Shown in pieces: positions 1-60,010 of a DNA stretch of 60,010 nt. Positions within the stretch are counted from its first letter, which is position 1. Each line of letters begins with the position of its first letter. Under the pieces are notes generated by a model. That model made no database searches and had not been told where the DNA came from. It saw only the letters and a list, made by a program, of their open reading frames with translations. The position numbers and the translations under genes are program-made. Origin of the DNA: a virus; the IMG/VR virus record IMGVR_UViG_3300012000_000018, positions 1-60,010 of that record, one strand, 5' to 3'.

Positions 1-704
<704 letters not shown>

Positions 705-712
705 ATTTACCC

Positions 713-1921
713 CTAGAGAAGGTCATACCAGCCGAGGGAAGACTTAACGTTTCCTGTTCCGCTGACTACTCTTACAGCAAGAACAAAGACATCACTTACT
801 GGAGTATCTGCATTTGTTCTTCCTAATTGAAAAGCAAAGTTTGCTGTATCTGCTCCACCAGAAGAAGTACTCTGGTTAGTAGCACCAAAGAATCCATCTA
901 ATAAATGCTCTCCGCCATCCATTGCAGTTCCAGAGATGTTGTATTCAACATTCTGACTTGCATGGGTAAGCCAAGAGCCGCCAGTAATTCTTGTTGGGTT
1001 CTTAATAAGTGCATACTCAAAATCGCCAGATGTAGTTGGAAATAGGTCAACTAGTCCTGGAACAATTACTGAATCTGTATGACCTGAAGCCATACGAATA
1101 GCAATAAGTGGGTAGTAGGTAGTTCCTACTGTGGCAGCACTTCTAATAACTGTCTTTGCATTGGTAGCCTTAAAATATCCTCCGTTAGAAATAACAGAGA
1201 CGCAGACTTGTTTCATTGTGCTTGAAGAAGCAGTTGTTCCTAAGTTTTCAATTTCATAGCGAACTGGAAGAGTTGCTGTAGTCATATAAACGCTGTCAAT
1301 GTGGTTAGCGTGGTCAAACTGATGACAGATAATAAAATATCCATCAATAGCAAAGCCCATTCGGACAGAGCCAACCCCTAGCCACTCGTACTCTGAAAAA
1401 AGAATCTGCGCCTTAGTAAGGTCTAAGACCATATCCGACATACCAGAGCCATCAAGTTTTTCAATATTCCACTCGGACTGAGGAACCTTAGTCTCAACAA
1501 CTTGACCAGTTATATAACTTCTCTTAACAAAGTAGATGTTGGTTCCATCTTGCTCTAGGTAGAAACCATTTTGACGACCAAAATACCCAGCACGCTGGCG
1601 CAGGTTGGTCTGAGGTGGGGCAAAGACAAAAGTCTGCATAACCTGTAAAGACTTGCCTGGTTGATAAGGAAATACTTTTTTGGTCTCTCGATACACCTTA
1701 GAACCAGAAGTTGTTGTGACGGTGAGAGCAGAACTGCTCTGATTTGCAATATGAGAGACCGTTGCTCCATTTGCTGTTATATCGCTGAAGTCACCATTTT
1801 CATTGTAGCGATGACTTGAATCAAAGAGGACATACCCGTCGGCTGTTTTGATGCGTCCGAACATATCGGTACGAAAAGAACCGTAACCGTTAGCCTTAAC
1901 ATTAGGGATTTTATCTCTCAT
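713..1921 (-). CDS. Virion structural protein, probable tail fibre or appendage component
   Basis: A 402-residue protein starting [20 protein letters not shown]. It is rich in Ser, Thr, Gly and aromatic residues with an alternating beta-type pattern throughout. No catalytic motif, signal peptide or membrane segment is visible. The low-complexity [10 protein letters not shown] stretch and the position just upstream of a collagen-like fibre gene suggest a tail or appendage protein like those of T4-type marine phages. The family assignment is inferred from composition and context. A hairpin terminator lies just upstream, between it and the next minus-strand gene. Confidence 0.65.
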
Positions 1922-1938
1922 GTAAGCAGTTTACAGTA

Positions 1939-1966
1939 AGAAAGGCCCCCTGAAGGGAGCCTTTCT
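1939..1966. terminator. Hairpin terminator
   Basis: GAAAGGC pairs with GCCTTTC around an inner CCC/GGG and a TGAA loop. The flanks carry A and T runs, so it could act in both directions. It separates the 1981-2157 gene from the structural gene downstream. Confidence 0.65.
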
Positions 1967-1980
1967 CGTTGACGGATGGA

Positions 1981-2157
1981 CTAAAGATTACGAATTAGTC
2001 GTGCTACATACCTAAGAACTTCATTAGGGCGCCACGATGAATCTACTTCAATCTGCTCTACTTGTGTAGCAATCGCTTCTTTTTGTTTGCGTAGCGCTTC
2101 TTCGTGACCCCAACCATATTTAGGTTCTAGTGTGTGTTCATTAGGATTGGAGGACAT
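1981..2157 (-). CDS. Small hypothetical protein, 58 aa
   Basis: Starts MSSNPNEHTLEPKYGWGHEE and ends VARLIRNL. Its ATG lies inside the 3' end of the HTH gene 2141-2722 (17-bp overlap), which suggests translational coupling. It is charged and probably helical, with no recognised domain. Confidence 0.7.
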   Translation of the reverse strand: MSSNPNEHTLEPKYGWGHEEALRKQKEAIATQVEQIEVDSSWRPNEVLRYVARLIRNL

Positions 2158-2722
2158 AGCGGTTCTTTTTCAAGATTGGCTTGTAGCAAGTGCTATCTGA
2201 GTTATGGTTCTTCAAATAGCCATAGCGTGCCAAACGGAATCGCAATGAGCCGTGTGTTACTCCAAGATGTCGAGCCAAATTGCTAAGGTTGACTTTCTCT
2301 ACAGTAATTGCATAATTAATTAGAGACGTGTATTCCTCTGCTTGCTTACGATACTTTGGAGAATGCGAACGAACTTTTTGAGCCTGTGGCTGAAGTTCTA
2401 GTAGTTTTGCAAGAGTCTTAGCAGATGGATTATTGACAACTCTTGGAGCCTTGACTGGCTTTAGAGGCGGCAATGGCATTGGAAGTCCAGCAATAGATGC
2501 TCGTGACTTATCTGCGTTCTCGTAGTCATTATTGATAATTTGTCGAACTCGCTCACGAGTCAGTCCACCTGCTGCATCAGCAATGGATTGAAGACTCCAC
2601 GAGTTTTTTCGCAAGGCTTTGATATATTCATTTCGCTTGATGACATCGTCATCAATCTTTTTAAATGCTGCAACTACATCCTTTGGTAGGGTGATGTTGC
2701 TCTTGTAATAAGGGCTAGTCAT
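2141..2722 (-). CDS. Double helix-turn-helix DNA-binding protein, sigma-region-4-like (paralog 1)
   Basis: 193 residues with two HTH segments. The N-terminal one (about residues 40-65) ends in TRERVRQI, the recognition-helix signature of sigma-70 region 4. The C-terminal one (about 140-170) contains NLARHLGVTHGSLRFRLARYGY. The same two blocks, with a shared LLEL-P-AQ-VR-H-YR-EYT linker, occur in the 203-residue protein at 43672-44283, so the two are paralogs; the protein at 48343-48843 is a more distant relative. It probably binds DNA as a regulator or sigma-like factor; its role is unknown. A TTGCAT -35 and a CRP-like half site lie upstream. Confidence 0.75.
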   Translation of the reverse strand: MTSPYYKSNITLPKDVVAAFKKIDDDVIKRNEYIKALRKNSWSLQSIADAAGGLTRERVRQIINNDYENADKSRASIAGLPMPLPPLKPVKAPRVVNNPSAKTLAKLLELQPQAQKVRSHSPKYRKQAEEYTSLINYAITVEKVNLSNLARHLGVTHGSLRFRLARYGYLKNHNSDSTCYKPILKKNRYVLQS

Positions 2723-2762
2723 TTTTTCTTTTCCTTTCGGGGAAGTGTGTCTTTCCGTCGTG

Positions 2763-2797
2763 TATGTATTACATCACATTTAGACATAGGGATGCAA
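2763..2797 (-). promoter_or_regulatory. Possible promoter of the HTH gene with CRP-like half site
   Basis: On the minus strand TTGCAT (2797-2792) precedes TGTGATGTAATACATA, in which TGTGANNTA matches half of the CRP/GlxR consensus and TGTAAT could be the -10. The -35 resembles those of the minus-strand genes at 44-46 kb. Confidence 0.4.
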
Positions 2798-2819
2798 GTT
2801 GTAAATTACTTACCTGACT

Positions 2820-3086
2820 TTAAGATAAGTTGTTGGGGTGTTGCTTGAGCGTAACTAGCCACTCACAAATGTTGTCTAGCCCGAAGCCTTGCATATCTTC
2901 AGCGCCTAAAAGTTCTTCTAATTTATGTAAATAAAAGGAAAGTTCTTTATGTGGGATTTCCGTCTTTTCTTGGATATATTTGTACATTCCCTCAAGAATT
3001 TCCTGAATAAAGACAGGGTCAGACGAGATAAAGCCATTGTCATAGACAATCTTCTTAAAGTTGCTATCTTCCTCCGCGGGGTCCAT
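2820..3086 (-). CDS. Hypothetical acidic protein, 88 aa
   Basis: Starts MDPAEEDSNFKKIVYDNGF and reads as a soluble helical protein (EILEGMYKYIQEKTEIPHKEL). No motif is recognised. It is preferred over an overlapping frame on the same strand because of its balanced composition. No Shine-Dalgarno sequence precedes its ATG, so it may be leaderless. It diverges from the plus-strand gene at 3115 across only 28 bp. Confidence 0.6.
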   Translation of the reverse strand: MDPAEEDSNFKKIVYDNGFISSDPVFIQEILEGMYKYIQEKTEIPHKELSFYLHKLEELLGAEDMQGFGLDNICEWLVTLKQHPNNLS

Positions 3087-3114
3087 ACTATAAGTGTAAT
3101 GGTAGAGTACAGAG

Positions 3115-3516
3115 ATGATAGTAGGTTATGAGCAAACACAGAGAATCTGGCAGCAGATTAATGAAGAACTCCAAGGGTCCCGTATTGAGAGTGTTGATAC
3201 GAGTACTGGCAATTTACATATTTATGTGGCTGGTCGGAAGAATGAGTGGGTATTAGTTATTGCTGGTCGGATGTCTATTGCATCTAACCCTGCTATGCCA
3301 GACGAGATGGGATTATCCCCAGAATTTTTTGTTAATCACTTTGTTAATCAATTATCTTCCACTTTTGCAGAACCAACATATTTTGATGTTGATAAAGAAA
3401 ATAAATTTGTAAGCATTGACAATGCAAGTATTGAATTATTGGGTCAGCAATTTTCTTTCATGCTCCAATGTGAAAAATTTGGCTTCTCGATGGTAAACGA
3501 CGACTCCGAAGAATAA
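3115..3516 (+). CDS. Hypothetical protein, 133 aa
   Basis: Starts MIVGYEQTQRIWQQINEEL. It has an alpha/beta pattern with a central hydrophobic strand (NEWVLVIAGRM) and an acidic tail, and no recognised domain. It has no clear ribosome site, and TA-rich -10-like sequence lies close to the ATG, so it may be leaderless. It precedes the Mom-like gene by 10 bp and is probably in its operon. Confidence 0.65.
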   Translation: MIVGYEQTQRIWQQINEELQGSRIESVDTSTGNLHIYVAGRKNEWVLVIAGRMSIASNPAMPDEMGLSPEFFVNHFVNQLSSTFAEPTYFDVDKENKFVSIDNASIELLGQQFSFMLQCEKFGFSMVNDDSEE

Positions 3517-3526
3517 GAAGTTCCTC

Positions 3527-4165
3527 ATGGGGTTTAAAGAGGAATATCAAGTTCTACCTATTTCATACCAGTTTGCTATGGGAATAGTTGTAGAAAAACA
3601 CTACTTACATCGTAAATGTCCAGTAAGTCATGCTTTTGGTTTATTTAAAGTAGGAGATGACAACGAGTGTTATGGGGTTGTTACTTATGGAGTCAGCCCC
3701 TCTTCAACTCTTCTTAAAGGAATTTGTGGTCCAGAGGAATATCAAAATGTTTATGAACTTAACCGTCTTTGGGTAGACGACAGTGTTCCTAAGAATGGGG
3801 AGAGTTACTTAGTCTCTAATAGTATGAAAACATTAAACAAAGAAATTATTGTCTCTTTTGCAGATACATCACAGGGGCACGTTGGCATTATTTATCAAGC
3901 CACAAACTTCTTGTATACAGGATTGTCGTCAAAGTTTCGTGACCCAAAGGTCAAAGGTAAGGAAAACCAACACCACGCTACATACGCTAATGGTTTAACA
4001 AATGCTCAAGTTATTGAAAAGTTTGGGGCCGACAATGTTTACTTTGTAGACCGTCCTCGTAAGCACCGATACATTTACTTCAATTGCAGTAAAACAAGGC
4101 GCAAAGAGTTGCTTAAGAAACTTCGGTATCAGGTTCTTCCATATCCAAAGGGTCCGCTGGAATAA
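3527..4165 (+). CDS. Mom-like DNA modification protein (GNAT-like fold)
   Basis: 212 residues. The block ELNRLWVDDSVPKNGESYL followed by VSFADTSQGHVGIIYQATNF, and a later NVYFVDRPRKHRYIYF, resemble phage proteins of the Mu Mom family. Mom converts adenine in phage DNA to N6-carbamoylmethyladenine, which blocks many restriction enzymes. The S-F-A-D then Q-G-H-x-G-x-I-Y pattern is the part recognised; the family call is from memory. It would pair functionally with the ArdC-like domain at the far right. Its 3' end overlaps the convergent DUF7455-like gene by 53 bp. Confidence 0.65.
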   Translation: MGFKEEYQVLPISYQFAMGIVVEKHYLHRKCPVSHAFGLFKVGDDNECYGVVTYGVSPSSTLLKGICGPEEYQNVYELNRLWVDDSVPKNGESYLVSNSMKTLNKEIIVSFADTSQGHVGIIYQATNFLYTGLSSKFRDPKVKGKENQHHATYANGLTNAQVIEKFGADNVYFVDRPRKHRYIYFNCSKTRRKELLKKLRYQVLPYPKGPLE

Positions 4166-4349
4166 CATCAGTCTCGTCAAAAATATCAGAGGCAATATCC
4201 ACTAAAGCAGACTCGTGCTCGTAGAAGTGATGACCGCAGAAATAAAGTTCACCTACCGATAAAAATACTAAAAACTTTGCCTGTGCAATACACCTATCGC
4301 AACGGTCTTTAGGGGATAAAACTTTTTCTTCTTGGATTGCAGCAACCAC
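4113..4349 (-). CDS. DUF7455-like zinc-binding protein
   Basis: 78 residues with DRCDRCIAQAKFLV followed by ELYFCGHHFYEHE. The C-x2-C and C-G-H-H pairs form a probable zinc site typical of DUF7455 proteins of actinobacteria and their phages. The tail is acidic. Its start coincides with the stop of the DUF3039 gene upstream, so the two form an operon; its end overlaps the Mom-like gene on the other strand. Confidence 0.8.
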   Translation of the reverse strand: MVAAIQEEKVLSPKDRCDRCIAQAKFLVFLSVGELYFCGHHFYEHESALVDIASDIFDETDVIPADPLDMEEPDTEVS

Positions 4350-4585
4350 TATAGATTTCCCATCTTTTCATATTCTTCTTTGCAGAGTGGACAGATTGGA
4401 TATTTCTCGGGGTCACGGGACGGAACCCAGACTTTGCCACAGAGTGCGATAACTGGGTAACCATTTATCAACGCCTCTGTGACTTCGTCCTTATCAACGT
4501 AATGGGCAAAACGGTCATGGTCACCGCTATCTGTATCTATGCGAGTGTCTGTGTCGGTCTCATAGGCCATTTTGCTCATAGCCAA
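4349..4585 (-). CDS. DUF3039 domain protein
   Basis: 78 residues containing RFAHYVDKDEVTEAL, GYPVIALCGKVWVPSRDP and YPICPLCKEEYE. The ALCGKVWVP block and following C-x2-C are the hallmark of DUF3039, a small probable zinc protein almost confined to actinobacteria and their phages. Its function is unknown. It is one of the best host indicators in this window. Confidence 0.88.
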   Translation of the reverse strand: MAMSKMAYETDTDTRIDTDSGDHDRFAHYVDKDEVTEALINGYPVIALCGKVWVPSRDPEKYPICPLCKEEYEKMGNL

Positions 4586-4587
4586 TT

Positions 4588-5532
4588 TTAATAGGTAATC
4601 GGTACTAGTGATTTGAGAACAAGTTCTTTAGGCATAAATGCTAGATGTGATGAAACATCTTTACTTCCATAAGAGATGACAAACTCTTTATCAGTTGATA
4701 CTATTCCAGCAGCAAACTCGACTCCTGGTTGAAAAAAGTGAAAGCCAGCAGAAAGCGCAATGATGTGACCTTTTTGATTGTATTGTGCAAAATGATGAGC
4801 ATAGTTTCTATGATGACTACTTACAGTGCTAAAAGTTTGACGTGAGAATAGATTCTCTGTTTTACCCCACATACGATGAACAACTGCTAGATATGTTCCG
4901 TCATCAAGTAAGAGAAGGTTGGTGTTACCACGCAAAGCAGAAATATCTGGATGGTCAGTCATCCATGTAGATAGCACCCCATCTTTAATAGTTGCGTTAG
5001 GCCCATAAATAAAATCAAAGTTTGGGTTTGGCTCTGGTGGTGCCATCCAGTTTTTCTCTGGGCGTTTTACATCAATGCCAGGAAACTTTTCTACTGAAAC
5101 AACTTTAGTTGCTTTCTTATCAAGATGACCTACAACCATGCGTGCCACAGGGGTATGCGCTTCCATCATCACGGCAGTAAATTTCCAGTGGTCTTTGTCC
5201 CAAAGAAGTTTAGGGTCTTCTAGACCACGAACAACAGCAACATCTAACTTAGAGGTATCAATTTGACGCAGGTCTTTTAAATTAAAGTTTTTATCTAAGT
5301 CAGCAAACCAAAAATGACTTTTAATAGTTCCTGTAGAAGTTGTTACTGTGTAGGCACCATCTGGAGTAATTACATAGTTACTTGAGCGAATTGCAAGAGC
5401 ATAGCCTTTACGACCAGCCTTACCTATTGAGGGGTTGGTGGCGGACCAGAACTTATCGTCTGGTTTAACAAAGCGACGAAGGTCTTTAATCCTTCCGCCA
5501 AGTTCTTCAAAGGTTGGGTATGTATGCTTCAT
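4588..5532 (-). CDS. GH130-like glycoside phosphorylase/hydrolase, five-bladed propeller type
   Basis: 314 residues. VRGLEDPKLLWD, RPEKNWMAP, FIYGPN, GTYLAVVHRMW and QPGVEFAAGI follow the order of conserved loops in GH130-like beta-propellers that act on beta-mannosides and related sugars. In a phage it may modify host or virion glycans. Activity is not proven: only the fold-level pattern is seen. It abuts the methyltransferase gene upstream (shared base at 5532), so the two are translated together. Confidence 0.6.
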   Translation of the reverse strand: MKHTYPTFEELGGRIKDLRRFVKPDDKFWSATNPSIGKAGRKGYALAIRSSNYVITPDGAYTVTTSTGTIKSHFWFADLDKNFNLKDLRQIDTSKLDVAVVRGLEDPKLLWDKDHWKFTAVMMEAHTPVARMVVGHLDKKATKVVSVEKFPGIDVKRPEKNWMAPPEPNPNFDFIYGPNATIKDGVLSTWMTDHPDISALRGNTNLLLLDDGTYLAVVHRMWGKTENLFSRQTFSTVSSHHRNYAHHFAQYNQKGHIIALSAGFHFFQPGVEFAAGIVSTDKEFVISYGSKDVSSHLAFMPKELVLKSLVPITY

Positions 5533-6320
5533 TAGTCTGCGTAAATCACTTTCGGGTGTCTATCAACTACGCCACTCTTCTTGTGAGCAACGGTAAATAT
5601 GTTATCGCCTGTATGAGTAAGTTGATAACCTGCTGCTTCCAACCTATGAATATCTGTGTAGTTTGGCTCTTCAAACGAGTTCTCTGTCCAAATAGTTCCG
5701 TCAAAACCTGCTGCTTTAATAACCTGCATAACGCTATGAATGCTGTATTCGTAGTTGTGCCTGTATAGGGAGCGGTCATGGCGATATTGCATATAAAAAT
5801 AAGGCTCTACACCTCTAAGCATTTTTGTAATAGACCAAGTGCTTACTGCGTTGGGGGTAGTGAGAATGAGGGTTCCTAAATCTTTGGTAACTCTATTTAC
5901 TTCTGAAAGCATATGCATTGGGTCAACCTCCATATGCTCAAGGACCTCTGTACAAAGAACAAAATCAAAATGCTCACTAACAAACATAAAACCTTGCTCT
6001 TCAATATTAATACGAGCCACTTGAACTTCTACTGATTGGTTATTAAGAGTAAAGGTGTCTACACCCATAGGAGGCTTTTCTAAATTAAAATCAGTAACAA
6101 TAACTTCTAAATCTGGGCAAAGTTTGGAAAGAGCAATTGGAATAAGACCAGTTGTTCCAATCTCAAGCAGTCTGCCCTTTGGTTGCATATCTATAAGAAT
6201 TTGTAGTGTTCTTGCCATACGACGCTTATGGTTGTTGTGGTAAGTATCGTCAGGAGATATAAGAGACTCTAATATCTCTTTAATCTCTGGAGAAATACTT
6301 GCGTATGGATTATTAATCAT
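5532..6320 (-). CDS. Class I SAM-dependent methyltransferase
   Basis: 262 residues. Motif I is LLEIGTTGLIPIAL (about 51-64), followed by an acidic strand end VIVTDFN. The DFVLCTEVLEHME block (about 115-127) and LGTLILTTPNA complete a Rossmann methyltransferase of the Methyltransf_11/23 type. The substrate is unknown; linkage to the GH130-like gene suggests a sugar or small molecule rather than DNA. No target-recognition domain is visible. Confidence 0.85.
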   Translation of the reverse strand: MINNPYASISPEIKEILESLISPDDTYHNNHKRRMARTLQILIDMQPKGRLLEIGTTGLIPIALSKLCPDLEVIVTDFNLEKPPMGVDTFTLNNQSVEVQVARINIEEQGFMFVSEHFDFVLCTEVLEHMEVDPMHMLSEVNRVTKDLGTLILTTPNAVSTWSITKMLRGVEPYFYMQYRHDRSLYRHNYEYSIHSVMQVIKAAGFDGTIWTENSFEEPNYTDIHRLEAAGYQLTHTGDNIFTVAHKKSGVVDRHPKVIYAD

Positions 6321-6360
6321 GTTTGTAGTCTATGCGAGAACAAAGATAAAAGTGGCTGTG

Positions 6361-6431
6361 AGCGAGTGACCAGAATCGAACTGGCACTATCTGCTTGGAA
6401 GGCAGATGCACTACCATTATGCAACACTCGC
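6361..6431 (-). tRNA. tRNA-Gly (anticodon UCC)
   Basis: Read on the minus strand it begins GCGAGTG and closes with CACTCGC. The anticodon arm is TCTGC-CTTCCAA-GCAGA and the T arm CCAGTTCGATTCTGG. Length is 71 nt and CCA is not encoded. It decodes GGA and possibly other GGN codons. Confidence 0.93.
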
Positions 6432-6483
6432 GTTGAAGCAGTTTTACGACTTGCTCAGGTCGTAAGGCTGAGGCACGTTTAGG

Positions 6484-6510
6484 GAAGAGGCCCCTATCGG
6501 AGGGGTTTCC
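6484..6510 (-). terminator. Hairpin after the Hsp20 gene
   Basis: CCCCT (6491-6495) pairs with AGGGG (6501-6505), extended by G-U and A-U pairs. It lies just beyond the Hsp20 stop. The following T run is poor, so termination is only likely. Confidence 0.4.
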
Positions 6511-6526
6511 CCCTCAGCACTTAAAC

Positions 6527-7000
6527 TTACCTTACAACAATTGTGCGAGGTTTTTTGTCTTCAGGAAGTTCTCTTTTAATCTTGACAGTGAGAATTCCAT
6601 CAGTAAATTTTGCTGATTCCACTTCAACATAATCTGCCAAAGCAAAAGTATGTTTAAAGTTTCTAGCAGCAATGCCTTTATGGACATAATGAGAGATGTC
6701 TTCTTTATCCTTTTTGCCTTCAATTGTTAGGGTCTGCTCCTGCTGGATGATTTCAATATCGTCCTTGGAGAACCCTGCAATAGCCATCTCGATGGTGTAA
6801 TCATCTTCGTCATTCTTGATGATGTTGTATGGCGGATAAGAAGTAGTTGAGATTGAGTTGTGGAAGTTATTCAAAATATCCCAGTGGCGGTCAAAACCGA
6901 TAGCCCAGTTGTTGATATTTGGAAGCCAAGTTGTATTGGCTGTTGTTGTTGTTGATGGGGATGTGATGTATGTCTGGTAATTGCTTACTTCTTTAGACAT
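6527..7000 (-). CDS. hsp20: Hsp20 / alpha-crystallin small heat-shock protein
   Basis: 157 residues. The first 55 are variable and Thr/Asn-rich. The alpha-crystallin domain (about 56-150) contains YTIEMAIAGFSKDDIEI, YVHKGIAARNFKHTFALAD, DGILTVKIKRELPEDKKPR and a final IVVR. This is the phage Hsp20 form found in T4-like cyanophages, an ATP-independent holdase that may protect phage or host proteins during infection. It stands alone between the tRNA-Gly and a divergent small gene. Confidence 0.93.
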   Translation of the reverse strand: MSKEVSNYQTYITSPSTTTTANTTWLPNINNWAIGFDRHWDILNNFHNSISTTSYPPYNIIKNDEDDYTIEMAIAGFSKDDIEIIQQEQTLTIEGKKDKEDISHYVHKGIAARNFKHTFALADYVEVESAKFTDGILTVKIKRELPEDKKPRTIVVR

Positions 7001-7104
7001 GGTTGTGCCTACTTTCTGCTATCCCGTTAGGCGATAGCGCTCTAATCCCACTCCGTTTGGCAGTGGTCCATCTAGTATAACAAAAAATAAGGTAGGATTA
7101 TTTC

Positions 7105-7263
7105 ATGGCTAAAGGAAACGCAGGTAAAAGCGCCCCAGCAAAAGTAATGACTGGGCAGAACCGTCCCAATGGGAAGGCTTATAAGAAGTTTATTAAGACT
7201 TTAGTATTTGACGAGCGCCGTGGTCGTCACAAGATGGTGCGTGTTCCAAACCCTAAAGGGTAA
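7105..7263 (+). CDS. Small basic protein, 52 aa
   Basis: Starts MAKGNAGKSAPAKVMTGQNR and ends MVRVPNPKG. It is strongly basic (many Lys and Arg), which suggests nucleic-acid binding. An AAGGTAGGA-type ribosome site and a TATAAC -10-like box precede it. It is a lone plus-strand gene inside a minus-strand region, diverging from Hsp20. Confidence 0.7.
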   Translation: MAKGNAGKSAPAKVMTGQNRPNGKAYKKFIKTLVFDERRGRHKMVRVPNPKG

Positions 7264-7270
7264 CAACTTG

Positions 7271-7343
7271 CTGACCTGGGAGGGCTCGAACCTCCGACTT
7301 AGGAATTAACAGTTCCTCACTCTGCCAACTGAGTTACAGGTCA
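7271..7343 (-). tRNA. tRNA-Asn (anticodon GUU)
   Basis: On the minus strand TGACCTG pairs with CAGGTCA. The anticodon arm is AGGAA-CTGTTAA-TTCCT and the T arm GGAGG-TTCGAGC-CCTCC. Length is 73 nt with a G discriminator and no encoded CCA. Confidence 0.93.
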
Positions 7344-7465
7344 TCGTTTTCTTCGTGCTTTGCTTCGCACTGGCGTGCTAAGTCTGGTACAACAAACATT
7401 TTCTGGCAATAAAAACACTGCCACCTTTTTAGGCGCTCGCGTTCTTTATCTTCGTAGTAGGACAA
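7334..7465 (-). CDS. Micro zinc-finger protein, 43 aa (TTG start)
   Basis: Reads (M)SYYEDKERERLKRWQCFYCQ and ends with QCEAKHEENDDL, giving C17, C20, C33 and H37 as a possible zinc site. A GGAGG ribosome site formed by the end of the FmdB-like gene lies 4 nt before the TTG. The stop lies 10 nt inside the tRNA-Asn gene, so transcript processing would clip it; this lowers confidence. Confidence 0.55.
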   Translation of the reverse strand: MSYYEDKERERLKRWQCFYCQKMFVVPDLARQCEAKHEENDDL

Positions 7466-7645
7466 CTATCCTCCAGTTGAGTAGAAACCACGACCCTTAA
7501 ACATTGCTGGAGGAGAGTTGTAGATGCGCTTTAAGTTGGCATTACATTCTGGAGCAGAACAACTAAAAATTGTTTGTTCTTCAGCCATAGGACGTTCTTG
7601 AATGTTGTAATGTCCTTCGTCACATTCGTACTCGTAAGTTGCCAT
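7466..7645 (-). CDS. FmdB-like zinc-ribbon protein, 59 aa
   Basis: MATYEYECDEGHYNIQERPM, then FSCSAPECNANLKRIYNSPP, matches the FmdB/CxxC regulatory-type zinc ribbon with its usual C-terminal K-R-I-Y-N-S-P-P. The start at 7645 is chosen because the family begins at MATYEYEC and because TAATG overlaps the upstream micro-gene. Its role is unknown. Confidence 0.82.
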   Translation of the reverse strand: MATYEYECDEGHYNIQERPMAEEQTIFSCSAPECNANLKRIYNSPPAMFKGRGFYSTGG

Positions 7646-7740
7646 TATTTTCCGTATTTCATCCAAATATACATAACTGTCATTCCGCAGCCCATACCCA
7701 TTAAAGGAAGGAATATGGCTAACCAACTATCGCTACACAT
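7645..7740 (-). CDS. Membrane micro-protein, 31 aa
   Basis: MCSDSWLAIFLPLMGMGCGM followed by TVMYIWMKYGK: one hydrophobic segment with a Lys end. Its TAA overlaps the FmdB-like ATG (TAATG), supporting real translation. It belongs to a chain of coupled membrane micro-genes next to the lipoprotein gene. Confidence 0.6.
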   Translation of the reverse strand: MCSDSWLAIFLPLMGMGCGMTVMYIWMKYGK

Positions 7741-7764
7741 AGGAGTAGGGTAGCACTTTAACTA

Positions 7765-7866
7765 CTAGTCTTCCTTTGTAAAGAAGTAAATTGCTTCTCC
7801 TAGAAGATACCCTGCTAAGGCAACTGCGCCAATGTATTTTACAAACATAAGCAAAGAAGCAAGCAT
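7765..7866 (-). CDS. Membrane micro-protein, 33 aa
   Basis: MLASLLMFVKYIGAVALAGY then LLGEAIYFFTKED: a single hydrophobic span with an acidic tail, holin-like in size and shape. TAATG overlap couples it to the 2-TM gene upstream. It is a candidate lysis accessory by context only. Confidence 0.65.
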   Translation of the reverse strand: MLASLLMFVKYIGAVALAGYLLGEAIYFFTKED

Positions 7867-8165
7867 TATTTTGGCTCCTCGTCTACTTTAGTTCCAGCAG
7901 CAGATGTTCCATTGAGCATAAAGCCAGAAATAACGCCTACAAGAAATGAAATAGTGGTAGAGAGAAGGCTAAAGAAAGCCTTATCGTTTTCAGATTGGAC
8001 TGCACCAAGAGGCTGAGTTACAAATGTAACTGCATAGATAATTGCCATCGTGGCAACAAACACTGTAGATGCCAGCATGATGCCAACAATAAAGCGAAGA
8101 CGAGTATTAAGTTCGTCTGTAGTGTAACGCTTTCTAGTTTTACTACTTCTTGGCAGTTGAGGCAT
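7866..8165 (-). CDS. Two-TM membrane protein, possible holin-like
   Basis: About 99 residues from MPQLPRSSKTRKRYTTDELN. Two hydrophobic segments (FIVGIMLASTVFVATMAIIY and LLSTTISFLVGVISGFML) follow a basic N-terminus; the tail is charged. An ATG 21 nt upstream (8186) is also possible. It overlaps the lipoprotein gene by about 20 bp. The arrangement of membrane protein, micro-TM protein and lipoprotein recalls holin/spanin-like sets, but no family match is claimed. Confidence 0.65.
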   Translation of the reverse strand: MPQLPRSSKTRKRYTTDELNTRLRFIVGIMLASTVFVATMAIIYAVTFVTQPLGAVQSENDKAFFSLLSTTISFLVGVISGFMLNGTSAAGTKVDEEPK

Positions 8166-8385
8166 CGTTATATTCCGTATCTTCATCGTAGAGTGGTGTT
8201 CCTCTCATTACATCTTTGGTGCAAATGCCATAACCTTCGCAGTTAGGGTAGGTGCAATCTGGAGTTTCCCAATTAGCAGGGTCTTGACATGGATAGCGAT
8301 AGACCTCTTTGAAGTTATACTTACACCCAGTAAGACCTGTTAGGCATAGCCCGACCAAACCTACTACAAATAGTTTCTTAAACAC
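8143..8385 (-). CDS. Lipoprotein, 80 aa
   Basis: From GTG at 8385 the protein reads MFKKLFVVGLVGLCLTGLTG then Cys21, a signal peptide with an LTGC-type lipobox. The mature part is rich in Cys, Tyr, Asp and Pro. This start is chosen because GGGAGG lies 6 nt upstream; a GTG at 8403 has no ribosome site. It may be a lysis lipoprotein or a superinfection-exclusion lipoprotein. Its ribosome site is inside a strong hairpin (8388-8425). Confidence 0.75.
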   Translation of the reverse strand: MFKKLFVVGLVGLCLTGLTGCKYNFKEVYRYPCQDPANWETPDCTYPNCEGYGICTKDVMRGTPLYDEDTEYNDASTAKK

Positions 8386-8387
8386 AA

Positions 8388-8425
8388 ACGTCCTCCCACC
8401 CACTATTTTACGGGTAGAAGGACGT
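8388..8425 (-). promoter_or_regulatory. Hairpin covering the lipoprotein ribosome-binding site
   Basis: On the minus strand ACGTCCT pairs with AGGACGT and ACCC with GGGT. The 3' arm contains the GGGAGG ribosome site of the lipoprotein gene. It could terminate the SpeD transcript or hide the ribosome site. Confidence 0.55.
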
Positions 8426-8439
8426 GGTGAGATTCTGGT

Positions 8440-8823
8440 TTAGAGTTTGCCTTCTTCAAGCAGAACAAAGCCAAATTCACGGTTATATATACGATAATCG
8501 CCACCAATAACATTAAAGCGTTTGATTACCTTATCTAAGACTATTGACTTATCTAGAGGGCCGCAGGTGTAGAGGTCGAACTGAAGTTTTGCTGGCATAT
8601 TTTCATCCCAGATATGAAAAGCAATATGACTGGTTTCAATACCTACAATTGCAGTAACTCCTTGATTTCCTGGAGTTTTTACATAAGATGCTAGTGGACC
8701 CATCAACTTCTTCATTCCAATAGATTCAACAAGGTCATCAAGAAAATCAATTGCTTGTTGGTAAGTATCTAAAGGGTCAGTAATTTCTGCGTTGATAAGT
8801 ATGTGTTTATGCTCTATTGCCAT
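8440..8823 (-). CDS. speD: S-adenosylmethionine decarboxylase-like protein (SpeD)
   Basis: 127 residues. HILINAEI near the N-terminus, GIETSHIAFHIWDE (61-74) and FDLYTCG (82-88) match prokaryotic SpeD, the pyruvoyl enzyme that makes decarboxylated SAM for spermidine synthesis. Ser65-His66, His70 and Cys87 align with the processing and catalytic residues. The residue before the self-cleaving Ser is Thr64 where many SpeD proteins have Glu, so activity should be tested. Cyanophages also carry speD. It is 14 bp downstream of whiB. Confidence 0.78.
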   Translation of the reverse strand: MAIEHKHILINAEITDPLDTYQQAIDFLDDLVESIGMKKLMGPLASYVKTPGNQGVTAIVGIETSHIAFHIWDENMPAKLQFDLYTCGPLDKSIVLDKVIKRFNVIGGDYRIYNREFGFVLLEEGKL

Positions 8824-8837
8824 TGTCGAGGCTCTCC

Positions 8838-9140
8838 TTAATCCTTTTCTATGTCCTCAAGATACCACAATTGGTCTTTGAATAAGGAGTAGGGAACAAG
8901 ACCTTTGCCCTCTATTCCATGTTTACTTCTGTAAGCATCTCTTTCATTTTTAGTAGTCCCTGCCCACAGGCCAAAAACTGCATACTCTATAGAGTATTCA
9001 AAACACTCGTCCTTGGCTGGACAAGCCGCACACATCCTCTTTACTTGGTCTAGATGAAGATAATTGCTGTTCTCATCATCGGGAGTAAAGAATAGGTCTA
9101 TCTCAAGACCTAAGCATGATGGCGTATTTTTGAATAGCAT
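8838..9140 (-). CDS. whiB: WhiB-family iron-sulfur transcription factor
   Basis: 100 residues with the four WhiB cysteines C9, C37, C40 and C46 (CAACPAKDEC) and the GLWAGTT turn (57-63) followed by a basic ER-RSKHG stretch. WhiB proteins bind a 4Fe-4S cluster and region 4 of the principal sigma factor, and are found only in actinobacteria and their phages. The gene starts one base after the nrdJ stop and lies before speD, so the three form an operon. Confidence 0.9.
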   Translation of the reverse strand: MLFKNTPSCLGLEIDLFFTPDDENSNYLHLDQVKRMCAACPAKDECFEYSIEYAVFGLWAGTTKNERDAYRSKHGIEGKGLVPYSLFKDQLWYLEDIEKD

Positions 9141-11189
9141 CTAGCCTTTCTGATTATCGGTGATTAGTTTAACTTCACACGCATCAGTTGTGCAATAGGC
9201 TTCACCGATTGCATCGGCAGCCATTCCTGCATAAACGCCAGAGAAGTCAATTGGGAACAACTTCATCACGCCTTCTTCCTCATAATCTGCCTCTGTGATT
9301 TGTGTGTAAGGCATTTGAGGATAAGTAAAGTTTCCTGAAGGTAAGAAAGAAACAGTCTTAAGTTGTCCGTCATAAAGATGAAGAACAGTTCCAACCGCTT
9401 CTGCTTCTGTCTCAGGGTTGAAAGAGATAGTTACTGATACAGAGTTATCTGACCAGTAGCGCTGTGCATATGCTGCTAACGCCATCTTTTCGTAGATTGA
9501 GACATCCTTCTCAGCCCTCTTGGACTCAGACTTGATTGGAAAATAAACAACCGATGTAGTGTCTGGTGATTCTGATGCTGGTTCAACTTTGTAGTTCGCC
9601 AACTTAAATAGCGGAAGCATAGGGTCCGAATTAGCAAAGCGAATGGTACGCATAAAATACTTACCGCCAGGAGTCCAATGGACGCCAGGGCTTTCACCAG
9701 CAAGAATAGAAACCGTGCCAGAAGGCTTAATGGTTGTAGTCTTGATTGATTCACGGATTCCGAGCCATTCAGAGTAAGTAGTGTCGTAATACTTAATTGT
9801 CTCGTATCCCTGGTCCATCCATTCACGCAACTTTGGAAGTCCACGGTTATCTGCAAAGTTTGCAACGCCAGACATTGAAGTTCCAATGCGACGATTACGC
9901 TGCATAATTGCATTTGTCTCTGCCCAGTGTGTAGGCAAAAGTGTCACAGTCTTTGCATAAAGATATGCAAACTTTAATGTGCGCTTGTAGTCCTCAAGAG
10001 TTTCGTGGCGGTTGAGGTAAGTTTCAACAAGTGTGCACATTTCATAAGACTCTAGTGATTGCTCGGCGCAAGGGTTGTAACCTTCAACTCGATAATCTTT
10101 ATTATTAGGTGGGTCAACCAAACGACCATATTGACGAGATACATCTAGCCAAATAACTCCTGGCTCTCCGTTACGAGCAATGCCATCAACAATAGGGTCA
10201 AGGTTTGCACCAACATGAGCCTCTACAGAGTTGTTAGACATCCAGGCCCAACCTGGATTTGCAGGGTCATAAGAGTTGCGCTCTGGGTAGACATCAGCGT
10301 TCTTGAGGTTAAGGAAGTCTGGGTCATCAATACGACCAATAAGAAGTTCAGCAGAGCGACGAACGTTGCCTGATACAACGCAAACGCCAATCATATTTCC
10401 AATGTCTGCAATGTCCTTGCGAGTTACTTTCTCTCCTGCACGACCTGTGAACAACTTAGTAATGTGATTTACAAGACGCTCTAACGGTTCTGGTCCTGCT
10501 GCTGTTCCGCCAAAAGTTTTAATTGGCGTTCCTGCTGGACGGACCTCTTTGTAATCAAATACTGGAGCCTTCGAATCTGGTCGTAAGTAAGCATTGATGA
10601 TGAGTTCAAGTGTTTTGACCCATCCTTCTCTGGTGTCTGGTACGACATATGTCTCTTCTCCTTGTGGTGCATAAATTGTGAAATCTTTGTCTGCACCTTT
10701 GTCATCAAAACCAACACCAACGCCAAGCATTGATGCTTCCATTAAAAATGTAAATGGTTTTGCAGGGTCATTTTTTGTCATTTCTTTTGTTGAAACAAAC
10801 GCACAGTTTTGTAGTGCTGCTGAGTTGCGTTGTGTATTTACAAGTGGTGTTCCCATAACCCAAAGTCCACGACCTGGGGGTGACCACTTCAATTCAAACA
10901 AACGCTCAAATGCTTCTTTAGCAGATGCTTGTGCACGAGAGTCATTCCAAGGAAGTCGCTGTGATTTAGCGTGGTCTTTTTGGATTGAATACATTCCGTT
11001 GATTACGCGCTCGCAAACATCGGTCCATGTTTCTTTTGTGCCATCTTCTTTTAAACGAGAGTATGTGCGAAGAAAAGTAATCTCTCCAACAGAGTTTCCT
11101 GCTGCATCTCTATAACCAAAAGGTGCTTTCTTATCCTTATACCCGCCTACGAATTCTTCAGAAAGTTTGAAAGAAAATGAGACAGACAT
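9141..11189 (-). CDS. nrdJ: Adenosylcobalamin-dependent class II ribonucleotide reductase
   Basis: 682 residues. Cys in LQNCAFVS (about 127) and Cys in YEMCTLVE (about 383) would form the redox pair, NPCAEQSLE (Cys about 372) carries the thiyl-radical Cys, and the C-terminal YCTTDACEV (about 665-671) is the shuttle pair. The GVGVGFDDKG and VVSGNVRRSAE blocks fit the monomeric NrdJ/RTPR type. It makes deoxynucleotides for phage DNA without oxygen dependence but needs host B12. An AAGGGAG ribosome site precedes the start. Confidence 0.93.
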   Translation of the reverse strand: MSVSFSFKLSEEFVGGYKDKKAPFGYRDAAGNSVGEITFLRTYSRLKEDGTKETWTDVCERVINGMYSIQKDHAKSQRLPWNDSRAQASAKEAFERLFELKWSPPGRGLWVMGTPLVNTQRNSAALQNCAFVSTKEMTKNDPAKPFTFLMEASMLGVGVGFDDKGADKDFTIYAPQGEETYVVPDTREGWVKTLELIINAYLRPDSKAPVFDYKEVRPAGTPIKTFGGTAAGPEPLERLVNHITKLFTGRAGEKVTRKDIADIGNMIGVCVVSGNVRRSAELLIGRIDDPDFLNLKNADVYPERNSYDPANPGWAWMSNNSVEAHVGANLDPIVDGIARNGEPGVIWLDVSRQYGRLVDPPNNKDYRVEGYNPCAEQSLESYEMCTLVETYLNRHETLEDYKRTLKFAYLYAKTVTLLPTHWAETNAIMQRNRRIGTSMSGVANFADNRGLPKLREWMDQGYETIKYYDTTYSEWLGIRESIKTTTIKPSGTVSILAGESPGVHWTPGGKYFMRTIRFANSDPMLPLFKLANYKVEPASESPDTTSVVYFPIKSESKRAEKDVSIYEKMALAAYAQRYWSDNSVSVTISFNPETEAEAVGTVLHLYDGQLKTVSFLPSGNFTYPQMPYTQITEADYEEEGVMKLFPIDFSGVYAGMAADAIGEAYCTTDACEVKLITDNQKG

Positions 11190-11271
11190 ATAAAGACTCC
11201 CTTTAATAAATGATGAATAGTATGTACTTCGTCCTACGGTATTAAACCCTAGAAACTAATCTTACAGTAAC

Positions 11272-11502
11272 TTACAGGAGTGTAGGTTGGTCTGTCGCGT
11301 CGTTGTCTGAGGTATTCATATCTAACACAATTGTTTTTGCTATCTCAAGTCCAAATAACAAGTGTGGTGATAGGTTACTTTCACGAACAATATTAACTTT
11401 TCTTTGTATACCTTCAGCAATTTTAAGTCGCGTTTCATATTCAATCCTAGAGCGTTCTTGCTCGTAAGTGCTCCATTGAATAGATGTGTAATCGCTATCC
11501 AT
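11272..11502 (-). CDS. Hypothetical protein, 76 aa
   Basis: Starts MDSDYTSIQWSTYEQERSRI; charged and helical, no recognised motif. It lies 2 bp downstream of the DUF4406 gene and 82 bp upstream of nrdJ, so it may belong to the nucleotide-metabolism operon. Confidence 0.65.
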   Translation of the reverse strand: MDSDYTSIQWSTYEQERSRIEYETRLKIAEGIQRKVNIVRESNLSPHLLFGLEIAKTIVLDMNTSDNDATDQPTLL

Positions 11503-11504
11503 TG

Positions 11505-11831
11505 CTAACCCCTTCTTGAATACTGCTCTGTTGAAGTGATGAACATATCATATGTAGTTACAGGTATTCCGCACGCTTGTGCAACCTCAACCTCTAGTTT
11601 AGCCCCAGACGAGTCTTGCCATCCTTCAAGCGTAACCACAAGGTCTGCTTCAAGAACCGCTTTAATATCCGTTTTCATATAAACTTCTTTAGGAAGATTC
11701 ATGTCACCATCAAAACATTCTGATGGGTCAAAAACTTTAAAACCGTAATCGCGTAAAACTTTTGCTGCTTTTCTAAATGCAGGATAATTAAACTCTGGAT
11801 AACCAGTCATAGGTCCTGACAAATAAATCAT
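11505..11831 (-). CDS. DUF4406 / nucleoside deoxyribosyltransferase-like protein
   Basis: 108 residues starting MIYLSGPMTGYPEFNYPAFR. The SGPMTGYPE-NYPAF block, an Asp-rich middle and GWQDSSGAKLEVEVAQACG are the DUF4406 pattern, related to nucleoside 2-deoxyribosyltransferases that act on nucleoside glycosidic bonds. The ATG at 11831 is preferred over a TTG at 11849 because AAGGA precedes it by 5 nt. It fits nucleotide salvage or modification next to nrdJ. Confidence 0.85.
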   Translation of the reverse strand: MIYLSGPMTGYPEFNYPAFRKAAKVLRDYGFKVFDPSECFDGDMNLPKEVYMKTDIKAVLEADLVVTLEGWQDSSGAKLEVEVAQACGIPVTTYDMFITSTEQYSRRG

Positions 11832-11900
11832 TTTGTCCTTAATGTACAAAGCAGTGGGTTGGAAAACTACTAAACCAACCCACCACTTTATAACTTTGTT

Positions 11901-12680
11901 TTACTTTAATTTGATAATAGCAGCCCAAGTTTTTGGACCAACAACGCCATCAGCATCACCAAGTTTTGGATTTGCTTTCTGGAATGCAACTACTGCTTTC
12001 TTAGTGACAGGACCGTAAACACCATCTGGCTTTGGAACACCAAGTTTTTGCTGAATGGTCTTAACATGAATACCTGATTCACCTGGGTCAATTGTTTCAC
12101 CTGGATATACAAGTGGGTCAGTGACAGGTGCCTTAGCAACCTTTGGTGCTACTGGGTTTGCAGTTGAACCTGCGTAGTCAGGACGACCCCAACCGACAAT
12201 TCCCATAAGAAGTTTCTTTGGATTGTTCTTACGGAATGCACGTTCTTTCTTGCAAGTTTCTCCGCCATTGCGCTGGTCTCCCTTTGGGTTTCCTGCGGTG
12301 TTTCCTTCAATAGTGATGCAGATACCTGACTTAGCATCTACCTTTGCAATAATTCCAACGTGACTAATTCTGTCAACACCGTCTCCTGGGAAATCAAAAT
12401 AAACAATATCTCCTGCTTCAGGAACATTCACTCCATCATTATCAAACCAACGCTTCTGCTTTTTAAATGCATCTGCACCTGCAACTGTTGAGACAGTGTT
12501 AGGAACTTTTACACCTGCTTCATTAGCGCACCACATAACAAAACTTCCGCACCAAGGCTGAAAGTTTACTTTTGTAAAAGCGCCATACTTTGTTTGATTA
12601 TCTTTCGGACCTTCAATAGTTCCGATTTCTGCTGTTGCAACCTCGATTAGACGGGCTGCGGTACCTTGAGCGGCGGCCAT
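11901..12680 (-). CDS. Endolysin: CHAP amidase/peptidase plus PG-binding domain
   Basis: 259 residues. The N-terminal catalytic part has QPWCGSFVMWCA (Cys44), an AGDIVYFDFPG turn, ISHVGIIAKV (His about 107) and ICITIEGNT, the CHAP pattern. A Pro/Ala/Val linker (about 170-190) leads to a PG_binding_1 domain with VKTIQQKLGVPKPDGVYGPV and VVGPKTWAAI. No signal peptide is seen, so export would need a holin. A second lysis set lies at 41.9-43.4 kb. Confidence 0.9.
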   Translation of the reverse strand: MAAAQGTAARLIEVATAEIGTIEGPKDNQTKYGAFTKVNFQPWCGSFVMWCANEAGVKVPNTVSTVAGADAFKKQKRWFDNDGVNVPEAGDIVYFDFPGDGVDRISHVGIIAKVDAKSGICITIEGNTAGNPKGDQRNGGETCKKERAFRKNNPKKLLMGIVGWGRPDYAGSTANPVAPKVAKAPVTDPLVYPGETIDPGESGIHVKTIQQKLGVPKPDGVYGPVTKKAVVAFQKANPKLGDADGVVGPKTWAAIIKLK

Positions 12681-12693
12681 ATATTCTCCTTAT

Positions 12694-12978
12694 TTAGTCT
12701 TCTGACTGAATTGCTAAGTCCATTGTACAGGTGTGAGCAACAACTAAAACATCTTTACCGCCGCACTCTAAGCACTCGATAGGCTCAACTTTATAGTGTT
12801 TTTCAATGACTTTGAGTATCTGCGCTACCTCGTCTTGCAGAATAGAAATCTGTGAGTCATCCCTACTCTTATCAAATTCAATGGGGTTGTCGTCAATATT
12901 CCAACCGTTAAGTGTCATTAACTCTTCAACAATTCCATCTAAGTCTGGAAACATTGGATTACTGCCTCCGTTACTCAT
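12694..12978 (-). CDS. Hypothetical protein with C-x2-C, 94 aa
   Basis: Starts MSNGGSNPMFPDLDGIVEEL. A helical middle (ISILQDEVAQILKVIEKHY) is followed by PIECLECGGKDVLVVAHTCT, a possible zinc site. It overlaps the upstream gene by 8 bp and ends 13 bp before the endolysin start. Confidence 0.65.
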   Translation of the reverse strand: MSNGGSNPMFPDLDGIVEELMTLNGWNIDDNPIEFDKSRDDSQISILQDEVAQILKVIEKHYKVEPIECLECGGKDVLVVAHTCTMDLAIQSED

Positions 12979-13165
12979 CGGATGCCTTTCCTACTAATAC
13001 ATGACCGACAGGGAAATTGGCTGCCCAAAATGCAAGGCAGTCTGTCGCATAGAAGTAATAGACTTTTTTGGACCAAGTCAGTACAATTGTTCCGTTTCCA
13101 TTGACTTCTCTACGAAAATGACCAGGACAATTGTCCCAACTGCACTGTAGATTTAAGTCAAACAT
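12971..13165 (-). CDS. Hypothetical protein, 64 aa
   Basis: MFDLNLQCSWDNCPGHFRRE then a beta-rich centre (TIVLTWSKKVYYFYATDCLA). Four Cys and one His could bind metal. It heads the endolysin operon and diverges from the glycosyltransferase gene at 13203. Confidence 0.65.
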   Translation of the reverse strand: MFDLNLQCSWDNCPGHFRREVNGNGTIVLTWSKKVYYFYATDCLAFWAANFPVGHVLVGKASDE

Positions 13166-13202
13166 AAGAAAATCTTAACAGGTAGGGTAGGATAAAACGG
13201 CT

Positions 13203-13856
13203 ATGAGAAAACATTATGATGTAATTATTGCGACCCCTGGTCACTCGATGCACGCTTCTTATGTTGATAGTTTGGTGAGGACAGTCGAAATGTTGCACCG
13301 AGAAAACATTAGTTTTGTCTTGTCAAATGCTTACTCTAGTTATGTTCCCCATGCCCGTGAATTCACCGCTTTAGGTGAAGGCAGTCATGTTTGGGATTCC
13401 AACCAGATTTATAAGGGTGTCTCATATAACAAGATTTTCTGGATTGATTCAGATATGGGTTGGGACCCTGAGAACTTTCTAAAATTATACATAAGTGAGT
13501 TGGACATTGTTTCTGGCATCTACGCCACTGACCTTGCTGGAACCGTGGCAGTTTCCTACCCTAACGAGCAGGGGTTACCAACTAGGGTGAATAAGGTTGA
13601 GTTCATGCTACATACCTTGCCAGTTGAAGTTTCTGGTGTAGGATTCGGATTTGTGGCTATGAAGCAGGGAGTCTTTGAGAAGATTGACCGCCCTTGGTTT
13701 GGGGCTGAAAGTTTCGTGATGGAGAACGGAATGGTCGTCAATTATGGGGAAGACTACTCTTGGTGTGTTAAAGCGCAACGGGCTGGATTCAAAATTTGGG
13801 TAGACCCTCTGGTTCGAGTGGGCCATAATAAGCAAATTGTTTTCCGAGCCGACTAG
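13203..13856 (+). CDS. Glycosyltransferase, GT-A type
   Basis: 217 residues. It opens with a Rossmann-like strand (YDVIIATPGHSMHASYVDSL), has the metal-binding IFWIDSDMGWDP (D-x-D) and ends with GEDYSWCVKAQRAGFKIWVD and VRVGHNK, which align with the ED and basic acceptor-side motifs of family-2-like enzymes. It probably glycosylates phage DNA, a virion protein or a cell-surface sugar. A TA-rich box directly upstream of the ATG suggests a leaderless transcript. Confidence 0.82.
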   Translation: MRKHYDVIIATPGHSMHASYVDSLVRTVEMLHRENISFVLSNAYSSYVPHAREFTALGEGSHVWDSNQIYKGVSYNKIFWIDSDMGWDPENFLKLYISELDIVSGIYATDLAGTVAVSYPNEQGLPTRVNKVEFMLHTLPVEVSGVGFGFVAMKQGVFEKIDRPWFGAESFVMENGMVVNYGEDYSWCVKAQRAGFKIWVDPLVRVGHNKQIVFRAD

Positions 13857-14230
13857 TTTTTTCTTGCTAGTATCTGCTAAAAAATCTTGCTAGTATCCTT
13901 AAATTTTCTTGCTAGTATCTGGGTTGCATTATCTCTAAAATGGTCTAAATTGGACGGCTAAAATATGAACTTATAGGATAGGTTGCTAACAGAGATTTTA
14001 TACTTTGAGGTAGATATTTCTTGCTAGGTCCACTAAAATACAATACATAAATATATTAAAACAAATTAATAAATACTACAGCGCGGAAAAAATTCACATA
14101 CGCGTCACGCATTATTAGTTTGTTTTTGTTGTATTGTGTATAGTGTTTAGTTATTAGTTATGTTATACTATTAAGGAATAGACAGATTAGATTCGAGGGT
14201 TATAGAATGAAGTCAAATGAAGGAGAGACG
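13857..14230. other. Gene-free AT-rich regulatory region with iterons
   Basis: No gene is seen here. It holds the TTCTTGCTAGTATC repeats, then a very AT-rich stretch at 14035-14085, then GTTATACTATTAAGG, a likely -10 (TATACT) for the operon starting at 14233. It could be a replication or switch region. Confidence 0.55.
13861..14030 (+). repeat. Iteron-like direct repeats TTCTTGCTAGTATCTG
   Basis: Copies lie at 13861-13876, 13885-13897 and 13906-13921, with starts 22-23 bp apart (two helical turns). A shorter TTCTTGCTAGG copy is at 14018-14028. The regular spacing on one face of the helix suggests cooperative protein binding. Confidence 0.75.
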
Positions 14231-14232
14231 AT

Positions 14233-14466
14233 GTGACTGACGACTATCTTGATGCCAGAGGGATACCGACTTCTGTCTGTCCTAGATGTGGCTGTGATTG
14301 GTTGATGGCTCCAGTAAGACTTCACCCAGACACTTACACAATTGCAATGTGGGGAACAAAAGGATTTTGTTATTCATGCAAAGCAAAAGTAACTATAGGA
14401 ACTCCTCCAGATGTAATTGATGAATGGGCTCAAAGAATGGATAACGAAGGAGAGACGGATGACTGA
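14233..14466 (+). CDS. Zinc-ribbon protein, 77 aa (GTG start)
   Basis: (M)TDDYLDARGIPTSVCPRCGC then a later KGFCYSCKAKV: two C-x2-C pairs of a zinc ribbon. GGAGAGACGAT precedes the GTG. First gene of a plus-strand operon with 4-20 bp overlaps. Confidence 0.75.
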   Translation: MTDDYLDARGIPTSVCPRCGCDWLMAPVRLHPDTYTIAMWGTKGFCYSCKAKVTIGTPPDVIDEWAQRMDNEGETDD

Positions 14467-14677
14467 GTTAAAAGTTATTGAGGGAGAGAATTTTCCTGAA
14501 ACTTTAAAAAGAGATTTAGTTGAAGAAGGTGCCTACGCTCTAATGAAGAGATGGTTTCCAAACCGTTTGCCTACTGGTGACGACTACCTCAAGTGGGTTG
14601 AAATATCTGTGGCAGATTCCACCGCTGTGATTGAACATTTTATAAATGCAGGAATTCTAGCCGAGGAGAAGAAATGA
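14459..14677 (+). CDS. Hypothetical protein, 72 aa
   Basis: MTELKVIEGENFPETLKRDL and then a helical body with YALMKRWFPNRLPTGDDYL. The start at 14459 has GGAGAGACGG upstream and overlaps the previous stop. Domain unknown. Confidence 0.7.
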   Translation: MTELKVIEGENFPETLKRDLVEEGAYALMKRWFPNRLPTGDDYLKWVEISVADSTAVIEHFINAGILAEEKK

Positions 14678-14901
14678 CCTTAAAGGTTTCATTGACAGTT
14701 TTAGATTTCCTTTTAGTTTATTTGTTTGCAGTAGTTGGAACACTTAATGCTATATGGATTAGAAATTTTAAAGAACGACAAAAACGCAACGCCATGATTG
14801 AGATGTTCATAGACCATGTGTCTGAACAGATTAAGACCGAAGAAGATTTTAAAGATATAACCAAACGGTTAAGACGAGAGATGGGAGAGGACGATGAGTA
14901 A
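14674..14901 (+). CDS. Single-pass membrane protein, 75 aa
   Basis: One N-terminal hydrophobic segment (SLTVLDFLLVYLFAVVGTLN) followed by a long charged helix to the C-terminus (KTEEDFKDITKRLRREMGED). ATGA overlap with the upstream gene. A membrane-anchored coiled-coil type protein of unknown role. Confidence 0.72.
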   Translation: MTLKVSLTVLDFLLVYLFAVVGTLNAIWIRNFKERQKRNAMIEMFIDHVSEQIKTEEDFKDITKRLRREMGEDDE

Positions 14902-15388
14902 TCCCCTAGAGAGAACGGGGTTAGACCTAAAGGAGTTGGCAGAACTAAATGCCGCCTTGAAGCAGACCCGACAGAAAAATGACAAAATCTGTATATGCGG
15001 TCATGCTAGCGGAAGACATACTTGGACCGAGGAGTTGCAAGCCCATACTTGCCAACCACCAAGATTCAACTGCGAGTGCAAGCGACTTGTTGAAGTTGTT
15101 AAGTCAACAGATACAAGACCATTTGTCCGAAAGACGATTGGTAATGGAAAGCGTCATGCCTTGATTCTTGGAATGCAAAGTGCCATAGAAAAGGGAGCCA
15201 CAGTAGAGTGGGTTGTTCCTAGCGTATGTGCTCGTTGTAAAGAAGAGGGTCCAACCGCTCCATGTGTTGTAAGCCCTGAAGGAATTATCTATGATGGAAT
15301 TCCAGAGCGTAGAAGTGGCGAACCGCCAAAGCCTATCTATCATGCGTTACTCTGCCAAGAGTGCCGAGAAGGAACTAAGGAGTTATGA
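14894..15388 (+). CDS. Cysteine-rich zinc-binding protein, 164 aa
   Basis: Two metal-site clusters: ICICGHASGRHTWTEE with later CQPPRFNCEC, and VCARCKEEGPTAPC with LLCQECREG at the end. The first resembles small zinc ribbons with a C-x-C-G-H start common in actinophages. Function unknown. Confidence 0.7.
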   Translation: MSNPLERTGLDLKELAELNAALKQTRQKNDKICICGHASGRHTWTEELQAHTCQPPRFNCECKRLVEVVKSTDTRPFVRKTIGNGKRHALILGMQSAIEKGATVEWVVPSVCARCKEEGPTAPCVVSPEGIIYDGIPERRSGEPPKPIYHALLCQECREGTKEL

Positions 15389-15714
15389 TGAATAGAAAAC
15401 AACTTAATGAAGTTATTGCCAACCAACTCCAGTCAATGATGATGGAACGAAGCATTGAACCTAATGCTGTCCCTGACTTAATGAATTTTATTGTAGAAGC
15501 AATTGATACTTGGCAAGAAGCCAAAGTCAATCAGTTGATGGAGAATGTCAAAAATTGGGAAGCAGCCTTTGATGGCACCAATGAAAACTTCTATAGTCTA
15601 GGACTTCGTCATGCTATAGATTCAATTCGAGAGACAAACCATATGCCTCTAGATGAAACCGACTATCGTGACATTGAAAGAAAAATTACCTCTGATGATT
15701 TCAAACAATCCTAG
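15385..15714 (+). CDS. Hypothetical helical protein, 109 aa
   Basis: Starts MMNRKQLNEVIANQLQSMMM; all-helical, with FYSLGLRHAIDSIRE in the C-terminal half. Overlaps its neighbours on both sides in a compact operon. No recognised domain. Confidence 0.7.
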   Translation: MMNRKQLNEVIANQLQSMMMERSIEPNAVPDLMNFIVEAIDTWQEAKVNQLMENVKNWEAAFDGTNENFYSLGLRHAIDSIRETNHMPLDETDYRDIERKITSDDFKQS

Positions 15715-15856
15715 AACTTGTTGTCGTTGTATGGTCACTAAGACCCCCGACAACTTTGTGATGCATGGAGTTATCTGCCACTCCTGTGCTGAAGAGTCCA
15801 AAGAAAACTATGAAAAGCACCTTTCAGAAAACACTTTTTTGGGCGTGTCGGAATAA
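15695..15856 (+). CDS. Small zinc-ribbon protein, 53 aa
   Basis: MISNNPRTCCRCMVTKTPDN and VICHSCAEES give two C-x2-C pairs. The start at 15695 overlaps the previous gene end by 20 bp. It resembles HNH-associated or sigma-like small ribbons in size, but no family is claimed. Confidence 0.65.
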   Translation: MISNNPRTCCRCMVTKTPDNFVMHGVICHSCAEESKENYEKHLSENTFLGVSE

Positions 15857-15993
15857 TATTTTCTATACAATAGAACTATAGTTTTACCTAGGATTTTACG
15901 CTCAAAATGGGTTCCTTGTTTATACAAGAGTGACTATGTAACACCGTTTCCCAAAAAATCTTTTGCCATCATATATGCTACATTGTGATGTAA

Positions 15994-16019
15994 TGCGGAG
16001 TCCTTCCTAAAATCCTCCG
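15994..16019 (+). promoter_or_regulatory. Short hairpin before the holin-like gene
   Basis: GCGGAG pairs with CTCCGC around an AT-rich loop, immediately upstream of the GAGGAG ribosome site. A TGTGATGTAATG half CRP-like site (15985) precedes it. It might tune expression of the membrane protein. Confidence 0.4.
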
Positions 16020-16036
16020 CGAGGAGAAACACAAAG

Positions 16037-16327
16037 ATGAATAAAGCAATGATTGAGTCATACGTCAGAAACCTTGCTGGTCAAGTTATCGGCGCTGTGA
16101 TGATTGTCACACAGACTTCAGGAATTTCTAGCCCTCTAGACTTCGGTTCTAGTGAATGGCTTCTCGTAGCAAACGCTCTTTGGGCGTCCCTTGTACCAGT
16201 TGCATTGCGATATGTCAACAAGAAGGACCCAGCATTTGGCCGCATCGCTGAAGCAGCGGCAGCCGATGTATCGAAAAAAATTGTAAAGAAGGCAGCGGCA
16301 GCGAAGAAGACCGCGAAGAAGAAGTAA
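16037..16327 (+). CDS. Holin-like membrane protein, 96 aa
   Basis: N-terminal hydrophobic segment (LAGQVIGAVMIVTQTSGIS), then SPLDFGSSEWLLVANALWAS and LVPVALRYVNKKDPAFGRI, and an Ala/Lys tail (KKAAAAKKTAKKK). The P-L-D-acidic-W then a hydrophobic span then KDPAFGR order is typical of actinophage holins. It has a strong GAGGAG site and its own terminator. It lies 3.3 kb from the CHAP endolysin. Confidence 0.72.
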   Translation: MNKAMIESYVRNLAGQVIGAVMIVTQTSGISSPLDFGSSEWLLVANALWASLVPVALRYVNKKDPAFGRIAEAAAADVSKKIVKKAAAAKKTAKKK

Positions 16328-16349
16328 ATAACTTCTTAAAGATGTGGCG

Positions 16350-16395
16350 ACAGCCCTCAGATAAAAAATATATAAATATAATTTCTGAGGGCTGT
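16350..16395 (+). terminator. Long-loop terminator hairpin
   Basis: ACAGCCCTCAG and CTGAGGGCTGT form a perfect 11-bp stem around a 24-nt loop of almost only A and T. It ends the 16037 unit. Confidence 0.65.
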
Positions 16396-16428
16396 TCGTC
16401 CTTAACCGAGAGTAAAAAGTAAAAAGTT

Positions 16429-17358
16429 ATGGCAACCGAGATTGACCTATTTGGCGAGCGCGAAGAGGAAGACCCAACCTCAAAACTTCCTGACCTCGAC
16501 ACCCCATACGACTACCGCCCCGACCTTTCGGCCCTTGGCCTACTTGAACATGAGCGCGGCATCGTTGAGGACACCGCCGACAACCGCAGAGCGCTTCGCG
16601 CCGCGGGCTTGCAATGGGATACGGTTTATGACCAACTGGGTCGCCCAACGGGCTTGATTGCAGGACGCTCACAGGAAGCACTGAAAGAGCGTCGCCTCCA
16701 AAGCCTTTCCGAAAAGCGAGCGCTTCTAACCGACCCAACTAAAAACAACTCAGATTTCTTAACGGGCCTTGACCTTCTTGTAGATGAGGCTGCCTGTAAG
16801 GTTACACCACCTTGGGTACTTGGCGCAACCCGTCTATTCGTTGACGAGGAAAACGGCAAGGTAGTAAAAAGTAAAAACCGTGCCCCTTCCAGTCTACCCC
16901 ACCGATGCCGAATTGTCAAGACCGACGGCATCCGCTGTATGCTCTGGTCATCAGGTCGCCCAAAGGATGACGGCTTGTGTCGCATCCACCTCCGCACCAA
17001 CCGTCGGCCAGGAGCAGATGTCGAGTGGGCACGCCAGAAGTTAAAGCAATCTGCGAGCGCAGCCGTTGATGTTCTTGAAGAGTTGATGGATAACGCCCAG
17101 TCCGAACCTGTCCGCCTCAAAGCCTCAACCGAGATACTTGACCGTGCTGGTGTTCGAGGGGGTGTGGAAGTTGATGTTGGCGGCCAGATTGAAGTTCGGC
17201 CCGCCAAGGACATCGTGGCTGAAAGATTGCAACGGCTCGCTGATGCTGCACAACGGAGAGCGGCCAGCCTCCCAGATGCAAAAGTTATTGAGGCTGAAGT
17301 AGTAGTTGAAGATTCAATTAACTCAAACGGCGAGGAGCCAACCGATGGAACAAAATAA
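16429..17358 (+). CDS. Putative small terminase subunit with zinc-knuckle
   Basis: 309 residues. A middle segment HRCRIVKTDGIRCMLW and GLCRIHLRTN has the C-x-n-C-x-n-C-x2-H pattern of phage proteins with an HGG-type zinc knuckle. It is followed by a helical stretch with SEPVRLKASTEILDRAGVRG, common in phage DNA-packaging small subunits. The large terminase is not beside it, so the call is tentative. An A-box abuts the start and another inside the gene encodes KVVKSKN. Its GC-richer codon use differs from the neighbours. Confidence 0.5.
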   Translation: MATEIDLFGEREEEDPTSKLPDLDTPYDYRPDLSALGLLEHERGIVEDTADNRRALRAAGLQWDTVYDQLGRPTGLIAGRSQEALKERRLQSLSEKRALLTDPTKNNSDFLTGLDLLVDEAACKVTPPWVLGATRLFVDEENGKVVKSKNRAPSSLPHRCRIVKTDGIRCMLWSSGRPKDDGLCRIHLRTNRRPGADVEWARQKLKQSASAAVDVLEELMDNAQSEPVRLKASTEILDRAGVRGGVEVDVGGQIEVRPAKDIVAERLQRLADAAQRRAASLPDAKVIEAEVVVEDSINSNGEEPTDGTK

Positions 17359-17497
17359 CTTAGAGGAGTTAGCGGCCCGCCTGGCGGAAAGACTTCAAGA
17401 AGATGTTCAGTTGTCAAAGACCAGGGAAGAGCACGTCCGCGTAACGGCTCGCGCTAACGAAGCCCTTGAACTTCTTAACCGTATAAAAAGTAAATAG
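17345..17497 (+). CDS. Small coiled-coil protein, 50 aa
   Basis: MEQNNLEELAARLAERLQED, then a continuous amphipathic helix ending LNRIKSK. The ATG at 17345 overlaps the previous stop by 14 bp. It may assist the putative terminase as an oligomerisation partner; this is context only. Confidence 0.65.
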   Translation: MEQNNLEELAARLAERLQEDVQLSKTREEHVRVTARANEALELLNRIKSK

Positions 17498-17604
17498 TTA
17501 TCTAAGTAGGCTTGGTAGTAACCTAGCCTACTAAGATAACGTAACCGTGTCAAATCGAACGACGGCGTGTCGTAAGAGTAAAAAGTAAAAAGTAGGGACT
17601 AAAG

Positions 17605-17727
17605 ATGGAAACCGTATTAACCGATTGCTTCTGGTGCGGCGAGACGTATGACAAGTCATTAACCGTATGCCCCCAATGTGCAGTCAAAAAAGAAGAACGG
17701 CTTGCCGCTGAAGAGCGGCCTGTCTAG
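17605..17727 (+). CDS. Micro zinc-ribbon protein, 40 aa
   Basis: METVLTDCFWCGETYDKSLT followed by VCPQCAVKKEERLA: two C-x2-C pairs 14 residues apart. It begins 11 bp after an A-box. No clear Shine-Dalgarno sequence other than GGGA. Confidence 0.6.
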   Translation: METVLTDCFWCGETYDKSLTVCPQCAVKKEERLAAEERPV

Positions 17728-17837
17728 AGAAGTTGTTTGGAAGTTGACCGCTGCGCCGGTGCAGTAAGGTTCATATAACCGTATGATTCGTACACCCTTA
17801 GTTCTAACCGTATACACAAGCGGCCTGGAGGATAACC

Positions 17838-17918
17838 GTGCTTGATGTGATTAAACTTATAAGCGGCGTGACCGTAATGCTCGCTGCTGTTTATTACTTC
17901 GCCAAATTCCTAGGTTGA
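17838..17918 (+). CDS. Membrane micro-protein, 26 aa (GTG start)
   Basis: (M)LDVIKLISGVTVMLAAVYY then FAKFLG. GGAGG lies 7 nt before the GTG, an ideal ribosome site in an otherwise gene-poor stretch, which is the main support for it. A single transmembrane helix; role unknown. Confidence 0.55.
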   Translation: MLDVIKLISGVTVMLAAVYYFAKFLG

Positions 17919-18388
17919 GTCAACCGCGAGTAAAAAGTAAAAAGTCGAGGGCGGCCTGGTAGATACAGACGCTGTATATATTTAACCGCTGCCTTCACAG
18001 TGCTGTAGTCAACCGTCGAAGTTGTTGGGATGGATGGGACAGAACCCTAGCGTGGACAAACCGTGATGCTGCCAGGTGAACCGTTAAAGTTGTTGATATC
18101 TGTAGGGACCAGACGTCTGAGTCAACCGCTGCTCCAGATGCTGCTGTGCATTAATAAGTTGTTGTGATGTCGGAGACCTGGCCAACCGTCTTCTGAGCCA
18201 CGCTCAAAATAACTTGACAACGGCCTGGACGAGGAGTAGACTGCTTTCGCATCTCCGATGCGAAAGTGAACTTCCAAATAACTTTTATACAGCGGCCCGC
18301 CGCCAGGACCGTCTCCGCCTCCACCACCCGAACCGCCACCAAAAAATAAAACTTGACAACGGCGAGCGCTGCTTGTAACGTTGCTGCC
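17919..18388. other. Gene-poor, token-rich intergenic region
   Basis: No convincing gene. It holds an A-box (17930), half B-boxes (AAGTTGTTGGGA at 18019 and similar), many AACCG and CGGCCTGG strings, a perfect hairpin CTTTCGCATC-TCC-GATGCGAAAG (18244-18266), a full B-box (18269-18284) and the whiB promoter. Confidence 0.6.
18353..18381 (+). promoter_or_regulatory. Promoter of second whiB
   Basis: TTGACA (18353-18358), 17 bp, TAACGT (18376-18381), then 7 nt to the ATG: a leaderless arrangement. The spacer contains a GCGAGCGC octamer. Confidence 0.65.
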
Positions 18389-18676
18389 ATGGATACAAAA
18401 ATTATCGAAAGACTAAAACCAACCGCTGACTTCTATGCATGGCAAGAGCACGGCCTGTGTAGGGACGAAGACAGTGAATTATTTTTTCTGGACCCTGGTC
18501 AACGGGGACATGAGAAAGCGGCCCGCGAATCTAGAGCGCTCGCCATATGTGGGGCGTGTCCAGTGAAAACGGCGTGCCTAGAGCACGCACTAACCGTACC
18601 TGAACAGTATGGAGTCTGGGGCGGCATGACCGTTGAACAACGGCAAGCGCTAGTAGGTGCCCGATGGGCATACTAA
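18389..18676 (+). CDS. whiB: WhiB-family iron-sulfur transcription factor (second copy)
   Basis: 95 residues. C24, C54, C57 and C63 (CGACPVKTAC) form the 4Fe-4S site; YGVWGGMT (75-82) is the WhiB turn, followed by VEQRQALVGARW. It has an unusual inserted FFLDPGQRGHEK typical of WhiB proteins acting as sigma partners. The start at 18389 is chosen because the family begins near it and the promoter predicts a leaderless RNA. Only about a third of positions match the WhiB at 8838, so it is not a recent duplicate. Confidence 0.9.
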   Translation: MDTKIIERLKPTADFYAWQEHGLCRDEDSELFFLDPGQRGHEKAARESRALAICGACPVKTACLEHALTVPEQYGVWGGMTVEQRQALVGARWAY

Positions 18677-18915
18677 CGGCGTGGGTTGGATACGCGCTTC
18701 TCAAGCGTGAAGTACAAAAGGGGTACATACAAGTAACCGCTGATGTCGAGGAGTTATTGGAAAGACATCTTGTCGAAGAACCGCGACTCCAGATTGTGGA
18801 TGGAGAAATTATTGATGTAGTAACGGGTGAGATTGTGGACCTCCCGAAGACTACAGAAGTAACCGATGAGATGGAAGAGACTGCTAAAGCACGCCACGAT
18901 TTGACAACGGATTAA
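18664..18915 (+). CDS. Hypothetical protein, 83 aa
   Basis: MGILTAWVGYALLKREVQKG then an acidic body with repeats VDGEIIDVVTGEIVDLP. It overlaps whiB by 13 bp and is likely co-expressed with it. No known domain. Confidence 0.6.
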   Translation: MGILTAWVGYALLKREVQKGYIQVTADVEELLERHLVEEPRLQIVDGEIIDVVTGEIVDLPKTTEVTDEMEETAKARHDLTTD

Positions 18916-18990
18916 GACCGCTGTTACTTTGAGATTCGCAAAGCCGTTTAGGACATCTACCTTTCTCGTCTTAAACACTATGGCTTGGTT

Positions 18991-19031
18991 TGATGGGTTT
19001 CCCCGCCATCAGCGAACACGGGGACTTTTTT
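18991..19031 (+). terminator. Terminator after the whiB unit
   Basis: CCCCG (19001) pairs with CGGGG (19019) followed by ACTTTTTTA; a competing TGATGG/CCATCA hairpin overlaps it. Confidence 0.65.
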
Positions 19032-19043
19032 ATTAAACACGAC

Positions 19044-19072
19044 TTGACAAAATAAAGTCTATGCTTTATACT
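19044..19072 (+). promoter_or_regulatory. Promoter TTGACA-N17-TATACT
   Basis: A consensus sigma-A-type promoter 28 bp before the gene at 19100. Confidence 0.85.
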
Positions 19073-19099
19073 TGGTCTAACAACTACACAGGGGGGATT

Positions 19100-19270
19100 A
19101 TGGATACAGTCCAAAAAATCAGACTGCACTGGTCTGATGGCACCACCAACACTGTCTTCGAAGACGATGTTGTTGATTTACTTCTCGACCAAACTTTCAT
19201 TAATGATGAAAGCGGGAAGCGTCCAGTAACTGTCGTAAAGACAGAACGCGTTACAGTTGAACGCAAATAA
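19100..19270 (+). CDS. Hypothetical protein, 56 aa
   Basis: MDTVQKIRLHWSDGTTNTVF, beta-rich with an acidic centre. GGGGGG before the ATG decides this start. Single-gene unit between promoter and terminator. Confidence 0.7.
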   Translation: MDTVQKIRLHWSDGTTNTVFEDDVVDLLLDQTFINDESGKRPVTVVKTERVTVERK

Positions 19271-19280
19271 CTAAGGGAAG

Positions 19281-19310
19281 ACCCCCGTCTAAACAGCGGG
19301 GGTTTTTCTT
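19281..19310 (+). terminator. Intrinsic terminator
   Basis: ACCCCCG and CGGGGGT stem followed by TTTTTCTTT. Confidence 0.85.
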
Positions 19311-19321
19311 TGTGTCTTGAC

Positions 19322-19350
19322 TTGACAAGTTGTTTTCCGTCTGTTTAAAT
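19322..19350 (+). promoter_or_regulatory. Promoter TTGACA-N17-TTAAAT
   Basis: Drives the unit starting at 19458 with a leader of about 100 nt. The leader can form CAGGG/CCCTG and GGAATG/CGTTCC pairs. Confidence 0.6.
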
Positions 19351-19457
19351 ACATCTTGTGTTCAGGGCAGACGCTGTTTGCTGTTGCTGAATAGGAATGA
19401 GGTCCTAGGCCAAAAAGTCCGTTCCCTGGGCACATCAATCAAATGAAAGGAAGTTGT

Positions 19458-19709
19458 ATGAAAGTCAAAGACCTGGTCCAAATGGTTACCACCAACTATG
19501 ACGCAGAAGATGAAGTTATTGTTTTAATTTATTCAAAGGACACATTCGATTATCCCGAGGATGACGAGATGGTTCTCACAGATGAGGGCTGGCTCAAGAT
19601 GGTTGAGGAGATGGAATCCTCTGGAGGACTCGACCCCCACGACCAACATCTTTCAAATGTTCTTAGCGAAATGTCCAGCGAGTATGCCGAACTGGTAGTT
19701 GACAAATAG
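19458..19709 (+). CDS. Small acidic protein, 83 aa (paralog group D)
   Basis: MKVKDLVQMVTTNYDAEDEV then IVLIYSKD and VLTDEGWLKMVEEME. The order L-x-D/E-x2-V-hydrophobic strand, aromatic turn, T-D-E-x-W is shared with 19928-20185 and 27987-28232, defining a three-member paralog family. Role unknown. AAAGGAAG precedes the start. Confidence 0.72.
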   Translation: MKVKDLVQMVTTNYDAEDEVIVLIYSKDTFDYPEDDEMVLTDEGWLKMVEEMESSGGLDPHDQHLSNVLSEMSSEYAELVVDK

Positions 19710-19754
19710 AAATAAATCATTAGACTTGCACTACCAACTAGAGAAAGGAAAATA

Positions 19755-19931
19755 ATGCAAGACTACGAGTTCGTAATAAAACTCAATGGAGTTGTTTCTG
19801 CCGAAAGTGAAAAAGACGCGGTAGAAAAAATAAATGCACACCTAGACGACTTAGGAAAGATAGAGTCGAAACAGCACGACCTACATTGGCCTGACGCCGA
19901 GTGGGAAATCAATGAAAGGGAGATGGTATGA
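19755..19931 (+). CDS. Hypothetical protein, 58 aa
   Basis: MQDYEFVIKLNGVVSAESEK, then VEKINAHLDDLGKIE and a Trp-rich end. Beta-alpha-beta pattern of a small ferredoxin-like fold. It overlaps the next start by 4 bp (ATGA). Confidence 0.68.
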   Translation: MQDYEFVIKLNGVVSAESEKDAVEKINAHLDDLGKIESKQHDLHWPDAEWEINEREMV

Positions 19932-20185
19932 ATACAAAACCAAAGTGGGGAATCCTCGCTAGCGATTTGATTGAACTAATCAAAGGCGAGTATAAAGATG
20001 ATGAAGTTATTGGCTTTAGCATCTATGGCAAGTCAGACATCGAAATTGACTTGGATTACAAAGTTACAGATGAGCAATGGGAAAAGTTTCTTGAGGCTTT
20101 TGTAACAGACGACAATCTAAATGAAATTCGCGCTATGGCGTGGATGGATGCATTACAAATTATTCGTGATGAAGTAGAAGGGTAA
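19928..20185 (+). CDS. Small acidic protein, 85 aa (paralog group D)
   Basis: SDLIELIKGEYKDDEVIGFS followed by KVTDEQWEKFLEAF matches the proteins at 19458 and 27987. Function unknown; two family members within 500 bp suggest local duplication. Confidence 0.72.
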   Translation: MNTKPKWGILASDLIELIKGEYKDDEVIGFSIYGKSDIEIDLDYKVTDEQWEKFLEAFVTDDNLNEIRAMAWMDALQIIRDEVEG

Positions 20186-20189
20186 AGAA

Positions 20190-20612
20190 ATGGGTCAGTA
20201 TCACGTTTTAGTAAATTACGACAAGAAGGAAGTTGTAGTGCCACACGCACTCGGCTTGGGTCTTAAGCAATGGGAACACATTGGAGATTTCAATGGAAGT
20301 CTTTCGGATGCTCTCTATGTTCTAACAATGACATCGCCTAATCGCGGTGGGGGCGACTTGCCTCTTACTGCGGTGTCAGGGCGCTGGGCTGGCGACAGAT
20401 GTTTTGTCTATGGCGACTACACAGAGGACTCGGACTTGCCGAACATTCCAAACGCTGGCTCGCTCAACACAGAGGGCGAGGGCTGGACAGACATTAGCGA
20501 ACAGGTCGCGGATGCTCTCGGGCGTGTCTTTGATTTCAAAATGGTAGGCGATGGCTGGAAACAGAGAACGCCACATACTTACGAACCTGAAGTGCCATCG
20601 GAGTTATTGTAA
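20190..20612 (+). CDS. Conserved phage/actinobacterial protein (GQYHVLVN family), 140 aa
   Basis: Begins MGQYHVLVNYDKKEVVVPHA, continues LGLGLKQWEHIGDF, NRGGGDLP and GRWAGDRCFVYGDYTED. I recognise this as a conserved family of actinobacterial genomes and plasmids with no assigned function. The RGGGD and GRWAGDR blocks are its signature. Confidence 0.75.
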   Translation: MGQYHVLVNYDKKEVVVPHALGLGLKQWEHIGDFNGSLSDALYVLTMTSPNRGGGDLPLTAVSGRWAGDRCFVYGDYTEDSDLPNIPNAGSLNTEGEGWTDISEQVADALGRVFDFKMVGDGWKQRTPHTYEPEVPSELL

Positions 20613-20622
20613 GATTACATCT

Positions 20623-20751
20623 ATGAACCACTTATTCGTTGAGATACCCGATAGGGATGACGGCTTCGGGATGATTACCATTTGTTCCATCTGCGCTGTA
20701 AAGCAGGATGATTCAAACCTAGAGGAAGTCTGCCCCGATACCCTAGACTAA
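20623..20751 (+). CDS. Micro-protein with C-x2-C, 42 aa
   Basis: MNHLFVEIPDRDDGFGMITI then CSICAVKQDD and a late Cys. A TAAGAT -10-like box lies about 10 nt upstream, so it may be leaderless. Confidence 0.5.
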   Translation: MNHLFVEIPDRDDGFGMITICSICAVKQDDSNLEEVCPDTLD

Positions 20752-20768
20752 TTCAAACGCAACAAACG

Positions 20769-20820
20769 GCGTGCCAATAATTTCGTGCGAGACACGGAGT
20801 TGGCACGCTTTTTCTTTTGT
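20769..20820 (+). terminator. Intrinsic terminator
   Basis: GCGTGCCAA and TTGGCACGC stem followed by TTTTTCTTTT. Confidence 0.85.
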
Positions 20821-21067
20821 CTAACCGCTGAAGATTTCCGCCGCCAGGTAAGACATCTTGAAGTTGTTGGGAAGTCTGACTGAACACATTTGCTGCCAGC
20901 GCTGTATAAAGTTATTGGGAAGTTTGGATGACCAGTCAAAGACCGCTGAGTAAAAAGTAAAAACGGCGAGCGCTTATGCCGAACCGAGTAAAAAGTAAAA
21001 AGTCCTACAGCGCTGAGCCCCATCTAAAAAAGTTGTTGGGAAGTCGGCGTGTCTTCAGCAACGGGGC
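20821..21067. other. Repeat-packed intergenic linker
   Basis: No gene. Within 250 bp there are three B-boxes (20861-20876, 20909-20924, 21030-21045), two A-boxes (20950, 20988), one GCGAGCGC and one GGCGTGTC. It is the densest collection of the dispersed repeats. Confidence 0.75.
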
Positions 21068-21095
21068 TTGACAAATCAACGGCAAGCGTTAGACT
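21068..21095 (+). promoter_or_regulatory. Promoter TTGACA-N16-TAGACT
   Basis: The -10 ends 6 nt before the ATG at 21102, so the RNA should be leaderless. Confidence 0.7.
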
Positions 21096-21101
21096 GGTGC
21101 T

Positions 21102-21254
21102 ATGAAAAAGAAAAACGCTCTTGACGGCTTGCTTCGCTTGCGAGGTCGCTTTGTGCTGAACCAAAAAGCACAGGTGTTTGCCGACAAGAGAAACAAACGA
21201 AACCGCACTCGTTCTGAAAACAAACGGCGTGCCTTAGAGGAACAGGGAGAATAA
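21102..21254 (+). CDS. Small very basic protein, 50 aa
   Basis: MKKKNALDGLLRLRGRFVLN then QVFADKRNKRNRTRSENKRR. About a third of residues are Lys or Arg; likely a nucleic-acid-binding or ribosome-associated peptide. Probably leaderless. Confidence 0.7.
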   Translation: MKKKNALDGLLRLRGRFVLNQKAQVFADKRNKRNRTRSENKRRALEEQGE

Positions 21255-21257
21255 ATA

Positions 21258-21524
21258 ATGACCGCTACAAAACAAGACACGATACAAGAACGCTGGAACG
21301 CTGGATACTACTCCGCACTCAACGGAGCAACTATTATCAAGTTCCTGCGAACCGATACAGACGAGTTCGGTGGGAAAGGGTTTCCTATGTTCCTCGTCAA
21401 ACTTGCCAACGGCAAACTAACAGAACTTGTTGTATCGCAAGACGAAGAGGGAAATGGCGGTGGGTTCTTGTTTGGACTTCCCGACTACACACTTCCCGAG
21501 TTTCGGCGCTTGACAGAAAAATAA
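21258..21524 (+). CDS. Hypothetical protein, 88 aa
   Basis: MTATKQDTIQERWNAGYYSA with a GGKGFPMFLVKLANGKLTEL beta segment and a Gly-rich turn. Three bp after the previous stop, hence same transcript. Confidence 0.7.
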   Translation: MTATKQDTIQERWNAGYYSALNGATIIKFLRTDTDEFGGKGFPMFLVKLANGKLTELVVSQDEEGNGGGFLFGLPDYTLPEFRRLTEK

Positions 21525-21564
21525 AAATCGTTAGACTTACACCAACCAACAGAAAGGAAGTCCA

Positions 21565-22245
21565 ATGCCCAACTGGGTCTATAACAATCTATCTATTGAA
21601 GGTTCAGAGGAAGCCATTGCGAAAGTAAAGGCTCAACTCAATAAGCCACTTGAAAAAAAGTATAGAAACCAAGAAAACACTACAACTTATTCAAATCCAG
21701 TATTTTCTTTTATGAACATTATTGCGCCACCTGACGACAAGTTAGATGAATACTTTGGAACTCACGGCTACGAAGGCGGTGTTGCTAAAGGAGATACTGA
21801 ATACAACTGGTATAACTTCAACAATACTAAGTGGGGAACTAAGTGGGATGTCGCAGTATCAGACGAAGAGAAGTTTCCTGAAACTGAAATAACTAATGAG
21901 TCTGCTACACACATTTCTTATCGCTTCAATACTGCGTGGTCGCCACCACTTCCAGTTATTGAGGAACTATCTGTTCAACACCCCGAACTAGAAATAACTT
22001 TAGAGTATGAAGAAGAACAAGGTTGGGGTGGAGAAATCTTTTGGGACTCAACTGGTTCAAGTATTGTTCGTGAGTGGGACATACCTGACTCACATAAAGA
22101 TTATGTTGATAGAGATAACGAAGAAGGTTGTCGTTGCTCTTGGGAAGAAGACCCTAAAGAGTGGTATAAAGATTGCCCAAACAATAACTCAAAGCCAATA
22201 GAACTTCACGAAGTTCGTGAGATAGAAATAGTAGGTGCTGAATAA
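21565..22245 (+). CDS. Api92-like / YubB ferredoxin-like domain protein
   Basis: 226 residues. MPNWVYNNLSIEGSEEAIAK, NNTKWGTKWDV, SYRFNTAWSPPLPVIEELS and LEITLEYEEEQGWGGEI match the DUF1281/Api92-type family of phage and plasmid proteins with a ferredoxin-like fold. Biochemical role unknown. The C-terminal part is acidic with a CRCSWEEDP segment. TAATG-type overlap with the next gene. Confidence 0.85.
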   Translation: MPNWVYNNLSIEGSEEAIAKVKAQLNKPLEKKYRNQENTTTYSNPVFSFMNIIAPPDDKLDEYFGTHGYEGGVAKGDTEYNWYNFNNTKWGTKWDVAVSDEEKFPETEITNESATHISYRFNTAWSPPLPVIEELSVQHPELEITLEYEEEQGWGGEIFWDSTGSSIVREWDIPDSHKDYVDRDNEEGCRCSWEEDPKEWYKDCPNNNSKPIELHEVREIEIVGAE

Positions 22246-22466
22246 TGTCCGAAGAAATGCCACAACCAACAATCCATTACTTTGCTATGGACGGAAACTT
22301 TGGCAACGCAGATGGGATAGTCCTTGTCCAAACTCAAGATTGGACAGAGGCAGATTGGGAAGAAGTAGAGAACGCTTCCGACCACGAACGAGCCAATGTT
22401 GCGATTGAAGTATCCAAGCAGTATGGGGTTCAGTTGCTTGACATACCTGACCCTGACACGATTTGA
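22245..22466 (+). CDS. Hypothetical protein, 73 aa
   Basis: MSEEMPQPTIHYFAMDGNFG, GIVLVQTQDWTEADWEEVEN. Acidic, alpha/beta. The promoter of the next gene overlaps its stop codon. Confidence 0.68.
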   Translation: MSEEMPQPTIHYFAMDGNFGNADGIVLVQTQDWTEADWEEVENASDHERANVAIEVSKQYGVQLLDIPDPDTI

Positions 22467-22491
22467 CAATCGTTTATCCAACCTTTACACT
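22463..22491 (+). promoter_or_regulatory. Promoter TTGACA-N17-TACACT
   Basis: Starts inside the stop region of the preceding gene and serves 22519. Confidence 0.75.
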
Positions 22492-22518
22492 TACACCAAC
22501 AACTAAGAAAGGGAAAAA

Positions 22519-22719
22519 ATGAAATCAAAATCATTTCTTGTTACTGTCTATTACGACAATAATCAAGATGAGTATTTCTGCGACCCCTCTATCGCAGAAG
22601 TAATACGCAACCACATAAATGAAACTAATGAAGATGTGAGAATTGTTGATGTTGCTATTGACACAGATTATTCTCGTATATTGGCAGTAACAAATAATCA
22701 AATAAATGACCCGCTATAA
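22519..22719 (+). CDS. Hypothetical protein, 66 aa
   Basis: MKSKSFLVTVYYDNNQDEYF then VRIVDVAIDTDYSRILAV. Beta-alpha-beta-beta pattern. GAAAGGGAAA precedes the start. Confidence 0.68.
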   Translation: MKSKSFLVTVYYDNNQDEYFCDPSIAEVIRNHINETNEDVRIVDVAIDTDYSRILAVTNNQINDPL

Positions 22720-22725
22720 ATCAAC

Positions 22726-22838
22726 TTGACAGGAAAAAAGTAAAGCACTACAATTACACCACCCCCAAAGACAGGGAGAACTAGGGGGCGACACGCCGAA
22801 AGTCATAACTTGACAATCGGGAAGTGTTCGGTAATAAT
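22726..22838 (+). promoter_or_regulatory. Two tandem promoters with a short transcribed spacer
   Basis: TTGACA (22726)-N17-TACAAT (22749) and TTGACA (22810)-N17-AATAAT (22833). The 50 bp between them contains GGCGACACGCC, a GGCG/CGCC mini-hairpin, but no gene. The second promoter serves 22877. Confidence 0.6.
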
Positions 22839-22876
22839 TCTCTTACCTAGCAAAACAAACGAAAGGAAACACCCAA

Positions 22877-23332
22877 GTGCTAAGTAAAGAAAAAGATGTT
22901 CAGGGAGTCGGAGTTTATGCCGAGTTCCGTAAGACAGGACAAGTAATGCAAGTCATTATTACTCCTGACGCTTACACAACAGCAGGAACTTTAGTTCCTA
23001 TGACCTTTGTTCGTAGAGTGATTACACCAAGCACTCCACGCAAACAATGGAAAACTTCTATTCTGCGCTCTAAGGAATTAGAGGAAATTGTAGATAGTGG
23101 TTCAACACTCCAAGATAGCGCAAAGGAGAACTTCACAGAACTTCGTATGCGCCACGCAACTTCATACTTTGATAGCGTGATTAGTCAAGGTTGGTCTTTA
23201 GAAAAAACTCCAATACTTGTAGAGGTATCTCGCGGAGACGCAGACGACCTTGCCAAAGGTAAGACACCTAATAAAATCCTTTATCGTGTTCATCTATCTC
23301 GGAAGGCTCTTGCCTTTCCTGAATTAGTATAA
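22877..23332 (+). CDS. Hypothetical protein preceding the MoxR ATPase, 151 aa (GTG start)
   Basis: (M)LSKEKDVQGVGVYAEFRKT. Beta-rich first half, helical TELRMRHATSYFDSVISQGW in the middle, and a final KILYRVHLSRKALAFPELV. GAAAGGAAA precedes the GTG. Being 25 bp before the AAA+ gene, it may be an adaptor or substrate of that module. Confidence 0.65.
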   Translation: MLSKEKDVQGVGVYAEFRKTGQVMQVIITPDAYTTAGTLVPMTFVRRVITPSTPRKQWKTSILRSKELEEIVDSGSTLQDSAKENFTELRMRHATSYFDSVISQGWSLEKTPILVEVSRGDADDLAKGKTPNKILYRVHLSRKALAFPELV

Positions 23333-23357
23333 AAAAGAAAGACAGGGAAAATACAAA

Positions 23358-24407
23358 ATGACAACAATGAAAGAGCAGTATGCTCAACTAAGTCCAAATC
23401 TGACCCCAAGCCTTTGGGATACGATTATTGAAGTTGCCACACAGGGAGTAAATGAAAGTGCTACGACTACACTTAGCGCAAGTGTTCCCCCAAGTGGTCG
23501 CTATGTTGCTCGCGCAAGTGGCGCAGATAGAAAGCCAAGAAAACCTAAGATGAGTTCTTTACCAAGTATTGACGCTCTAGTTGGAGATGATGTTTATTTC
23601 CGACCTAATGGTTCTAAGTATGTTGCTCGTATGTGGGGAAGCCACCAAGATGTAATGGCTCTGCGTAATGCGAGAGAAGCAACTAAGCAAGCAGTTCTTA
23701 CAGGTGAAGGTTCGCCTTTGTTCCCAATGTTTTATGGCGCACCCGGCACAGGTAAAACTGCGTTGGTTGAAGCAACCTTCGGTGAGGGTATGCGAACACT
23801 CGTTGGACACGGAGACATTGAAGTTTCTGACTTGCTCGGAAACTTTATCCAAACACCAAGCGGAAACTTTGATTGGATTGACGGAGATTTAGTCAAGTGT
23901 ATGGAAAATGGTTGGGTCTATTTCGTAGATGAAATTGGTCTGATTGACCCAAAGGTTCTTTCAATCCTTTATGGTGCTATGGACGGACGCAGAGAAGTTG
24001 TTGTATCTGCTAATCCTGAACGCGGAGTTATCAAGGCTCACCCTGATTTCTTTGTGGTTAGTGCTACAAATCCAAACGCACCCGGAGTTCGTATCAGCGA
24101 AGCATTGAGTTCTCGTTTTACTCTCCAAGTTGAAATGACAACTGATTGGAACTTGGCTAAGAAACTTGGCGTTCCTGCTATGTTGATTACTGCTTCACAA
24201 AATCTTTCACGCAAGCAACTTTCTAACGAAGTTTCTTGGTGTCCTCAAATGCGTGAGTTGCTTGCGTTCCGCGACATTTCAACAACTTTCGGAACAGAGT
24301 TCGCAATCTCTAACTTGATTGCGAGCGCACCTGAAAATGACAGAGCAACTGTCGCAGATGTTCTCTCTCGCTCCTTCGGGGCAGAGTGTAAGACAGCCAA
24401 AATCTAG
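23358..24407 (+). CDS. MoxR/CbbQ-type AAA+ ATPase
   Basis: 349 residues. Walker A is GAPGTGKT (127-134), Walker B VYFVDEIGL (187-195), with SATNPN as sensor 1 and the arginine-finger region ISEALSSRFT. MoxR ATPases work with VWA-domain partners as chaperones that insert cofactors or remodel complexes. The VWA partner is the next gene. The first 70 residues are Ser/Ala-rich and may be an adaptor region. Confidence 0.88.
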   Translation: MTTMKEQYAQLSPNLTPSLWDTIIEVATQGVNESATTTLSASVPPSGRYVARASGADRKPRKPKMSSLPSIDALVGDDVYFRPNGSKYVARMWGSHQDVMALRNAREATKQAVLTGEGSPLFPMFYGAPGTGKTALVEATFGEGMRTLVGHGDIEVSDLLGNFIQTPSGNFDWIDGDLVKCMENGWVYFVDEIGLIDPKVLSILYGAMDGRREVVVSANPERGVIKAHPDFFVVSATNPNAPGVRISEALSSRFTLQVEMTTDWNLAKKLGVPAMLITASQNLSRKQLSNEVSWCPQMRELLAFRDISTTFGTEFAISNLIASAPENDRATVADVLSRSFGAECKTAKI

Positions 24408-24433
24408 CCCTTCCCTGTCGCTAGGTTTTGGTT

Positions 24434-24491
24434 CGGGTGGGGGTTTGAGCGAGCCTTCTTGGGTGCGCTCGCTCCCCCCACCCACCCCCAA
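24434..24491 (+). terminator. Strong hairpin between MoxR and VWA genes
   Basis: GGGTGGGGG and GAGCGAG pair with CTCGCTC and CCCCCCACCC. No clean T run follows, so it may be an attenuator or RNA-stability element setting different levels of the two proteins. Confidence 0.55.
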
Positions 24492-24508
24492 CACGCCAAA
24501 GACAGGAT

Positions 24509-24537
24509 TTGACAAAAGGAAAATAAAAGAGGATACT
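24509..24537 (+). promoter_or_regulatory. Promoter TTGACA-N17-GATACT
   Basis: Independent promoter for the VWA gene, 45 bp upstream of its ATG. Confidence 0.7.
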
Positions 24538-24581
24538 AGGGTTATTAGGTCGGAAGCCTGATACTAACGAAGGGGAAAGAA

Positions 24582-26366
24582 ATGGCTCACATAAAGTTTG
24601 ACGATACACGAACAGCGCATACGCCTGTTGAGTGGTTATCAGTAGGACGCGACATAGGAACACTTGCTAACAAGTGGTCTAATCGCGGAGATTTAGTTGC
24701 TTATGTTGGAACAGGCGCAGGTGGTATTGCTCCTGCTTGCTACAACCCAACACTTGCGGAAGTTGAAGTAAATGTTGAAATCGCATTTGGAAAAGGAATT
24801 ACACCTGAACAAATTGGCGACCTAACTAATCGTTCAACTCACTATGAGTATCCAAAGGCGATAGGTGCTATTCAGCACGAAGCCTTCCACGCTCGCTTCT
24901 CACAATGGTCTATGCCAAAGGCTTATAGCGAACTAAAGCCTGACGAATACCAAGCACTTGTATTGCTAGAGGAAAGTCGCATTGAGTATCGCGGTCTAAC
25001 TGCTATGCCAAGTGCTAGACCTTTCCTTCGTGCTTGCGCTATGGAAATTGTTATTGGAGATGTAAAAGAGGGTGCGGAAAAAACAAGCACCACTCAATCA
25101 CTTACTAATCTTGTCGGTCTTGTTCATAGTCGCATTGACGCAGGTATTCTTGACGCAGATGAAGTTTCTACAATTACAGAAATGATTGAGAAGGAACTTG
25201 GTCTTGAAGTTGTTGAGAAGTTGCGCTCGCTTGCTCGTCAAGCACAACTCCACGAAAACGATACTGACCTTACAGACATTTATCCTATTGCGATTGAGTG
25301 GGCGAAAATTGTTCGTGAGTTAGCAAAAGAGCGTGGAGATGAAGGAACTCCCGAAGGCGGTTGCGGTTTTCCTATTCCTATGGAAATGCTAGAGGAAATC
25401 CTTGACGCTCTAAATGAGAGTGCTTCAACAGTAGAAGTGAATAACTTTGGCGAACTATCTGACGCAGAGCAAGCAGATGATTGGAAGCAAGAAGCACAAG
25501 CAAAGGCTAAGGAAAGTCAGGAACGCTTAGAGAATAAAGAAATCTCTACAGAAGTTTTTACGAAGTCGTCAGGTCCGGGTAAGAGCAGAACAGATAGCAA
25601 GTTGATTGAAACTCGCAACCCAACAGGTGCGGAGCGTTCTGCGTCAGTTCTTATTGGTCGCTGGTTAGAAAAGGCTAAGTATCGTGAGCGCGACATTGTT
25701 GAAAGGTCTAGTGAAGTTCCACCCGGACGCTTACGCACTCGCGCAATCGTTCAGCGTGAAGCACTACGCTCTCGCGGTATTCATACAAAGGTAGAACCTT
25801 TCCGAAAGAAAGTTCGTAAGCACACAGACGACCCAACTCTCAAAGTTGGAATAATGGTAGATATTTCAGGTTCAATGGGAAGTGCTATGAACCCAATGGC
25901 TACAACTGCGTGGGTAATGTCGTCAGCAGTAAATCGTATTCAAGGTGAGTGCGCTATGGTTTATTTCGGTAATGATGTGTTCCCTGTTCTAAAGTCAGGT
26001 CAGAAGTTAGACCAAGTAAATGTTTATTCAGCAGAGGACGGAACTGAAAAGTTTGAGCGAGCATACAAAGCACTAGAAGGTTCTCTCAACTTACTCAATG
26101 GAAGCGGAGCAAAGTTGCTCGTAATCGTTTCTGATGGTCTTTATTCAGGCAACGAACCTGCCAATGTTCGCAGGGCTATGGCTCAATGTGAGAAGGCTGG
26201 CGTTGCGGTTGTGTGGCTACCATTTAGCCACTCGCACAGAGCCAACGATTTGGGCGGTGGATACGCTAAAGTTGTTGAGGTTGCTAATCCTGCGGAAGCA
26301 AGTGAAGTAATCGGCAAGGCGTGTGCGGAAGCACTAACTAAAGTTGGACAGAGGGCGGTTGCCTAA
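24582..26366 (+). CDS. HExxH metallopeptidase-like protein with C-terminal VWA domain
   Basis: 594 residues. The N-terminal third contains AIQHEAFHARFS (H99-E100-x2-H103) and a later LEESRIEYR whose Glu could be the third zinc ligand. A charged linker (about 270-400) leads to a VWA domain with the MIDAS motif DISGSMGS (D427 on) and LLVIVSDGLYSG. This resembles CobT/CoxE-like and metallopeptidase-VWA proteins that partner MoxR ATPases. The combination in a phage suggests ATP-driven remodelling or cleavage of a host complex; the target is unknown. Confidence 0.82.
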   Translation: MAHIKFDDTRTAHTPVEWLSVGRDIGTLANKWSNRGDLVAYVGTGAGGIAPACYNPTLAEVEVNVEIAFGKGITPEQIGDLTNRSTHYEYPKAIGAIQHEAFHARFSQWSMPKAYSELKPDEYQALVLLEESRIEYRGLTAMPSARPFLRACAMEIVIGDVKEGAEKTSTTQSLTNLVGLVHSRIDAGILDADEVSTITEMIEKELGLEVVEKLRSLARQAQLHENDTDLTDIYPIAIEWAKIVRELAKERGDEGTPEGGCGFPIPMEMLEEILDALNESASTVEVNNFGELSDAEQADDWKQEAQAKAKESQERLENKEISTEVFTKSSGPGKSRTDSKLIETRNPTGAERSASVLIGRWLEKAKYRERDIVERSSEVPPGRLRTRAIVQREALRSRGIHTKVEPFRKKVRKHTDDPTLKVGIMVDISGSMGSAMNPMATTAWVMSSAVNRIQGECAMVYFGNDVFPVLKSGQKLDQVNVYSAEDGTEKFERAYKALEGSLNLLNGSGAKLLVIVSDGLYSGNEPANVRRAMAQCEKAGVAVVWLPFSHSHRANDLGGGYAKVVEVANPAEASEVIGKACAEALTKVGQRAVA

Positions 26367-26379
26367 TGTTCTAAAAGAA

Positions 26380-26449
26380 GTCTTGGTTCGTGTGGTGCGT
26401 CCTTCCAACGCAAGTCAGTTCCACCACAACTGAACCTACGAACCAAGAC
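26380..26449 (+). ncRNA. Candidate structured RNA, three-way junction
   Basis: GTCTTGGTTCGT (26380-26391) pairs perfectly over 12 bp with ACGAACCAAGAC (26438-26449). Inside, TGCGT/ACGCA (loop 26401-26407) and TCAGTT/AACTGA (loop 26421-26427) form two hairpins, each with a 7-nt loop. A separate terminator follows at 26459. It is not a tRNA: no anticodon or T-loop consensus. Confidence 0.6.
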
Positions 26450-26458
26450 CCTAAGTAG

Positions 26459-26492
26459 GTGAAGCCCCCTTATCCCCTTTGTGGGGCTTCAC
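26459..26492 (+). terminator. Hairpin terminator
   Basis: GTGAAGCCCC and GGGGCTTCAC form a perfect 10-bp stem. It ends the VWA transcript just before an A-box at 26503. Confidence 0.7.
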
Positions 26493-26536
26493 TTACTACT
26501 TAGTAAAAAGTAAAAACCAATGACGAAAGGATAGAA

Positions 26537-26977
26537 GTGAAAACAATAAATGAATTACTTGAAGGCGCAGAAGTTGTTTGGGCTTCTATGTTTTCAGGAG
26601 TTGCTCCCGACTTAGAGAAACAAGACGACAGCCTTTGGTATGAAGGCGATGGATTTATCTGCCAAGTTTCTTACAAAGGTTTTGAAGTAGATGTTTATGC
26701 AGATGGAGAAGTTCGTGTAATCCACGAACCAACAGAAACAATACTTAGAACTGCGTCAGATTTTTATGGCTTAGGTATAAATTGTGATGAGGACTTGCGA
26801 CTTGCTAATGGTGAGAACGCATTGACTTGGGATAACAATAATTGGTTTGATTTGTATTGTCGGGGCGAACACATAGATTGGGTTTGCGACAGTATTTCAG
26901 AGGCTCTACAAAGTGCGAGTTCCTATGTAAAGGAACAGTATGAAAATGAACAGAAGTTGCTACTTGACTTTGCGTAA
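26537..26977 (+). CDS. Hypothetical protein, 146 aa (GTG start)
   Basis: (M)KTINELLEGAEVVWASMFSG. Beta-rich centre (ICQVSYKGFEVDVYADGEVR) and an acidic Trp-rich second half. GAAAGGATAGAA precedes the GTG. The next gene's promoter lies in its last codons. Confidence 0.7.
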   Translation: MKTINELLEGAEVVWASMFSGVAPDLEKQDDSLWYEGDGFICQVSYKGFEVDVYADGEVRVIHEPTETILRTASDFYGLGINCDEDLRLANGENALTWDNNNWFDLYCRGEHIDWVCDSISEALQSASSYVKEQYENEQKLLLDFA

Positions 26978-26992
26978 GTAAAGTGGGATAAT
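26964..26992 (+). promoter_or_regulatory. Promoter TTGACT-N17-GATAAT
   Basis: Overlaps the 3' end of the preceding gene and serves 27033. Confidence 0.7.
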
Positions 26993-27032
26993 AGTTCTCA
27001 ACCAAGAACTAAAGAAAGGGTAAAAAGTAAAA

Positions 27033-27545
27033 ATGCACACTTGTCAGATTATGCTTGTCGAAGCAGATAGCGGAGATGAGGCTATTGACGAAGTCAAAGC
27101 ACAAATAACTTATTCAGAAACTCCATACCCTTCGTGGTCAGATTGGCACGAAGTGGGTGGGCGTTGGGAAGGTTTATTTGACGGCTGGGAGCAAACACGA
27201 AATGCTCTTTGCTATGCGGAAAATCCAAATCTTGCAGACGACATTATCAAAGAGTTTGTTGCGGTTCGTAAGAAAGAGTTAGAGCGAGCCTTAGAAGAAA
27301 TGTCTCAACCTGATTTTGACATTGAAGAAATGGTTTCTGCCTACAACCCAGACAAATACGATTTCAGTTATTCAATGAAGGCTTGGACTTTGGCTAGGGT
27401 AGGAAAACTTCTTAGCAACTCTTGGTGTTCAGATACAGGTGTCTTTGACTTGAAGGAAGCCTCTTGCAATCTTGAATACTTTTGGGGGCGAGTAGAGCAA
27501 GACCCGACACGCCAATACCTAGTGCCGATTGACTTTCACTTTTAG
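27033..27545 (+). CDS. Hypothetical protein, 170 aa
   Basis: MHTCQIMLVEADSGDEAIDE, then DWHEVGGRWEGLFDGWEQ, which resembles a conserved block of actinophage proteins. The A-box GTAAAAAGTAAAAATG runs directly into the start codon, so the ATG is the end of the repeat; GAAAGGG lies just before it. Confidence 0.7.
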   Translation: MHTCQIMLVEADSGDEAIDEVKAQITYSETPYPSWSDWHEVGGRWEGLFDGWEQTRNALCYAENPNLADDIIKEFVAVRKKELERALEEMSQPDFDIEEMVSAYNPDKYDFSYSMKAWTLARVGKLLSNSWCSDTGVFDLKEASCNLEYFWGRVEQDPTRQYLVPIDFHF

Positions 27546-27557
27546 TTTTGTTATTAT
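27529..27557 (+). promoter_or_regulatory. Promoter TTGACT-N17-TATTAT
   Basis: Begins inside the last codons of the preceding gene and serves 27585. Confidence 0.65.
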
Positions 27558-27584
27558 TAGCCAACCAATTAGAAAGGGAAACAA

Positions 27585-27824
27585 ATGGAAACAGAGTTCG
27601 GAAAGGTAGTTGCGGAAACAACTTACATAGTTGAAACGCCTATCTGCGGTATGTGTGGCAAGGGTGGAACAGTTGAAGTTCCTATGAAAGGTTTTCTTAT
27701 TCGCCAATTAGGCGGTGCTATTCAAGACGCTTACCCTGAAATGGATAAGGCGTTGCGTGAGCAAATGATTACAGGCACGCACCCAAGTTGTTGGGAAGTT
27801 ATGACGGGCGGGTGGCAAGAGTGA
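27585..27824 (+). CDS. Conserved small phage protein with C-x2-C, 79 aa
   Basis: TPICGMCGKGGTVEVPMKGF is followed by GGAIQDAYPEMDKALREQMI and GTHPSCWEVM. The IQDA-PEM then REQ-I-GTHP-CW pattern is shared by many actinophage proteins without known function. Confidence 0.75.
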   Translation: METEFGKVVAETTYIVETPICGMCGKGGTVEVPMKGFLIRQLGGAIQDAYPEMDKALREQMITGTHPSCWEVMTGGWQE

Positions 27825-27961
27825 TTGTCTGTCGTAAATGTGGCTGGGAAGTAAAGCAAGATTTTGGTTTGTGGATAGATACATACAACGGCTCGGTTTG
27901 TGATTGGCGTGGAGATGTTCCACTACCGCACGAACCTAACCGACAACTAGCGAACGCCTAA
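27821..27961 (+). CDS. Micro zinc-ribbon protein, 46 aa (GTG start)
   Basis: (M)IVCRKCGWEVKQDFGLWID then VCDWRGDVPLPHEPN. GTGA overlap with the previous gene supports the start. C-x2-C plus a later Cys and His. Confidence 0.6.
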   Translation: MIVCRKCGWEVKQDFGLWIDTYNGSVCDWRGDVPLPHEPNRQLANA

Positions 27962-27986
27962 CCGAGAAAGGTAAAAAGTAAAAACT

Positions 27987-28232
27987 ATGCAAGTGAAAAA
28001 ACTAATAGAACAACTATCGGCATACTCACCTGAAACCGAGTTGCTTGTTGCATACTGGGATAAAGAGTGTGTTGAAGGATACTCATACGGCTTGACCTTG
28101 ACGGACGAACAATGGGGGCAAGTCTGCGACAAGTATGAAGACGGCGAGTGGTATTTCCAAAGTTCTGCTGCCGAAGACTTCGTTGATTTAGCAAAAGGCG
28201 TGGTTAGCGAAACGGAGAGTGCAGATGACTAA
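27987..28232 (+). CDS. Small acidic protein, 81 aa (paralog group D)
   Basis: MQVKKLIEQLSAYSPETELL, VAYWDKECVEG, LTLTDEQWGQVCDKYE: third member of the family seen at 19458 and 19928. An A-box (27971-27986) directly abuts the ATG. Confidence 0.72.
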   Translation: MQVKKLIEQLSAYSPETELLVAYWDKECVEGYSYGLTLTDEQWGQVCDKYEDGEWYFQSSAAEDFVDLAKGVVSETESADD

Positions 28233-28386
28233 CCGCTGGAAAATAACTTTCGTGTCGCACTTTGGAACGGAAGTGAGTTCCGAAACGCAACGGGGTGCTG
28301 AAGCACAAGCCCGAGAGTGGTTGGAGAACGAATACGGACACGACCTCTCACGCTCAACCGAGATAGAAGTGGAGAAACTGGATTGA
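28225..28386 (+). CDS. Hypothetical protein, 53 aa
   Basis: MTNRWKITFVSHFGTEVSSE then GAEAQAREWLENEYG. Overlaps its upstream neighbour by 8 bp. A possible distant relative of the next protein (W-x-I-x-F/Y-S pattern then an Ala-rich helix). Confidence 0.65.
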   Translation: MTNRWKITFVSHFGTEVSSETQRGAEAQAREWLENEYGHDLSRSTEIEVEKLD

Positions 28387-28607
28387 AAGCAAAAAGTAAA
28401 AAGTGGATAGTGCGTGGATACTTTTCTGAAAATGAGAAAGAAACAAATGCTTATTACGAAGTAGAAGCCGAAACCGAGAAGGAAGCCGAGCGCATTGGAG
28501 AAGCAAGGGCTAGGGCTGACTTCCCTTATGACCTAATCAAAGGGGCTGACTTCATAGCAGAGCCATACACAAGGGAACGCTCTTGGGGTAAGTTGTGGTT
28601 GGTGTGA
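28383..28607 (+). CDS. Hypothetical protein, 74 aa (TTG start)
   Basis: (M)KAKSKKWIVRGYFSENEKE, AERIGEARARADFPYDLI, ends ERSWGKLWLV. The TTG overlaps the previous TGA. Codons 2-8 are made of the A-box variant GCAAAAAGTAAAAAGT, which supplies the Lys/Ser start of the protein. Confidence 0.6.
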   Translation: MKAKSKKWIVRGYFSENEKETNAYYEVEAETEKEAERIGEARARADFPYDLIKGADFIAEPYTRERSWGKLWLV

Positions 28608-28618
28608 GCCAAATCACA
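28603..28618. promoter_or_regulatory. CRP/GlxR-like site TGTGA-N6-TCACA
   Basis: TGTGA GCCAAA TCACA, perfect arms, overlapping the stop codon of the preceding gene. No clear promoter was identified beside it. Confidence 0.55.
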
Positions 28619-28746
28619 AAAAATTTTTTGGCGACACGCTCATTTGGATTTGCTTATCGCTTGGCGAAAGGGTAAAGTTCTTTCTTGTCGGGGTCGGATA
28701 CCCCGATGAACTACCAACTACATAACGACGAAGGGAATTGGGCACT

Positions 28747-29133
28747 ATGCCTAGAACCAATGTTGAAACTGAAATTACCCGAAAGGTAATCACTTCAGTT
28801 AGCACCACCGAAGTTGCGCTAGACGCAACTAACGCAAGCACCTTGCTAGTTGAACTTTCAACTGTGAAAGACGCTATCAAGGCAAATCAAGACAAAGAGA
28901 AGGCTCTCAAGGCTGAACTCTATGCGCTACTCGGATACACACTTGTAAATGACGAGTGGGTAGGAACTGCGGAAGCAGGAACTATTGGCGGTAATGTTGT
29001 TGTTCGTGTAGCAACAGTAAATGCCACAAAACTTGATAAGGACAACCTTTTCAAGACACACCCAACTGTGGAGCAACTTCTCAAAGACTTCACAATTCCA
29101 GCCCCTTACAAGGCTCTCAAGACAGGCAAGTAA
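28747..29133 (+). CDS. Hypothetical protein, 128 aa
   Basis: MPRTNVETEITRKVITSVST, a helical NQDKEKALKAELYALLGYTL, and a C-terminal GGNVVVRVATVNATKLDKDN. The helix, Gly-strand and L-HP-V order resembles small phage proteins found beside recombination nucleases, but no partner is here. Confidence 0.65.
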   Translation: MPRTNVETEITRKVITSVSTTEVALDATNASTLLVELSTVKDAIKANQDKEKALKAELYALLGYTLVNDEWVGTAEAGTIGGNVVVRVATVNATKLDKDNLFKTHPTVEQLLKDFTIPAPYKALKTGK

Positions 29134-29140
29134 TTGCGGA

Positions 29141-29172
29141 GAAGCCCCTCACCCGAAAGGGTGGGGGGTTTC
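29141..29172 (+). terminator. Intrinsic terminator
   Basis: GAAGCCCCTCACCC and GGGTGGGGGGTTTC with a GAAA loop. An A-box follows at 29189. Confidence 0.85.
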
Positions 29173-29266
29173 TTACAAACAGGGAATAGTAAAAAGTAAA
29201 AACACAAAACGACACGCAGGGGAGAGATAAGTTGCAAATCCAAAAACTATTTGATAAGGTTGCACT

Positions 29267-29713
29267 ATGACCAACAAAAAGAAATACACACACAACCCAC
29301 TAACTAGCAGAGTTCTGCATAGTTACGAACCTATCTCAAAGAAAACTTCTGATGATGGTTACGAACTAATCATAGACAAAGACACACTTTGGCTACCAAC
29401 TTGTAAGACACAGGAAAAAGAAATCAAAGACAGCGACCTTATTCGCCACGAAGATTATGTCTATGCTCAAAAAATGTTAGAGCATAGGGCGTTGCGGACA
29501 AGAATTATTCTTGCCAAAATGGAAAGTGGTTTAGATGTTTCCATAGAAGAACTTCGCCACTTTGAGAAGTCTATGGAATACAAGAACTGCGAAGAGTGCC
29601 TAGTTCTTGACCTAACGCAAGACCTAGACCTCTTGGACTTTATGCCAGTAGAAGAAGTTGTTTATAAGTCTAAGGAAGACGAAGACACGGAAGAAGAAGA
29701 TTGGGACGACTAG
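29267..29713 (+). CDS. Hypothetical protein, 148 aa
   Basis: MTNKKKYTHNPLTSRVLHSY, helical middle with HEDYVYAQKMLEHRALRTRI, ends in a very acidic tail (EDEDTEEEDWDD). No domain recognised. Confidence 0.65.
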   Translation: MTNKKKYTHNPLTSRVLHSYEPISKKTSDDGYELIIDKDTLWLPTCKTQEKEIKDSDLIRHEDYVYAQKMLEHRALRTRIILAKMESGLDVSIEELRHFEKSMEYKNCEECLVLDLTQDLDLLDFMPVEEVVYKSKEDEDTEEEDWDD

Positions 29714-29715
29714 GC

Positions 29716-29744
29716 TTGACTTTGGGGAAGAATAGTTTTATACT
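29716..29744 (+). promoter_or_regulatory. Promoter TTGACT-N17-TATACT
   Basis: Directly after the preceding stop; serves 29768. Confidence 0.85.
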
Positions 29745-29767
29745 TAGGGTAAGAAAAGGGGAAACAA

Positions 29768-30943
29768 ATGCTAAAGCCTGACGAAACACTAACGCTACTC
29801 AACGACCTCAACCTGCGCCTAAAAGGGAACTTAGGTTATGTTCTAACTAATGTTCTTTCTTCTAAGTGTAGAGATGAAGAAGATGAAATTGTTAGACAGA
29901 TTTTTGATAGATACAAAACAGAAATTACAAAAAATCCTTTAGCCAATAAAGGTTCTTTATTTTTCTACGGACAAAAACTATTTTGCCTAAATAATGTGGC
30001 GCAGTATGGTTCTTCGGTTCATCTTGATACAGATAAACAGGCTTTATCTTTATCGGGAACTATGAGAATAGGTAAAACAAAACTTAGCCTTGCCGAAGGT
30101 ATGGTTCAAGAAATGCTAACTATTACTGAAAAGGCAGATGTCTTTTTAGTAAAAGATGAAATGACTGATGTTATTTCTTTTGCTTCTAATCAACTAGACG
30201 ACACAGATACTTTTGATTTCGACCTTGTTCCTAGTCCTCGCGGTTTTGCTTACTTCGAGAAGGGCGTAGAAACAAACGACATAGAAGGTAGCAAATACAT
30301 AATCCACGCCGTCCTTTGGGAAATGCACGATAATCAAATTGTTTATTACCTATTCAATAACTATGATGTAAAGGCTGACGACTCTATGCCTATGCTAGAA
30401 AGAACAGCAGAAGCAACAGGAAAGAGTGTTGCGGATTTTCGTAGAAATGTTGGTAAGTGGTTGCTATCTTCCGTAGAGAGCGCAGGACACGGAGAAAAGG
30501 TTGGCGGTAAAAAGCGACAAGAACAATTTGAGTTAGACTCTGATTATTGGAAAGAAAACTATCAACAAGAGTTTGTTGCTATGGATAACTTTCCACGATT
30601 TATGCACGCTTACTTCTTGATGATGTCGCAAACTATTGTGTCCTCTGAAAAGAAAACACCTCAACGCGGAATTAGAAAGTCTATGGAAAGAGCAAAACTT
30701 CCTAGCGAGTATGTTGTTGTTCAACTTCGCAAAACAGAATACACAACTAGCGACAAGGCTAATGAAGGTCGCTTTATAGATTGGTCGCACAGGTGGGTTG
30801 TGGGCGGTCATTGGCGTTGGCAACCTTACAAGGACGCTGAAAAGGGTTCTATCAAAAAGCGTATTTGGATTGCGCCGTATGTGAAGGGGCCGGACGACAA
30901 GCCTCTAGTAATGAAGGACAAAGTTTATGTCCTCGCAAAATAG
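29768..30943 (+). CDS. Conserved actinophage protein with C-terminal RWVVGGHWRWQ motif, 391 aa
   Basis: All-helical N-terminal 250 residues, then VVQLRKTEYT, DWSHRWVVGGHWRWQPY, KRIWIAPYVKGPDDKPL and KVYVLAK. This C-terminal block recurs in proteins of actinophages and actinobacterial plasmids; its function is not known to me. Its length and single-gene unit make it one of the main unknowns of the early region. Confidence 0.72.
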   Translation: MLKPDETLTLLNDLNLRLKGNLGYVLTNVLSSKCRDEEDEIVRQIFDRYKTEITKNPLANKGSLFFYGQKLFCLNNVAQYGSSVHLDTDKQALSLSGTMRIGKTKLSLAEGMVQEMLTITEKADVFLVKDEMTDVISFASNQLDDTDTFDFDLVPSPRGFAYFEKGVETNDIEGSKYIIHAVLWEMHDNQIVYYLFNNYDVKADDSMPMLERTAEATGKSVADFRRNVGKWLLSSVESAGHGEKVGGKKRQEQFELDSDYWKENYQQEFVAMDNFPRFMHAYFLMMSQTIVSSEKKTPQRGIRKSMERAKLPSEYVVVQLRKTEYTTSDKANEGRFIDWSHRWVVGGHWRWQPYKDAEKGSIKKRIWIAPYVKGPDDKPLVMKDKVYVLAK

Positions 30944-30946
30944 GAT

Positions 30947-30975
30947 TTGACTTTCCACTAGGGTAGTGGAATAAT
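30947..30975 (+). promoter_or_regulatory. Promoter with palindromic spacer
   Basis: TTGACT-N17-AATAAT with CCACTA-GGG-TAGTGG inside the spacer, a likely operator. Confidence 0.7.
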
Positions 30976-31003
30976 AAGTCAAAGAAAGAAAGGGAGAAAT
31001 AAA

Positions 31004-31234
31004 ATGGCTGAACACCATTTCATAGTGAAGTATGACGACGACCTAAACCATTGGTCGGTTGATGTTGAGAGTGAAGAAGTGCGGTTTCCTGATGGAACTA
31101 TTTGGGACGAGAAGACAGGCACTTGGACATACTCTTATCAAGGTAGTGAAAAGTTTTTCACTTTGCCTGATGGCTCAACCTCTGACGACCTTGACCAAAA
31201 GTTTGGCGAGTTTATAGACAGGTTGAATACCTGA
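31004..31234 (+). CDS. Hypothetical protein, 76 aa
   Basis: MAEHHFIVKYDDDLNHWSVD, beta-rich with VRFPDGTIWDEKTGTWTYSY. Shares its last base with the next start. No family recognised. Confidence 0.68.
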   Translation: MAEHHFIVKYDDDLNHWSVDVESEEVRFPDGTIWDEKTGTWTYSYQGSEKFFTLPDGSTSDDLDQKFGEFIDRLNT

Positions 31235-31470
31235 TGGACGAGATAACTCTTTCACGAACAGTAATGTTTGTTGGCGATTACTTTACGCTAATGACTACTA
31301 TTGTTCTTGATAACAACTTACGAAACGAAGGAGAGAGCGAACACGACTTTGCTATTCGTTGTGCCTCTATCTTCATAAACGAATACTATGGATTTGATGT
31401 TGCTAAGGCGTCTAACGACATTGGCGTTGTAGATGAAAATGGAGAGGAGATAGAAAATGACGACGACTAA
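31234..31470 (+). CDS. Hypothetical protein, 78 aa
   Basis: MDEITLSRTVMFVGDYFTLM, acidic tail EENGEEIENDDD-like. Overlaps both neighbours, so three genes are translated as a block. Confidence 0.66.
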   Translation: MDEITLSRTVMFVGDYFTLMTTIVLDNNLRNEGESEHDFAIRCASIFINEYYGFDVAKASNDIGVVDENGEEIENDDD

Positions 31471-31804
31471 CTTAGACTTTGTTGTTTCACTTACAGACAA
31501 GATAGAGAGTGGAGAACTTGATAGCCACCTACAAATCTTGCGTCAAGCAGTTGATAAACGAATTGAGGAGAAGCGCGGTTCGCTAAAACTTTCTGACTTC
31601 CTAGTTGGCGACAAGGTTCGTATCAACGAGCGTTGTGGAACTAAATACCTTGTTGGCGAAACAGCACAAATTGTTGGCATTAGGCGAAGCAAGATTACTG
31701 TAATGCTAGACAACCCCACAGGGCGGTTCGCCCGAAAGTCGGGTAATGGCGAAACGATTTCTGCCGAAGTCGTTGTGCCCATAGCGATTGTGGATAAACT
31801 CTAA
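31457..31804 (+). CDS. KOW/SH3-like domain protein, 115 aa
   Basis: N-terminal helix, then LVGDKVRINERCGTKYLVGE and TAQIVGIRRSKITVMLDNP: a beta-barrel with the V-G-x2-V-x-I start and G-E-x-A/G-x-I-V of KOW-like nucleic-acid-binding folds. Assigned from pattern only. Confidence 0.65.
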   Translation: MTTTNLDFVVSLTDKIESGELDSHLQILRQAVDKRIEEKRGSLKLSDFLVGDKVRINERCGTKYLVGETAQIVGIRRSKITVMLDNPTGRFARKSGNGETISAEVVVPIAIVDKL

Positions 31805-32024
31805 GTGCGGTTTGCGGAAGTAAAAAGTAAAAACTTCCGTGTAAAATAGAACCACCTAGTGCGAGGCGTTCCCCTTTCTGCCTTGCCTAGATGAGAGCAG
31901 ACATACCCTTCTCTGCTCCGCCGACTTCCCCTTCCCCTGTCTTGTGGGAAGTCGGTGTGTATCTATTCTTGACTTTCTAAATTATTTTGTTATACTTGCT
32001 CTCACAAACAACTAAGGGGGACAA
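31805..32024. other. Gene-free linker with hairpins, A-box and promoter
   Basis: The A-box at 31820 lies inside an inverted repeat (GGAAGT...ACTTCC). Further on, CCGACTTCCC and GGGAAGTCGG form a perfect 10-bp stem (31921-31955), followed by TTGACT (31969)-N16-TATACT (31991). Confidence 0.65.
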
Positions 32025-32273
32025 ATGGCAGTAAGCACTTACCAAGAAATTGCTAGACACTTCGGACACGAAATAAAAGTTGATGTTTGGGGCAACGAAG
32101 ACAACGCCTCTATCACTTGTGAAACTTGTTCTGAAATCTTGATTGACTTCGATAACAACAGCGAGATAGGCACTTGCGACGACTGCGAAACAACTTATGA
32201 TGTTGGCTCACAGATAGACCATTGCGCTGATTGCGGAACTTGCTGGGAGCATTGTAAGCGACACGCCGAGTAA
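32025..32273 (+). CDS. Cysteine-rich double zinc-ribbon protein, 82 aa
   Basis: ITCETCSEILIDFD, TCDDCETTYDVG and HCADCGTCWEHCKRHAE supply eight or more Cys plus His for two metal sites. Possibly a nucleic-acid-binding or host-RNA-polymerase-binding factor; unknown. Confidence 0.72.
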   Translation: MAVSTYQEIARHFGHEIKVDVWGNEDNASITCETCSEILIDFDNNSEIGTCDDCETTYDVGSQIDHCADCGTCWEHCKRHAE

Positions 32274-32277
32274 GGTT

Positions 32278-32307
32278 CTTGACTTACCAAATCAAACGAG
32301 TAAAATT
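32278..32307 (+). promoter_or_regulatory. Promoter TTGACT-N16-TAAAAT
   Basis: Starts just after the previous stop and serves 32332. Confidence 0.6.
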
Positions 32308-32331
32308 AGGGAAAAGAAAGGGGGAAACCAA

Positions 32332-32526
32332 ATGGCAAAATACAACGACATTACAGTCGTGCTAGGCAACAACGAAAACGCGGTTGCAATTATGGGACGA
32401 GTGGCTACGGCTCTACGCCGAGCAAGCGTTTCACAGGAAGAAATCAACCGCTTCCTTGACGAAAGTATGGCTAGCGATTACAGCAATGTAATCAACACGG
32501 CTAAGAAGTGGGTCGCTGTCGTCTAA
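32332..32526 (+). CDS. Hypothetical helical protein, 64 aa
   Basis: MAKYNDITVVLGNNENAVAI then a helix with VATALRRASVSQEEINRFLD. Resembles conserved small actinophage proteins. GGGGGAAACC precedes the start. Confidence 0.7.
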   Translation: MAKYNDITVVLGNNENAVAIMGRVATALRRASVSQEEINRFLDESMASDYSNVINTAKKWVAVV

Positions 32527-32540
32527 CGGCAAACACTTAG

Positions 32541-32572
32541 GAAGCCCCTGTCCAACGGCAGGGGTTTCTTTT
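32541..32572 (+). terminator. Intrinsic terminator
   Basis: GAAGCCCCTG and CAGGGGTTTC stem followed by TTTTTG. Confidence 0.85.
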
Positions 32573-32613
32573 TGCCCAAATCACCCCTAAAAAATCCCCC
32601 TACTATTTTGGGT

Positions 32614-32859
32614 ATGGACATTATTGCTAAGGACTATCACGCTAACGGCTCTGGCGAGCCTTTCGTTGTTGCCATTGTAGATGACCCCTCTGACGGGGAT
32701 ACCAAACTTGTTATTATGTTTGGCGATACTGACTATACCGCCGTTCTTTCGCTAGACTATCTCATTAGAGATGAGGACATTTCTGCGAAATACAACGGGC
32801 ATCACGGCGACAAGTATGAACAACTTAGAGAAGAACTCTGGGACGGGTTCTGGAAGTAG
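32614..32859 (+). CDS. Hypothetical protein, 81 aa, probably leaderless
   Basis: MDIIAKDYHANGSGEPFVVA then IVDDPSDGDTKLVIMFGD. TACTAT lies 7 nt before the ATG, whereas a longer frame would start inside the terminator; this decides the start. An A-box begins at the stop codon. Confidence 0.65.
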   Translation: MDIIAKDYHANGSGEPFVVAIVDDPSDGDTKLVIMFGDTDYTAVLSLDYLIRDEDISAKYNGHHGDKYEQLREELWDGFWK

Positions 32860-32897
32860 TAAAAAGTAAAAACTGAAGGGTAACGGAGAGAAAAAAG

Positions 32898-33473
32898 ATG
32901 ACGACTATTGCTGGCGTGCAAGGAGAGAACTGGGCTGTCGTCGGCTTTGACTCACGAGTAACCGAAGAAAACGAAAAGATTTATTCACTTCCAAAAGATA
33001 ACGGCAAGATGTTCAAAAATGGAAACTATCTTATTGGCGTGGCTGGAGATGTTAGAGCGATAAACCTCTTGTCCCACATATTCAAACCGCCCATTATCAA
33101 CCCATCAACCTATGGTGCAAGGTTAGATAAGTTTATGACCGCTTCCTTTATCCCCGAGATGAAGAAGTTGTTTGAGGAAAACTCATACTCTAAAGATGGC
33201 GACAACGATAGTAATGTGATGGTCGTAATCAACGGGACTATTTACGAAATAGGAAACGATTACTCTTGGGCTAGAGATGAGAGTGGGATTTACGCTATTG
33301 GTTCGGGTTCGGCTTATGCACTTGGTTCTTTACTTGGAACTATGGAAACCCGTAAAAGAACTTTATCTACGGCTAAGACTTTGGTTAGGCAAGCAATTAC
33401 TATCGCCACCAAACTTGACCCAAACTCTGCCCCACCGATTTACATAAATGTTCAGTATTACGGAGAGAAGTAA
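32898..33473 (+). CDS. Proteasome-like Ntn hydrolase
   Basis: 191 residues. After removal of Met, Thr1 starts TTIAGVQGENWAVVGFDSRV, placing Asp17 and Arg19 as in proteasome beta subunits and HslV. GKMFKNGNYLIGVAGDVRAI supplies the Lys region, and GIYAIGSGSAYALGSLLG the Ser-Gly-Gly-like loop. Such phage proteins form self-activated peptidases; roles proposed include head maturation or interference with the host proteas(om)e. It stands alone, not in the head module. Its stop is part of an A-box. Confidence 0.85.
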   Translation: MTTIAGVQGENWAVVGFDSRVTEENEKIYSLPKDNGKMFKNGNYLIGVAGDVRAINLLSHIFKPPIINPSTYGARLDKFMTASFIPEMKKLFEENSYSKDGDNDSNVMVVINGTIYEIGNDYSWARDESGIYAIGSGSAYALGSLLGTMETRKRTLSTAKTLVRQAITIATKLDPNSAPPIYINVQYYGEK

Positions 33474-33550
33474 AAAGTAAAAACCTGCGCTCGCCGGCGT
33501 TCGCTGCGGGGGCAACTTCCAAATAACTTTGGCGTGTCTGCCTAGAAGAC
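33474..33550. other. Linker module: A-box, GC tokens, B-box, GGCGTGTC
   Basis: Ordered elements: A-box (33470-33484), GCGCTCGC (33487-33494), B-box AACTTCCAAATAACTT (33514-33529), GGCGTGTC (33531-33538), then the promoter at 33551. The clearest example of the composite linker. Confidence 0.75.
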
Positions 33551-33578
33551 TTGACTTTTCTTGTCGTTCCGTTATACT
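33551..33578 (+). promoter_or_regulatory. Promoter TTGACT-N16-TATACT
   Basis: Transcription should start about 33585, exactly at the structured RNA that follows. Confidence 0.8.
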
Positions 33579-33585
33579 TAGGGTA

Positions 33586-33664
33586 TTCGGTAGGGGGAAA
33601 GTCGCTGGACACCTGAACGCCTATAACTTGCAAGGGGCGGAAACAATACGACTCCCCTACCGAA
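33586..33664 (+). ncRNA. Structured 79-nt leader RNA
   Basis: TTCGGTAGGGG (33586-33596) pairs perfectly with CCCCTACCGAA (33654-33664). A GAA bulge then continues into AGTCG/CGACT (33600-33604 / 33649-33653). Inside, CGCC can pair with GGCG. The RNA begins at the expected +1 and ends 25 nt before the next start codon. Candidate riboswitch, ribozyme-like element or stable small RNA. Confidence 0.6.
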
Positions 33665-33688
33665 CCTAATAAAGAAAAGGGAGAAAAT

Positions 33689-33859
33689 ATGAAAACTTAC
33701 GATGTAACTTTTCAAACTGCGGAATACACACTGCACACGCAAGGACAGGGAACAGATGAAGATAGCGCGGTTGATAACGCTAGCCAAAAGTTATTTCAAA
33801 CTCACGGCATTAACACTCTAAGTGCGAGTGTGATGGAAGTGGTAGAAATCACACAATAA
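33689..33859 (+). CDS. Hypothetical protein, 56 aa
   Basis: MKTYDVTFQTAEYTLHTQGQ then a short helix and VMEVVEITQ. Beta-alpha-beta pattern. GGGAGAAAAT precedes the ATG. It is the only gene controlled by the structured leader. Confidence 0.68.
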   Translation: MKTYDVTFQTAEYTLHTQGQGTDEDSAVDNASQKLFQTHGINTLSASVMEVVEITQ

Positions 33860-33862
33860 CGC

Positions 33863-33902
33863 TTGACTTTTGCTAGGGCAGGTATTATGCTTGCCCTAGC
33901 AA
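33863..33902 (+). promoter_or_regulatory. Promoter wrapped in an 11-bp inverted repeat
   Basis: TTGACT (33863)-N17-TATGCT (33886). TTGCTAGGGCA (33870-33880) and TGCCCTAGCAA (33892-33902) flank the -10 as perfect arms with an 11-nt centre. Confidence 0.75.
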
Positions 33903-33928
33903 GACCAAACAGAAAAGGGGAAAATGAA

Positions 33929-34036
33929 ATGAAGATTTCAACAAAGGCAAAGTGTGTCGAGTGCTCGCGGGTATTCGATTTACTAGACGACAATGACGCT
34001 AATGAGTGGGCTTATGGCCACGACTGCGAGGCGTAA
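33929..34036 (+). CDS. Micro zinc-finger protein, 35 aa
   Basis: MKISTKAKCVECSRVFDLLD ending YGHDCEA: C-x2-C and H-x-C ligands. AAAAGGGG lies before an ATGAAATGA that stops at once; the second ATG is used. Confidence 0.6.
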   Translation: MKISTKAKCVECSRVFDLLDDNDANEWAYGHDCEA

Positions 34037-34039
34037 GTA

Positions 34040-34138
34040 ATGCTTTTCTTTACAGATGAACCTAATGAAGCATTAGATTACTTTGAAGAAATGGAACTTA
34101 TGGGGCTACTAGAAAAAGAAGAAGGGGAAGAAAAATGA
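34040..34138 (+). CDS. Acidic micro-protein, 32 aa
   Basis: MLFFTDEPNEALDYFEEMEL then a Glu-rich end. ATGA overlap with the next gene supports translation. Confidence 0.55.
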   Translation: MLFFTDEPNEALDYFEEMELMGLLEKEEGEEK

Positions 34139-34359
34139 GCCTTGATAAAAGAGCGTTAGACGCTTGGATTACGCGGGAGCAAGAAATCTATGACGAGGAA
34201 GATGTTGTAGAAGAATATGTGCCGAAAGGTATTGTCGGACAATTCTCCGACTTTGAAGAAATGATGTTGTCGGGACTTGTAGATGAGTTTGCTTGCCACA
34301 AGGGTTGCGGTGAGTATTACACAATGTGCCGTTGCGAGTTTGGAAAGGAAAAGAAATGA
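34135..34359 (+). CDS. Hypothetical protein with Cys cluster, 74 aa
   Basis: MSLDKRALDAWITREQEIYD; C-terminal ACHKGCGEYYTMCRCEF could bind zinc. Overlaps the next start by ATGA. Confidence 0.66.
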   Translation: MSLDKRALDAWITREQEIYDEEDVVEEYVPKGIVGQFSDFEEMMLSGLVDEFACHKGCGEYYTMCRCEFGKEKK

Positions 34360-34727
34360 GCGTTGATTTTACTTTGGTAGAAGAAAGAGTGAGCGAGGCT
34401 AAGGCTATCGCTTGGGATACTTGCCACAAGATTTACTTGCTAATGGACGATGAACAGGTTGCCCAAATGCGCGAGTATCGCTACGACAACTTAATAACTA
34501 GCGCGGACGCAACACCCGAAGAAATGCTAGAAACTCTAAAGGACTGGTATTACGAGTCTTGCTTCCTTAGATTTATTGACGCGGTAAGCACACACCCAAC
34601 AGACCCAAACTTAGGGTTTGAAACTCTAATCGGACAATTCGATGAAGAAGATGAGGACGAGGACGAGGAAGAAGACGACACGCCACAAGGCGCAACTATT
34701 ATTAACTTGACTTATAAGCCTAGATAG
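34356..34727 (+). CDS. Hypothetical protein with acidic tail, 123 aa
   Basis: MSVDFTLVEERVSEAKAIAW, helical body, then EEDEDEDEEEDD before a short beta end. Start chosen for the ATGA overlap and GGAAAAG site. Its last codons contain the next promoter. Confidence 0.66.
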   Translation: MSVDFTLVEERVSEAKAIAWDTCHKIYLLMDDEQVAQMREYRYDNLITSADATPEEMLETLKDWYYESCFLRFIDAVSTHPTDPNLGFETLIGQFDEEDEDEDEEEDDTPQGATIINLTYKPR

Positions 34728-34736
34728 GTTTATACT
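34707..34736 (+). promoter_or_regulatory. Promoter TTGACT-N18-TATACT
   Basis: Overlaps the 3' end of the preceding gene; serves 34763. Confidence 0.7.
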
Positions 34737-34762
34737 AGGGTTAAGAAGAAAGGGGGAACACA

Positions 34763-34951
34763 ATGCGTGCTATCAAGAAGCAAGGCGAATACAGACTCTA
34801 TCGCGTAGAGAATCACCTTGAACTTTGGTATGGCGTGTTCGGTGGGGAGTATTCCTATCGTGCAGGTTATGTCGCAGACGCGGAAAACTTTGGATACGCA
34901 ATAGATGTTGCGGAAGAAGAAATGCGTTGTCTTAGGGCAGAAGCCATTTAG
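34763..34951 (+). CDS. Hypothetical protein, 62 aa
   Basis: MRAIKKQGEYRLYRVENHLE then a beta hairpin and a helix AIDVAEEEMRCLRA. AAAGGGGGAACACA precedes the start. Single-gene unit with its own terminator. Confidence 0.68.
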   Translation: MRAIKKQGEYRLYRVENHLELWYGVFGGEYSYRAGYVADAENFGYAIDVAEEEMRCLRAEAI

Positions 34952-34960
34952 CCTTAGAGA

Positions 34961-34990
34961 GAAGCCCCACCGAAAGGTGGGGTTTTTCTT
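34961..34990 (+). terminator. Intrinsic terminator
   Basis: GAAGCCCCACC-GAAA-GGTGGGG followed by TTTTTCTTTT. Confidence 0.9.
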
Positions 34991-35003
34991 TTGCGGTGTG
35001 AAA

Positions 35004-35126
35004 GTAAAAAGTAAAAACTTATACGCGGACTTACCCCTAGCCTTGTCCAACTTCCAAACAACTTGCGGACGCCTATTGGCTAAAACCCTTAGCAAAATAA
35101 ATGTTAAGTTTTTCGGGAACTTTTTA
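35004..35126. other. Linker module with A-box and B-box
   Basis: A-box at 35004-35018 and B-box AACTTCCAAACAACTT at 35049-35064, directly after a terminator and before a CRP-like site and promoter. No gene. Confidence 0.7.
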
Positions 35127-35142
35127 TGTGATGTATCTCACA
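35127..35142. promoter_or_regulatory. CRP/GlxR-like site TGTGATGTATCTCACA
   Basis: Perfect match to TGTGANNTANNTCACA, 20 bp upstream of the -35 at 35162. Confidence 0.7.
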
Positions 35143-35161
35143 CCTGCGGTTTATTAAATAC

Positions 35162-35190
35162 TTGACTTACAAATAGAAAATAGTTATACT
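35162..35190 (+). promoter_or_regulatory. Promoter TTGACT-N17-TATACT (leaderless start)
   Basis: The -10 ends 6 nt before the ATG at 35197, so transcription starts at or next to the start codon. Confidence 0.85.
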
Positions 35191-35196
35191 TCTGCA

Positions 35197-35415
35197 ATGA
35201 CCCAAACAAAAAACCTAAAAAACCCAACAACAAACAAAACCTATACTTACAAGGGATTCGTCCCACTTTCACGCCTTTCATATAACGCTTGCTCTATTGC
35301 GGAGCACAGCCTTTGCCTTTCTTCTCCACAACAACTTGCCGATGTATTCGGCTTCGACTTTGCGAAGGCAACTTGTTGCCTTTGCTCTTGCCACTTCACG
35401 GAAGGGGGTGAGTGA
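35197..35415 (+). CDS. Hypothetical cysteine-containing protein, 72 aa
   Basis: MTQTKNLKNPTTNKTYTYKG, with ACSIAEHSLCL and ATCCLCSCHFTEGG at the end. No ribosome site; the promoter spacing indicates a leaderless mRNA. Possible zinc binding. Confidence 0.68.
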   Translation: MTQTKNLKNPTTNKTYTYKGFVPLSRLSYNACSIAEHSLCLSSPQQLADVFGFDFAKATCCLCSCHFTEGGE

Positions 35416-35416
35416 T

Positions 35417-35638
35417 ATGGAAGACGAGAGAACTTATTGCGAGCGTTGTTATGAAAACTTTGATGATGATGGTTTTGATTATCGTTTTGACTATCCCGTG
35501 TGTTTGGCGTGTGCGGAAAAGTATTGCGTCAATTGCCATAAAGGGGACAGCGAACCTGCAACCCACCAACTAATTCCACAAGGTCCAAAGTGTTGTGAGT
35601 GTGCGGAGTGTCCCGACTTGACTTGCGGTAGCAAGTAA
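35417..35638 (+). CDS. Cysteine-rich LIM/RING-like zinc protein, 73 aa
   Basis: YCERCYENFDDDGF, VCLACAEKYCVNCHKGD and CCECAECPDLTC give paired C-x2-C sets spaced like a two-zinc cross-brace. Possible protein-protein interaction module. GGGGGTGA precedes the start. Confidence 0.68.
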   Translation: MEDERTYCERCYENFDDDGFDYRFDYPVCLACAEKYCVNCHKGDSEPATHQLIPQGPKCCECAECPDLTCGSK

Positions 35639-35675
35639 GATACACTTACACCAACAACAAAGAGAAAGGGAGTAT

Positions 35676-36050
35676 ATGCAAAAACAAAAGGCAGTCGCTA
35701 TCAGCACAGATGGCGTAAAGTCCGTTGTTGAGTTTGACTTCAAAAACTCATACAACACACTAAGCAACGCAGTCGGTGGGTATATCGAGTGTGTTGGATT
35801 AGATGGCGCAGATATGTGGTGCAACGAGAATGGTATTGCGGAAGGCTTGCCACTCAATATGGTTGCTTCGGCTATCTACTATGAAGCGTTCAACGCAAGT
35901 AATCCGATTCTCGGTAATGTAATCATTACTGGCGGTGCGGATGAAGAAGGGGAAACACTCGGACTAACAGATGAGCAAGTGGCTCACTGGCTTGCATACG
36001 ACAAGCATATTATTCCGACAGCCTACCTACTGGGCGGGCTATACAACTAA
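35676..36050 (+). CDS. DUF3846 domain protein
   Basis: 124 residues. LSNAVGGYIECVGL, MWCNENGIAEGLPLNMVAS and ILGNVIITGGADEEG match DUF3846, a phage and plasmid family of unknown function, sometimes near antirestriction genes. GAAAGGGAG precedes the start. Own terminator downstream. Confidence 0.82.
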   Translation: MQKQKAVAISTDGVKSVVEFDFKNSYNTLSNAVGGYIECVGLDGADMWCNENGIAEGLPLNMVASAIYYEAFNASNPILGNVIITGGADEEGETLGLTDEQVAHWLAYDKHIIPTAYLLGGLYN

Positions 36051-36064
36051 TCTTCCCCCCGAAG

Positions 36065-36100
36065 GAGAGGGTGCGGTTCCCCCCGCACTCTCTCTTTTTT
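36065..36100 (+). terminator. Intrinsic terminator
   Basis: GAGAGGGTGCGG pairs with CCGCACTCTCTC followed by TTTTTTT. An A-box follows at 36111 and a B-box-like GACTTCATAATAACTT at 36156. Confidence 0.85.
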
Positions 36101-36183
36101 TGCGGTAACAGTAAAAAGTAAAAACTTTCTTCAGCAACAGCAACCAAGTGCATTCGACTTCATAATAACTTTCGTGTCTGCCC

Positions 36184-36212
36184 TTGACTTATCTATAGTC
36201 AACTATTATACT
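36184..36212 (+). promoter_or_regulatory. Promoter whose -35 is one arm of a palindrome
   Basis: TTGACT-N17-TATACT; TTGACT-TATCTAT-AGTCAA makes the -35 half of an inverted repeat. Confidence 0.75.
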
Positions 36213-36239
36213 TAGGCTACATTAGAGAAAGGGGGAAGT

Positions 36240-36380
36240 ATGCAACACTCTAATTGCGACCTTGATACCTGCCAAGACTGCCGTATCAAGTTCAATATGA
36301 AAGAGATAGATTGGGAGACTTGGTCTTTCACGGATATCGAAGATATCTTTGAAGACGCCGACCCGATGAAGTATCTCTAA
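36240..36380 (+). CDS. Micro-protein with Cys motif, 46 aa
   Basis: MQHSNCDLDTCQDCRIKFNM then an acidic helical end. GGGGGAAGT precedes the ATG. H-x2-C and C-x2-C could bind zinc. Confidence 0.65.
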   Translation: MQHSNCDLDTCQDCRIKFNMKEIDWETWSFTDIEDIFEDADPMKYL

Positions 36381-36391
36381 AGGTTGAAGCG

Positions 36392-36420
36392 GAAGCCCTC
36401 GCAATTATGCGGGGGCTTTT
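36392..36420 (+). terminator. Intrinsic terminator
   Basis: AAGCCCTCGC and GCGGGGGCTT followed by TTTG. A-box at 36437 and B-box at 36482 follow. Confidence 0.8.
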
Positions 36421-36504
36421 GCATCTCCGTATTAAAGTAAAAAGTAAAAACTTTTGTTCAGTCCGGACTGGTCCGGCGCGACACTTCCAAATAACTTTCT
36501 CGAC

Positions 36505-36539
36505 TTGACTTGACTTTCTTCGTGATAGGTTGTTATACT
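36505..36539 (+). promoter_or_regulatory. Promoter with doubled -35 (TTGACTTGACT) and TATACT
   Basis: Two overlapping TTGACT boxes at 36505 and 36510; TATACT at 36534 gives an 18-bp spacer from the second. Confidence 0.65.
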
Positions 36540-36566
36540 TTGACTACCTAAAGAAAGGGGATTCAG

Positions 36567-37040
36567 GTGGATACACTTGAAACACAAGTAGTTACTCTCG
36601 AAAGTAACTGCAATTGCACTAATGAGGATGAAAGTCCTTCCGAAGAATGCTTCGGTTGTTACCAAGACTCTCTAGATAACTTAGATTATCTAAAGAAAGA
36701 ATGGACTAAGAGAGTCGGCAAAGACTTCTCTAAAGTAATCTCATACGGAAAAGGAATGGGATGGCGAAAGACAAGTGGGTCGGCAGAGTTTGATTACGAT
36801 AATCTTCATCGCGCCGTAACCTTGAATGGCGACTTCACAATTACTTTCACACTTGAAGGTAATGAATTGACTGCGGAGCGTTCATCGCACGATGAGCCTG
36901 TGGGTGGAGCAAGATTCCGATTCGTGCCTTACTACGAAACTGACTGCGCCGACTGCGGAGAAACTATTGGTTCAGAGGGTCAATTACTAATTCGTTGCGA
37001 TGACTGCCTACTAACTTTCATAAAGGAAAGTGGCAAGTAG
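36567..37040 (+). CDS. Cysteine-containing protein, 157 aa (GTG start)
   Basis: (M)DTLETQVVTLESNCNCTNE, then ECFGCYQDSLDNL, a beta-rich middle and TDCADCGETIGSEGQLLIRC-like zinc ribbon end. GAAAGGGGATTCAG precedes the GTG. Looks like a metal-bound scaffold; function unknown. Confidence 0.7.
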   Translation: MDTLETQVVTLESNCNCTNEDESPSEECFGCYQDSLDNLDYLKKEWTKRVGKDFSKVISYGKGMGWRKTSGSAEFDYDNLHRAVTLNGDFTITFTLEGNELTAERSSHDEPVGGARFRFVPYYETDCADCGETIGSEGQLLIRCDDCLLTFIKESGK

Positions 37041-37058
37041 ATACAAATAACTTCCCTA

Positions 37059-37093
37059 AAAAGTCCCCTGCCGAGAGGTGGGGGACTTTTTAT
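37059..37093 (+). terminator. Intrinsic terminator
   Basis: AAAAGTCCCC and GGGGACTTTT stem followed by TTATTG. Confidence 0.85.
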
Positions 37094-37348
37094 TGCGCTC
37101 GCGGGCAGGTTGTTGGGAAGTGGAGGCTCGGTGGGAAGTTTTTACTTTTTACACGCTCCGGCGTTCGCCTCGCCTCGACTTCCAAAAGTTATCCACAGGT
37201 TGTAATCGTGTGATGTAACTCACACCACGACACGCCGAGTATAAGTTGCGTTATGTTTGCCAAAACGCTACAATTCTCCTACAACAACTAAACAGGGTAG
37301 AAAAGTGAGGAACTAGGCGAAACCCCGCCACTAGGTAAAACTAACAAC
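37094..37348. other. Long gene-free regulatory linker
   Basis: In order: GCGCTCGC (37095), B-box-like AGGTTGTTGGGAAGTG (37107), reversed A-box (37138-37152), DnaA box TTATCCACA (37189-37197), CRP-like site (37209-37224), GACACGCC (37229), and TTGCGT-N17-TACAAT (37246-37274) that drives a short transcript with no gene. Confidence 0.7.
37209..37224. promoter_or_regulatory. CRP/GlxR-like site TGTGATGTAACTCACA
   Basis: Perfect match to TGTGANNTANNTCACA, 12 bp after a DnaA box. Confidence 0.7.
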
Positions 37349-37377
37349 TTGACTTATCAAGAAAAAAGTTTTATACT
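37349..37377 (+). promoter_or_regulatory. Promoter TTGACT-N17-TATACT
   Basis: Serves 37444 with a leader of about 60 nt rich in A and C. Confidence 0.85.
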
Positions 37378-37443
37378 TACACCAACAACTAAATAACAAC
37401 TAAATACAGAACAAAACACAACGACAACAAAAGGGGAAACAAA

Positions 37444-37707
37444 ATGTCAGTATCAACACTTTCAGCAACAAAGTGGGTTCTTGTAAAGGCTTCAGACGGA
37501 ACTCGCGGTCAGAATGGCAAGAAAAAGATTTACGAGATTACCCTAGAGGGTAATAAGGTCGTAATGGTTTGGGGAATGGCAGAGAAGCCACAACGCCAAA
37601 GCAAGACAATGTTTTTCGGAAGCACCCAAGAGGCTCGCTGGTTTGCTCTTGATAAGAAAAACGCAAAGGTTTGGGATAGAGGCTACACACTAGCCTACGA
37701 AGCCTAA
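37444..37707 (+). CDS. WGR-like domain protein, 87 aa
   Basis: WVLVKASDGTRGQNGKKKIY, EITLEGNKVVMVWGMAEKPQ then a helix with ARWFALDKKNAKVWDRGYTL. The Y-E-I strand, V-W-G turn and K-x-K-x2-K-G-Y end resemble WGR domains, which bind DNA ends. Similarity is by pattern only. Confidence 0.62.
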   Translation: MSVSTLSATKWVLVKASDGTRGQNGKKKIYEITLEGNKVVMVWGMAEKPQRQSKTMFFGSTQEARWFALDKKNAKVWDRGYTLAYEA

Positions 37708-37793
37708 GACACGCCGAGGTTGCCCTACTTGCTAAATTGTAGCGAGTAGGGTAATCTTTGCTCAACAACAAAGTTTCTAAAGGGGGAACTAAA

Positions 37794-38159
37794 ATGGAAG
37801 CAGAAGTTATTTACGAAGCAGGACAAGAAACTGCTAAGGGTCTAACTATTTACAATGATGATGAAACTACTTTGATGATTGATGATGTTCTTTATCAAGG
37901 TGGAGAGGGATTTACTGCCCTTGATGTTTTTATCGCTGATGTATTAGACCACCAAAATAACTACGGAATAAGCGGACAGATTTACAAGATTGAGGATTGG
38001 TCGGGAACTCTTTATGTTTATGCTCGCCAAGATAACTGCGATTGTATGTATGACTACAAAGGTGATGAAATAAAAGATACTTGCGATTGCGAGGGTTCTT
38101 ACACAATGTTCGACACCAAGTCCGTCAATGTAATCACAATGATAAAGAGGTGGCGATAA
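37794..38159 (+). CDS. Hypothetical protein, 121 aa
   Basis: MEAEVIYEAGQETAKGLTIY, an alpha/beta body and a late CDCMYDYKGDEIKDTCDC segment with two C-D-C motifs. AAAGGGGGAACT fixes the start. TAATG overlap with the next gene. Confidence 0.7.
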   Translation: MEAEVIYEAGQETAKGLTIYNDDETTLMIDDVLYQGGEGFTALDVFIADVLDHQNNYGISGQIYKIEDWSGTLYVYARQDNCDCMYDYKGDEIKDTCDCEGSYTMFDTKSVNVITMIKRWR

Positions 38160-38260
38160 TGCGGAAAGTAATGATTTATGTGGCTTGCTGGAAGTGCGGT
38201 AAGTCAATGCGAATAAACCAAGATGATTATTACAATGGATTGGTTTGCGGTAAGTGCTAA
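38159..38260 (+). CDS. Micro zinc-ribbon protein, 33 aa
   Basis: MRKVMIYVACWKCGKSMRIN ending GLVCGKC. Two C-x2-C pairs; TAATG coupling to the upstream gene. Confidence 0.62.
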   Translation: MRKVMIYVACWKCGKSMRINQDDYYNGLVCGKC

Positions 38261-38322
38261 GCCCGAAAGGGTTTAGGGCTGGTAGTAAAAAGTAAAAACT
38301 TTCTATGCGCCCCCTAAACGAC

Positions 38323-38377
38323 ACGCTCTCTCCCCGAACCCCCTGATTTGACTTTCGGGGGGAGAGAGTGTTATACT
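38323..38377 (+). promoter_or_regulatory. Promoter embedded in a long hairpin
   Basis: CTCTCTCCCC (38326-38335) pairs with GGGGAGAGAG (38359-38368), extended by three more pairs. The second arm is the spacer of TTGACT (38348)-N18-TATACT (38372). Confidence 0.7.
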
Positions 38378-38410
38378 TGGCTCAACAGGAAAAGAAAGGG
38401 GAAATACAAA

Positions 38411-38746
38411 ATGTATGGACTTCCTGATAGTGCGGTTCTAGGAACTGCCAAGCGTGTAAAAGGCGCGGTCAAGAAAAGCGCAAAAAAGGCAAAGGCAAAG
38501 GCAAAAGCAAAGTCAAAGTCTGAAACGCCTTATCGCTCTCCACGCTCAATTACTATCGTAGTTGAGGAAACACCTAAGCCTTATCGTTCAGAGGGGCAAG
38601 GTTTTGTTGAGGCTATGATTTATTTGGTAATGCCTATGATTTGGTTGGCAGAGCGTTATAACAAGAAGCGTGCTGAAAGCCAACCAAGAACAGAGCCTAA
38701 GCCAGTAATTTGGCGTGAAAAGAAAAGCGACACGCCAAAAGAATAA
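38411..38746 (+). CDS. Membrane protein with KAKAKSK region, 111 aa
   Basis: MYGLPDSAVLGTAKRVKGAV, then KKSAKKAKAKAKAKSKS, a Pro-rich part and a hydrophobic segment FVEAMIYLVMPMIWLAERY. GAAAGGGGAAA precedes the start. Lys-rich region may bind nucleic acid at the membrane. Confidence 0.66.
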   Translation: MYGLPDSAVLGTAKRVKGAVKKSAKKAKAKAKAKSKSETPYRSPRSITIVVEETPKPYRSEGQGFVEAMIYLVMPMIWLAERYNKKRAESQPRTEPKPVIWREKKSDTPKE

Positions 38747-38841
38747 AAGGCAGGTAAGTTGCCTAAATAGGCAAAGTGTTGTATGCTTATCGTGTTGGTC
38801 AAGGGGACTAACACAAAGACAAAATGAAAAGGGGTAATGAA

Positions 38842-39027
38842 ATGAAAATGCTAATGGAAGCGAAATATATTCGCAGACGCCGTGTTGCTTTTGCGCTCGC
38901 CGTTATCGCTAGTGCGGTTTTGGTTTGGGCTGTTTATCAAGCAATGGGACATATTTGGTGGGTAGGCGACCACTATTGTTTTGATGATGTTGTTTCTTGC
39001 TACTTTCCTGAAGAGGGGGCAAAGTAA
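38842..39027 (+). CDS. Single-pass membrane protein, 61 aa
   Basis: MKMLMEAKYIRRRRVAFALA then AVLVWAVYQAMGHIWWVG. Basic start and one TM helix (N-in). AAAGGGG favours 38842 over an ATG 18 nt upstream. First of nine genes linked by overlapping stop/start codons. Confidence 0.66.
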   Translation: MKMLMEAKYIRRRRVAFALAVIASAVLVWAVYQAMGHIWWVGDHYCFDDVVSCYFPEEGAK

Positions 39028-39176
39028 TGTCTAACACAAAGAAGTGCGCTAACCCAGTATGTAAAAGCACAGAACTTGTTTATTCGGGAGTAGATGCGTT
39101 TATGTTGGGAGTGCCAACAGAAACTTATTGCTACACCTGCGCTAATGCTATTGCTAGTTTTGAGGTGAAAATCTGA
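39027..39176 (+). CDS. Small zinc-ribbon protein, 49 aa
   Basis: MSNTKKCANPVCKSTELVYS and ETYCYTCANAIAS. TAATG overlap on both sides. Confidence 0.66.
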   Translation: MSNTKKCANPVCKSTELVYSGVDAFMLGVPTETYCYTCANAIASFEVKI

Positions 39177-39343
39177 TGACTGACAATACTGAACTAACAC
39201 CAGAGTTGGCAGATAAAATTCTAAAACTTGCGTTTGCCACAGATGAGCAAATGAAAGAGTGGGAAGCCCTACCAACACGGGAAGCAAGAAAGGCTTTTTG
39301 GGATACTCTCCCGCTACCGAAACTAAAGAGAAAGGGGAACTAA
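39176..39343 (+). CDS. Hypothetical helical protein, 55 aa
   Basis: MTDNTELTPELADKILKLAF, AFATDEQMKEWEALPTREAR and a basic end. One-base-shared TGATG/TAATG junctions on both sides. Confidence 0.64.
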   Translation: MTDNTELTPELADKILKLAFATDEQMKEWEALPTREARKAFWDTLPLPKLKRKGN

Positions 39344-39492
39344 TGTATTTAGATACAGGAACACTTATAGGCTTGACTATCGCGCTCGCGGGTTCTTGCG
39401 CGGTTATGATTATCTCAATAATGTCCCACCGAAATCTCACACGAGAAAACTATCGTCTGAAGAAACTACTACGCGAAAGGAGTAAAAAGTAA
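39343..39492 (+). CDS. Single-pass membrane protein, 49 aa
   Basis: MYLDTGTLIGLTIALAGSCA, VMIISIMSHRNL then a basic coiled tail ending LRERSKK. AAAGGGGAACT precedes the start. The A-box at 39482 forms its last codons (SKK). Confidence 0.66.
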   Translation: MYLDTGTLIGLTIALAGSCAVMIISIMSHRNLTRENYRLKKLLRERSKK

Positions 39493-39494
39493 AA

Positions 39495-39662
39495 ATGGAA
39501 ACGACACAAATCGTATCTGACGCTAATTGCAGTTTCACTTGCCAGTTTGAGTGGATTGAAGTATCTTCTAATTTCTTTAGCGTATCTGTCTATACCCCAG
39601 CACTAATTGTTGGACTGCTTGGTTATGGTATCTATCGAGTTATCAAAAAGAGGCGCGGATAA
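39495..39662 (+). CDS. Single-pass membrane protein, 55 aa
   Basis: METTQIVSDANCSFTCQFEW, then PALIVGLLGYGIYRVIKKRR. The A-box GTAAAAAGTAAAAATG supplies the start codon. TM near the C-terminus with a basic end. Confidence 0.64.
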   Translation: METTQIVSDANCSFTCQFEWIEVSSNFFSVSVYTPALIVGLLGYGIYRVIKKRRG

Positions 39663-40141
39663 TGACTAAGCCAACTTGGGATAAGTTTGAAGAAGCAACT
39701 CCAGTTGTAAATGGGAAAAAGGTAGAACTTGAACCTAACCAAACAATTTGGAAGAACAGGTTTTATGTTGTCGTCAAGACAGTTTTAGAACCTGAACTTG
39801 GAGAAGCCAGTGGTCTTCACCTTTCAATTCGCCATAACGAACGAAAGGCTATTAGAGATTGGAGACACTTCCAGCGTATCAAGAACGAACTTGCGGGTGC
39901 TGAAAGAGAAGCCGTAGAAATCTTCCCACCTGAAAGCCAACTTGTTGATACTTCTAACCAGTATCACCTTTGGGTCTTACCTGAAGGCACAACTTCTTTC
40001 TTTACTTGGAACGAAGGAAGGCACGTTACAAGCAACGCACAAGACCCACAGACTGCTCAATGGTTGAGGGATAAAGGTTTAGACCCTGCGGTTATTCGCA
40101 ACGCGGTGCAACGACCTTTAGAGGAGGAAGCGTCTGCGTGA
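39662..40141 (+). CDS. DUF7694 domain protein, 159 aa
   Basis: The block DWRHFQRIKNELAGAEREAV, EIFPPESQLVDTSNQYHLWV matches DUF7694, a widespread phage family of unknown function. N-terminal half reads as a small beta domain. TAATG coupling to the upstream membrane gene. Confidence 0.82.
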   Translation: MTKPTWDKFEEATPVVNGKKVELEPNQTIWKNRFYVVVKTVLEPELGEASGLHLSIRHNERKAIRDWRHFQRIKNELAGAEREAVEIFPPESQLVDTSNQYHLWVLPEGTTSFFTWNEGRHVTSNAQDPQTAQWLRDKGLDPAVIRNAVQRPLEEEASA

Positions 40142-40344
40142 GAGTAGCAAAAAGTAAAAAGTTAGAAGCCAGCGCGAGTGCGTTGTATCGTGGTGGTCTT
40201 TCGATAGATGATGTGGCTAGAGAACTTGCCGTGTCCTATCGTTGCGCTCGCAAAGCAATTCAAGGTGGTGGGGCTGAAATTAGAAACCCCTCTGCTAGAA
40301 CTAAAGGACGCACAAGTCCTAAAGGAAAGAAGGGAAACAAATGA
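40138..40344 (+). CDS. Helix-turn-helix protein, 68 aa (GTG start)
   Basis: ALYRGGLSIDDVARELAVSY RCARKAI is a resolvase-type HTH; the tail is basic (ARTKGRTSPKGKKGNK). GTGA overlap with DUF7694. The A-box variant at 40147 encodes AKSKK at residues 4-8. Confidence 0.72.
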   Translation: MRVAKSKKLEASASALYRGGLSIDDVARELAVSYRCARKAIQGGGAEIRNPSARTKGRTSPKGKKGNK

Positions 40345-40493
40345 ACAACTTGAATATAGTTTGGACTGCTGTCGGAACTGTCTTGTTTGGGTTGGCGTCT
40401 TTCGTGGCGTCTTGGCAAGGTAGTGTGGCGTGGTCTATTAGTTTGGGCTTGTCTGCGGTTGCATCTGCAACCCTAGCAAGTCGAGAGAAGTAG
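40341..40493 (+). CDS. Two-TM membrane protein, 50 aa
   Basis: MNNLNIVWTAVGTVLFGLAS and VAWSISLGLSAVASATLAS. ATGA overlap with the HTH gene. Holin-like size but not next to a lysin. Confidence 0.65.
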   Translation: MNNLNIVWTAVGTVLFGLASFVASWQGSVAWSISLGLSAVASATLASREK

Positions 40494-40527
40494 GCTAAAC
40501 CCCCTTTTCCCTACTTCTCCAAAAGTT

Positions 40528-40566
40528 AGGCTGTCGGTGGCTTCCCCCACTTACAGCCTTTCTTTT
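40528..40566 (+). terminator. Intrinsic terminator
   Basis: AGGCTGT and ACAGCCT with inner GGTGG/CCCCA-type pairing, then TTTCTTTTC. Ends the nine-gene membrane/HTH operon. Confidence 0.75.
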
Positions 40567-40577
40567 CGTCTGCTTGC

Positions 40578-40606
40578 TTGACTTTTCTTTTATTGTTTGT
40601 TATGAT
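40578..40606 (+). promoter_or_regulatory. Promoter TTGACT-N17-TATGAT (leaderless start)
   Basis: The -10 ends 6 nt before the ATG at 40613. Confidence 0.8.
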
Positions 40607-40612
40607 TAGCCT

Positions 40613-40864
40613 ATGCAAAATCCAAACTGCACTTTCGAAGTTGAAATCGAGGACGACTATGGTCGTTTTCGTATTCTCTTGCCTTATGCCGAGGCAACTA
40701 TTCGCGCCCAAAAGGCGTCTGAAGCGGGCGAACTGTCCGACTTCTATCACGCTTGCCTGTGTGATTTTGAGTCTATGACTTTTCCTCACACCTGCCCTTG
40801 CAACTGCGAGTGGTTTGATAAAGGTGCGGAGCCTGACCCCGCTGTTCCCCCTCTTTATATTTAG
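40613..40864 (+). CDS. Hypothetical protein, 83 aa, leaderless
   Basis: MQNPNCTFEVEIEDDYGRFR, then an Ala/Glu helix and CLCDFESMTFPHTCPCNCEW. The Cys cluster may bind metal. No ribosome site; promoter spacing indicates a leaderless mRNA. Confidence 0.68.
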   Translation: MQNPNCTFEVEIEDDYGRFRILLPYAEATIRAQKASEAGELSDFYHACLCDFESMTFPHTCPCNCEWFDKGAEPDPAVPPLYI

Positions 40865-40866
40865 GA

Positions 40867-40896
40867 GAAGCCCCGCCTTGTGCGGGGTTTCTTTTT
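40867..40896 (+). terminator. Intrinsic terminator
   Basis: GAAGCCCCGC-CTTGT-GCGGGGTTTC followed by TTTTTG. A reversed A-box (40907) and B-box (40948) follow. Confidence 0.9.
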
Positions 40897-40967
40897 GCGC
40901 TGTGGAGTTTTTACTTTTTATGCGTGAGTCCAAGCCTCGCTGTGGGCAACTTCTAAACAACTTATGC

Positions 40968-40996
40968 TTGACTTACTGCTTGACGACTGATATGTT
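40968..40996 (+). promoter_or_regulatory. Promoter TTGACT-N17-TATGTT
   Basis: Serves the micro-gene at 41026. Confidence 0.75.
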
Positions 40997-41025
40997 ATGT
41001 CTAACAAATTGAAAGGGGGCTTCCA

Positions 41026-41157
41026 ATGTCTGTAAATATTGATAACAATGGTCTTGACTATGACCCTTGGGCTGAAGATGATGACGACACTCTTGCGGTT
41101 GAAGATGTCGTTGTTGTTGAAGACGCAGGTTTTGAGATGTGGTTAGGTCTTGAATAA
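41026..41157 (+). CDS. Acidic micro-protein, 43 aa
   Basis: MSVNIDNNGLDYDPWAEDDD then TLAVEDVVVVEDAGFEMWLG. Strongly acidic; DNA-mimic or inhibitor-like in charge, but no match. GAAAGGGGG precedes the start; own promoter and terminator. Confidence 0.66.
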   Translation: MSVNIDNNGLDYDPWAEDDDDTLAVEDVVVVEDAGFEMWLGLE

Positions 41158-41173
41158 ATAACTTTGCCACGAA

Positions 41174-41203
41174 GAAGCCCCGCCTTGTGCGGGGTTTCTT
41201 TTT
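41174..41203 (+). terminator. Intrinsic terminator
   Basis: Near copy of the terminator at 40867: GAAGCCCCGC-CTTGT-GCGGGGTTTC then TTTTTTG. Confidence 0.9.
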
Positions 41204-41306
41204 TGTGCGGGTAAGTTTTTACTTTTTATGCCTCTCCCCAAACCCTCGCGCTCGCCAGGTTCCACAACTTCCAAACAACTTCTCTCTGATTCCTCTCTAA
41301 CTGCCC

Positions 41307-41335
41307 TTGACTTCTACAATGGAGTGTTGTATGCT
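41307..41335 (+). promoter_or_regulatory. Promoter TTGACT-N17-TATGCT
   Basis: Preceded by reversed A-box (41215) and B-box (41266-41281); serves 41359. Confidence 0.8.
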
Positions 41336-41358
41336 ATGTCTTGAAAGGGGGGTATCAA

Positions 41359-41775
41359 ATGGATACTCAAGTTGCAACAAGATTGCCTTCTAAATCCGAA
41401 TGGGCGGAACTTTATGAGGCACTTTCTAAACTTCCTAAATCTAAATACGCTATCCCAACTTCCGAGATTATTTCGGATTTCTTAGCGGATAATATTCACG
41501 GCGACCTACTCTTTGTAGAGGTTCGTGAATACAAAAAGACCCCATACCTACGCAAGTTGTTGGGTTCTATGCCTTCTTTTACCCGTGTAAAGCCAAATGC
41601 GCTCGATACGCTTGCGTTTGTGCGTATTTTAACTACTGACCCTCACAAATACGCTCGTATCTTCGGTGAGCACTATCGTTGCTGTGCCAAGTGCGGTGCT
41701 GAACTCACTGATGAGCGTAGTCGTGAGTTATCTCTTGGACCAGAGTGCCGAAAGGCGTTTGGATACACCAAATAA
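41359..41775 (+). CDS. DUF6011-like zinc protein, 138 aa
   Basis: C-terminal HYRCCAKCGAELTDERSREL SLGPECRKAF matches the C-x2-C ... S-x-G-P-x-C zinc pattern of DUF6011 proteins. The first 90 residues are a helical/basic domain with YKKTPYLRKLLG. GAAAGGGGGGTATCAA sets the start at 41359. Such proteins are common in actinophages; role unknown. Confidence 0.72.
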   Translation: MDTQVATRLPSKSEWAELYEALSKLPKSKYAIPTSEIISDFLADNIHGDLLFVEVREYKKTPYLRKLLGSMPSFTRVKPNALDTLAFVRILTTDPHKYARIFGEHYRCCAKCGAELTDERSRELSLGPECRKAFGYTK

Positions 41776-41784
41776 CTCTATGAT

Positions 41785-41822
41785 GGAAGGTCGTTCCCGC
41801 CCCTGTGCGGGGGCGACTTTCC
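41785..41822 (+). terminator. Hairpin after the DUF6011-like gene
   Basis: GGAAGGTCG and CGACTTTCC with inner CCGCCCC/GGGGGCG-type pairing. Weak T tract. Confidence 0.5.
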
Positions 41823-41837
41823 TGACTTTAGTGTGCT

Positions 41838-41937
41838 AAGGTGGTCTAGTAGAAATGATGCAAGACGCATTAGAAAGTAGGTCGCAACACCTATCTCCCC
41901 AGAGCGGGTGATACGGGTGGGCTAGTCCAGCCACCTT
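41838..41937 (+). ncRNA. Possible structured leader of the lysis cassette
   Basis: AAGGTGG (41838) can pair with CCACCTT (41931), but GGTGGGC (41916) can pair with GCCACC (41930) instead, so the two folds exclude each other. TAGGT/ACCTA (41878/41889) is a further hairpin. Mutually exclusive pairing is how leaders switch. No known riboswitch class was matched. Confidence 0.35.
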
Positions 41938-41965
41938 GTCCTGTCCCCTAACAAAGGAATAATCA

Positions 41966-42562
41966 ATGCAGAAACTCGAAAGCAAGACTATTGAACAAAT
42001 AGTAAGCGTGGCTATCTCTGTCGTGCTTCTATCGGTATTTTCTACTTTTGTTCAAAGTTCCAGAGCCGAGCAACAACCTATGCCAGTATCTATCGCTTCG
42101 GTAGAGGCTGAAATAGCAAAGAAGAATGAAGAAATCCGCTTGCTAGAACTCAAGAAGTTCTCCGAGCAAAAGACAACCCTGACTGATGAAGACCTAGTCC
42201 GACTGCTTCACGCCGTTGGTTTCAAGGGTAAAGCCTTGAGAACTGCTTGGGCTGTCGTCAAGAAGGAAAGTAATGGTCGCCCCCTAGCCTTCAATGGCAA
42301 TAGGAAGACAGGCGATTCGTCATACGGCATATTCCAAATCAATATGATTGGTGGGCTTGGCGTTACACGCCGAGAGAAGTTTGACCTCAATAGCAATGTT
42401 GAACTCTTTGACCCAGTAGTTAATGCTCAAGTCGCCTACCATATGAGCGGTGGCGGAGATGATTGGACTGCTTGGAAAATCTCAGGAACGCTAACAAATA
42501 GTGATGAGATTAGGTTCAAGGAGTGGTATGCCAAGTTCCCTGAAGGAGTTGTAAATGAGTGA
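41966..42562 (+). CDS. Membrane-anchored lytic transglycosylase-like lysin
   Basis: 198 residues. An N-terminal hydrophobic segment (IVSVAISVVLLSVFSTFVQS) acts as signal anchor, followed by a coiled region and a lysozyme-like domain: AWAVVKKESNGRPLAFNGN, SSYGIFQINMIG, DPVVNAQVAYHMSG and WTAWKISG. The Glu in VKKESNG is the likely catalytic acid. It would cut the glycan strands of peptidoglycan, either for lysis or virion entry. Overlaps the PG-binding gene by 8 bp. Confidence 0.82.
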   Translation: MQKLESKTIEQIVSVAISVVLLSVFSTFVQSSRAEQQPMPVSIASVEAEIAKKNEEIRLLELKKFSEQKTTLTDEDLVRLLHAVGFKGKALRTAWAVVKKESNGRPLAFNGNRKTGDSSYGIFQINMIGGLGVTRREKFDLNSNVELFDPVVNAQVAYHMSGGGDDWTAWKISGTLTNSDEIRFKEWYAKFPEGVVNE

Positions 42563-42968
42563 TGAAGACCTTTCCAGTATCTTTACCCCTGCGGTAGAGG
42601 CTGAGCCAGTAGTCGAGGCTGTGGCTGTGGTTGAAGAACCAAAGCCCGCTCCCGCTGTGGCTGTTGAACCTGAACCAGTAGTAAAAAGTAAAAAGTCCCC
42701 CGCTGTCGTTTCAACAACTGCGGGAGTTGTTTCGTTGTCTGCGCTTGGAAACAAGTTTGCTCACAACTCTGCGTCTGTGGCTTTAGTTCAAGAACAACTT
42801 ATTGCTCTTGGATTTGATGACGCGGGTTTTGATAATCGCGGACACCTAAGCGAAGGAACTAAGAAAGCCCTTGCTGACTTTTGTGGTTGTTCTACCCAAG
42901 AACTCATCGTAGATGAGAAACTTATTACTAAGTTATTCAAGAACACTGCGGTAGAAGTCGTAGCCTAA
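42555..42968 (+). CDS. Peptidoglycan-binding domain protein, 137 aa
   Basis: An acidic Pro/Val/Ala-rich N-terminal half (VVEEPKPAPAVAVEPEPVVK) is followed by a PG_binding_1-like domain: SVALVQEQLIALGFDDAGFD and HLSEGTKKALADFCG. It probably serves as the separate targeting subunit of the transglycosylase. An A-box at 42681 encodes VVKSKKS in the linker. Confidence 0.75.
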   Translation: MSDEDLSSIFTPAVEAEPVVEAVAVVEEPKPAPAVAVEPEPVVKSKKSPAVVSTTAGVVSLSALGNKFAHNSASVALVQEQLIALGFDDAGFDNRGHLSEGTKKALADFCGCSTQELIVDEKLITKLFKNTAVEVVA

Positions 42969-42985
42969 ACACCTTTTCAATAAAT

Positions 42986-43041
42986 CAACGCTCGGTTGGT
43001 CATCTAAAATTGACTAGCCGAGCGTTGTTTTTACTTTTTAC
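42986..43041 (+). terminator. Terminator whose T tract is a reversed A-box
   Basis: CAACGCTCGG...TCA pairs with TGA...CCGAGCGTTG (17 bp with wobbles); TTTTTACTTTTTAC follows at once, so the repeat is the terminator tail. Confidence 0.8.
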
Positions 43042-43074
43042 ACGCTCTGTGCAGGACAAGGAAGGACGGCACAA

Positions 43075-43368
43075 ATGGCAAAATCAAAAGGAGAGGTTGA
43101 AGTAAGTCGGGACGACAAGACTATTGAGAAAGCAAAAATGCTCATTGGTCGTGTTATCGCTACTTTCGCTGCCTCGGGACTATCCGTAGTTGGAGCAGGT
43201 TCTTTGTTTGGTATTGAAGTATGGAAATCTATTGCCCTTGCGGGTGGTTTGGGTGTCGCTACTGTCGTAGAGGCTTTGTCCCGTGCCTACCTTGCTGACG
43301 GAAAATTGACTACATCTGAAATCAACGAAGCCTTTGCGCTTGTAGATAAGCGTAAGTCCGCCGAATAG
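43075..43368 (+). CDS. Holin-like membrane protein, 97 aa
   Basis: KAKMLIGRVIATFAASGLSV then SIALAGGLGVATVVEALSRA: two hydrophobic spans with charged ends, the r1t/actinophage holin layout. It follows the transglycosylase and PG-binding genes, completing a lysis cassette. A different holin-like gene lies at 16037. Confidence 0.72.
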   Translation: MAKSKGEVEVSRDDKTIEKAKMLIGRVIATFAASGLSVVGAGSLFGIEVWKSIALAGGLGVATVVEALSRAYLADGKLTTSEINEAFALVDKRKSAE

Positions 43369-43376
43369 TTCATAAA

Positions 43377-43416
43377 TAAGAAGCCCCCTAGATTATTCGT
43401 CTAGGGGGTTTTCTTA
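43377..43416. terminator. Bidirectional terminator between converging units
   Basis: AAGCCCCCTAGA and TCTAGGGGGTTTT with A and T runs on the outer sides. Ends both the rightward lysis unit and the leftward HTH unit. Confidence 0.85.
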
Positions 43417-43563
43417 TGCTACTAGGCAGAGCCTTCGTTTGGAGTGAGCGTGAATCCATACTGTAACCCACCCGCGCTCGCGGTCATACACCTCTGCACC
43501 TTGTGTAAGTTGTTGGCACTTTGGACAAGTCCCGATGAACTCGTGGTCGTCTAACTCTTTCAC
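43414..43563 (-). CDS. Small zinc-ribbon protein, 49 aa (GTG start)
   Basis: (M)KELDDHEFIGTCPKCQQLT, then ERGWVTVWIHAHSKRRLCLV. The GTG overlaps the TGA of the upstream gene; a TTG 33 nt earlier is possible. C-x2-C with later His, His and Cys. Confidence 0.6.
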   Translation of the reverse strand: MKELDDHEFIGTCPKCQQLTQGAEVYDRERGWVTVWIHAHSKRRLCLVA

Positions 43564-43679
43564 TCTTTGTCCTTTTTCATTTCGATATAGTGGCAAGGCT
43601 TACATAGCCCCTCTCCACCCCCGCCGAACTTAGGATTGAACCAAGTCTGACATTTGACACATTGTTGCGGTTTAGCCAT
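43560..43679 (-). CDS. Micro zinc-ribbon protein, 39 aa
   Basis: MAKPQQCVKCQTWFNPKFGG then EGLCKPCHYIEMKKD: two C-x2-C pairs around a Gly-rich loop. Overlaps the HTH gene by 8 bp. Confidence 0.66.
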   Translation of the reverse strand: MAKPQQCVKCQTWFNPKFGGGGEGLCKPCHYIEMKKDKE

Positions 43680-44283
43680 TTCGGTTCTTCTCTAGGATTG
43701 GTTGGAAGCACTTACTTTTTCCTGTTGTTGTTCGGTAGCCGTATCGTGTCAAGCGGAATTGGATTGCACCAATAGTTACACCCAATATCTTTGCAAGACG
43801 ATATACGGAAATGCCTTGCGTTGTTATTGCTTGATTGAGAAGGTAGGTGTATTCATCTGCCTCTGCTCGATACATCTTGCCGTGTCCTCTTACCTGTTGG
43901 GCAAGTGGTTTGAGTTCTAATAGTCTGTCCAGCATTTCTTTTGGAAGTTCGGGATAAACTTTAGAATACTTTGTTTCTCGCGGTGGCTTTGGAATAGGTA
44001 AATCACCAATGAGAGAAGTGTCGCTCATTGTTTGTTGAGCAAGTTGTCTTACTCTTTCCCGTGAAATATCTACTGCCCTTGCAATCGCGGAATCTGTCCA
44101 GCCAGCCTCGCCCAATGCAATTATGTATTGGTTGCGTTGCTTTATATCGCTAATACCTTTGAAGATATCCAATACATCTTGCGGAAGTTCTTGCTTTCGC
44201 TTGATGATTTTTCCTTCTCCACTCGCCACAATTTTGTATGTAACGCGTTTAGGTTTAGTCGTTGTCGTTATCTCTTTCGTCAT
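43672..44283 (-). CDS. Double helix-turn-helix DNA-binding protein, sigma-region-4-like (paralog 2)
   Basis: 203 residues. RNQYIIALGEAGWTDSAIAR AVDISRERVRQLAQQ forms the N-terminal HTH with the sigma-region-4-like RERVRQ. The C-terminal half, with LLELKPLAQQVRGHGKMYRA and YRLAKILGVTIGAIQFRLTR, repeats that of the protein at 2141. A basic first 30 residues (KRVTYK, KRKQ) is extra. Likely a phage transcription factor; the paralog pair sits at two ends of the early region. Confidence 0.78.
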   Translation of the reverse strand: MTKEITTTTKPKRVTYKIVASGEGKIIKRKQELPQDVLDIFKGISDIKQRNQYIIALGEAGWTDSAIARAVDISRERVRQLAQQTMSDTSLIGDLPIPKPPRETKYSKVYPELPKEMLDRLLELKPLAQQVRGHGKMYRAEADEYTYLLNQAITTQGISVYRLAKILGVTIGAIQFRLTRYGYRTTTGKSKCFQPILEKNRNG

Positions 44284-44312
44284 TTCTTCCTTTCGTAGTT
44301 TGTCTTATAGCA

Positions 44313-44341
44313 AGCATAACCCATAGGATTACTGATTGCAA
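44313..44341 (-). promoter_or_regulatory. Minus-strand promoter TTGCAA-N17-TATGCT
   Basis: Serves the HTH gene at 44283. Confidence 0.75.
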
Positions 44342-44350
44342 GTTGAGAGG

Positions 44351-44644
44351 CTACCCCTTGCGGAGTGCCTCTTTTACCAGCGTTACTGCCTCGAAGTCAT
44401 TACCGCCAATGTTGTATTGGAATACCTCTGTGAGTGCAGGTCTTCCCATTTCGTAACGCTTCCAGTCATAGATTGTCGCTACTGTGCCGTTCTCGAAAAC
44501 AATAACCCACTCGACTGTTACTTTGTCGCCCTCTGCGAAGTATTCAGGTTCTCCGAAGGTTTCAATAAGTTGAGCAAGTGTTGAAGTTACATAGCCTTTG
44601 AGTGAAGTCCCGTAGGCTTGCTCAGGGTCTAATGTGAATTGCAT
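44351..44644 (-). CDS. Conserved phage protein, 97 aa
   Basis: MQFTLDPEQAYGTSLKGYVT, LIETFGEPEYFAEGDKVTVE, WVIVFENGTVATIYDWKRYE, then FQYNIGGNDFEAVTLVKEAL. The T-S-L-x-G-Y, F-G-E-P, GTVATIYDWK and IGG blocks recur in many aquatic phage proteins of unknown function. The ATG at 44644 has GGAAACA upstream. Confidence 0.78.
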   Translation of the reverse strand: MQFTLDPEQAYGTSLKGYVTSTLAQLIETFGEPEYFAEGDKVTVEWVIVFENGTVATIYDWKRYEMGRPALTEVFQYNIGGNDFEAVTLVKEALRKG

Positions 44645-44672
44645 TTTGTTTCCTTTCGTAGTTGGTAGATAT

Positions 44673-44701
44673 AGTATATAAAACTTATTGCAACAATGCA
44701 A
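44673..44701 (-). promoter_or_regulatory. Minus-strand promoter TTGCAT-N17-TATACT
   Basis: Serves 44644. A B-box (44736) and reversed A-box (44771) lie upstream. Confidence 0.8.
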
Positions 44702-44808
44702 GCCCATTTCTCTCCACCCCCTGTGCGGTGTCTAAAAGTTGTTTGGAAGTTGCCAGCACCTAGCCACTAAGTTTTTACTTTTTACCCTAAATCAAAAAAT
44801 GAAATGCA

Positions 44809-44842
44809 AAAAAGAAACCCCCGATTTCTCGGGGGCTTCTTC
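44809..44842 (-). terminator. Intrinsic terminator
   Basis: On the minus strand AAGCCCCCGA pairs with TCGGGGGTTTC followed by TTTTTTG. Confidence 0.85.
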
Positions 44843-44849
44843 ATAACTT

Positions 44850-45074
44850 TTAGAAGAAGAGTTCTTCTACCGCTGAAGAGGCTAGAAAGCGTAACTTTAG
44901 ATTGAGGATACGGATTCCATATTCCTTTGCGAAGTTTTCTGCTTCTGCCTTTGTGTCTGCCTTGAATTGGTAAGCCTTGTTGCCTTCATAGACTGCCATA
45001 AAATGCTTCTTGCCGTTTGAGTTTGTGCCAGTCATTACTGCAATTAGTTCTGCGTCTGTTATTAGTTTAGACAT
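44850..45074 (-). CDS. Hypothetical protein, 74 aa
   Basis: MSKLITDAELIAVMTGTNSN, GKKHFMAVYEGNKAYQFKAD, then an Ala/Glu helix (AEAENFAKEYGI) and LNLKLRFL. Small alpha/beta fold; no family recognised. AAAGGGAAGC precedes the start. Confidence 0.68.
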   Translation of the reverse strand: MSKLITDAELIAVMTGTNSNGKKHFMAVYEGNKAYQFKADTKAEAENFAKEYGIRILNLKLRFLASSAVEELFF

Positions 45075-45126
45075 TTGCTTCCCTTTGTTAGTTGCCTTGC
45101 CCCCTGTGGCTTGGCTTCTTGGTCTA

Positions 45127-45155
45127 AGTGTATCCGGTTAGGTGAGTAGTTGCAA
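45127..45155 (-). promoter_or_regulatory. Minus-strand promoter TTGCAA-N17-TACACT
   Basis: Serves 45074. A CRP-like site lies 32 bp upstream. Confidence 0.75.
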
Positions 45156-45187
45156 GACCAAATGAGGAAATTGTTTAAATGTGCGGG

Positions 45188-45203
45188 TGTGAGTTGCATC
45201 ACA
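45188..45203. promoter_or_regulatory. CRP/GlxR-like site TGTGAGTTGCATCACA
   Basis: Perfect TGTGA/TCACA arms; the centre TG differs from TA. Followed by GCGCTCGC and a reversed A-box (45221). Confidence 0.6.
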
Positions 45204-45260
45204 TTTTTTGGCGCTCGCAAGTTTTTACTTTTTATATAGTTTTAATTTTTCCAGCAAAAA

Positions 45261-45290
45261 AGAAAACCCCCTCTTTCGAGGGGGCTTCCT
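45261..45290 (-). terminator. Intrinsic terminator
   Basis: On the minus strand AAGCCCCCTC-GAAA-GAGGGGGTTTTC followed by TTTTTTG. Confidence 0.88.
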
Positions 45291-45299
45291 TCCCAGACT

Positions 45300-45674
45300 T
45301 TAGAAGTGTGGGTCGTAGTATTCCATTCGAGCACCGACTAGGAGAACACCAGAATTAGTTGCGCCTTCACGCATATAGCGTCCGTCTTTGCGGAGTGTGT
45401 AGCGTTCTTGCTTTGCATTTGGGTTGGTAGTGAATTCGTAGTCTTGGCTCTCTGAATAGTAACCATTAGAATCCACACGCTTTGCGATATCGCGGGTGGC
45501 AATTACTGCCTTTACTTGTCCAGCCTTCTTGCCTGTTTTGTAGGTTTCAATTCCTACAACTGTGTAAGCGTAGCGGTCAGACCAGCCAATCTGTGTTGCG
45601 CCCATACCGATTTCAATTTCGGTAAGGGATTTGCTGTTGCCAGCAAGTAGATTATGAAATGAGCCGTAAGGCAT
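45300..45674 (-). CDS. Conserved phage protein (MPYGSFHNLLAG family), 124 aa
   Basis: MPYGSFHNLLAGNSKSLTEI, EIGMGATQIGWSDRYAYTVV, then RVDSNGYYSESQDYEFTTNP, TLRKDGRYMREG and a final MEYYDPHF. These blocks are shared by many phage and bacterial proteins of unknown function. The start at 45674 has GGGGGAG 8 nt upstream; an ATG at 45683 touches that site. Confidence 0.8.
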   Translation of the reverse strand: MPYGSFHNLLAGNSKSLTEIEIGMGATQIGWSDRYAYTVVGIETYKTGKKAGQVKAVIATRDIAKRVDSNGYYSESQDYEFTTNPNAKQERYTLRKDGRYMREGATNSGVLLVGARMEYYDPHF

Positions 45675-45726
45675 TTCTATCATCTCCCCCTAGTATCCAT
45701 CGCCCCTTGCGATTTCCACTACCTAA

Positions 45727-45755
45727 ATAATAAGGGTTGGCTACGGATAACGCAA
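45727..45755 (-). promoter_or_regulatory. Minus-strand promoter TTGCGT-N17-TATTAT
   Basis: Serves 45674. Confidence 0.7.
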
Positions 45756-45786
45756 GTTCATTTGGCAAAAAAGGTTAGAAATGTCG

Positions 45787-45901
45787 TGTGATTTACACCA
45801 CACATTTGCACCCCTGCGGAAGTTGTTGAGAAGTGAAAGTTATCCACAGGTTTATCCACAGGCTGTGGATAACTTTTGCCCTGCGGGTTTTTACTTTTTA
45901 C
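45787..45901. other. Candidate replication origin: DnaA boxes with CRP-like site, B-box and A-box
   Basis: Three perfect DnaA boxes lie in 33 bp: TTATCCACA at 45840-45848 and 45852-45860, and the inverted TGTGGATAA at 45864-45872. They are flanked by a CRP-like site TGTGATTTACACCACA (45787-45802), a B-box (45820-45835) and a reversed A-box (45887-45901). Confidence 0.6.
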
Positions 45902-45925
45902 CTGTCTTTTCTTTTTTCTGCAAGA

Positions 45926-45953
45926 GAAAACCCCCCTTGCGGGGGGCTTCCCT
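45926..45953 (-). terminator. Intrinsic terminator
   Basis: On the minus strand AAGCCCCCCGCAAGGGGGGTTTT; ends the 45962 gene. Confidence 0.85.
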
Positions 45954-45961
45954 TTCCAGAC

Positions 45962-46183
45962 TTATTCTTCCCCGAGTTGCTTTAGGAAGTCATTTACTAT
46001 GTCTAAAGCCTTTTCACGACCCTTTAGACCTTTGCCAGTATCAATTCCTGTTAGACGCTTGAACGCCTTTAGGCTTGATTCCTTTGATAGTTGCATACGC
46101 AACTCTGTGCGGATTTCAAGTTCTAGACCCTGCTTCAAGATGAAGAGTTGAATTGGGCTTACTTGAATTTCAACTACGGACAT
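45962..46183 (-). CDS. Hypothetical helical protein, 73 aa
   Basis: MSVVEIQVSPIQLFILKQGL, ELEIRTELRMQLSKESSLKA, then FKRLTGIDTGKGLKGREKAL. Amphipathic helices with a basic loop. AAAGGGGGAAACAAA fixes the start. Confidence 0.68.
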   Translation of the reverse strand: MSVVEIQVSPIQLFILKQGLELEIRTELRMQLSKESSLKAFKRLTGIDTGKGLKGREKALDIVNDFLKQLGEE

Positions 46184-46211
46184 TTTGTTTCCCCCTTTCT
46201 TTGTTAGCCTA

Positions 46212-46240
46212 AGCATAGAATACTTTTACGGGTAATGCAA
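46212..46240 (-). promoter_or_regulatory. Minus-strand promoter TTGCAT-N17-TATGCT
   Basis: Serves 46183; a CRP-like site follows upstream at 46271. Confidence 0.8.
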
Positions 46241-46270
46241 CTCTATTTGGATTTTGTGCCACATAATTCG

Positions 46271-46286
46271 TGTGAGTTGTACCACA
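46271..46286. promoter_or_regulatory. CRP/GlxR-like site TGTGAGTTGTACCACA
   Basis: One mismatch in the right arm; 31 bp upstream of the -35 of the 46183 gene. Confidence 0.5.
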
Positions 46287-46290
46287 TAGA

Positions 46291-46322
46291 AAAACCCCCC
46301 ACATTTCTGCGGGGGGCTTCTC
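46291..46322 (-). terminator. Intrinsic terminator
   Basis: On the minus strand AAGCCCCCCGCA pairs with TGTGGGGGGTTTT. Confidence 0.85.
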
Positions 46323-46331
46323 TTTAGTTCT

Positions 46332-46586
46332 TTAGGCTGATGTAGTTGCTAGGACTACGACCTCTTCTTCTTCTACCTCTGCGGGTGTTGGGTGATTGAG
46401 GACAAGGTAAAGGATTTCCTCTGCGGTCATCTCACGGTGAGGTTCTCCACGAGTTTCTTCTTGGATTACTACCTTCTCAATAGGTGCGGTTGCACCTAGT
46501 AGGAGTTCTCTTACCTGTGCCTTTGTGTCAATGATGTAGTAGTAAGTAGTTCCCTTGATTGTTACTGCTGTTCCATATGCTGACAT
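46332..46586 (-). CDS. Hypothetical protein, 84 aa
   Basis: MSAYGTAVTIKGTTYYYIID, TKAQVRELLLGATAPIEKVV, then an acidic end with EVEEEEVVVLATTSA. Beta hairpin plus helix. AAAAGGGGAAACAA precedes the start. First gene leftward from the switch region. Confidence 0.68.
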   Translation of the reverse strand: MSAYGTAVTIKGTTYYYIIDTKAQVRELLLGATAPIEKVVIQEETRGEPHREMTAEEILYLVLNHPTPAEVEEEEVVVLATTSA

Positions 46587-47206
46587 TTGTTTCCCCTTTT
46601 TTCTTTTCTATTGAAGCCCTTTGCTTCAATAAGATAAAGGTATCTAATAGCACTAGGTAATGCAAGTCCATACACATATTTTCCCTATGAGTTACATCAC
46701 ACATATAAGACCTATGTTACTCGCCAGTATCTAAATTATTTCTAGACCACTCTTGTCTTGCTTTAGATATATCACTAGCAATCTTGGTCATCTTGACTTT
46801 GTAAAGTTATTTAGTTCTTCACAAGAATAACAAGCCTGTTAGTCATCAAGCCTGTGCCTAAGCCTAACATTGAGCCTTAGTATGTAAGAAAGTTGAGTCG
46901 CTTTGACTCAAGTTTGTTGATACACATTGCTTATACTAAAAGATAACTTTTTGTTATATAAATAAAATAAATCTATATGCCTTTGCTTTTTTGTAACAAA
47001 AAGTTATAAAACAACTTTTTTAATAACAAAATGTTATTTATCCGGAAACGATTTGGAAAAGCCCGCAAAATAAGCGGTACCTTCTCACAGGCCAAAAGCA
47101 TTTAATGGAAAGGTTCATACTTTCGATGCTTTCGTCCAAGAGTCTTTGCCCGCATAGTCTGATAACATTAGGCACAAGAAGTTTTCCCATATTTAAGGGA
47201 GTTTGA
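46587..47206. other. Gene-free switch region between leftward early and rightward head genes
   Basis: It holds a CRP-like site TATGAGTTACATCACA (46686-46701), a hairpin TTGAGTC-GCTTT-GACTCAA (46893-46911), a TATACT (46932), and a very AT-rich stretch (46938-47040) with inverted copies TAACTTTTTGTTA (46944-46956) and TAACAAAAAGTTA (46994-47006) and a palindrome AATAACA-AAA-TGTTATT (47022-47038). AAGGGAG before 47207 is the ribosome site of the head operon. Confidence 0.65.
46637..46665 (-). promoter_or_regulatory. Minus-strand promoter TTGCAT-N17-TACCTT
   Basis: Serves 46586. Between it and the start lies a perfect hairpin ATTGAAGC-CCTTT-GCTTCAAT (46610-46630). Confidence 0.7.
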
Positions 47207-48304
47207 GTGAAGTTCGAGGGTTTCTTTCCACCGCACCCGTTGCAACCAACCCAGTATGGGATTTTGAGTGTTGCCCGTTTGTCGGAACTTGTTGAGAAAG
47301 AAACTGCTACAGACACAGAGGAACGCTGGGTTCGCGGCTACTCCCACATCTTTGAGACTAACCCAACTATTCGCCTTCTCCGTGGAAGTGGTGCAGTCGC
47401 ACATGAGATTAACGATGCAACAGGGGACCCACGCTATATTGATGTAAAGCCGTTTTTTATCGAGGTTGAGGATTACGCCACCACAATGAGCATGGGCGGG
47501 GAAGACCGTAAGGCAAAGATTGTCCGCCAACTTGAGGCAGGAACTCAAAAGTCAGTTGAGCATGAGTTCTATCACGGCTATTCAACTCGCTCCGACAATA
47601 GTGGTAATCAGTATCTAACTAAAGCAGAGACTATTACTATTGTTAATAATTCAACTTTGTATCAAATGCAAGAAGGTCTTGGTTTTCTTGAGTATGCCAT
47701 CGCCCAATCACCGCTTGGTGAGCAGGGCGTAATCCATATGACTCGTGATATGGCAGCCCTTTTAGGCAGCCAGTGGATTCTAGAACGCCCGGATGAAAAA
47801 GGCGTTCCACATCTTGAGACAACTAACGGCACTCCCGTTTGTGTTGGTTCTGGTTATGACGGCTCTGGTCCAAAGGCATCTATTGCAACAACTACTGTTT
47901 CAGGTGCAGGTCTTTGCACAATTACAACAGAAACACCTCATGGTTTGGCTCAAAATGATTTAGTAGTTATTGAGCAGGAAGTTGCTAGATTTAATGGGAC
48001 TTGGACAGTTACAAGCACTCCAACTCCAACAACATTTACTTTTACTATTACTGGCGCTTCTCAGGTAGAAACTGCTGGACAGGGTATTGCATTCTTCGGC
48101 CCAGACCAAGACCACAAGTGGATGTATGCGACAGGTCTTGTAGATGTTAACTTAGGCGCTATTGAAGTTGTTAATACTGAGCGTGGTCACGGATATAATG
48201 TTTCAGGAAATCAAAACGATATTAGACTCAAAGCAATTCGCCCAGCGGCAGTTCATCACGAACCTTCTGTCCATTGCGGAGTAAAGGTTCAAGTCCACCA
48301 GTAG
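47207..48304 (+). CDS. Probable capsid-type structural protein with inserted FCCH-like beta domain
   Basis: 365 residues from GTG at 47207 (AAGGGAG upstream). It starts (M)KFEGFFPPHPLQPTQYGI and has a capsid-like alpha/beta body (KETATDTEERWVRGY; FIEVEDYATTMSMGG). Residues about 230-300 form a beta insert with THGL-type turn (TPHGLAQNDLVVIEQ; TPTTFTFTITGA) like FCCH domains in phage virion proteins. First gene of the head module, before the portal. Major capsid, pentamer or decoration protein cannot be told apart here. Confidence 0.6.
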   Translation: MKFEGFFPPHPLQPTQYGILSVARLSELVEKETATDTEERWVRGYSHIFETNPTIRLLRGSGAVAHEINDATGDPRYIDVKPFFIEVEDYATTMSMGGEDRKAKIVRQLEAGTQKSVEHEFYHGYSTRSDNSGNQYLTKAETITIVNNSTLYQMQEGLGFLEYAIAQSPLGEQGVIHMTRDMAALLGSQWILERPDEKGVPHLETTNGTPVCVGSGYDGSGPKASIATTTVSGAGLCTITTETPHGLAQNDLVVIEQEVARFNGTWTVTSTPTPTTFTFTITGASQVETAGQGIAFFGPDQDHKWMYATGLVDVNLGAIEVVNTERGHGYNVSGNQNDIRLKAIRPAAVHHEPSVHCGVKVQVHQ

Positions 48305-48342
48305 TCTCTGTACGGCTTTGAAAAATGCTGTACAATAGACCA

Positions 48343-48843
48343 ATGAAACAGAAGATAAAACTCCCCGATGACGAGGTTAGGTTTATCTCTGCTCTTGAAC
48401 CCGCTCTAGTTCCTTCCCGTCTTCGAGCGTTATGGGAAGCAGGTTGGTCTTTAGGAATTATTGCTTCTTCAATAAAACCATCTAAGCCAAAATCAACCGT
48501 GCATTTTTGGGTAAAGAATGCTCCCTCTATAGAACAGCGTCGCCAAGTACCAATGCCACCACCAAAGTCTTTGACGGTCTCTGCTCCTATTTTAGGAACT
48601 CCTAGAACCCGCTCCATCTCTCCTACGGTGCCTCCAGAATTAAAGCCACGCTTACAGGAACTTTCAGCGCTGGCAAAGCGCTACCGTGCCAAGACTTCTG
48701 ATGATAGCCCGCTAGCCCAAGCGAACAGGGAACTAACAGAACTATCGCTTACACTCTATCACAGAGGCGTACCTGCTGCTGATATTGCAAAAGCGGCTGG
48801 AGTTACCTATCGTGCAATGGCTCGGCGGTTGAGCAATGGCTAG
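48343..48843 (+). CDS. HTH-type protein, distant relative of the double-HTH paralogs
   Basis: 166 residues from MKQKIKLPDDEVRFISALEP. SRLRALWEAGWSLGIIASSI (N-terminal HTH), a Pro-rich linker, LSALAKRYRAKTSDDSP and ADIAKAAGVTYRAMARRLSN (C-terminal HTH) follow the same order as at 2141 and 43672, though the RERVRQ signature is missing. TACAAT lies 5 nt before the ATG, so it is probably leaderless and under its own control inside the head operon. Confidence 0.72.
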   Translation: MKQKIKLPDDEVRFISALEPALVPSRLRALWEAGWSLGIIASSIKPSKPKSTVHFWVKNAPSIEQRRQVPMPPPKSLTVSAPILGTPRTRSISPTVPPELKPRLQELSALAKRYRAKTSDDSPLAQANRELTELSLTLYHRGVPAADIAKAAGVTYRAMARRLSNG

Positions 48844-49183
48844 GTTATACAAAACCGCATCTGGGACATACTCTGAATCAGAGTTAGTTGTTGCTGTTTG
48901 GGTCAATCCAAATCGTAAAAAAGGACGCTCTCAGGCGAGACTTCTTGAAACACTTACAACAGATAATTCCAGCATTCCTATTGCATTTCCTTTAGAGACA
49001 CTTCAGAAGATTCAGTCTTGGATGTTTTGTCCCGTGGCCCACGACCCATCGGATTTAGACCTATGGCTAGTCTTAGAAAACGGAGCAACAAGAGAGAAGC
49101 CTCTTTTAGTTCCGCTGACTATTGCTAAAAAGGCTTTAGGCTGGCAAGATTTCCATATCCCTTCAGAATATACGGAGAAATAA
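48836..49183 (+). CDS. Hypothetical protein, 115 aa
   Basis: MARLYKTASGTYSESELVVA, then a basic NPNRKKGRSQARLLETL and a beta-rich end. Overlaps both neighbours. Its place before the portal suggests a head-completion or packaging accessory; no family recognised. Confidence 0.66.
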   Translation: MARLYKTASGTYSESELVVAVWVNPNRKKGRSQARLLETLTTDNSSIPIAFPLETLQKIQSWMFCPVAHDPSDLDLWLVLENGATREKPLLVPLTIAKKALGWQDFHIPSEYTEK

Positions 49184-49551
49184 TGAAAGTTCAGGCAGAT
49201 GTCTTTCCAGCAGTGATTGCTCTTGCCGAACCTGGCTCCCTTGAAGATTATATGGAGTTGACCCCAAGAGGTGCTGCTCCTGAAGGCACTCGGCGTCTAG
49301 ACCGTTGCCGCATAGTAGTTTTCAACGATACCTTGATGGTTGCTGTTGACTCTCCAGAAGGACCAAAACTGGTATTCCGCGAAACGTGCCACTCCTATAT
49401 TAAAGATGACCAAAAGATTCATAGAGCAATTACCGAGAGCGGAAAGATTGTTTCTTTTCGCAAAGACGATAATTGTGGCTGTGGCTCTAGACTCAGGACA
49501 TGGAATCCCTATGGACACATACTGATGGTTACGGATGGCGAAAATGACTGA
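49183..49551 (+). CDS. Conserved actinophage protein, 122 aa
   Basis: Beta-rich; LDRCRIVVFNDTLMVAVDSP and a C-terminal DDNCGCGSRLRTWNPYGH. The C-G-C-G-S-R-L-R block recurs in actinophage head modules. Four Cys may bind zinc. Confidence 0.68.
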   Translation: MKVQADVFPAVIALAEPGSLEDYMELTPRGAAPEGTRRLDRCRIVVFNDTLMVAVDSPEGPKLVFRETCHSYIKDDQKIHRAITESGKIVSFRKDDNCGCGSRLRTWNPYGHILMVTDGEND

Positions 49552-49834
49552 ACCACTTACCTTTGTAATAGCAGCGCTAGCCGTTTATAGGGTTTCTAGA
49601 TTTATTACTACAGATACCCTTTTTAACCCGATACGAGATAGAATATGGAAGAGGTTTCCACCAGAGACTTCAAAGTTTGGATACTGGTTTACTTGCACTT
49701 GGTGTACGTCCATTTGGGTCGCATCACTATCTGAAATATCCCGTATCATTAATCCCAGCATCACATTGGGCATCCAAACAGTGTTCGCACTGTCTGCCCT
49801 TGCGGGGCTGTTAACTGCATACGAGGAAAAGTAA
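49535..49834 (+). CDS. DUF1360 membrane protein, 99 aa
   Basis: TFVIAALAVYRVSRFITTDT, PIRDRIWKRFP, then YWFTCTWCTSIWVASL and a hydrophobic IQTVFALSALAGLLTAY. The A-V-Y-R-x-S/T-R start and T-C-x-W-C-x2-x-W block are the DUF1360 hallmark, common beside portal genes. Confidence 0.85.
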   Translation: MAKMTEPLTFVIAALAVYRVSRFITTDTLFNPIRDRIWKRFPPETSKFGYWFTCTWCTSIWVASLSEISRIINPSITLGIQTVFALSALAGLLTAYEEK

Positions 49835-49872
49835 TGTCCTCAGTATTCCGTAACAAAGACGAGGAGTTTTAA

Positions 49873-51624
49873 GTGGGCGTTTTTAAGCGCGATGAACAGG
49901 GCGAATCCGCCGAAGTTGTTCCTACTCCCGTCACCCCTAAAGCAAGTTCACAGAAGCGCACTAACAAATCAAAACAAACAGGTCGCTCTCGTCAAGTAGT
50001 TCTAAAGCAGACACCAAAAGTAACTGGTGCAGCATCAGTATTTCTATCTCAACCAAACGCAGCACAGTCTGCTAATTACTCAACACCACGCACACTTACT
50101 GCCGCAGCAGCCCAAGTAAAGATTAATGACAAGGGCGAGTTCGAACAGTTTAAGCATCGTCGGACTGCTGCATCATCAGCATGGCAAGCAGAGGCTTGGG
50201 AGTATTACGATGCAATTGGTGAAATCAAATATGCATTTAACTTAGTTGCATCTGTTGTTTCTCGTATTCGTATCTACTCTGCTGTTATTGAGAACGCACA
50301 TGAGACCCCAGTTGCAGTTAAGTCATCTACACAGATTGACCCACGACTAGGTGCAGCAGCAGAGCGTGCACTTGCTCGTCTTGATTCTGCATACGGCGGA
50401 CAGGCTGGTCTTCTTAAAGATGCAGCACTTAATCTTTCAGTTGCTGGAGAGTGCTACTTAGTACAGATGCCAGCACGCCCAGGTTCAGGTTTGCCTGAGT
50501 CTTGGGATATTCGTTCTGTTGATGAAGTTATGGCAGATGCTCGTGGTGGGTTTAACATCATTGGTCGCCGTGAGCAATCAACTGGTGGACAAAATCAAAA
50601 CAATTCAACAAATCGTCTTTCAAAGAATGCATTTGTAGGACGCATCTGGCGTTCACACCCACGCTACTCAGATGAAGCAGATTCATCACTTCGTGGTTTG
50701 CTTGATATGTGTGCAGAACTACTTCTTCTTAACCGCACATTCCGTGCTACTGCACGTTCTCGCTTAAACGCTGGCGCACTCTATCTTCCAGATGGTCTTT
50801 CAGTTGCTGCACAAGGCGACCCAGACCAGCCATACGATTCAGATAACGAATTGAATCCAAACTTTACTGCCGAGGAGGCAGAGGACGAGTTTGAAGAGCA
50901 GTTGATTGATGCTATGACAACTCCAATTCGTGATGAGGAGTCAGCATCAGCAGTTGTTCCACTTATTATTCGTGGTCCAGCAGAACTTGGCGACAAGATT
51001 AAGCAGTTTAAGTTTGAGCGTTCATTCGACCCATCACTTGCAGAGCGTTCAGACCGCGTTCTAGAGCGCATCTTGCAGGGACTTGATGTTCCAAAGGATG
51101 TTGTTACTGGTCTTGCAAATGTTAAGTACTCAAATGCTCTACAAATTGATGAAGCACTCTACAAGGCACACATTGAACCAATGATGTTGCTTATCTGTGA
51201 TGCTCTTACAGTTGTTTATCTTCGTCCATACCTTGTTGCACAGGGCTACAGCCAAACAGATGTTGAAAAAATTGTTATTTGGTATGACCCATCAGCAGTT
51301 GCAACACGCAATGACCGTGCAGCAGATGCAGATTCAGGTCTTGACCGTGGCGCAATCTCTCTAGATACATGGCGCCGTGCTCATGGCTTCTCATCAGCAG
51401 ATGCACCTACTTCAAATGAAATGGCGCTTCGTCTTTTGTCTGAGCGTGGAGCAATTACACCTGAACTTACTGAAGCAATGCTTCAAGCACTTGCTCCAGA
51501 GATTATGGATGCTGTTAAGCAAGCACAACAGGCTTCGTCTGTTGCACCTATTCCACCAGATGTCCAGCAAATTCTTGAACAAGCAACTGGTGAACAAGCA
51601 CCAGCACCAGAAGGAGAGCAGTAA
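49873..51624 (+). CDS. Portal protein
   Basis: 583 residues from GTG at 49873 (GAGGAG upstream). A basic, Ser/Lys-rich start precedes AWEYYDAIGEIKYAFNLVAS and the wing/clip pattern seen in actinophage portals (YGGQAGLLKDAALNLSVAGE; ELLLLNRTFRATARSRLNAG; QGLDVPKDVVTGLANVKYSN). The C-terminal third is Ala/Gln-rich. It forms the dodecameric DNA channel at a capsid vertex. TAATG overlap with the Dps-like gene. Confidence 0.85.
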   Translation: MGVFKRDEQGESAEVVPTPVTPKASSQKRTNKSKQTGRSRQVVLKQTPKVTGAASVFLSQPNAAQSANYSTPRTLTAAAAQVKINDKGEFEQFKHRRTAASSAWQAEAWEYYDAIGEIKYAFNLVASVVSRIRIYSAVIENAHETPVAVKSSTQIDPRLGAAAERALARLDSAYGGQAGLLKDAALNLSVAGECYLVQMPARPGSGLPESWDIRSVDEVMADARGGFNIIGRREQSTGGQNQNNSTNRLSKNAFVGRIWRSHPRYSDEADSSLRGLLDMCAELLLLNRTFRATARSRLNAGALYLPDGLSVAAQGDPDQPYDSDNELNPNFTAEEAEDEFEEQLIDAMTTPIRDEESASAVVPLIIRGPAELGDKIKQFKFERSFDPSLAERSDRVLERILQGLDVPKDVVTGLANVKYSNALQIDEALYKAHIEPMMLLICDALTVVYLRPYLVAQGYSQTDVEKIVIWYDPSAVATRNDRAADADSGLDRGAISLDTWRRAHGFSSADAPTSNEMALRLLSERGAITPELTEAMLQALAPEIMDAVKQAQQASSVAPIPPDVQQILEQATGEQAPAPEGEQ

Positions 51625-52097
51625 TGAACGTAGAGAAGCCAGAAGTTGTAAATGGGCTTGCTAATTCACTTAGCAACGCTGTTGTAATGTATTTCAAGGC
51701 ACATGGACACCACTGGAACGTTGTTGGCAACGACTTCTCACAGTTCCATGACTTCTTTGCATCAATTTACGAAGATGTATACGGTTCTCTAGACCCACTT
51801 GCAGAAAATATTCGCAAGATGGGCGCTGTTGCTCCATACCGTCTTGTTGAGTTTGCTCGTATGGCTGATATTCAGGATAAAGAAGTTGGCCAGAACGCTA
51901 TGGCAATGTGCAAAGACCTTTACGATGCTAATGACACAATGCTTATATCTCTTAACAATGCTTTTTCTGCTGCAAACGCTTCTAATGAGCAGGGAATTGC
52001 AAACTTCCTTGCAGAGCGTATTGATATGCACCAGAAGTGGCGCTGGCAGTTGAACGCATTTCTCACAGCAGAAGATTCAGTAGAACAAGGATTCTAA
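51624..52097 (+). CDS. Dps/ferritin-like protein
   Basis: 157 residues. YFKAHGHHWNVVGNDFSQFH, DFFASIYEDVYGSLDPLAEN then IRKMGAVAP follow the Dps family. His30, His42, Asp57 and Glu61 have the spacing of Dps ferroxidase ligands (H51, H63, D78, E82 in E. coli), but the position of Asp67 is Ala46. Dps proteins form 12-mer cages that bind DNA and oxidise iron. Translationally coupled to the portal, so it may be a virion protein rather than a stress protein. Confidence 0.82.
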   Translation: MNVEKPEVVNGLANSLSNAVVMYFKAHGHHWNVVGNDFSQFHDFFASIYEDVYGSLDPLAENIRKMGAVAPYRLVEFARMADIQDKEVGQNAMAMCKDLYDANDTMLISLNNAFSAANASNEQGIANFLAERIDMHQKWRWQLNAFLTAEDSVEQGF

Positions 52098-52098
52098 A

Positions 52099-52917
52099 AT
52101 GCCTCAAAAGTGGATTGACGATATAGATAACGCAGTAATTACTGCTGCCTCTAATAACGGTCCTTGCTGGGATGGCTATAAGCAAGTGGGAATGAAAGAA
52201 AAAGATGGAAAAATGGTTCCTAACTGCGTTCCAATTAGCGCTTCTGCTGAATCTGAAGATTCTGAATTTGCTGCTGGTTCTAAACCTGCTCCAAAGAAAG
52301 ACCAGATTAAAGGCTCAGACAAAAACTCAAAGGGTTCTGCCTCTGGTTCTAAGAAAGTTGTATTTAGCAAAGCAACAGAAGCATCTTTGGCTGAAAAAGT
52401 TAAGGCTCACAATGCAAAAGCACCTGAAGGTCGCAAAGCAACACTTGGAATGCTTAAGGCTGTTTATCGTCGTGGGGCTGGAGCGTTCTCTACATCACAT
52501 CGCCCAGGTATGAATCGTAACCAATGGGCTATGGGTCGCGTTAATGCTTTTCTTAAACTATTAAAGTCTGGTAAGCCATCAAACTCTGCATACAAGACAG
52601 ATAATGATTTACTTCCAGCATCGCACCCAAAGAGTTCACGAGGTGTTAAGGCTTCTGCTGTAGATTCAGATTACGATGAAGAATTGTTAGTTACACTAGG
52701 AACAAAAGAAGATTATCAATATCCAGAAGAAGCAATCATTGCAATGGCTGAATATTCTGGTTATGGATACGAAGCAGAGGCTGCTATTCGTGCATCTTGG
52801 CTTCGTGCAGTGCGTAATGGGGATGACCCATTTTTAAGAGCAGGGATGCTTGCAGTGATGGGCAAAGACAGTCTTGATGGAAATTTACTTCCAATCCTTG
52901 AGGAGGACGGCGAATAA
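52099..52917 (+). CDS. Head-associated protein with CWDGYKQVGMK...VPNC motif, 272 aa
   Basis: The N-terminal CWDGYKQVGMKEKDGKMVPN-C block is frequent in proteins of phage head modules. A Ser/Lys linker leads to ATLGMLKAVYRRGAGAFSTS, NRNQWAMGRVNAFLKLL and NSAYKTDNDLLPASHP, a second conserved domain, then an acidic helical end. Role uncertain; protease-scaffold or ejected protein are possible. It is followed by the giant gene with TAATG overlap. Confidence 0.65.
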   Translation: MPQKWIDDIDNAVITAASNNGPCWDGYKQVGMKEKDGKMVPNCVPISASAESEDSEFAAGSKPAPKKDQIKGSDKNSKGSASGSKKVVFSKATEASLAEKVKAHNAKAPEGRKATLGMLKAVYRRGAGAFSTSHRPGMNRNQWAMGRVNAFLKLLKSGKPSNSAYKTDNDLLPASHPKSSRGVKASAVDSDYDEELLVTLGTKEDYQYPEEAIIAMAEYSGYGYEAEAAIRASWLRAVRNGDDPFLRAGMLAVMGKDSLDGNLLPILEEDGE

Positions 52918-55900
52918 TGAGTAGAGTAGTGCGTCGCTTTGGTTATGCCATCTCTCCTAATGGAGCACAGGCAAGTACATTTAAACAGGCTGCCTATTTG
53001 CGCGAGAAGGTTATTGAATTCATTGACTCTACCAACGCTGAAGCATCTACATCTCGTCGCTTAACTCGTGGCGCTGCATTTGCAGTTGTTCACCGCTCGC
53101 TTGTTGCCACAAAGGATTTACCATTCTCAATCCGCGAGCACATTGCGATGAAAGAACTTTCACAGTATGTGACTCTTCTTCAGAACAACAAAGTTGCTGC
53201 GATTAAGCCAAGCCATACTGACCTTCTTCCTGTAGCACACCCACGCTCAACAAAGATGCATACACTGACAGCATCTGCTCTTCTTTCAGCACGAGCAAAC
53301 TGGTATGCCGATGATTCACGCATCACCGACGAAAAAGTTAAGTCAATTGTTGCTTCTGCATACACAGCAACTCCTGGTTCTGTAGAACACTCTTATTACT
53401 CAACAATGCTTGCATCACTTCCACAGGGCTCAATTCCACAGGACATTCTTGTATCTCTTACTGCCGATGGAAACTCGTCTGCTGAAAAGAGTCTTCGTGC
53501 TCGCCTACAGCGCCGTGACCGTTTTGGTCGCTTTGCTTTTATGGGTGGCGGTATGCGTGCTCTTATTCGTAAAGCAAACGGAAATGTTTACAGTCTTACA
53601 GGTCGTCCTGTTCAAGATTCAATGATATCTGGCGATAATATTGACGTAGAACTTCCTAATGGAAAGATTGTTGAAATCCCTGCATCTAAGGGTGAGTTTA
53701 TCTCTGCAATTATTAATCCTACAAAAGATGGTTTCTCACCAGTTCCTGCAAAGGTTTCTTCAGAAGATAATGATGTCATTATTAATGAAGCAGATTTAAA
53801 CTTTGTTGACTCTCCATTTGGCTGGGAAAAAGTTGACGACACTAGATTTACTAATGGAAAATGGACTGCAAAGAAATTAGAAGGTGGCGGTTTCGAGGTA
53901 TCTAAGCCTAATGGTAAAGGTGGCTCAATCAAACTTCCATCTAATGCTTCCGACTGGGAAGATATTCTTGATGGCATTGCAGAATTTGAAGATAAGGGCG
54001 ATGCAAAAGCAGAACTTCCTACTGAAGATGTAACTCCTGAACAAAAAGCAGAACTTCCTAAGAAGACTGGTGGAGATGGTGAGGGTCCACAAGGGCCTAA
54101 GCAGTTTGAGTTTAAGTATCCAGAAGGTGCTTACAAGATTTCAAAAAATCCTGATGCAGATATTGAAGAGTCATACGAAGACCCTACAAGAATTGCACAG
54201 GACTCAGATGAGCGCGACCTTATTGCTGCTTTGGAAGAAGGACTTCTTCCTAAGAAGGAAGGCCAGAATGCTACTGGCTACGGAAGCATTAATACTTACG
54301 ATGGAGAACAACTAGTTCCTGTCGAGAATCTTTATCTTGCATTGCAAGAAATGGGCGGAGACCCGGAGTTAGAAGTTGCTCGTATTTACGACAAGCAACT
54401 TGGAACATCTGAAAACGAAGATAACCTTCTAGACTCACGCAAGCAAGAAACTCTTTCAGAGCCAACTCCTGAACTTGATAAAGCATTTATCCGTGAGACA
54501 AAAGAACTTGGCCCAGATATTGAGCCAGCAACAGAAGAACCTGCTTTTGATGCAGAGAAGTTTGATACTGCCCCACTGCCTCCACTTCTAGAAGGTCTTT
54601 CAGAGACTGAACTTGCTCGCTTTATGGAATCAGAGGACCACACTCCTTATCTTCCAAAGAACGAACAGATTGAAATGCCTATTGGCTACGCATCCCTTAG
54701 CCCAGAGCCATACGCTGCATGGAAGAAAGTAACAGCAGAAAATCCAGACCCTAACCTTCCAGAAGGATTTAGCGATAACCCTGTATTTATTGCACAAAAT
54801 ATTCCTACACCAGAACTTGAAAAAGAATTCCGTCGCTCACTTGAGCCAGGCAATGACATTCCAGGAACTGCAAAGATTTCACTTAAGACAGACTCTGGTG
54901 AAGAGTTTGTTGCAGATGTTCCAGGTGAAGCAGTTCGTGATGCACTTCAACTACAAGGCGTAGATACAAACGCTCTTACCAAGAAGATTGCAGATGAAGG
55001 CTTTGAAGGACAGAAGCAAGAGATTGTTACTGAAGAGCAGCCTGTTGCAAAGATTACATCTGTAGAAGATGCAATCCGAGCAGATGAAGAGTATGTCCTT
55101 AAGATGCGAAACCTTATGGGCTATGACCGTAATAAGGCTTTAAGAGACTACAAGCAGCAAGGTCCTCACGACCCTCTAGACCCTGCTTACAAGGACGAGT
55201 TTGCTAAAGAGTTTGAAGATTATCTATACGAAGATGGAACACCTAATGGTGAATTCAATGACCTACTTCGTAGTAACCCAGACTTTGCTCGTCTTTTTGC
55301 ATGGCATCAGTTTGACCAGATGGGAAGTCCTATCCACGCAGACTGGATGCCAAGTGATGATGACATCCGTGAGCAATTCCCTGACGGAGCAGAAGACGCT
55401 AAGCACGCATTCATTGATGGTCTTTATGATGCAGCACCAACTCCTGCAACTGCAATTGGTGCAGGTCTTGACATCCTCATGTCGCCAAACTATTTTTATG
55501 GCTCAAGAAATCGTGAAGATAGATTAAGTATGCTTAAAGATGCACTTCGTGCATTTAAAGACGAAGATATGCGATTTGATATTAGAGATGATAAAGAAGA
55601 ACTTGCTGCGGTTGAGTCTGTAACTAAAACTCTTGAAGATGAGATTGCAAAACTTCAGACTACACCTGCTGCTCCAGTAGAGACTCCAGCAACAGATATT
55701 CCAGAAGAAGAACAAGGCGAGCGAAAGACTCCAGCAAAACTTAAAATTGGAGAAGAAGTTTATATTCCTGGCGAAGGCTGGAGAAAAGTAACAAACATTC
55801 GTAAGCGTGCAAGTAAATCTTCTTACGCTGGTCGTAAAGACACCATTTTCTGGGATGTTACCTATGTAGATGAAAATGGGAATGAAGGTACTTGGACTAC

Positions 55901-58055
55901 AAAACCATTTGGTGGTGGATTTGGTCAAGAAAAAACTGATAATAAACTTGCTACTCGTCCTGGAGCAAAGACAGTTGAAGCACCAAACGATGATTTTGAA
56001 GTCTCATCTGAACAAGAAATTCCAGATGGCATTGAAGCAGAACCTAAATCTCCAAACCTAGAACCAGATAATGCAACTGGTCCATATCGTATTGTCACTA
56101 AGGTTTCAGATTTACAACCTGGCGACATCACTGCTGATGACCACTTTGTTATTGAATCTGTTGGTGGTCCATACGATAAAGACCCAAATAAATTAGAAAT
56201 TTCTGGCTACTACCCAGGTCACGTTACACAGAACACAAAGAAGTGGAATGCTTCTACAGAAATTACTGTTATTCGTGGCGCACAGGCTCCTGAAAAGGGA
56301 GATTTGCCAGAACTTAGCAAGCCATTTGCAAGAGACTTTGGTCCTGTTTATAAGGGCAAAGATGGCAAGTGGGCTATGTCTAAGCCAGAAGACCAAGCAA
56401 AACTTGATGCAGCGTGGGAAGAATACAACGCAAGAAAAGCAGAAGCGATTGCTCGTTTTACTGACCCAACAAATAAGGACAATACAAAGGCTCCACATCA
56501 AGTTCGTGTTAAGGCCGCTGACCTACAACCAGGTGATATCTCTGCTAAGCCAGAGAAGGGTCACTTTGTTATCGAGCGCACATTTACTGATGAAACAACA
56601 AAGCCAGGATTTGTTAGCGTTGAAGGCTACTACCCAGGACACGTTTCACAGCGTAAGGAATGGAAAGTCGGAACTGACATTGATGTAATTCGCAATGTTG
56701 AAGCACCTGCAAAGGGAGACCTTCCAGAAATTCATCAGCCATCTAAGACAAACGCTAAGGGCAACTGGGTTCCAGATAAGGACCCTGCTAAGCGTGCAGA
56801 GTATGAAAAAGAAATTGCTGATGTTGCATCTAAGTGGGAAGTTCCAAAAGACCTTCCAGTAATTGAATCATCTGCATCTGATTCAGATGCCGCAGATGCT
56901 GCTGCAACTAAGCCAGTAGTTGTAAAGGCACCAAAGGCTCCTCGCACACCAACAATGCCAGCGTTCCAAGGCGAGTTTGCTGCAATTGCTCGTGAAGCAG
57001 GTGGCGATTGGGATAAGTTCCGTGAACTTATTAAAGACCGAGAGATTATCTTCTTTGACTACGAAACAACTGGTGTAGATGCTGCTGATGGTAATGAGCC
57101 ATGGCAGTTAGGCGCTGTAAAAGTTGTTAACGGAAAAGTTGTTGACCGCTTCAATGTATTTATGAACCCAGGCCGTTCTATTGAAGGAACATATGCTTCA
57201 AGAGATGGCAAAGATGGAACTCCAAATGCTGTAAATGGCGATGGAGAAAAACTTACTGATGAGTTCCTAGCATCACAGCCAGACCAAAAGACTGCACATG
57301 AGCAGTTTGCTGCTTGGGCTGGAGAGAATCCTCTTCTTGCTGCACATAACATGGTCTTTGATGACGAGGTTGCTCGTCGTATGGCAGATAAGCATGGCAC
57401 ACCATACTCACCTGCTGGTTTGATGGACACTCTTCCTATTGCACGAGATGTGCTTAAGGATGATGCTTCATCACCTACCTATGCATATAACGGTGAGAAG
57501 GACAATAGACTTACAAGTCTTGCAGAGCACTTTGGAATTAAGTTAGACAGAGCACACTCTGCTGACTATGACTCAGAAGCAACTGCTGAACTCTTTACAA
57601 AACTTGCTGACCAAGCAGGTAAGGATAAGACTGGAGCAGACCTCTTTGATGTAGATGCTCGTCAGGCTGATTGGGAAAACGCTCAGACACAGTTTGAAAC
57701 TGATTTTGCTGAGTATGAGCAGAAGAAGGCTGACTATGCTGCTGCAAAGGCAATGCAAGATGCTCTTGCTGGAAAGAAAGTTGATTTAGATAAAGTTATT
57801 GCTGATGCAAAGGGTGCTGCAAAGCCTAACCCAGATGGACAGCAAGAATCTGAAAAGAGCGAAACATCTACAGAGCCAGCAGTTATTGACTTTGAAAGTG
57901 CTGGAGCATACCCACAAGGCAAGATGAAGTTGATGCCTCGTGAATGGGCAGCAGATGATGCAAATACAACACTACTTCCTCGTGAAGATATTCGTATGAA
58001 GGACCTTCTACCAGGTGACTTTATGACATCTGCTAGCGGCGACCCTAAGTATTAA
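52917..58055 (+). CDS. Giant polyvalent protein, N-terminal part: repeats plus DnaQ-like exonuclease
   Basis: 1712 residues from ATG at 52917 (GAGGAGG upstream) to an in-frame TAA. A head-protein-like N-terminus repeats LLPVAHPRS of the previous gene product. Long Glu/Pro-rich segments link beta modules: KIGEEVYIPGEGWRKVTNI (about 943), then two tandem modules with DLQPGDI and GYYPGHV (about 1054 and 1192). A DEDDh exonuclease domain (about 1375-1565) has FDYETTG, HNMVFDDE and RAHSADYDSEATAEL. A third MKDLLPGDF module is cut by the TAA. Such polyvalent proteins are thought to be packaged and injected with DNA. Confidence 0.8.
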   Translation: MSRVVRRFGYAISPNGAQASTFKQAAYLREKVIEFIDSTNAEASTSRRLTRGAAFAVVHRSLVATKDLPFSIREHIAMKELSQYVTLLQNNKVAAIKPSHTDLLPVAHPRSTKMHTLTASALLSARANWYADDSRITDEKVKSIVASAYTATPGSVEHSYYSTMLASLPQGSIPQDILVSLTADGNSSAEKSLRARLQRRDRFGRFAFMGGGMRALIRKANGNVYSLTGRPVQDSMISGDNIDVELPNGKIVEIPASKGEFISAIINPTKDGFSPVPAKVSSEDNDVIINEADLNFVDSPFGWEKVDDTRFTNGKWTAKKLEGGGFEVSKPNGKGGSIKLPSNASDWEDILDGIAEFEDKGDAKAELPTEDVTPEQKAELPKKTGGDGEGPQGPKQFEFKYPEGAYKISKNPDADIEESYEDPTRIAQDSDERDLIAALEEGLLPKKEGQNATGYGSINTYDGEQLVPVENLYLALQEMGGDPELEVARIYDKQLGTSENEDNLLDSRKQETLSEPTPELDKAFIRETKELGPDIEPATEEPAFDAEKFDTAPLPPLLEGLSETELARFMESEDHTPYLPKNEQIEMPIGYASLSPEPYAAWKKVTAENPDPNLPEGFSDNPVFIAQNIPTPELEKEFRRSLEPGNDIPGTAKISLKTDSGEEFVADVPGEAVRDALQLQGVDTNALTKKIADEGFEGQKQEIVTEEQPVAKITSVEDAIRADEEYVLKMRNLMGYDRNKALRDYKQQGPHDPLDPAYKDEFAKEFEDYLYEDGTPNGEFNDLLRSNPDFARLFAWHQFDQMGSPIHADWMPSDDDIREQFPDGAEDAKHAFIDGLYDAAPTPATAIGAGLDILMSPNYFYGSRNREDRLSMLKDALRAFKDEDMRFDIRDDKEELAAVESVTKTLEDEIAKLQTTPAAPVETPATDIPEEEQGERKTPAKLKIGEEVYIPGEGWRKVTNIRKRASKSSYAGRKDTIFWDVTYVDENGNEGTWTTKPFGGGFGQEKTDNKLATRPGAKTVEAPNDDFEVSSEQEIPDGIEAEPKSPNLEPDNATGPYRIVTKVSDLQPGDITADDHFVIESVGGPYDKDPNKLEISGYYPGHVTQNTKKWNASTEITVIRGAQAPEKGDLPELSKPFARDFGPVYKGKDGKWAMSKPEDQAKLDAAWEEYNARKAEAIARFTDPTNKDNTKAPHQVRVKAADLQPGDISAKPEKGHFVIERTFTDETTKPGFVSVEGYYPGHVSQRKEWKVGTDIDVIRNVEAPAKGDLPEIHQPSKTNAKGNWVPDKDPAKRAEYEKEIADVASKWEVPKDLPVIESSASDSDAADAAATKPVVVKAPKAPRTPTMPAFQGEFAAIAREAGGDWDKFRELIKDREIIFFDYETTGVDAADGNEPWQLGAVKVVNGKVVDRFNVFMNPGRSIEGTYASRDGKDGTPNAVNGDGEKLTDEFLASQPDQKTAHEQFAAWAGENPLLAAHNMVFDDEVARRMADKHGTPYSPAGLMDTLPIARDVLKDDASSPTYAYNGEKDNRLTSLAEHFGIKLDRAHSADYDSEATAELFTKLADQAGKDKTGADLFDVDARQADWENAQTQFETDFAEYEQKKADYAAAKAMQDALAGKKVDLDKVIADAKGAAKPNPDGQQESEKSETSTEPAVIDFESAGAYPQGKMKLMPREWAADDANTTLLPREDIRMKDLLPGDFMTSASGDPKY

Positions 58056-60010
58056 AACCGTGCCGTTCCCCCCGGGGGAGAATTTTGGTTCCCAGCCGGA
58101 AAGGTTCGTGCATATCGTGCAGACCTTGAGAATGGCGAAATCCACATGATTGAGTACTGGGCACCAACGAAGTTAGATGGGGTTCGTCGTCCTAAGAATC
58201 CAGATGACCTACTTCTCCCAGAGGACACAACAGACTTTGTTGTTAATGATGATGTCCGCGATAGCGATACATCTAATGAGCATATTCCAGTTCCTACAGG
58301 AAGTGCAACTGTTAAGGTCGAGCCATCAGAAGATGGTAAGTACAAGATGGTTGCTACATTCTTTGATGACAATGGAGATGTTGCTTATCAGGTAGAAGAT
58401 TCATACCGCACTCGTGAAGGCGCTGAGGCTGAAGGTAAGGCTCTTATTCAAGAGCACGTCAAGGCACTTGAAAGCCAGAAGGCAAAAGAGCAAGGAGAAG
58501 AGCCTACTAAGCAAGAAGATTCTCCTGTATCTCGCGGAACAGTTCCTACTGGTGCAGATAGCGCTCCACAAATTATTGAGGTCACTGATTTGCCTGGTGG
58601 ATTTAAGGGAGATATTCAAATTACTCCTTCTGCACCAGATGCAGCAAAGCCTGAATACACAACAGATGCGTCTCTTGTTGATTCAGACGGAGACATCATT
58701 GATAACCAGACAACAACTCACCCATCTCGCAGCGAGGCAGAATCAACTGGACGCGACTTTGTTAGCCGTTCAGCAGAGGCATACTCTTCTGGAGAAATGC
58801 CAGAAGGACTTGAGAAGAAGTCATCTAAGCCACGCAAGGTTAGTGAGCAAGAACTTGCAGACCGTGAGAGTACTCGTCTAAGTAATCAAGAAGTTATTGA
58901 AAAAACTGGTCTTCTTCCAAATACACGAGCAGACAAACTAGAAGTTGGCGACTTTGTTCGCTGGCGTGGACGTAGTTCTGGTGCTCTTTACGAAGAGATT
59001 ATTGCAATCTACCCACATCCAGATAACAAGAAATGGCTCATCTTTGCTACAAGAGACCCACGCACTGGTACTGAGTATGCACGTCGCTTTGCAAAGGCTT
59101 CACCACTTACAGACCCACGTCGTCCTGGAATTGAAAACCAAGTAGAGCCAGAGATGAATCGTCGTACTGGTGGACCAAAGGAATCTCCTACAAAGCAGAA
59201 GCGTCGTGGTCCAGCAGCAGTTAGCCCACGCCACAAAGAGCGTGTAGTTGTTGATGCTGCTCGTTCACTTAACCCACAGGCTCGTTCTGATGCAGGACTA
59301 TTCCTTTCTCGTGACAAGGTTGCGCTTGAGTCTGGTGATGTAGTTGTTCATACATCTGAAGGTATGCGTATTAAGCATGGAGTTAAGGCTAAAGTTCTTC
59401 GCCGTATTGGTGATAAGAAGGCTGGCGGCTCTAAGCGTGGGGATAATCAGTATCTTGATTATGTTTGGATTGAATACGAAGACCAGCCAGGTATTGAATA
59501 TATGATTCAAGCAAACAACTTGATGCCAGTTGGTCCTAATGGAGAAATCCCTAAGCCAATTCAAGGCCGTGACCCACGAGTTAATGAAGCAGATAAGTAT
59601 TTTGCTCCTGGAACAGAACCTGATTACACAGAGGCTCGTAAAACAACTAAAGGTGTAAAGATTGCTCCAAAGCCTGAAGCACAAGAGCGTCGTCTAAATC
59701 AAGCATTCCCAGAGGAATCAGAAACTGCTCCAGCAGCAGAGACACCTAAGAAGACTAAATTCTCCGATGAGGATAAGAAAGATTGGAAAGATAAAAAAGT
59801 TGAAGAGATTAAGGAAACCTTAATTGCTTCAATCTTGGCAGACCTTGAAAACGGAGTTCTCCCATGGGAGGCAAAGTGGAAGGGAATGCTTGGGTTCTTC
59901 CCATTCAATCCATCAACTCGTAAGCAATACAACGGTATCAACTTGTTCATCTTGAAGTATGCACAGGACCGCAATGGCTACACATCTAACCCCCGGGTGG
60001 GGAAAAAACA
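58056..60010 (+). pseudogene. Giant polyvalent protein, continuation after in-frame TAA, with ArdC-like N domain at window edge
   Basis: The same reading frame continues from the TAA to the window end for about 650 codons without another stop. It contains WFPAGKVRAYRADLENGEIH, two further beta modules (KLEVGDFVRWRG; LESGDVVVHTSEG) and, at the end, LIASILADLENGVLPWEAKW, PFNPSTRKQYNGINLFIL, the start of an ArdC-type antirestriction domain. An independent start at Met 58146 lacks a ribosome site. Either readthrough, a sequencing error or a true split; GC homopolymers at 58066-58080 favour an error. Confidence 0.65.

Follow-up and report, generated by a model that had tools for sequence, protein, structure and literature searches.

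Repeated A-box-bearing linkers between accessory genes of a putative freshwater actinophage, and gene loss or exchange at some of them

The DNA analysed here (the window) was a 60,010-base stretch of the IMG/VR contig IMGVR_UViG_3300012000_000018. Its portal protein shared 74% identity with the portal of Actinomycetia phage DSL-LC01 (129 kb) and 58–62% with those of Microbacterium phages. A search of phage records for near DNA matches to the window gave none that was useful; three close relatives (G001, G002 and G003, DNA identity mostly 84–93%) and several distant ones (~65–75% identity) were fetched, the relatives being metagenome contigs. Since the close relative G002 was 127,375 bases long, the window probably represents roughly half a genome.

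Six composite linkers were read directly in the window (Table 1). At all six an A-box, a B-box and a sigma-70-like promoter (TTGACT-16/18-TATACT type) followed one another in this order. A terminator hairpin lay ahead of five of them and was absent at linker 1, where the upstream 70 nt had a folding energy of -5 kcal/mol versus values between -25 and -34 for the remaining linkers, and where the A-box overlapped the stop codon of an HslV-like gene (32898–33473). The A-box was reversed in two linkers (40908 and 41216). Among the six, an exact copy of GGCGTGTC was present only at 33531; linker 36111–36212 carried TTCGTGTC in its place, and the other four had no GGCGTGTC. The B-box gave 15 matches versus 1.2 expected. 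Compared part by part, the A-box, the -35 box and the Shine-Dalgarno sequence were conserved, the B-box was slightly so, and the spacer between A and B (0.81–0.88) fell below the intergenic average of 0.90. An earlier note had described a fixed order at these places, with GGCGTGTC and a "GC token" (the A–B spacer) among its parts. The series of A-box, B-box and promoter stood at every linker and the terminator at five, with the A-box turned round at two; a fixed order including GGCGTGTC and the GC token was rejected, GGCGTGTC being exact in one linker and the spacer unconserved. In the window as a whole GGCGTGTC/GACACGCC occurred 13 times versus 0.9 expected, and was also present in relatives lacking the A-box. 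CRP/GlxR-like palindromes (TGTGA-N6-TCACA or near matches), read by eye, adjoined linkers or promoters at 35127–35142, about 37211, 45188, 45787, 46271 and 46692.

Table 1. Positions of linker parts and related features in the window
Feature	Position	Strand	Remark
Promoter outside the six linkers	31966–31996	+	joined to 32279 promoter in G003
A-box, linker 1	33470–33483	+	overlaps stop codon of HslV-like gene
B-box, linker 1	33514–33529	+	
GGCGTGTC, linker 1	33531–33538	+	sole exact copy in six linkers
Promoter, linker 1, sigma-70-like TTGACT-16-TATACT	33551–33578	+	left border of exchanged cassette
Conserved structured leader RNA	33583–33671	+	within exchanged cassette
Next promoter, TTGACT-17-TATGCT	33863–33891	+	right border of exchanged cassette
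Terminator hairpin, linker 2	34960–34990	+	
A-box, linker 2	35004–35017	+	
B-box, linker 2	35049–35064	+	
Promoter, linker 2	35162–35190	+	26-nt repeat junction 35145–35170 in G001/G003
Terminator hairpin, linker 3	36064–36102	+	
A-box, linker 3	36111–36124	+	joined to A-box at 36437 in G001
Degenerate B-box, linker 3	36156–36171	+	3 mismatches
Promoter, linker 3	36184–36212	+	
Terminator hairpin, linker 4	36392–36422	+	
A-box, linker 4	36437–36450	+	
B-box, linker 4	36482–36497	+	
Promoter, linker 4	36510–36539	+	
Terminator hairpin, linker 5	40866–40896	+	31 nt identical to linker 6 terminator
A-box, linker 5	40908–40921	-	reversed
B-box, linker 5	40948–40963	+	
Promoter, linker 5	40968–40996	+	
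Terminator hairpin, linker 6	41173–41203	+	
A-box, linker 6	41216–41229	-	reversed
B-box, linker 6	41266–41281	+	
Promoter, linker 6	41307–41335	+	
Two-HTH protein, candidate A-box-binding regulator	43672–44283	-	two predicted HTH regions
A-box outside the six linkers	45222–45235	-	joined with its terminator to 45888 A-box in G001
A-box adjoining DnaA-box-like repeats	45888–45901	-	

The A-box matched AGTAAAAAGTAAAAACTT (up to three mismatches) at 27 places in the window versus 0.2 expected by shuffling, and its 12-base core was present in 28 copies, all within 16.4–46 kb. Because just six of these cores sat in the six linkers, the A-box is not a feature of composite linkers alone; the others lay between a Shine-Dalgarno sequence and ATG, at starts or stops, in coding sequences or alone. 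The core AAAAAGTAAAAA was the commonest or near-commonest repeated 12-mer across most of the A-bearing relatives listed, the larger A-bearing records holding 15–30 copies each. The consensus drawn from 65 clusters of unlike flanks (non-redundant contexts) was AGYAAAAAGTAAAAA, an asymmetric, strictly conserved 15-bp site. Alignment to three relatives showed an intact core at 28/28, 23/24 and 15/15 sites, compared with about half of flanking 12-mers and 31–49% of AT-rich controls. Purifying selection acts on the A-box, the -35 box and the Shine-Dalgarno sequence, and not on the A–B spacer. A-boxes were not found in DSL-LC01 and three other relatives. The accessory region of DSL-LC01 instead contained a promoter-like CTAAAGATGTTATA unit 16 times, and other A-lacking contigs repeated GTGCAGGAAG, often immediately after TTGACA.

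Linker 1 was directly followed by an 89-nt structured leader RNA. In 14 distinct relatives 99.3% of its pairs were standard and eight pairs had changed on both sides, and no shuffle was equally good on the pairing and covariation measures. Its covariance model also recovered two records outside the training set (L141 and L063); each of the 14 searched sources had one copy per record. Rfam gave no match to it, even at E = 5, and it was not found in DSL-LC01 and Pumpernickel. Its central 6-mer was always palindromic (TTGCAA, CCTAGG, GCTAGC, TCCGGA or TCTAGA), a possible sign of a self-pairing (dimer) loop. A second candidate structured region (41820–41960) was considered and dropped (z = -0.42).

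The leader RNA and a 78-aa gene made up a cassette common to G002, G003 and the distant relative G004, beginning just past one promoter and ending at the next. At this locus a different gene was present in the window and none in G001. Third-position identity of the 78-aa gene between G002 and G004 was 86% versus a median of 53.5%, the sole outlier of 63 orthologs. On these data the cassette was exchanged between the G002/G003 lineage and G004, with the promoters as its borders.

Among the relatives, single cassettes had been lost or exchanged at some repeated borders. When genomes were compared in pairs, four events of gene loss or gain showed repeat overlaps of 17–80 nt at an A-box, an A-box plus terminator or a promoter, although a deletion in a single contig at a 17–20-nt repeat may be an assembly collapse, as the relatives are metagenome contigs. 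These were an A-box-to-A-box junction (36110/36436) with a segment lost in G001, an A-box plus terminator junction (45222/45888) in G001, a promoter-to-promoter junction (31969/32279) in G003, where gene 32025–32273 was missing, and a promoter duplicate at 35145–35170 (26-nt repeat) in G001 and G003. The 28–47 kb region held 14 close exact direct repeats of at least 13 nt, of which nine were A-boxes and the longest was a linker terminator; those of at least 15 nt were A-boxes and one terminator pair, so that the linkers are a natural substrate for short-homology joining.

Other breakpoints lay elsewhere. Twenty-five of 91 intergenic breakpoints had an A-box or promoter no more than 12 nt away, versus 14.8 expected, an enrichment of ~1.7-fold among non-independent breakpoints. 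Of the alignment breaks as a whole, roughly half fell inside genes. Clean events also included a join at start codons (34042/34134), a join at 47151/48305 and some intergenic joins without repeats, and exchange tracts between G002 and a further relative, G007, ended within genes regardless of linkers. The earlier note had proposed that the linkers, as interchangeable borders, would let homologous recombination shuffle genes with expression undisturbed, and that breakpoints unrelated to linkers in related genomes would refute it. The four repeat-joined junctions and the one promoter-bounded exchange agree with this proposal for some events; as a general rule it is not supported, a substantial share of breakpoints being unrelated to linkers. 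The recent G002–G007 tracts were at G002 25559–26017, 27579–28100 and 40066–40306 (window-oriented; loci L107 and L108), with ~80–100% identity in 40-nt windows versus a background near 70%. A 365-aa gene (47207–48304, +) with a weak phrog_9998 match only was present in the window and G001 and cleanly absent (0–1 nt left) from G002 and G003.

Taking these results together, we consider it fairly probable that the linkers delimit transcription units of one or a few genes, in the accessory (early) region of a freshwater phage of actinobacteria with a genome of roughly 127 kb, shuffling being a by-product of repeated regulatory borders. An intrinsic-terminator-like hairpin (five of six linkers) would close the upstream unit, and a sigma-70-like promoter with a Shine-Dalgarno sequence would open the next. 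Between hairpin and promoter stands the A-box, in many cases accompanied by a looser B site 25–50 bp off, and by analogy with mycobacteriophage stoperators the A-box may be recognised as DNA by a regulator, from phage or host, through which transcription is controlled or blocked. Short-homology recombination between the repeated border elements would occasionally remove or swap a whole cassette with its regulation kept, as suggested by the A-boxes and shared terminator being most of the close direct repeats of the region; border shuffling would not be the sole route, because many junctions fall elsewhere.

Alternatively, the linkers could be purely transcriptional and the repeats play no part in recombination, junctions being found at linkers solely because selection spares recombinants whose breaks lie between genes. 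The overall weak enrichment over other intergenic DNA, the start-codon junctions and the repeat-free clean intergenic joins fit this explanation, but the longest junction overlaps (17, 20, 26 and 80 nt) each fell at an A-box, a promoter or a terminator, as homology-driven joining predicts, and we find it rather doubtful.

The positions and orientation of the A-boxes bear on what the site itself might do. It could be mainly a DNA-structure, replication or partition site (a nucleoprotein site or multi-copy centromere) placed in linkers where room was available. A-boxes were found also inside coding sequences and reversed, DnaA-box-like repeats flanked one of them, and the B site lay 25–50 bp away from A, to its left or right and in both orientations, at a frequency above that expected from its density, all of which would suit such a role. 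Against it, A-box orientation tracked transcription (intergenic, 170 same and 29 opposite; coding sequences, 37 of 37 same; redundant counts) and flipped within the leftward gene block at 43.6–46.6 kb, and the sites kept to a single 30-kb stretch of genes, the remainder of G002 having none, making this role improbable. Strict helical phasing of A and B, hinted at by redundant counts, was not upheld in the 65 non-redundant contexts, which showed just the broad 25–50 bp preference. The DnaA-box-like TTATCCACAG repeats, direct and inverted, clustered at about 45838–45880 and 37187 beside A-boxes, and this cluster is a possible origin or site of host-DnaA titration.

That the A-box acts as RNA, e.g. 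as an mRNA processing site or a translation enhancer between genes, would accord with the seven of 28 copies that have a start codon no more than 30 nt downstream and with most copies pointing with transcription; we hold it to be hardly probable in view of conserved copies reversed relative to neighbouring genes (40908, 41216, 43028 and 37139). Insertion of small mobile MITE- or REP-like elements between genes would give linkers that are multi-copy, similar and intergenic, as these are, but is very improbable, as A-boxes held homologous positions across distant clades (e.g. upstream of the HslV-like gene) and unrelated sites had nothing in common but the A-box itself.

The reading of the linkers as transcription-unit borders prone to recombination was compared with known systems. 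In T4-type phages, elements of promoter and stem-loop (PeSLs) were reported as mediators of modular shuffling among related phages (Arbiol 2010 and Comeau 2014, as cited in PMC4503421 and PMC3950731). The linkers resemble PeSLs as a repeated composite of promoter and stem-loop terminator between small accessory genes, both parts being present in five of six linkers. Gene exchange or loss at the elements may be a further likeness, to judge from the four repeat-joined junctions and one promoter-bounded exchange, but enrichment overall was only ~1.7-fold. The linkers differ in having a strictly conserved 15-bp A-box and a looser B-box between terminator and promoter, in an actinobacterial host, in an unrelated promoter and phage family, and in that border shuffling is only part of gene turnover. 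The portal matched actinobacteriophages (DSL-LC01 and Microbacterium phages), which sets this phage apart from T4-like myoviruses.

Stoperators of Cluster A mycobacteriophages are short asymmetric sites, 20–30 per genome, mostly intergenic and mostly aligned with transcription (PMC6550527, PMC9283540). AGYAAAAAGTAAAAA is likewise short, asymmetric, mostly intergenic and predominantly transcription-aligned, with a comparable copy number (15–30 cores in the larger A-bearing records) and a consensus that shifts between clades, but the sites lay in one region, 29 intergenic ones were reversed (redundant count) and no homologue of the Cluster A repressor was detected. In Cluster K mycobacteriophages, SAS are found directly ahead of gene starts, and ESAS consist of inverted repeats of 17 bp (PMC3203893). 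A-boxes resemble them as an asymmetric repeated site tied to small genes, in some cases with an extended second motif; unlike SAS, most do not abut starts (7/28 within 30 nt), and B is not an inverted-repeat pair. Haloviruses HF2 and HGTV-1 have repeated intergenic promoter modules in the early region or left arm, and a PeSL-like shuffling role was suggested for the HGTV-1 repeats (PMC8707807, PMC3950731); those repeats, unlike the linkers, have archaeal TATA promoters and no A-box. We claim membership of neither the PeSLs nor the stoperators: this is not a T4-like phage, and the searches yielded no homologue of the Cluster A repressor. The proposed borders would show that composite terminator–promoter borders for swapping small genes also evolved beyond the T4 group, in uncultured actinophages of freshwater that are common in public collections. 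As a highly conserved candidate regulator site, the A-box could expose accessory-gene control in these phages, and with many related contigs the influence of regulatory borders on gene turnover is directly countable.

A candidate for the protein reading the A-box was the two-HTH protein of Table 1. It was present in most A-bearing contigs and in no A-lacking contig tested, and was missing from one A-bearing clade; because the contigs are related, this co-distribution is a lead only. Its profile had no sequence match in PDB, the Cluster A repressor 7R6R included, and a fold search of PDB gave none at E <= 0.001, with 7R6R not among the matches listed; its identity with the Cluster A repressor was therefore rejected. 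A search for its family in bacterial genomes found nothing. The second half of the genome was covered in G002 alone, by homology search. A 140-aa protein (20190–20612) was present in 7/7 A-bearing and 0/4 A-lacking genomes; a domain search found none in it, and it was not proposed as the A-box regulator. More tentatively, the A-boxes may belong to a stoperator-like system unrelated to the mycobacteriophage one, with a family-wide 15-bp site, an unrelated two-HTH or host reader and recombination-prone borders; insulation, regulation and gene shuffling would then be functions of one repeated DNA. Another protein, with weak similarity to the two-HTH one, was encoded at 48343–48843 (+), adjoining the portal region, and was present in nearly all relatives.
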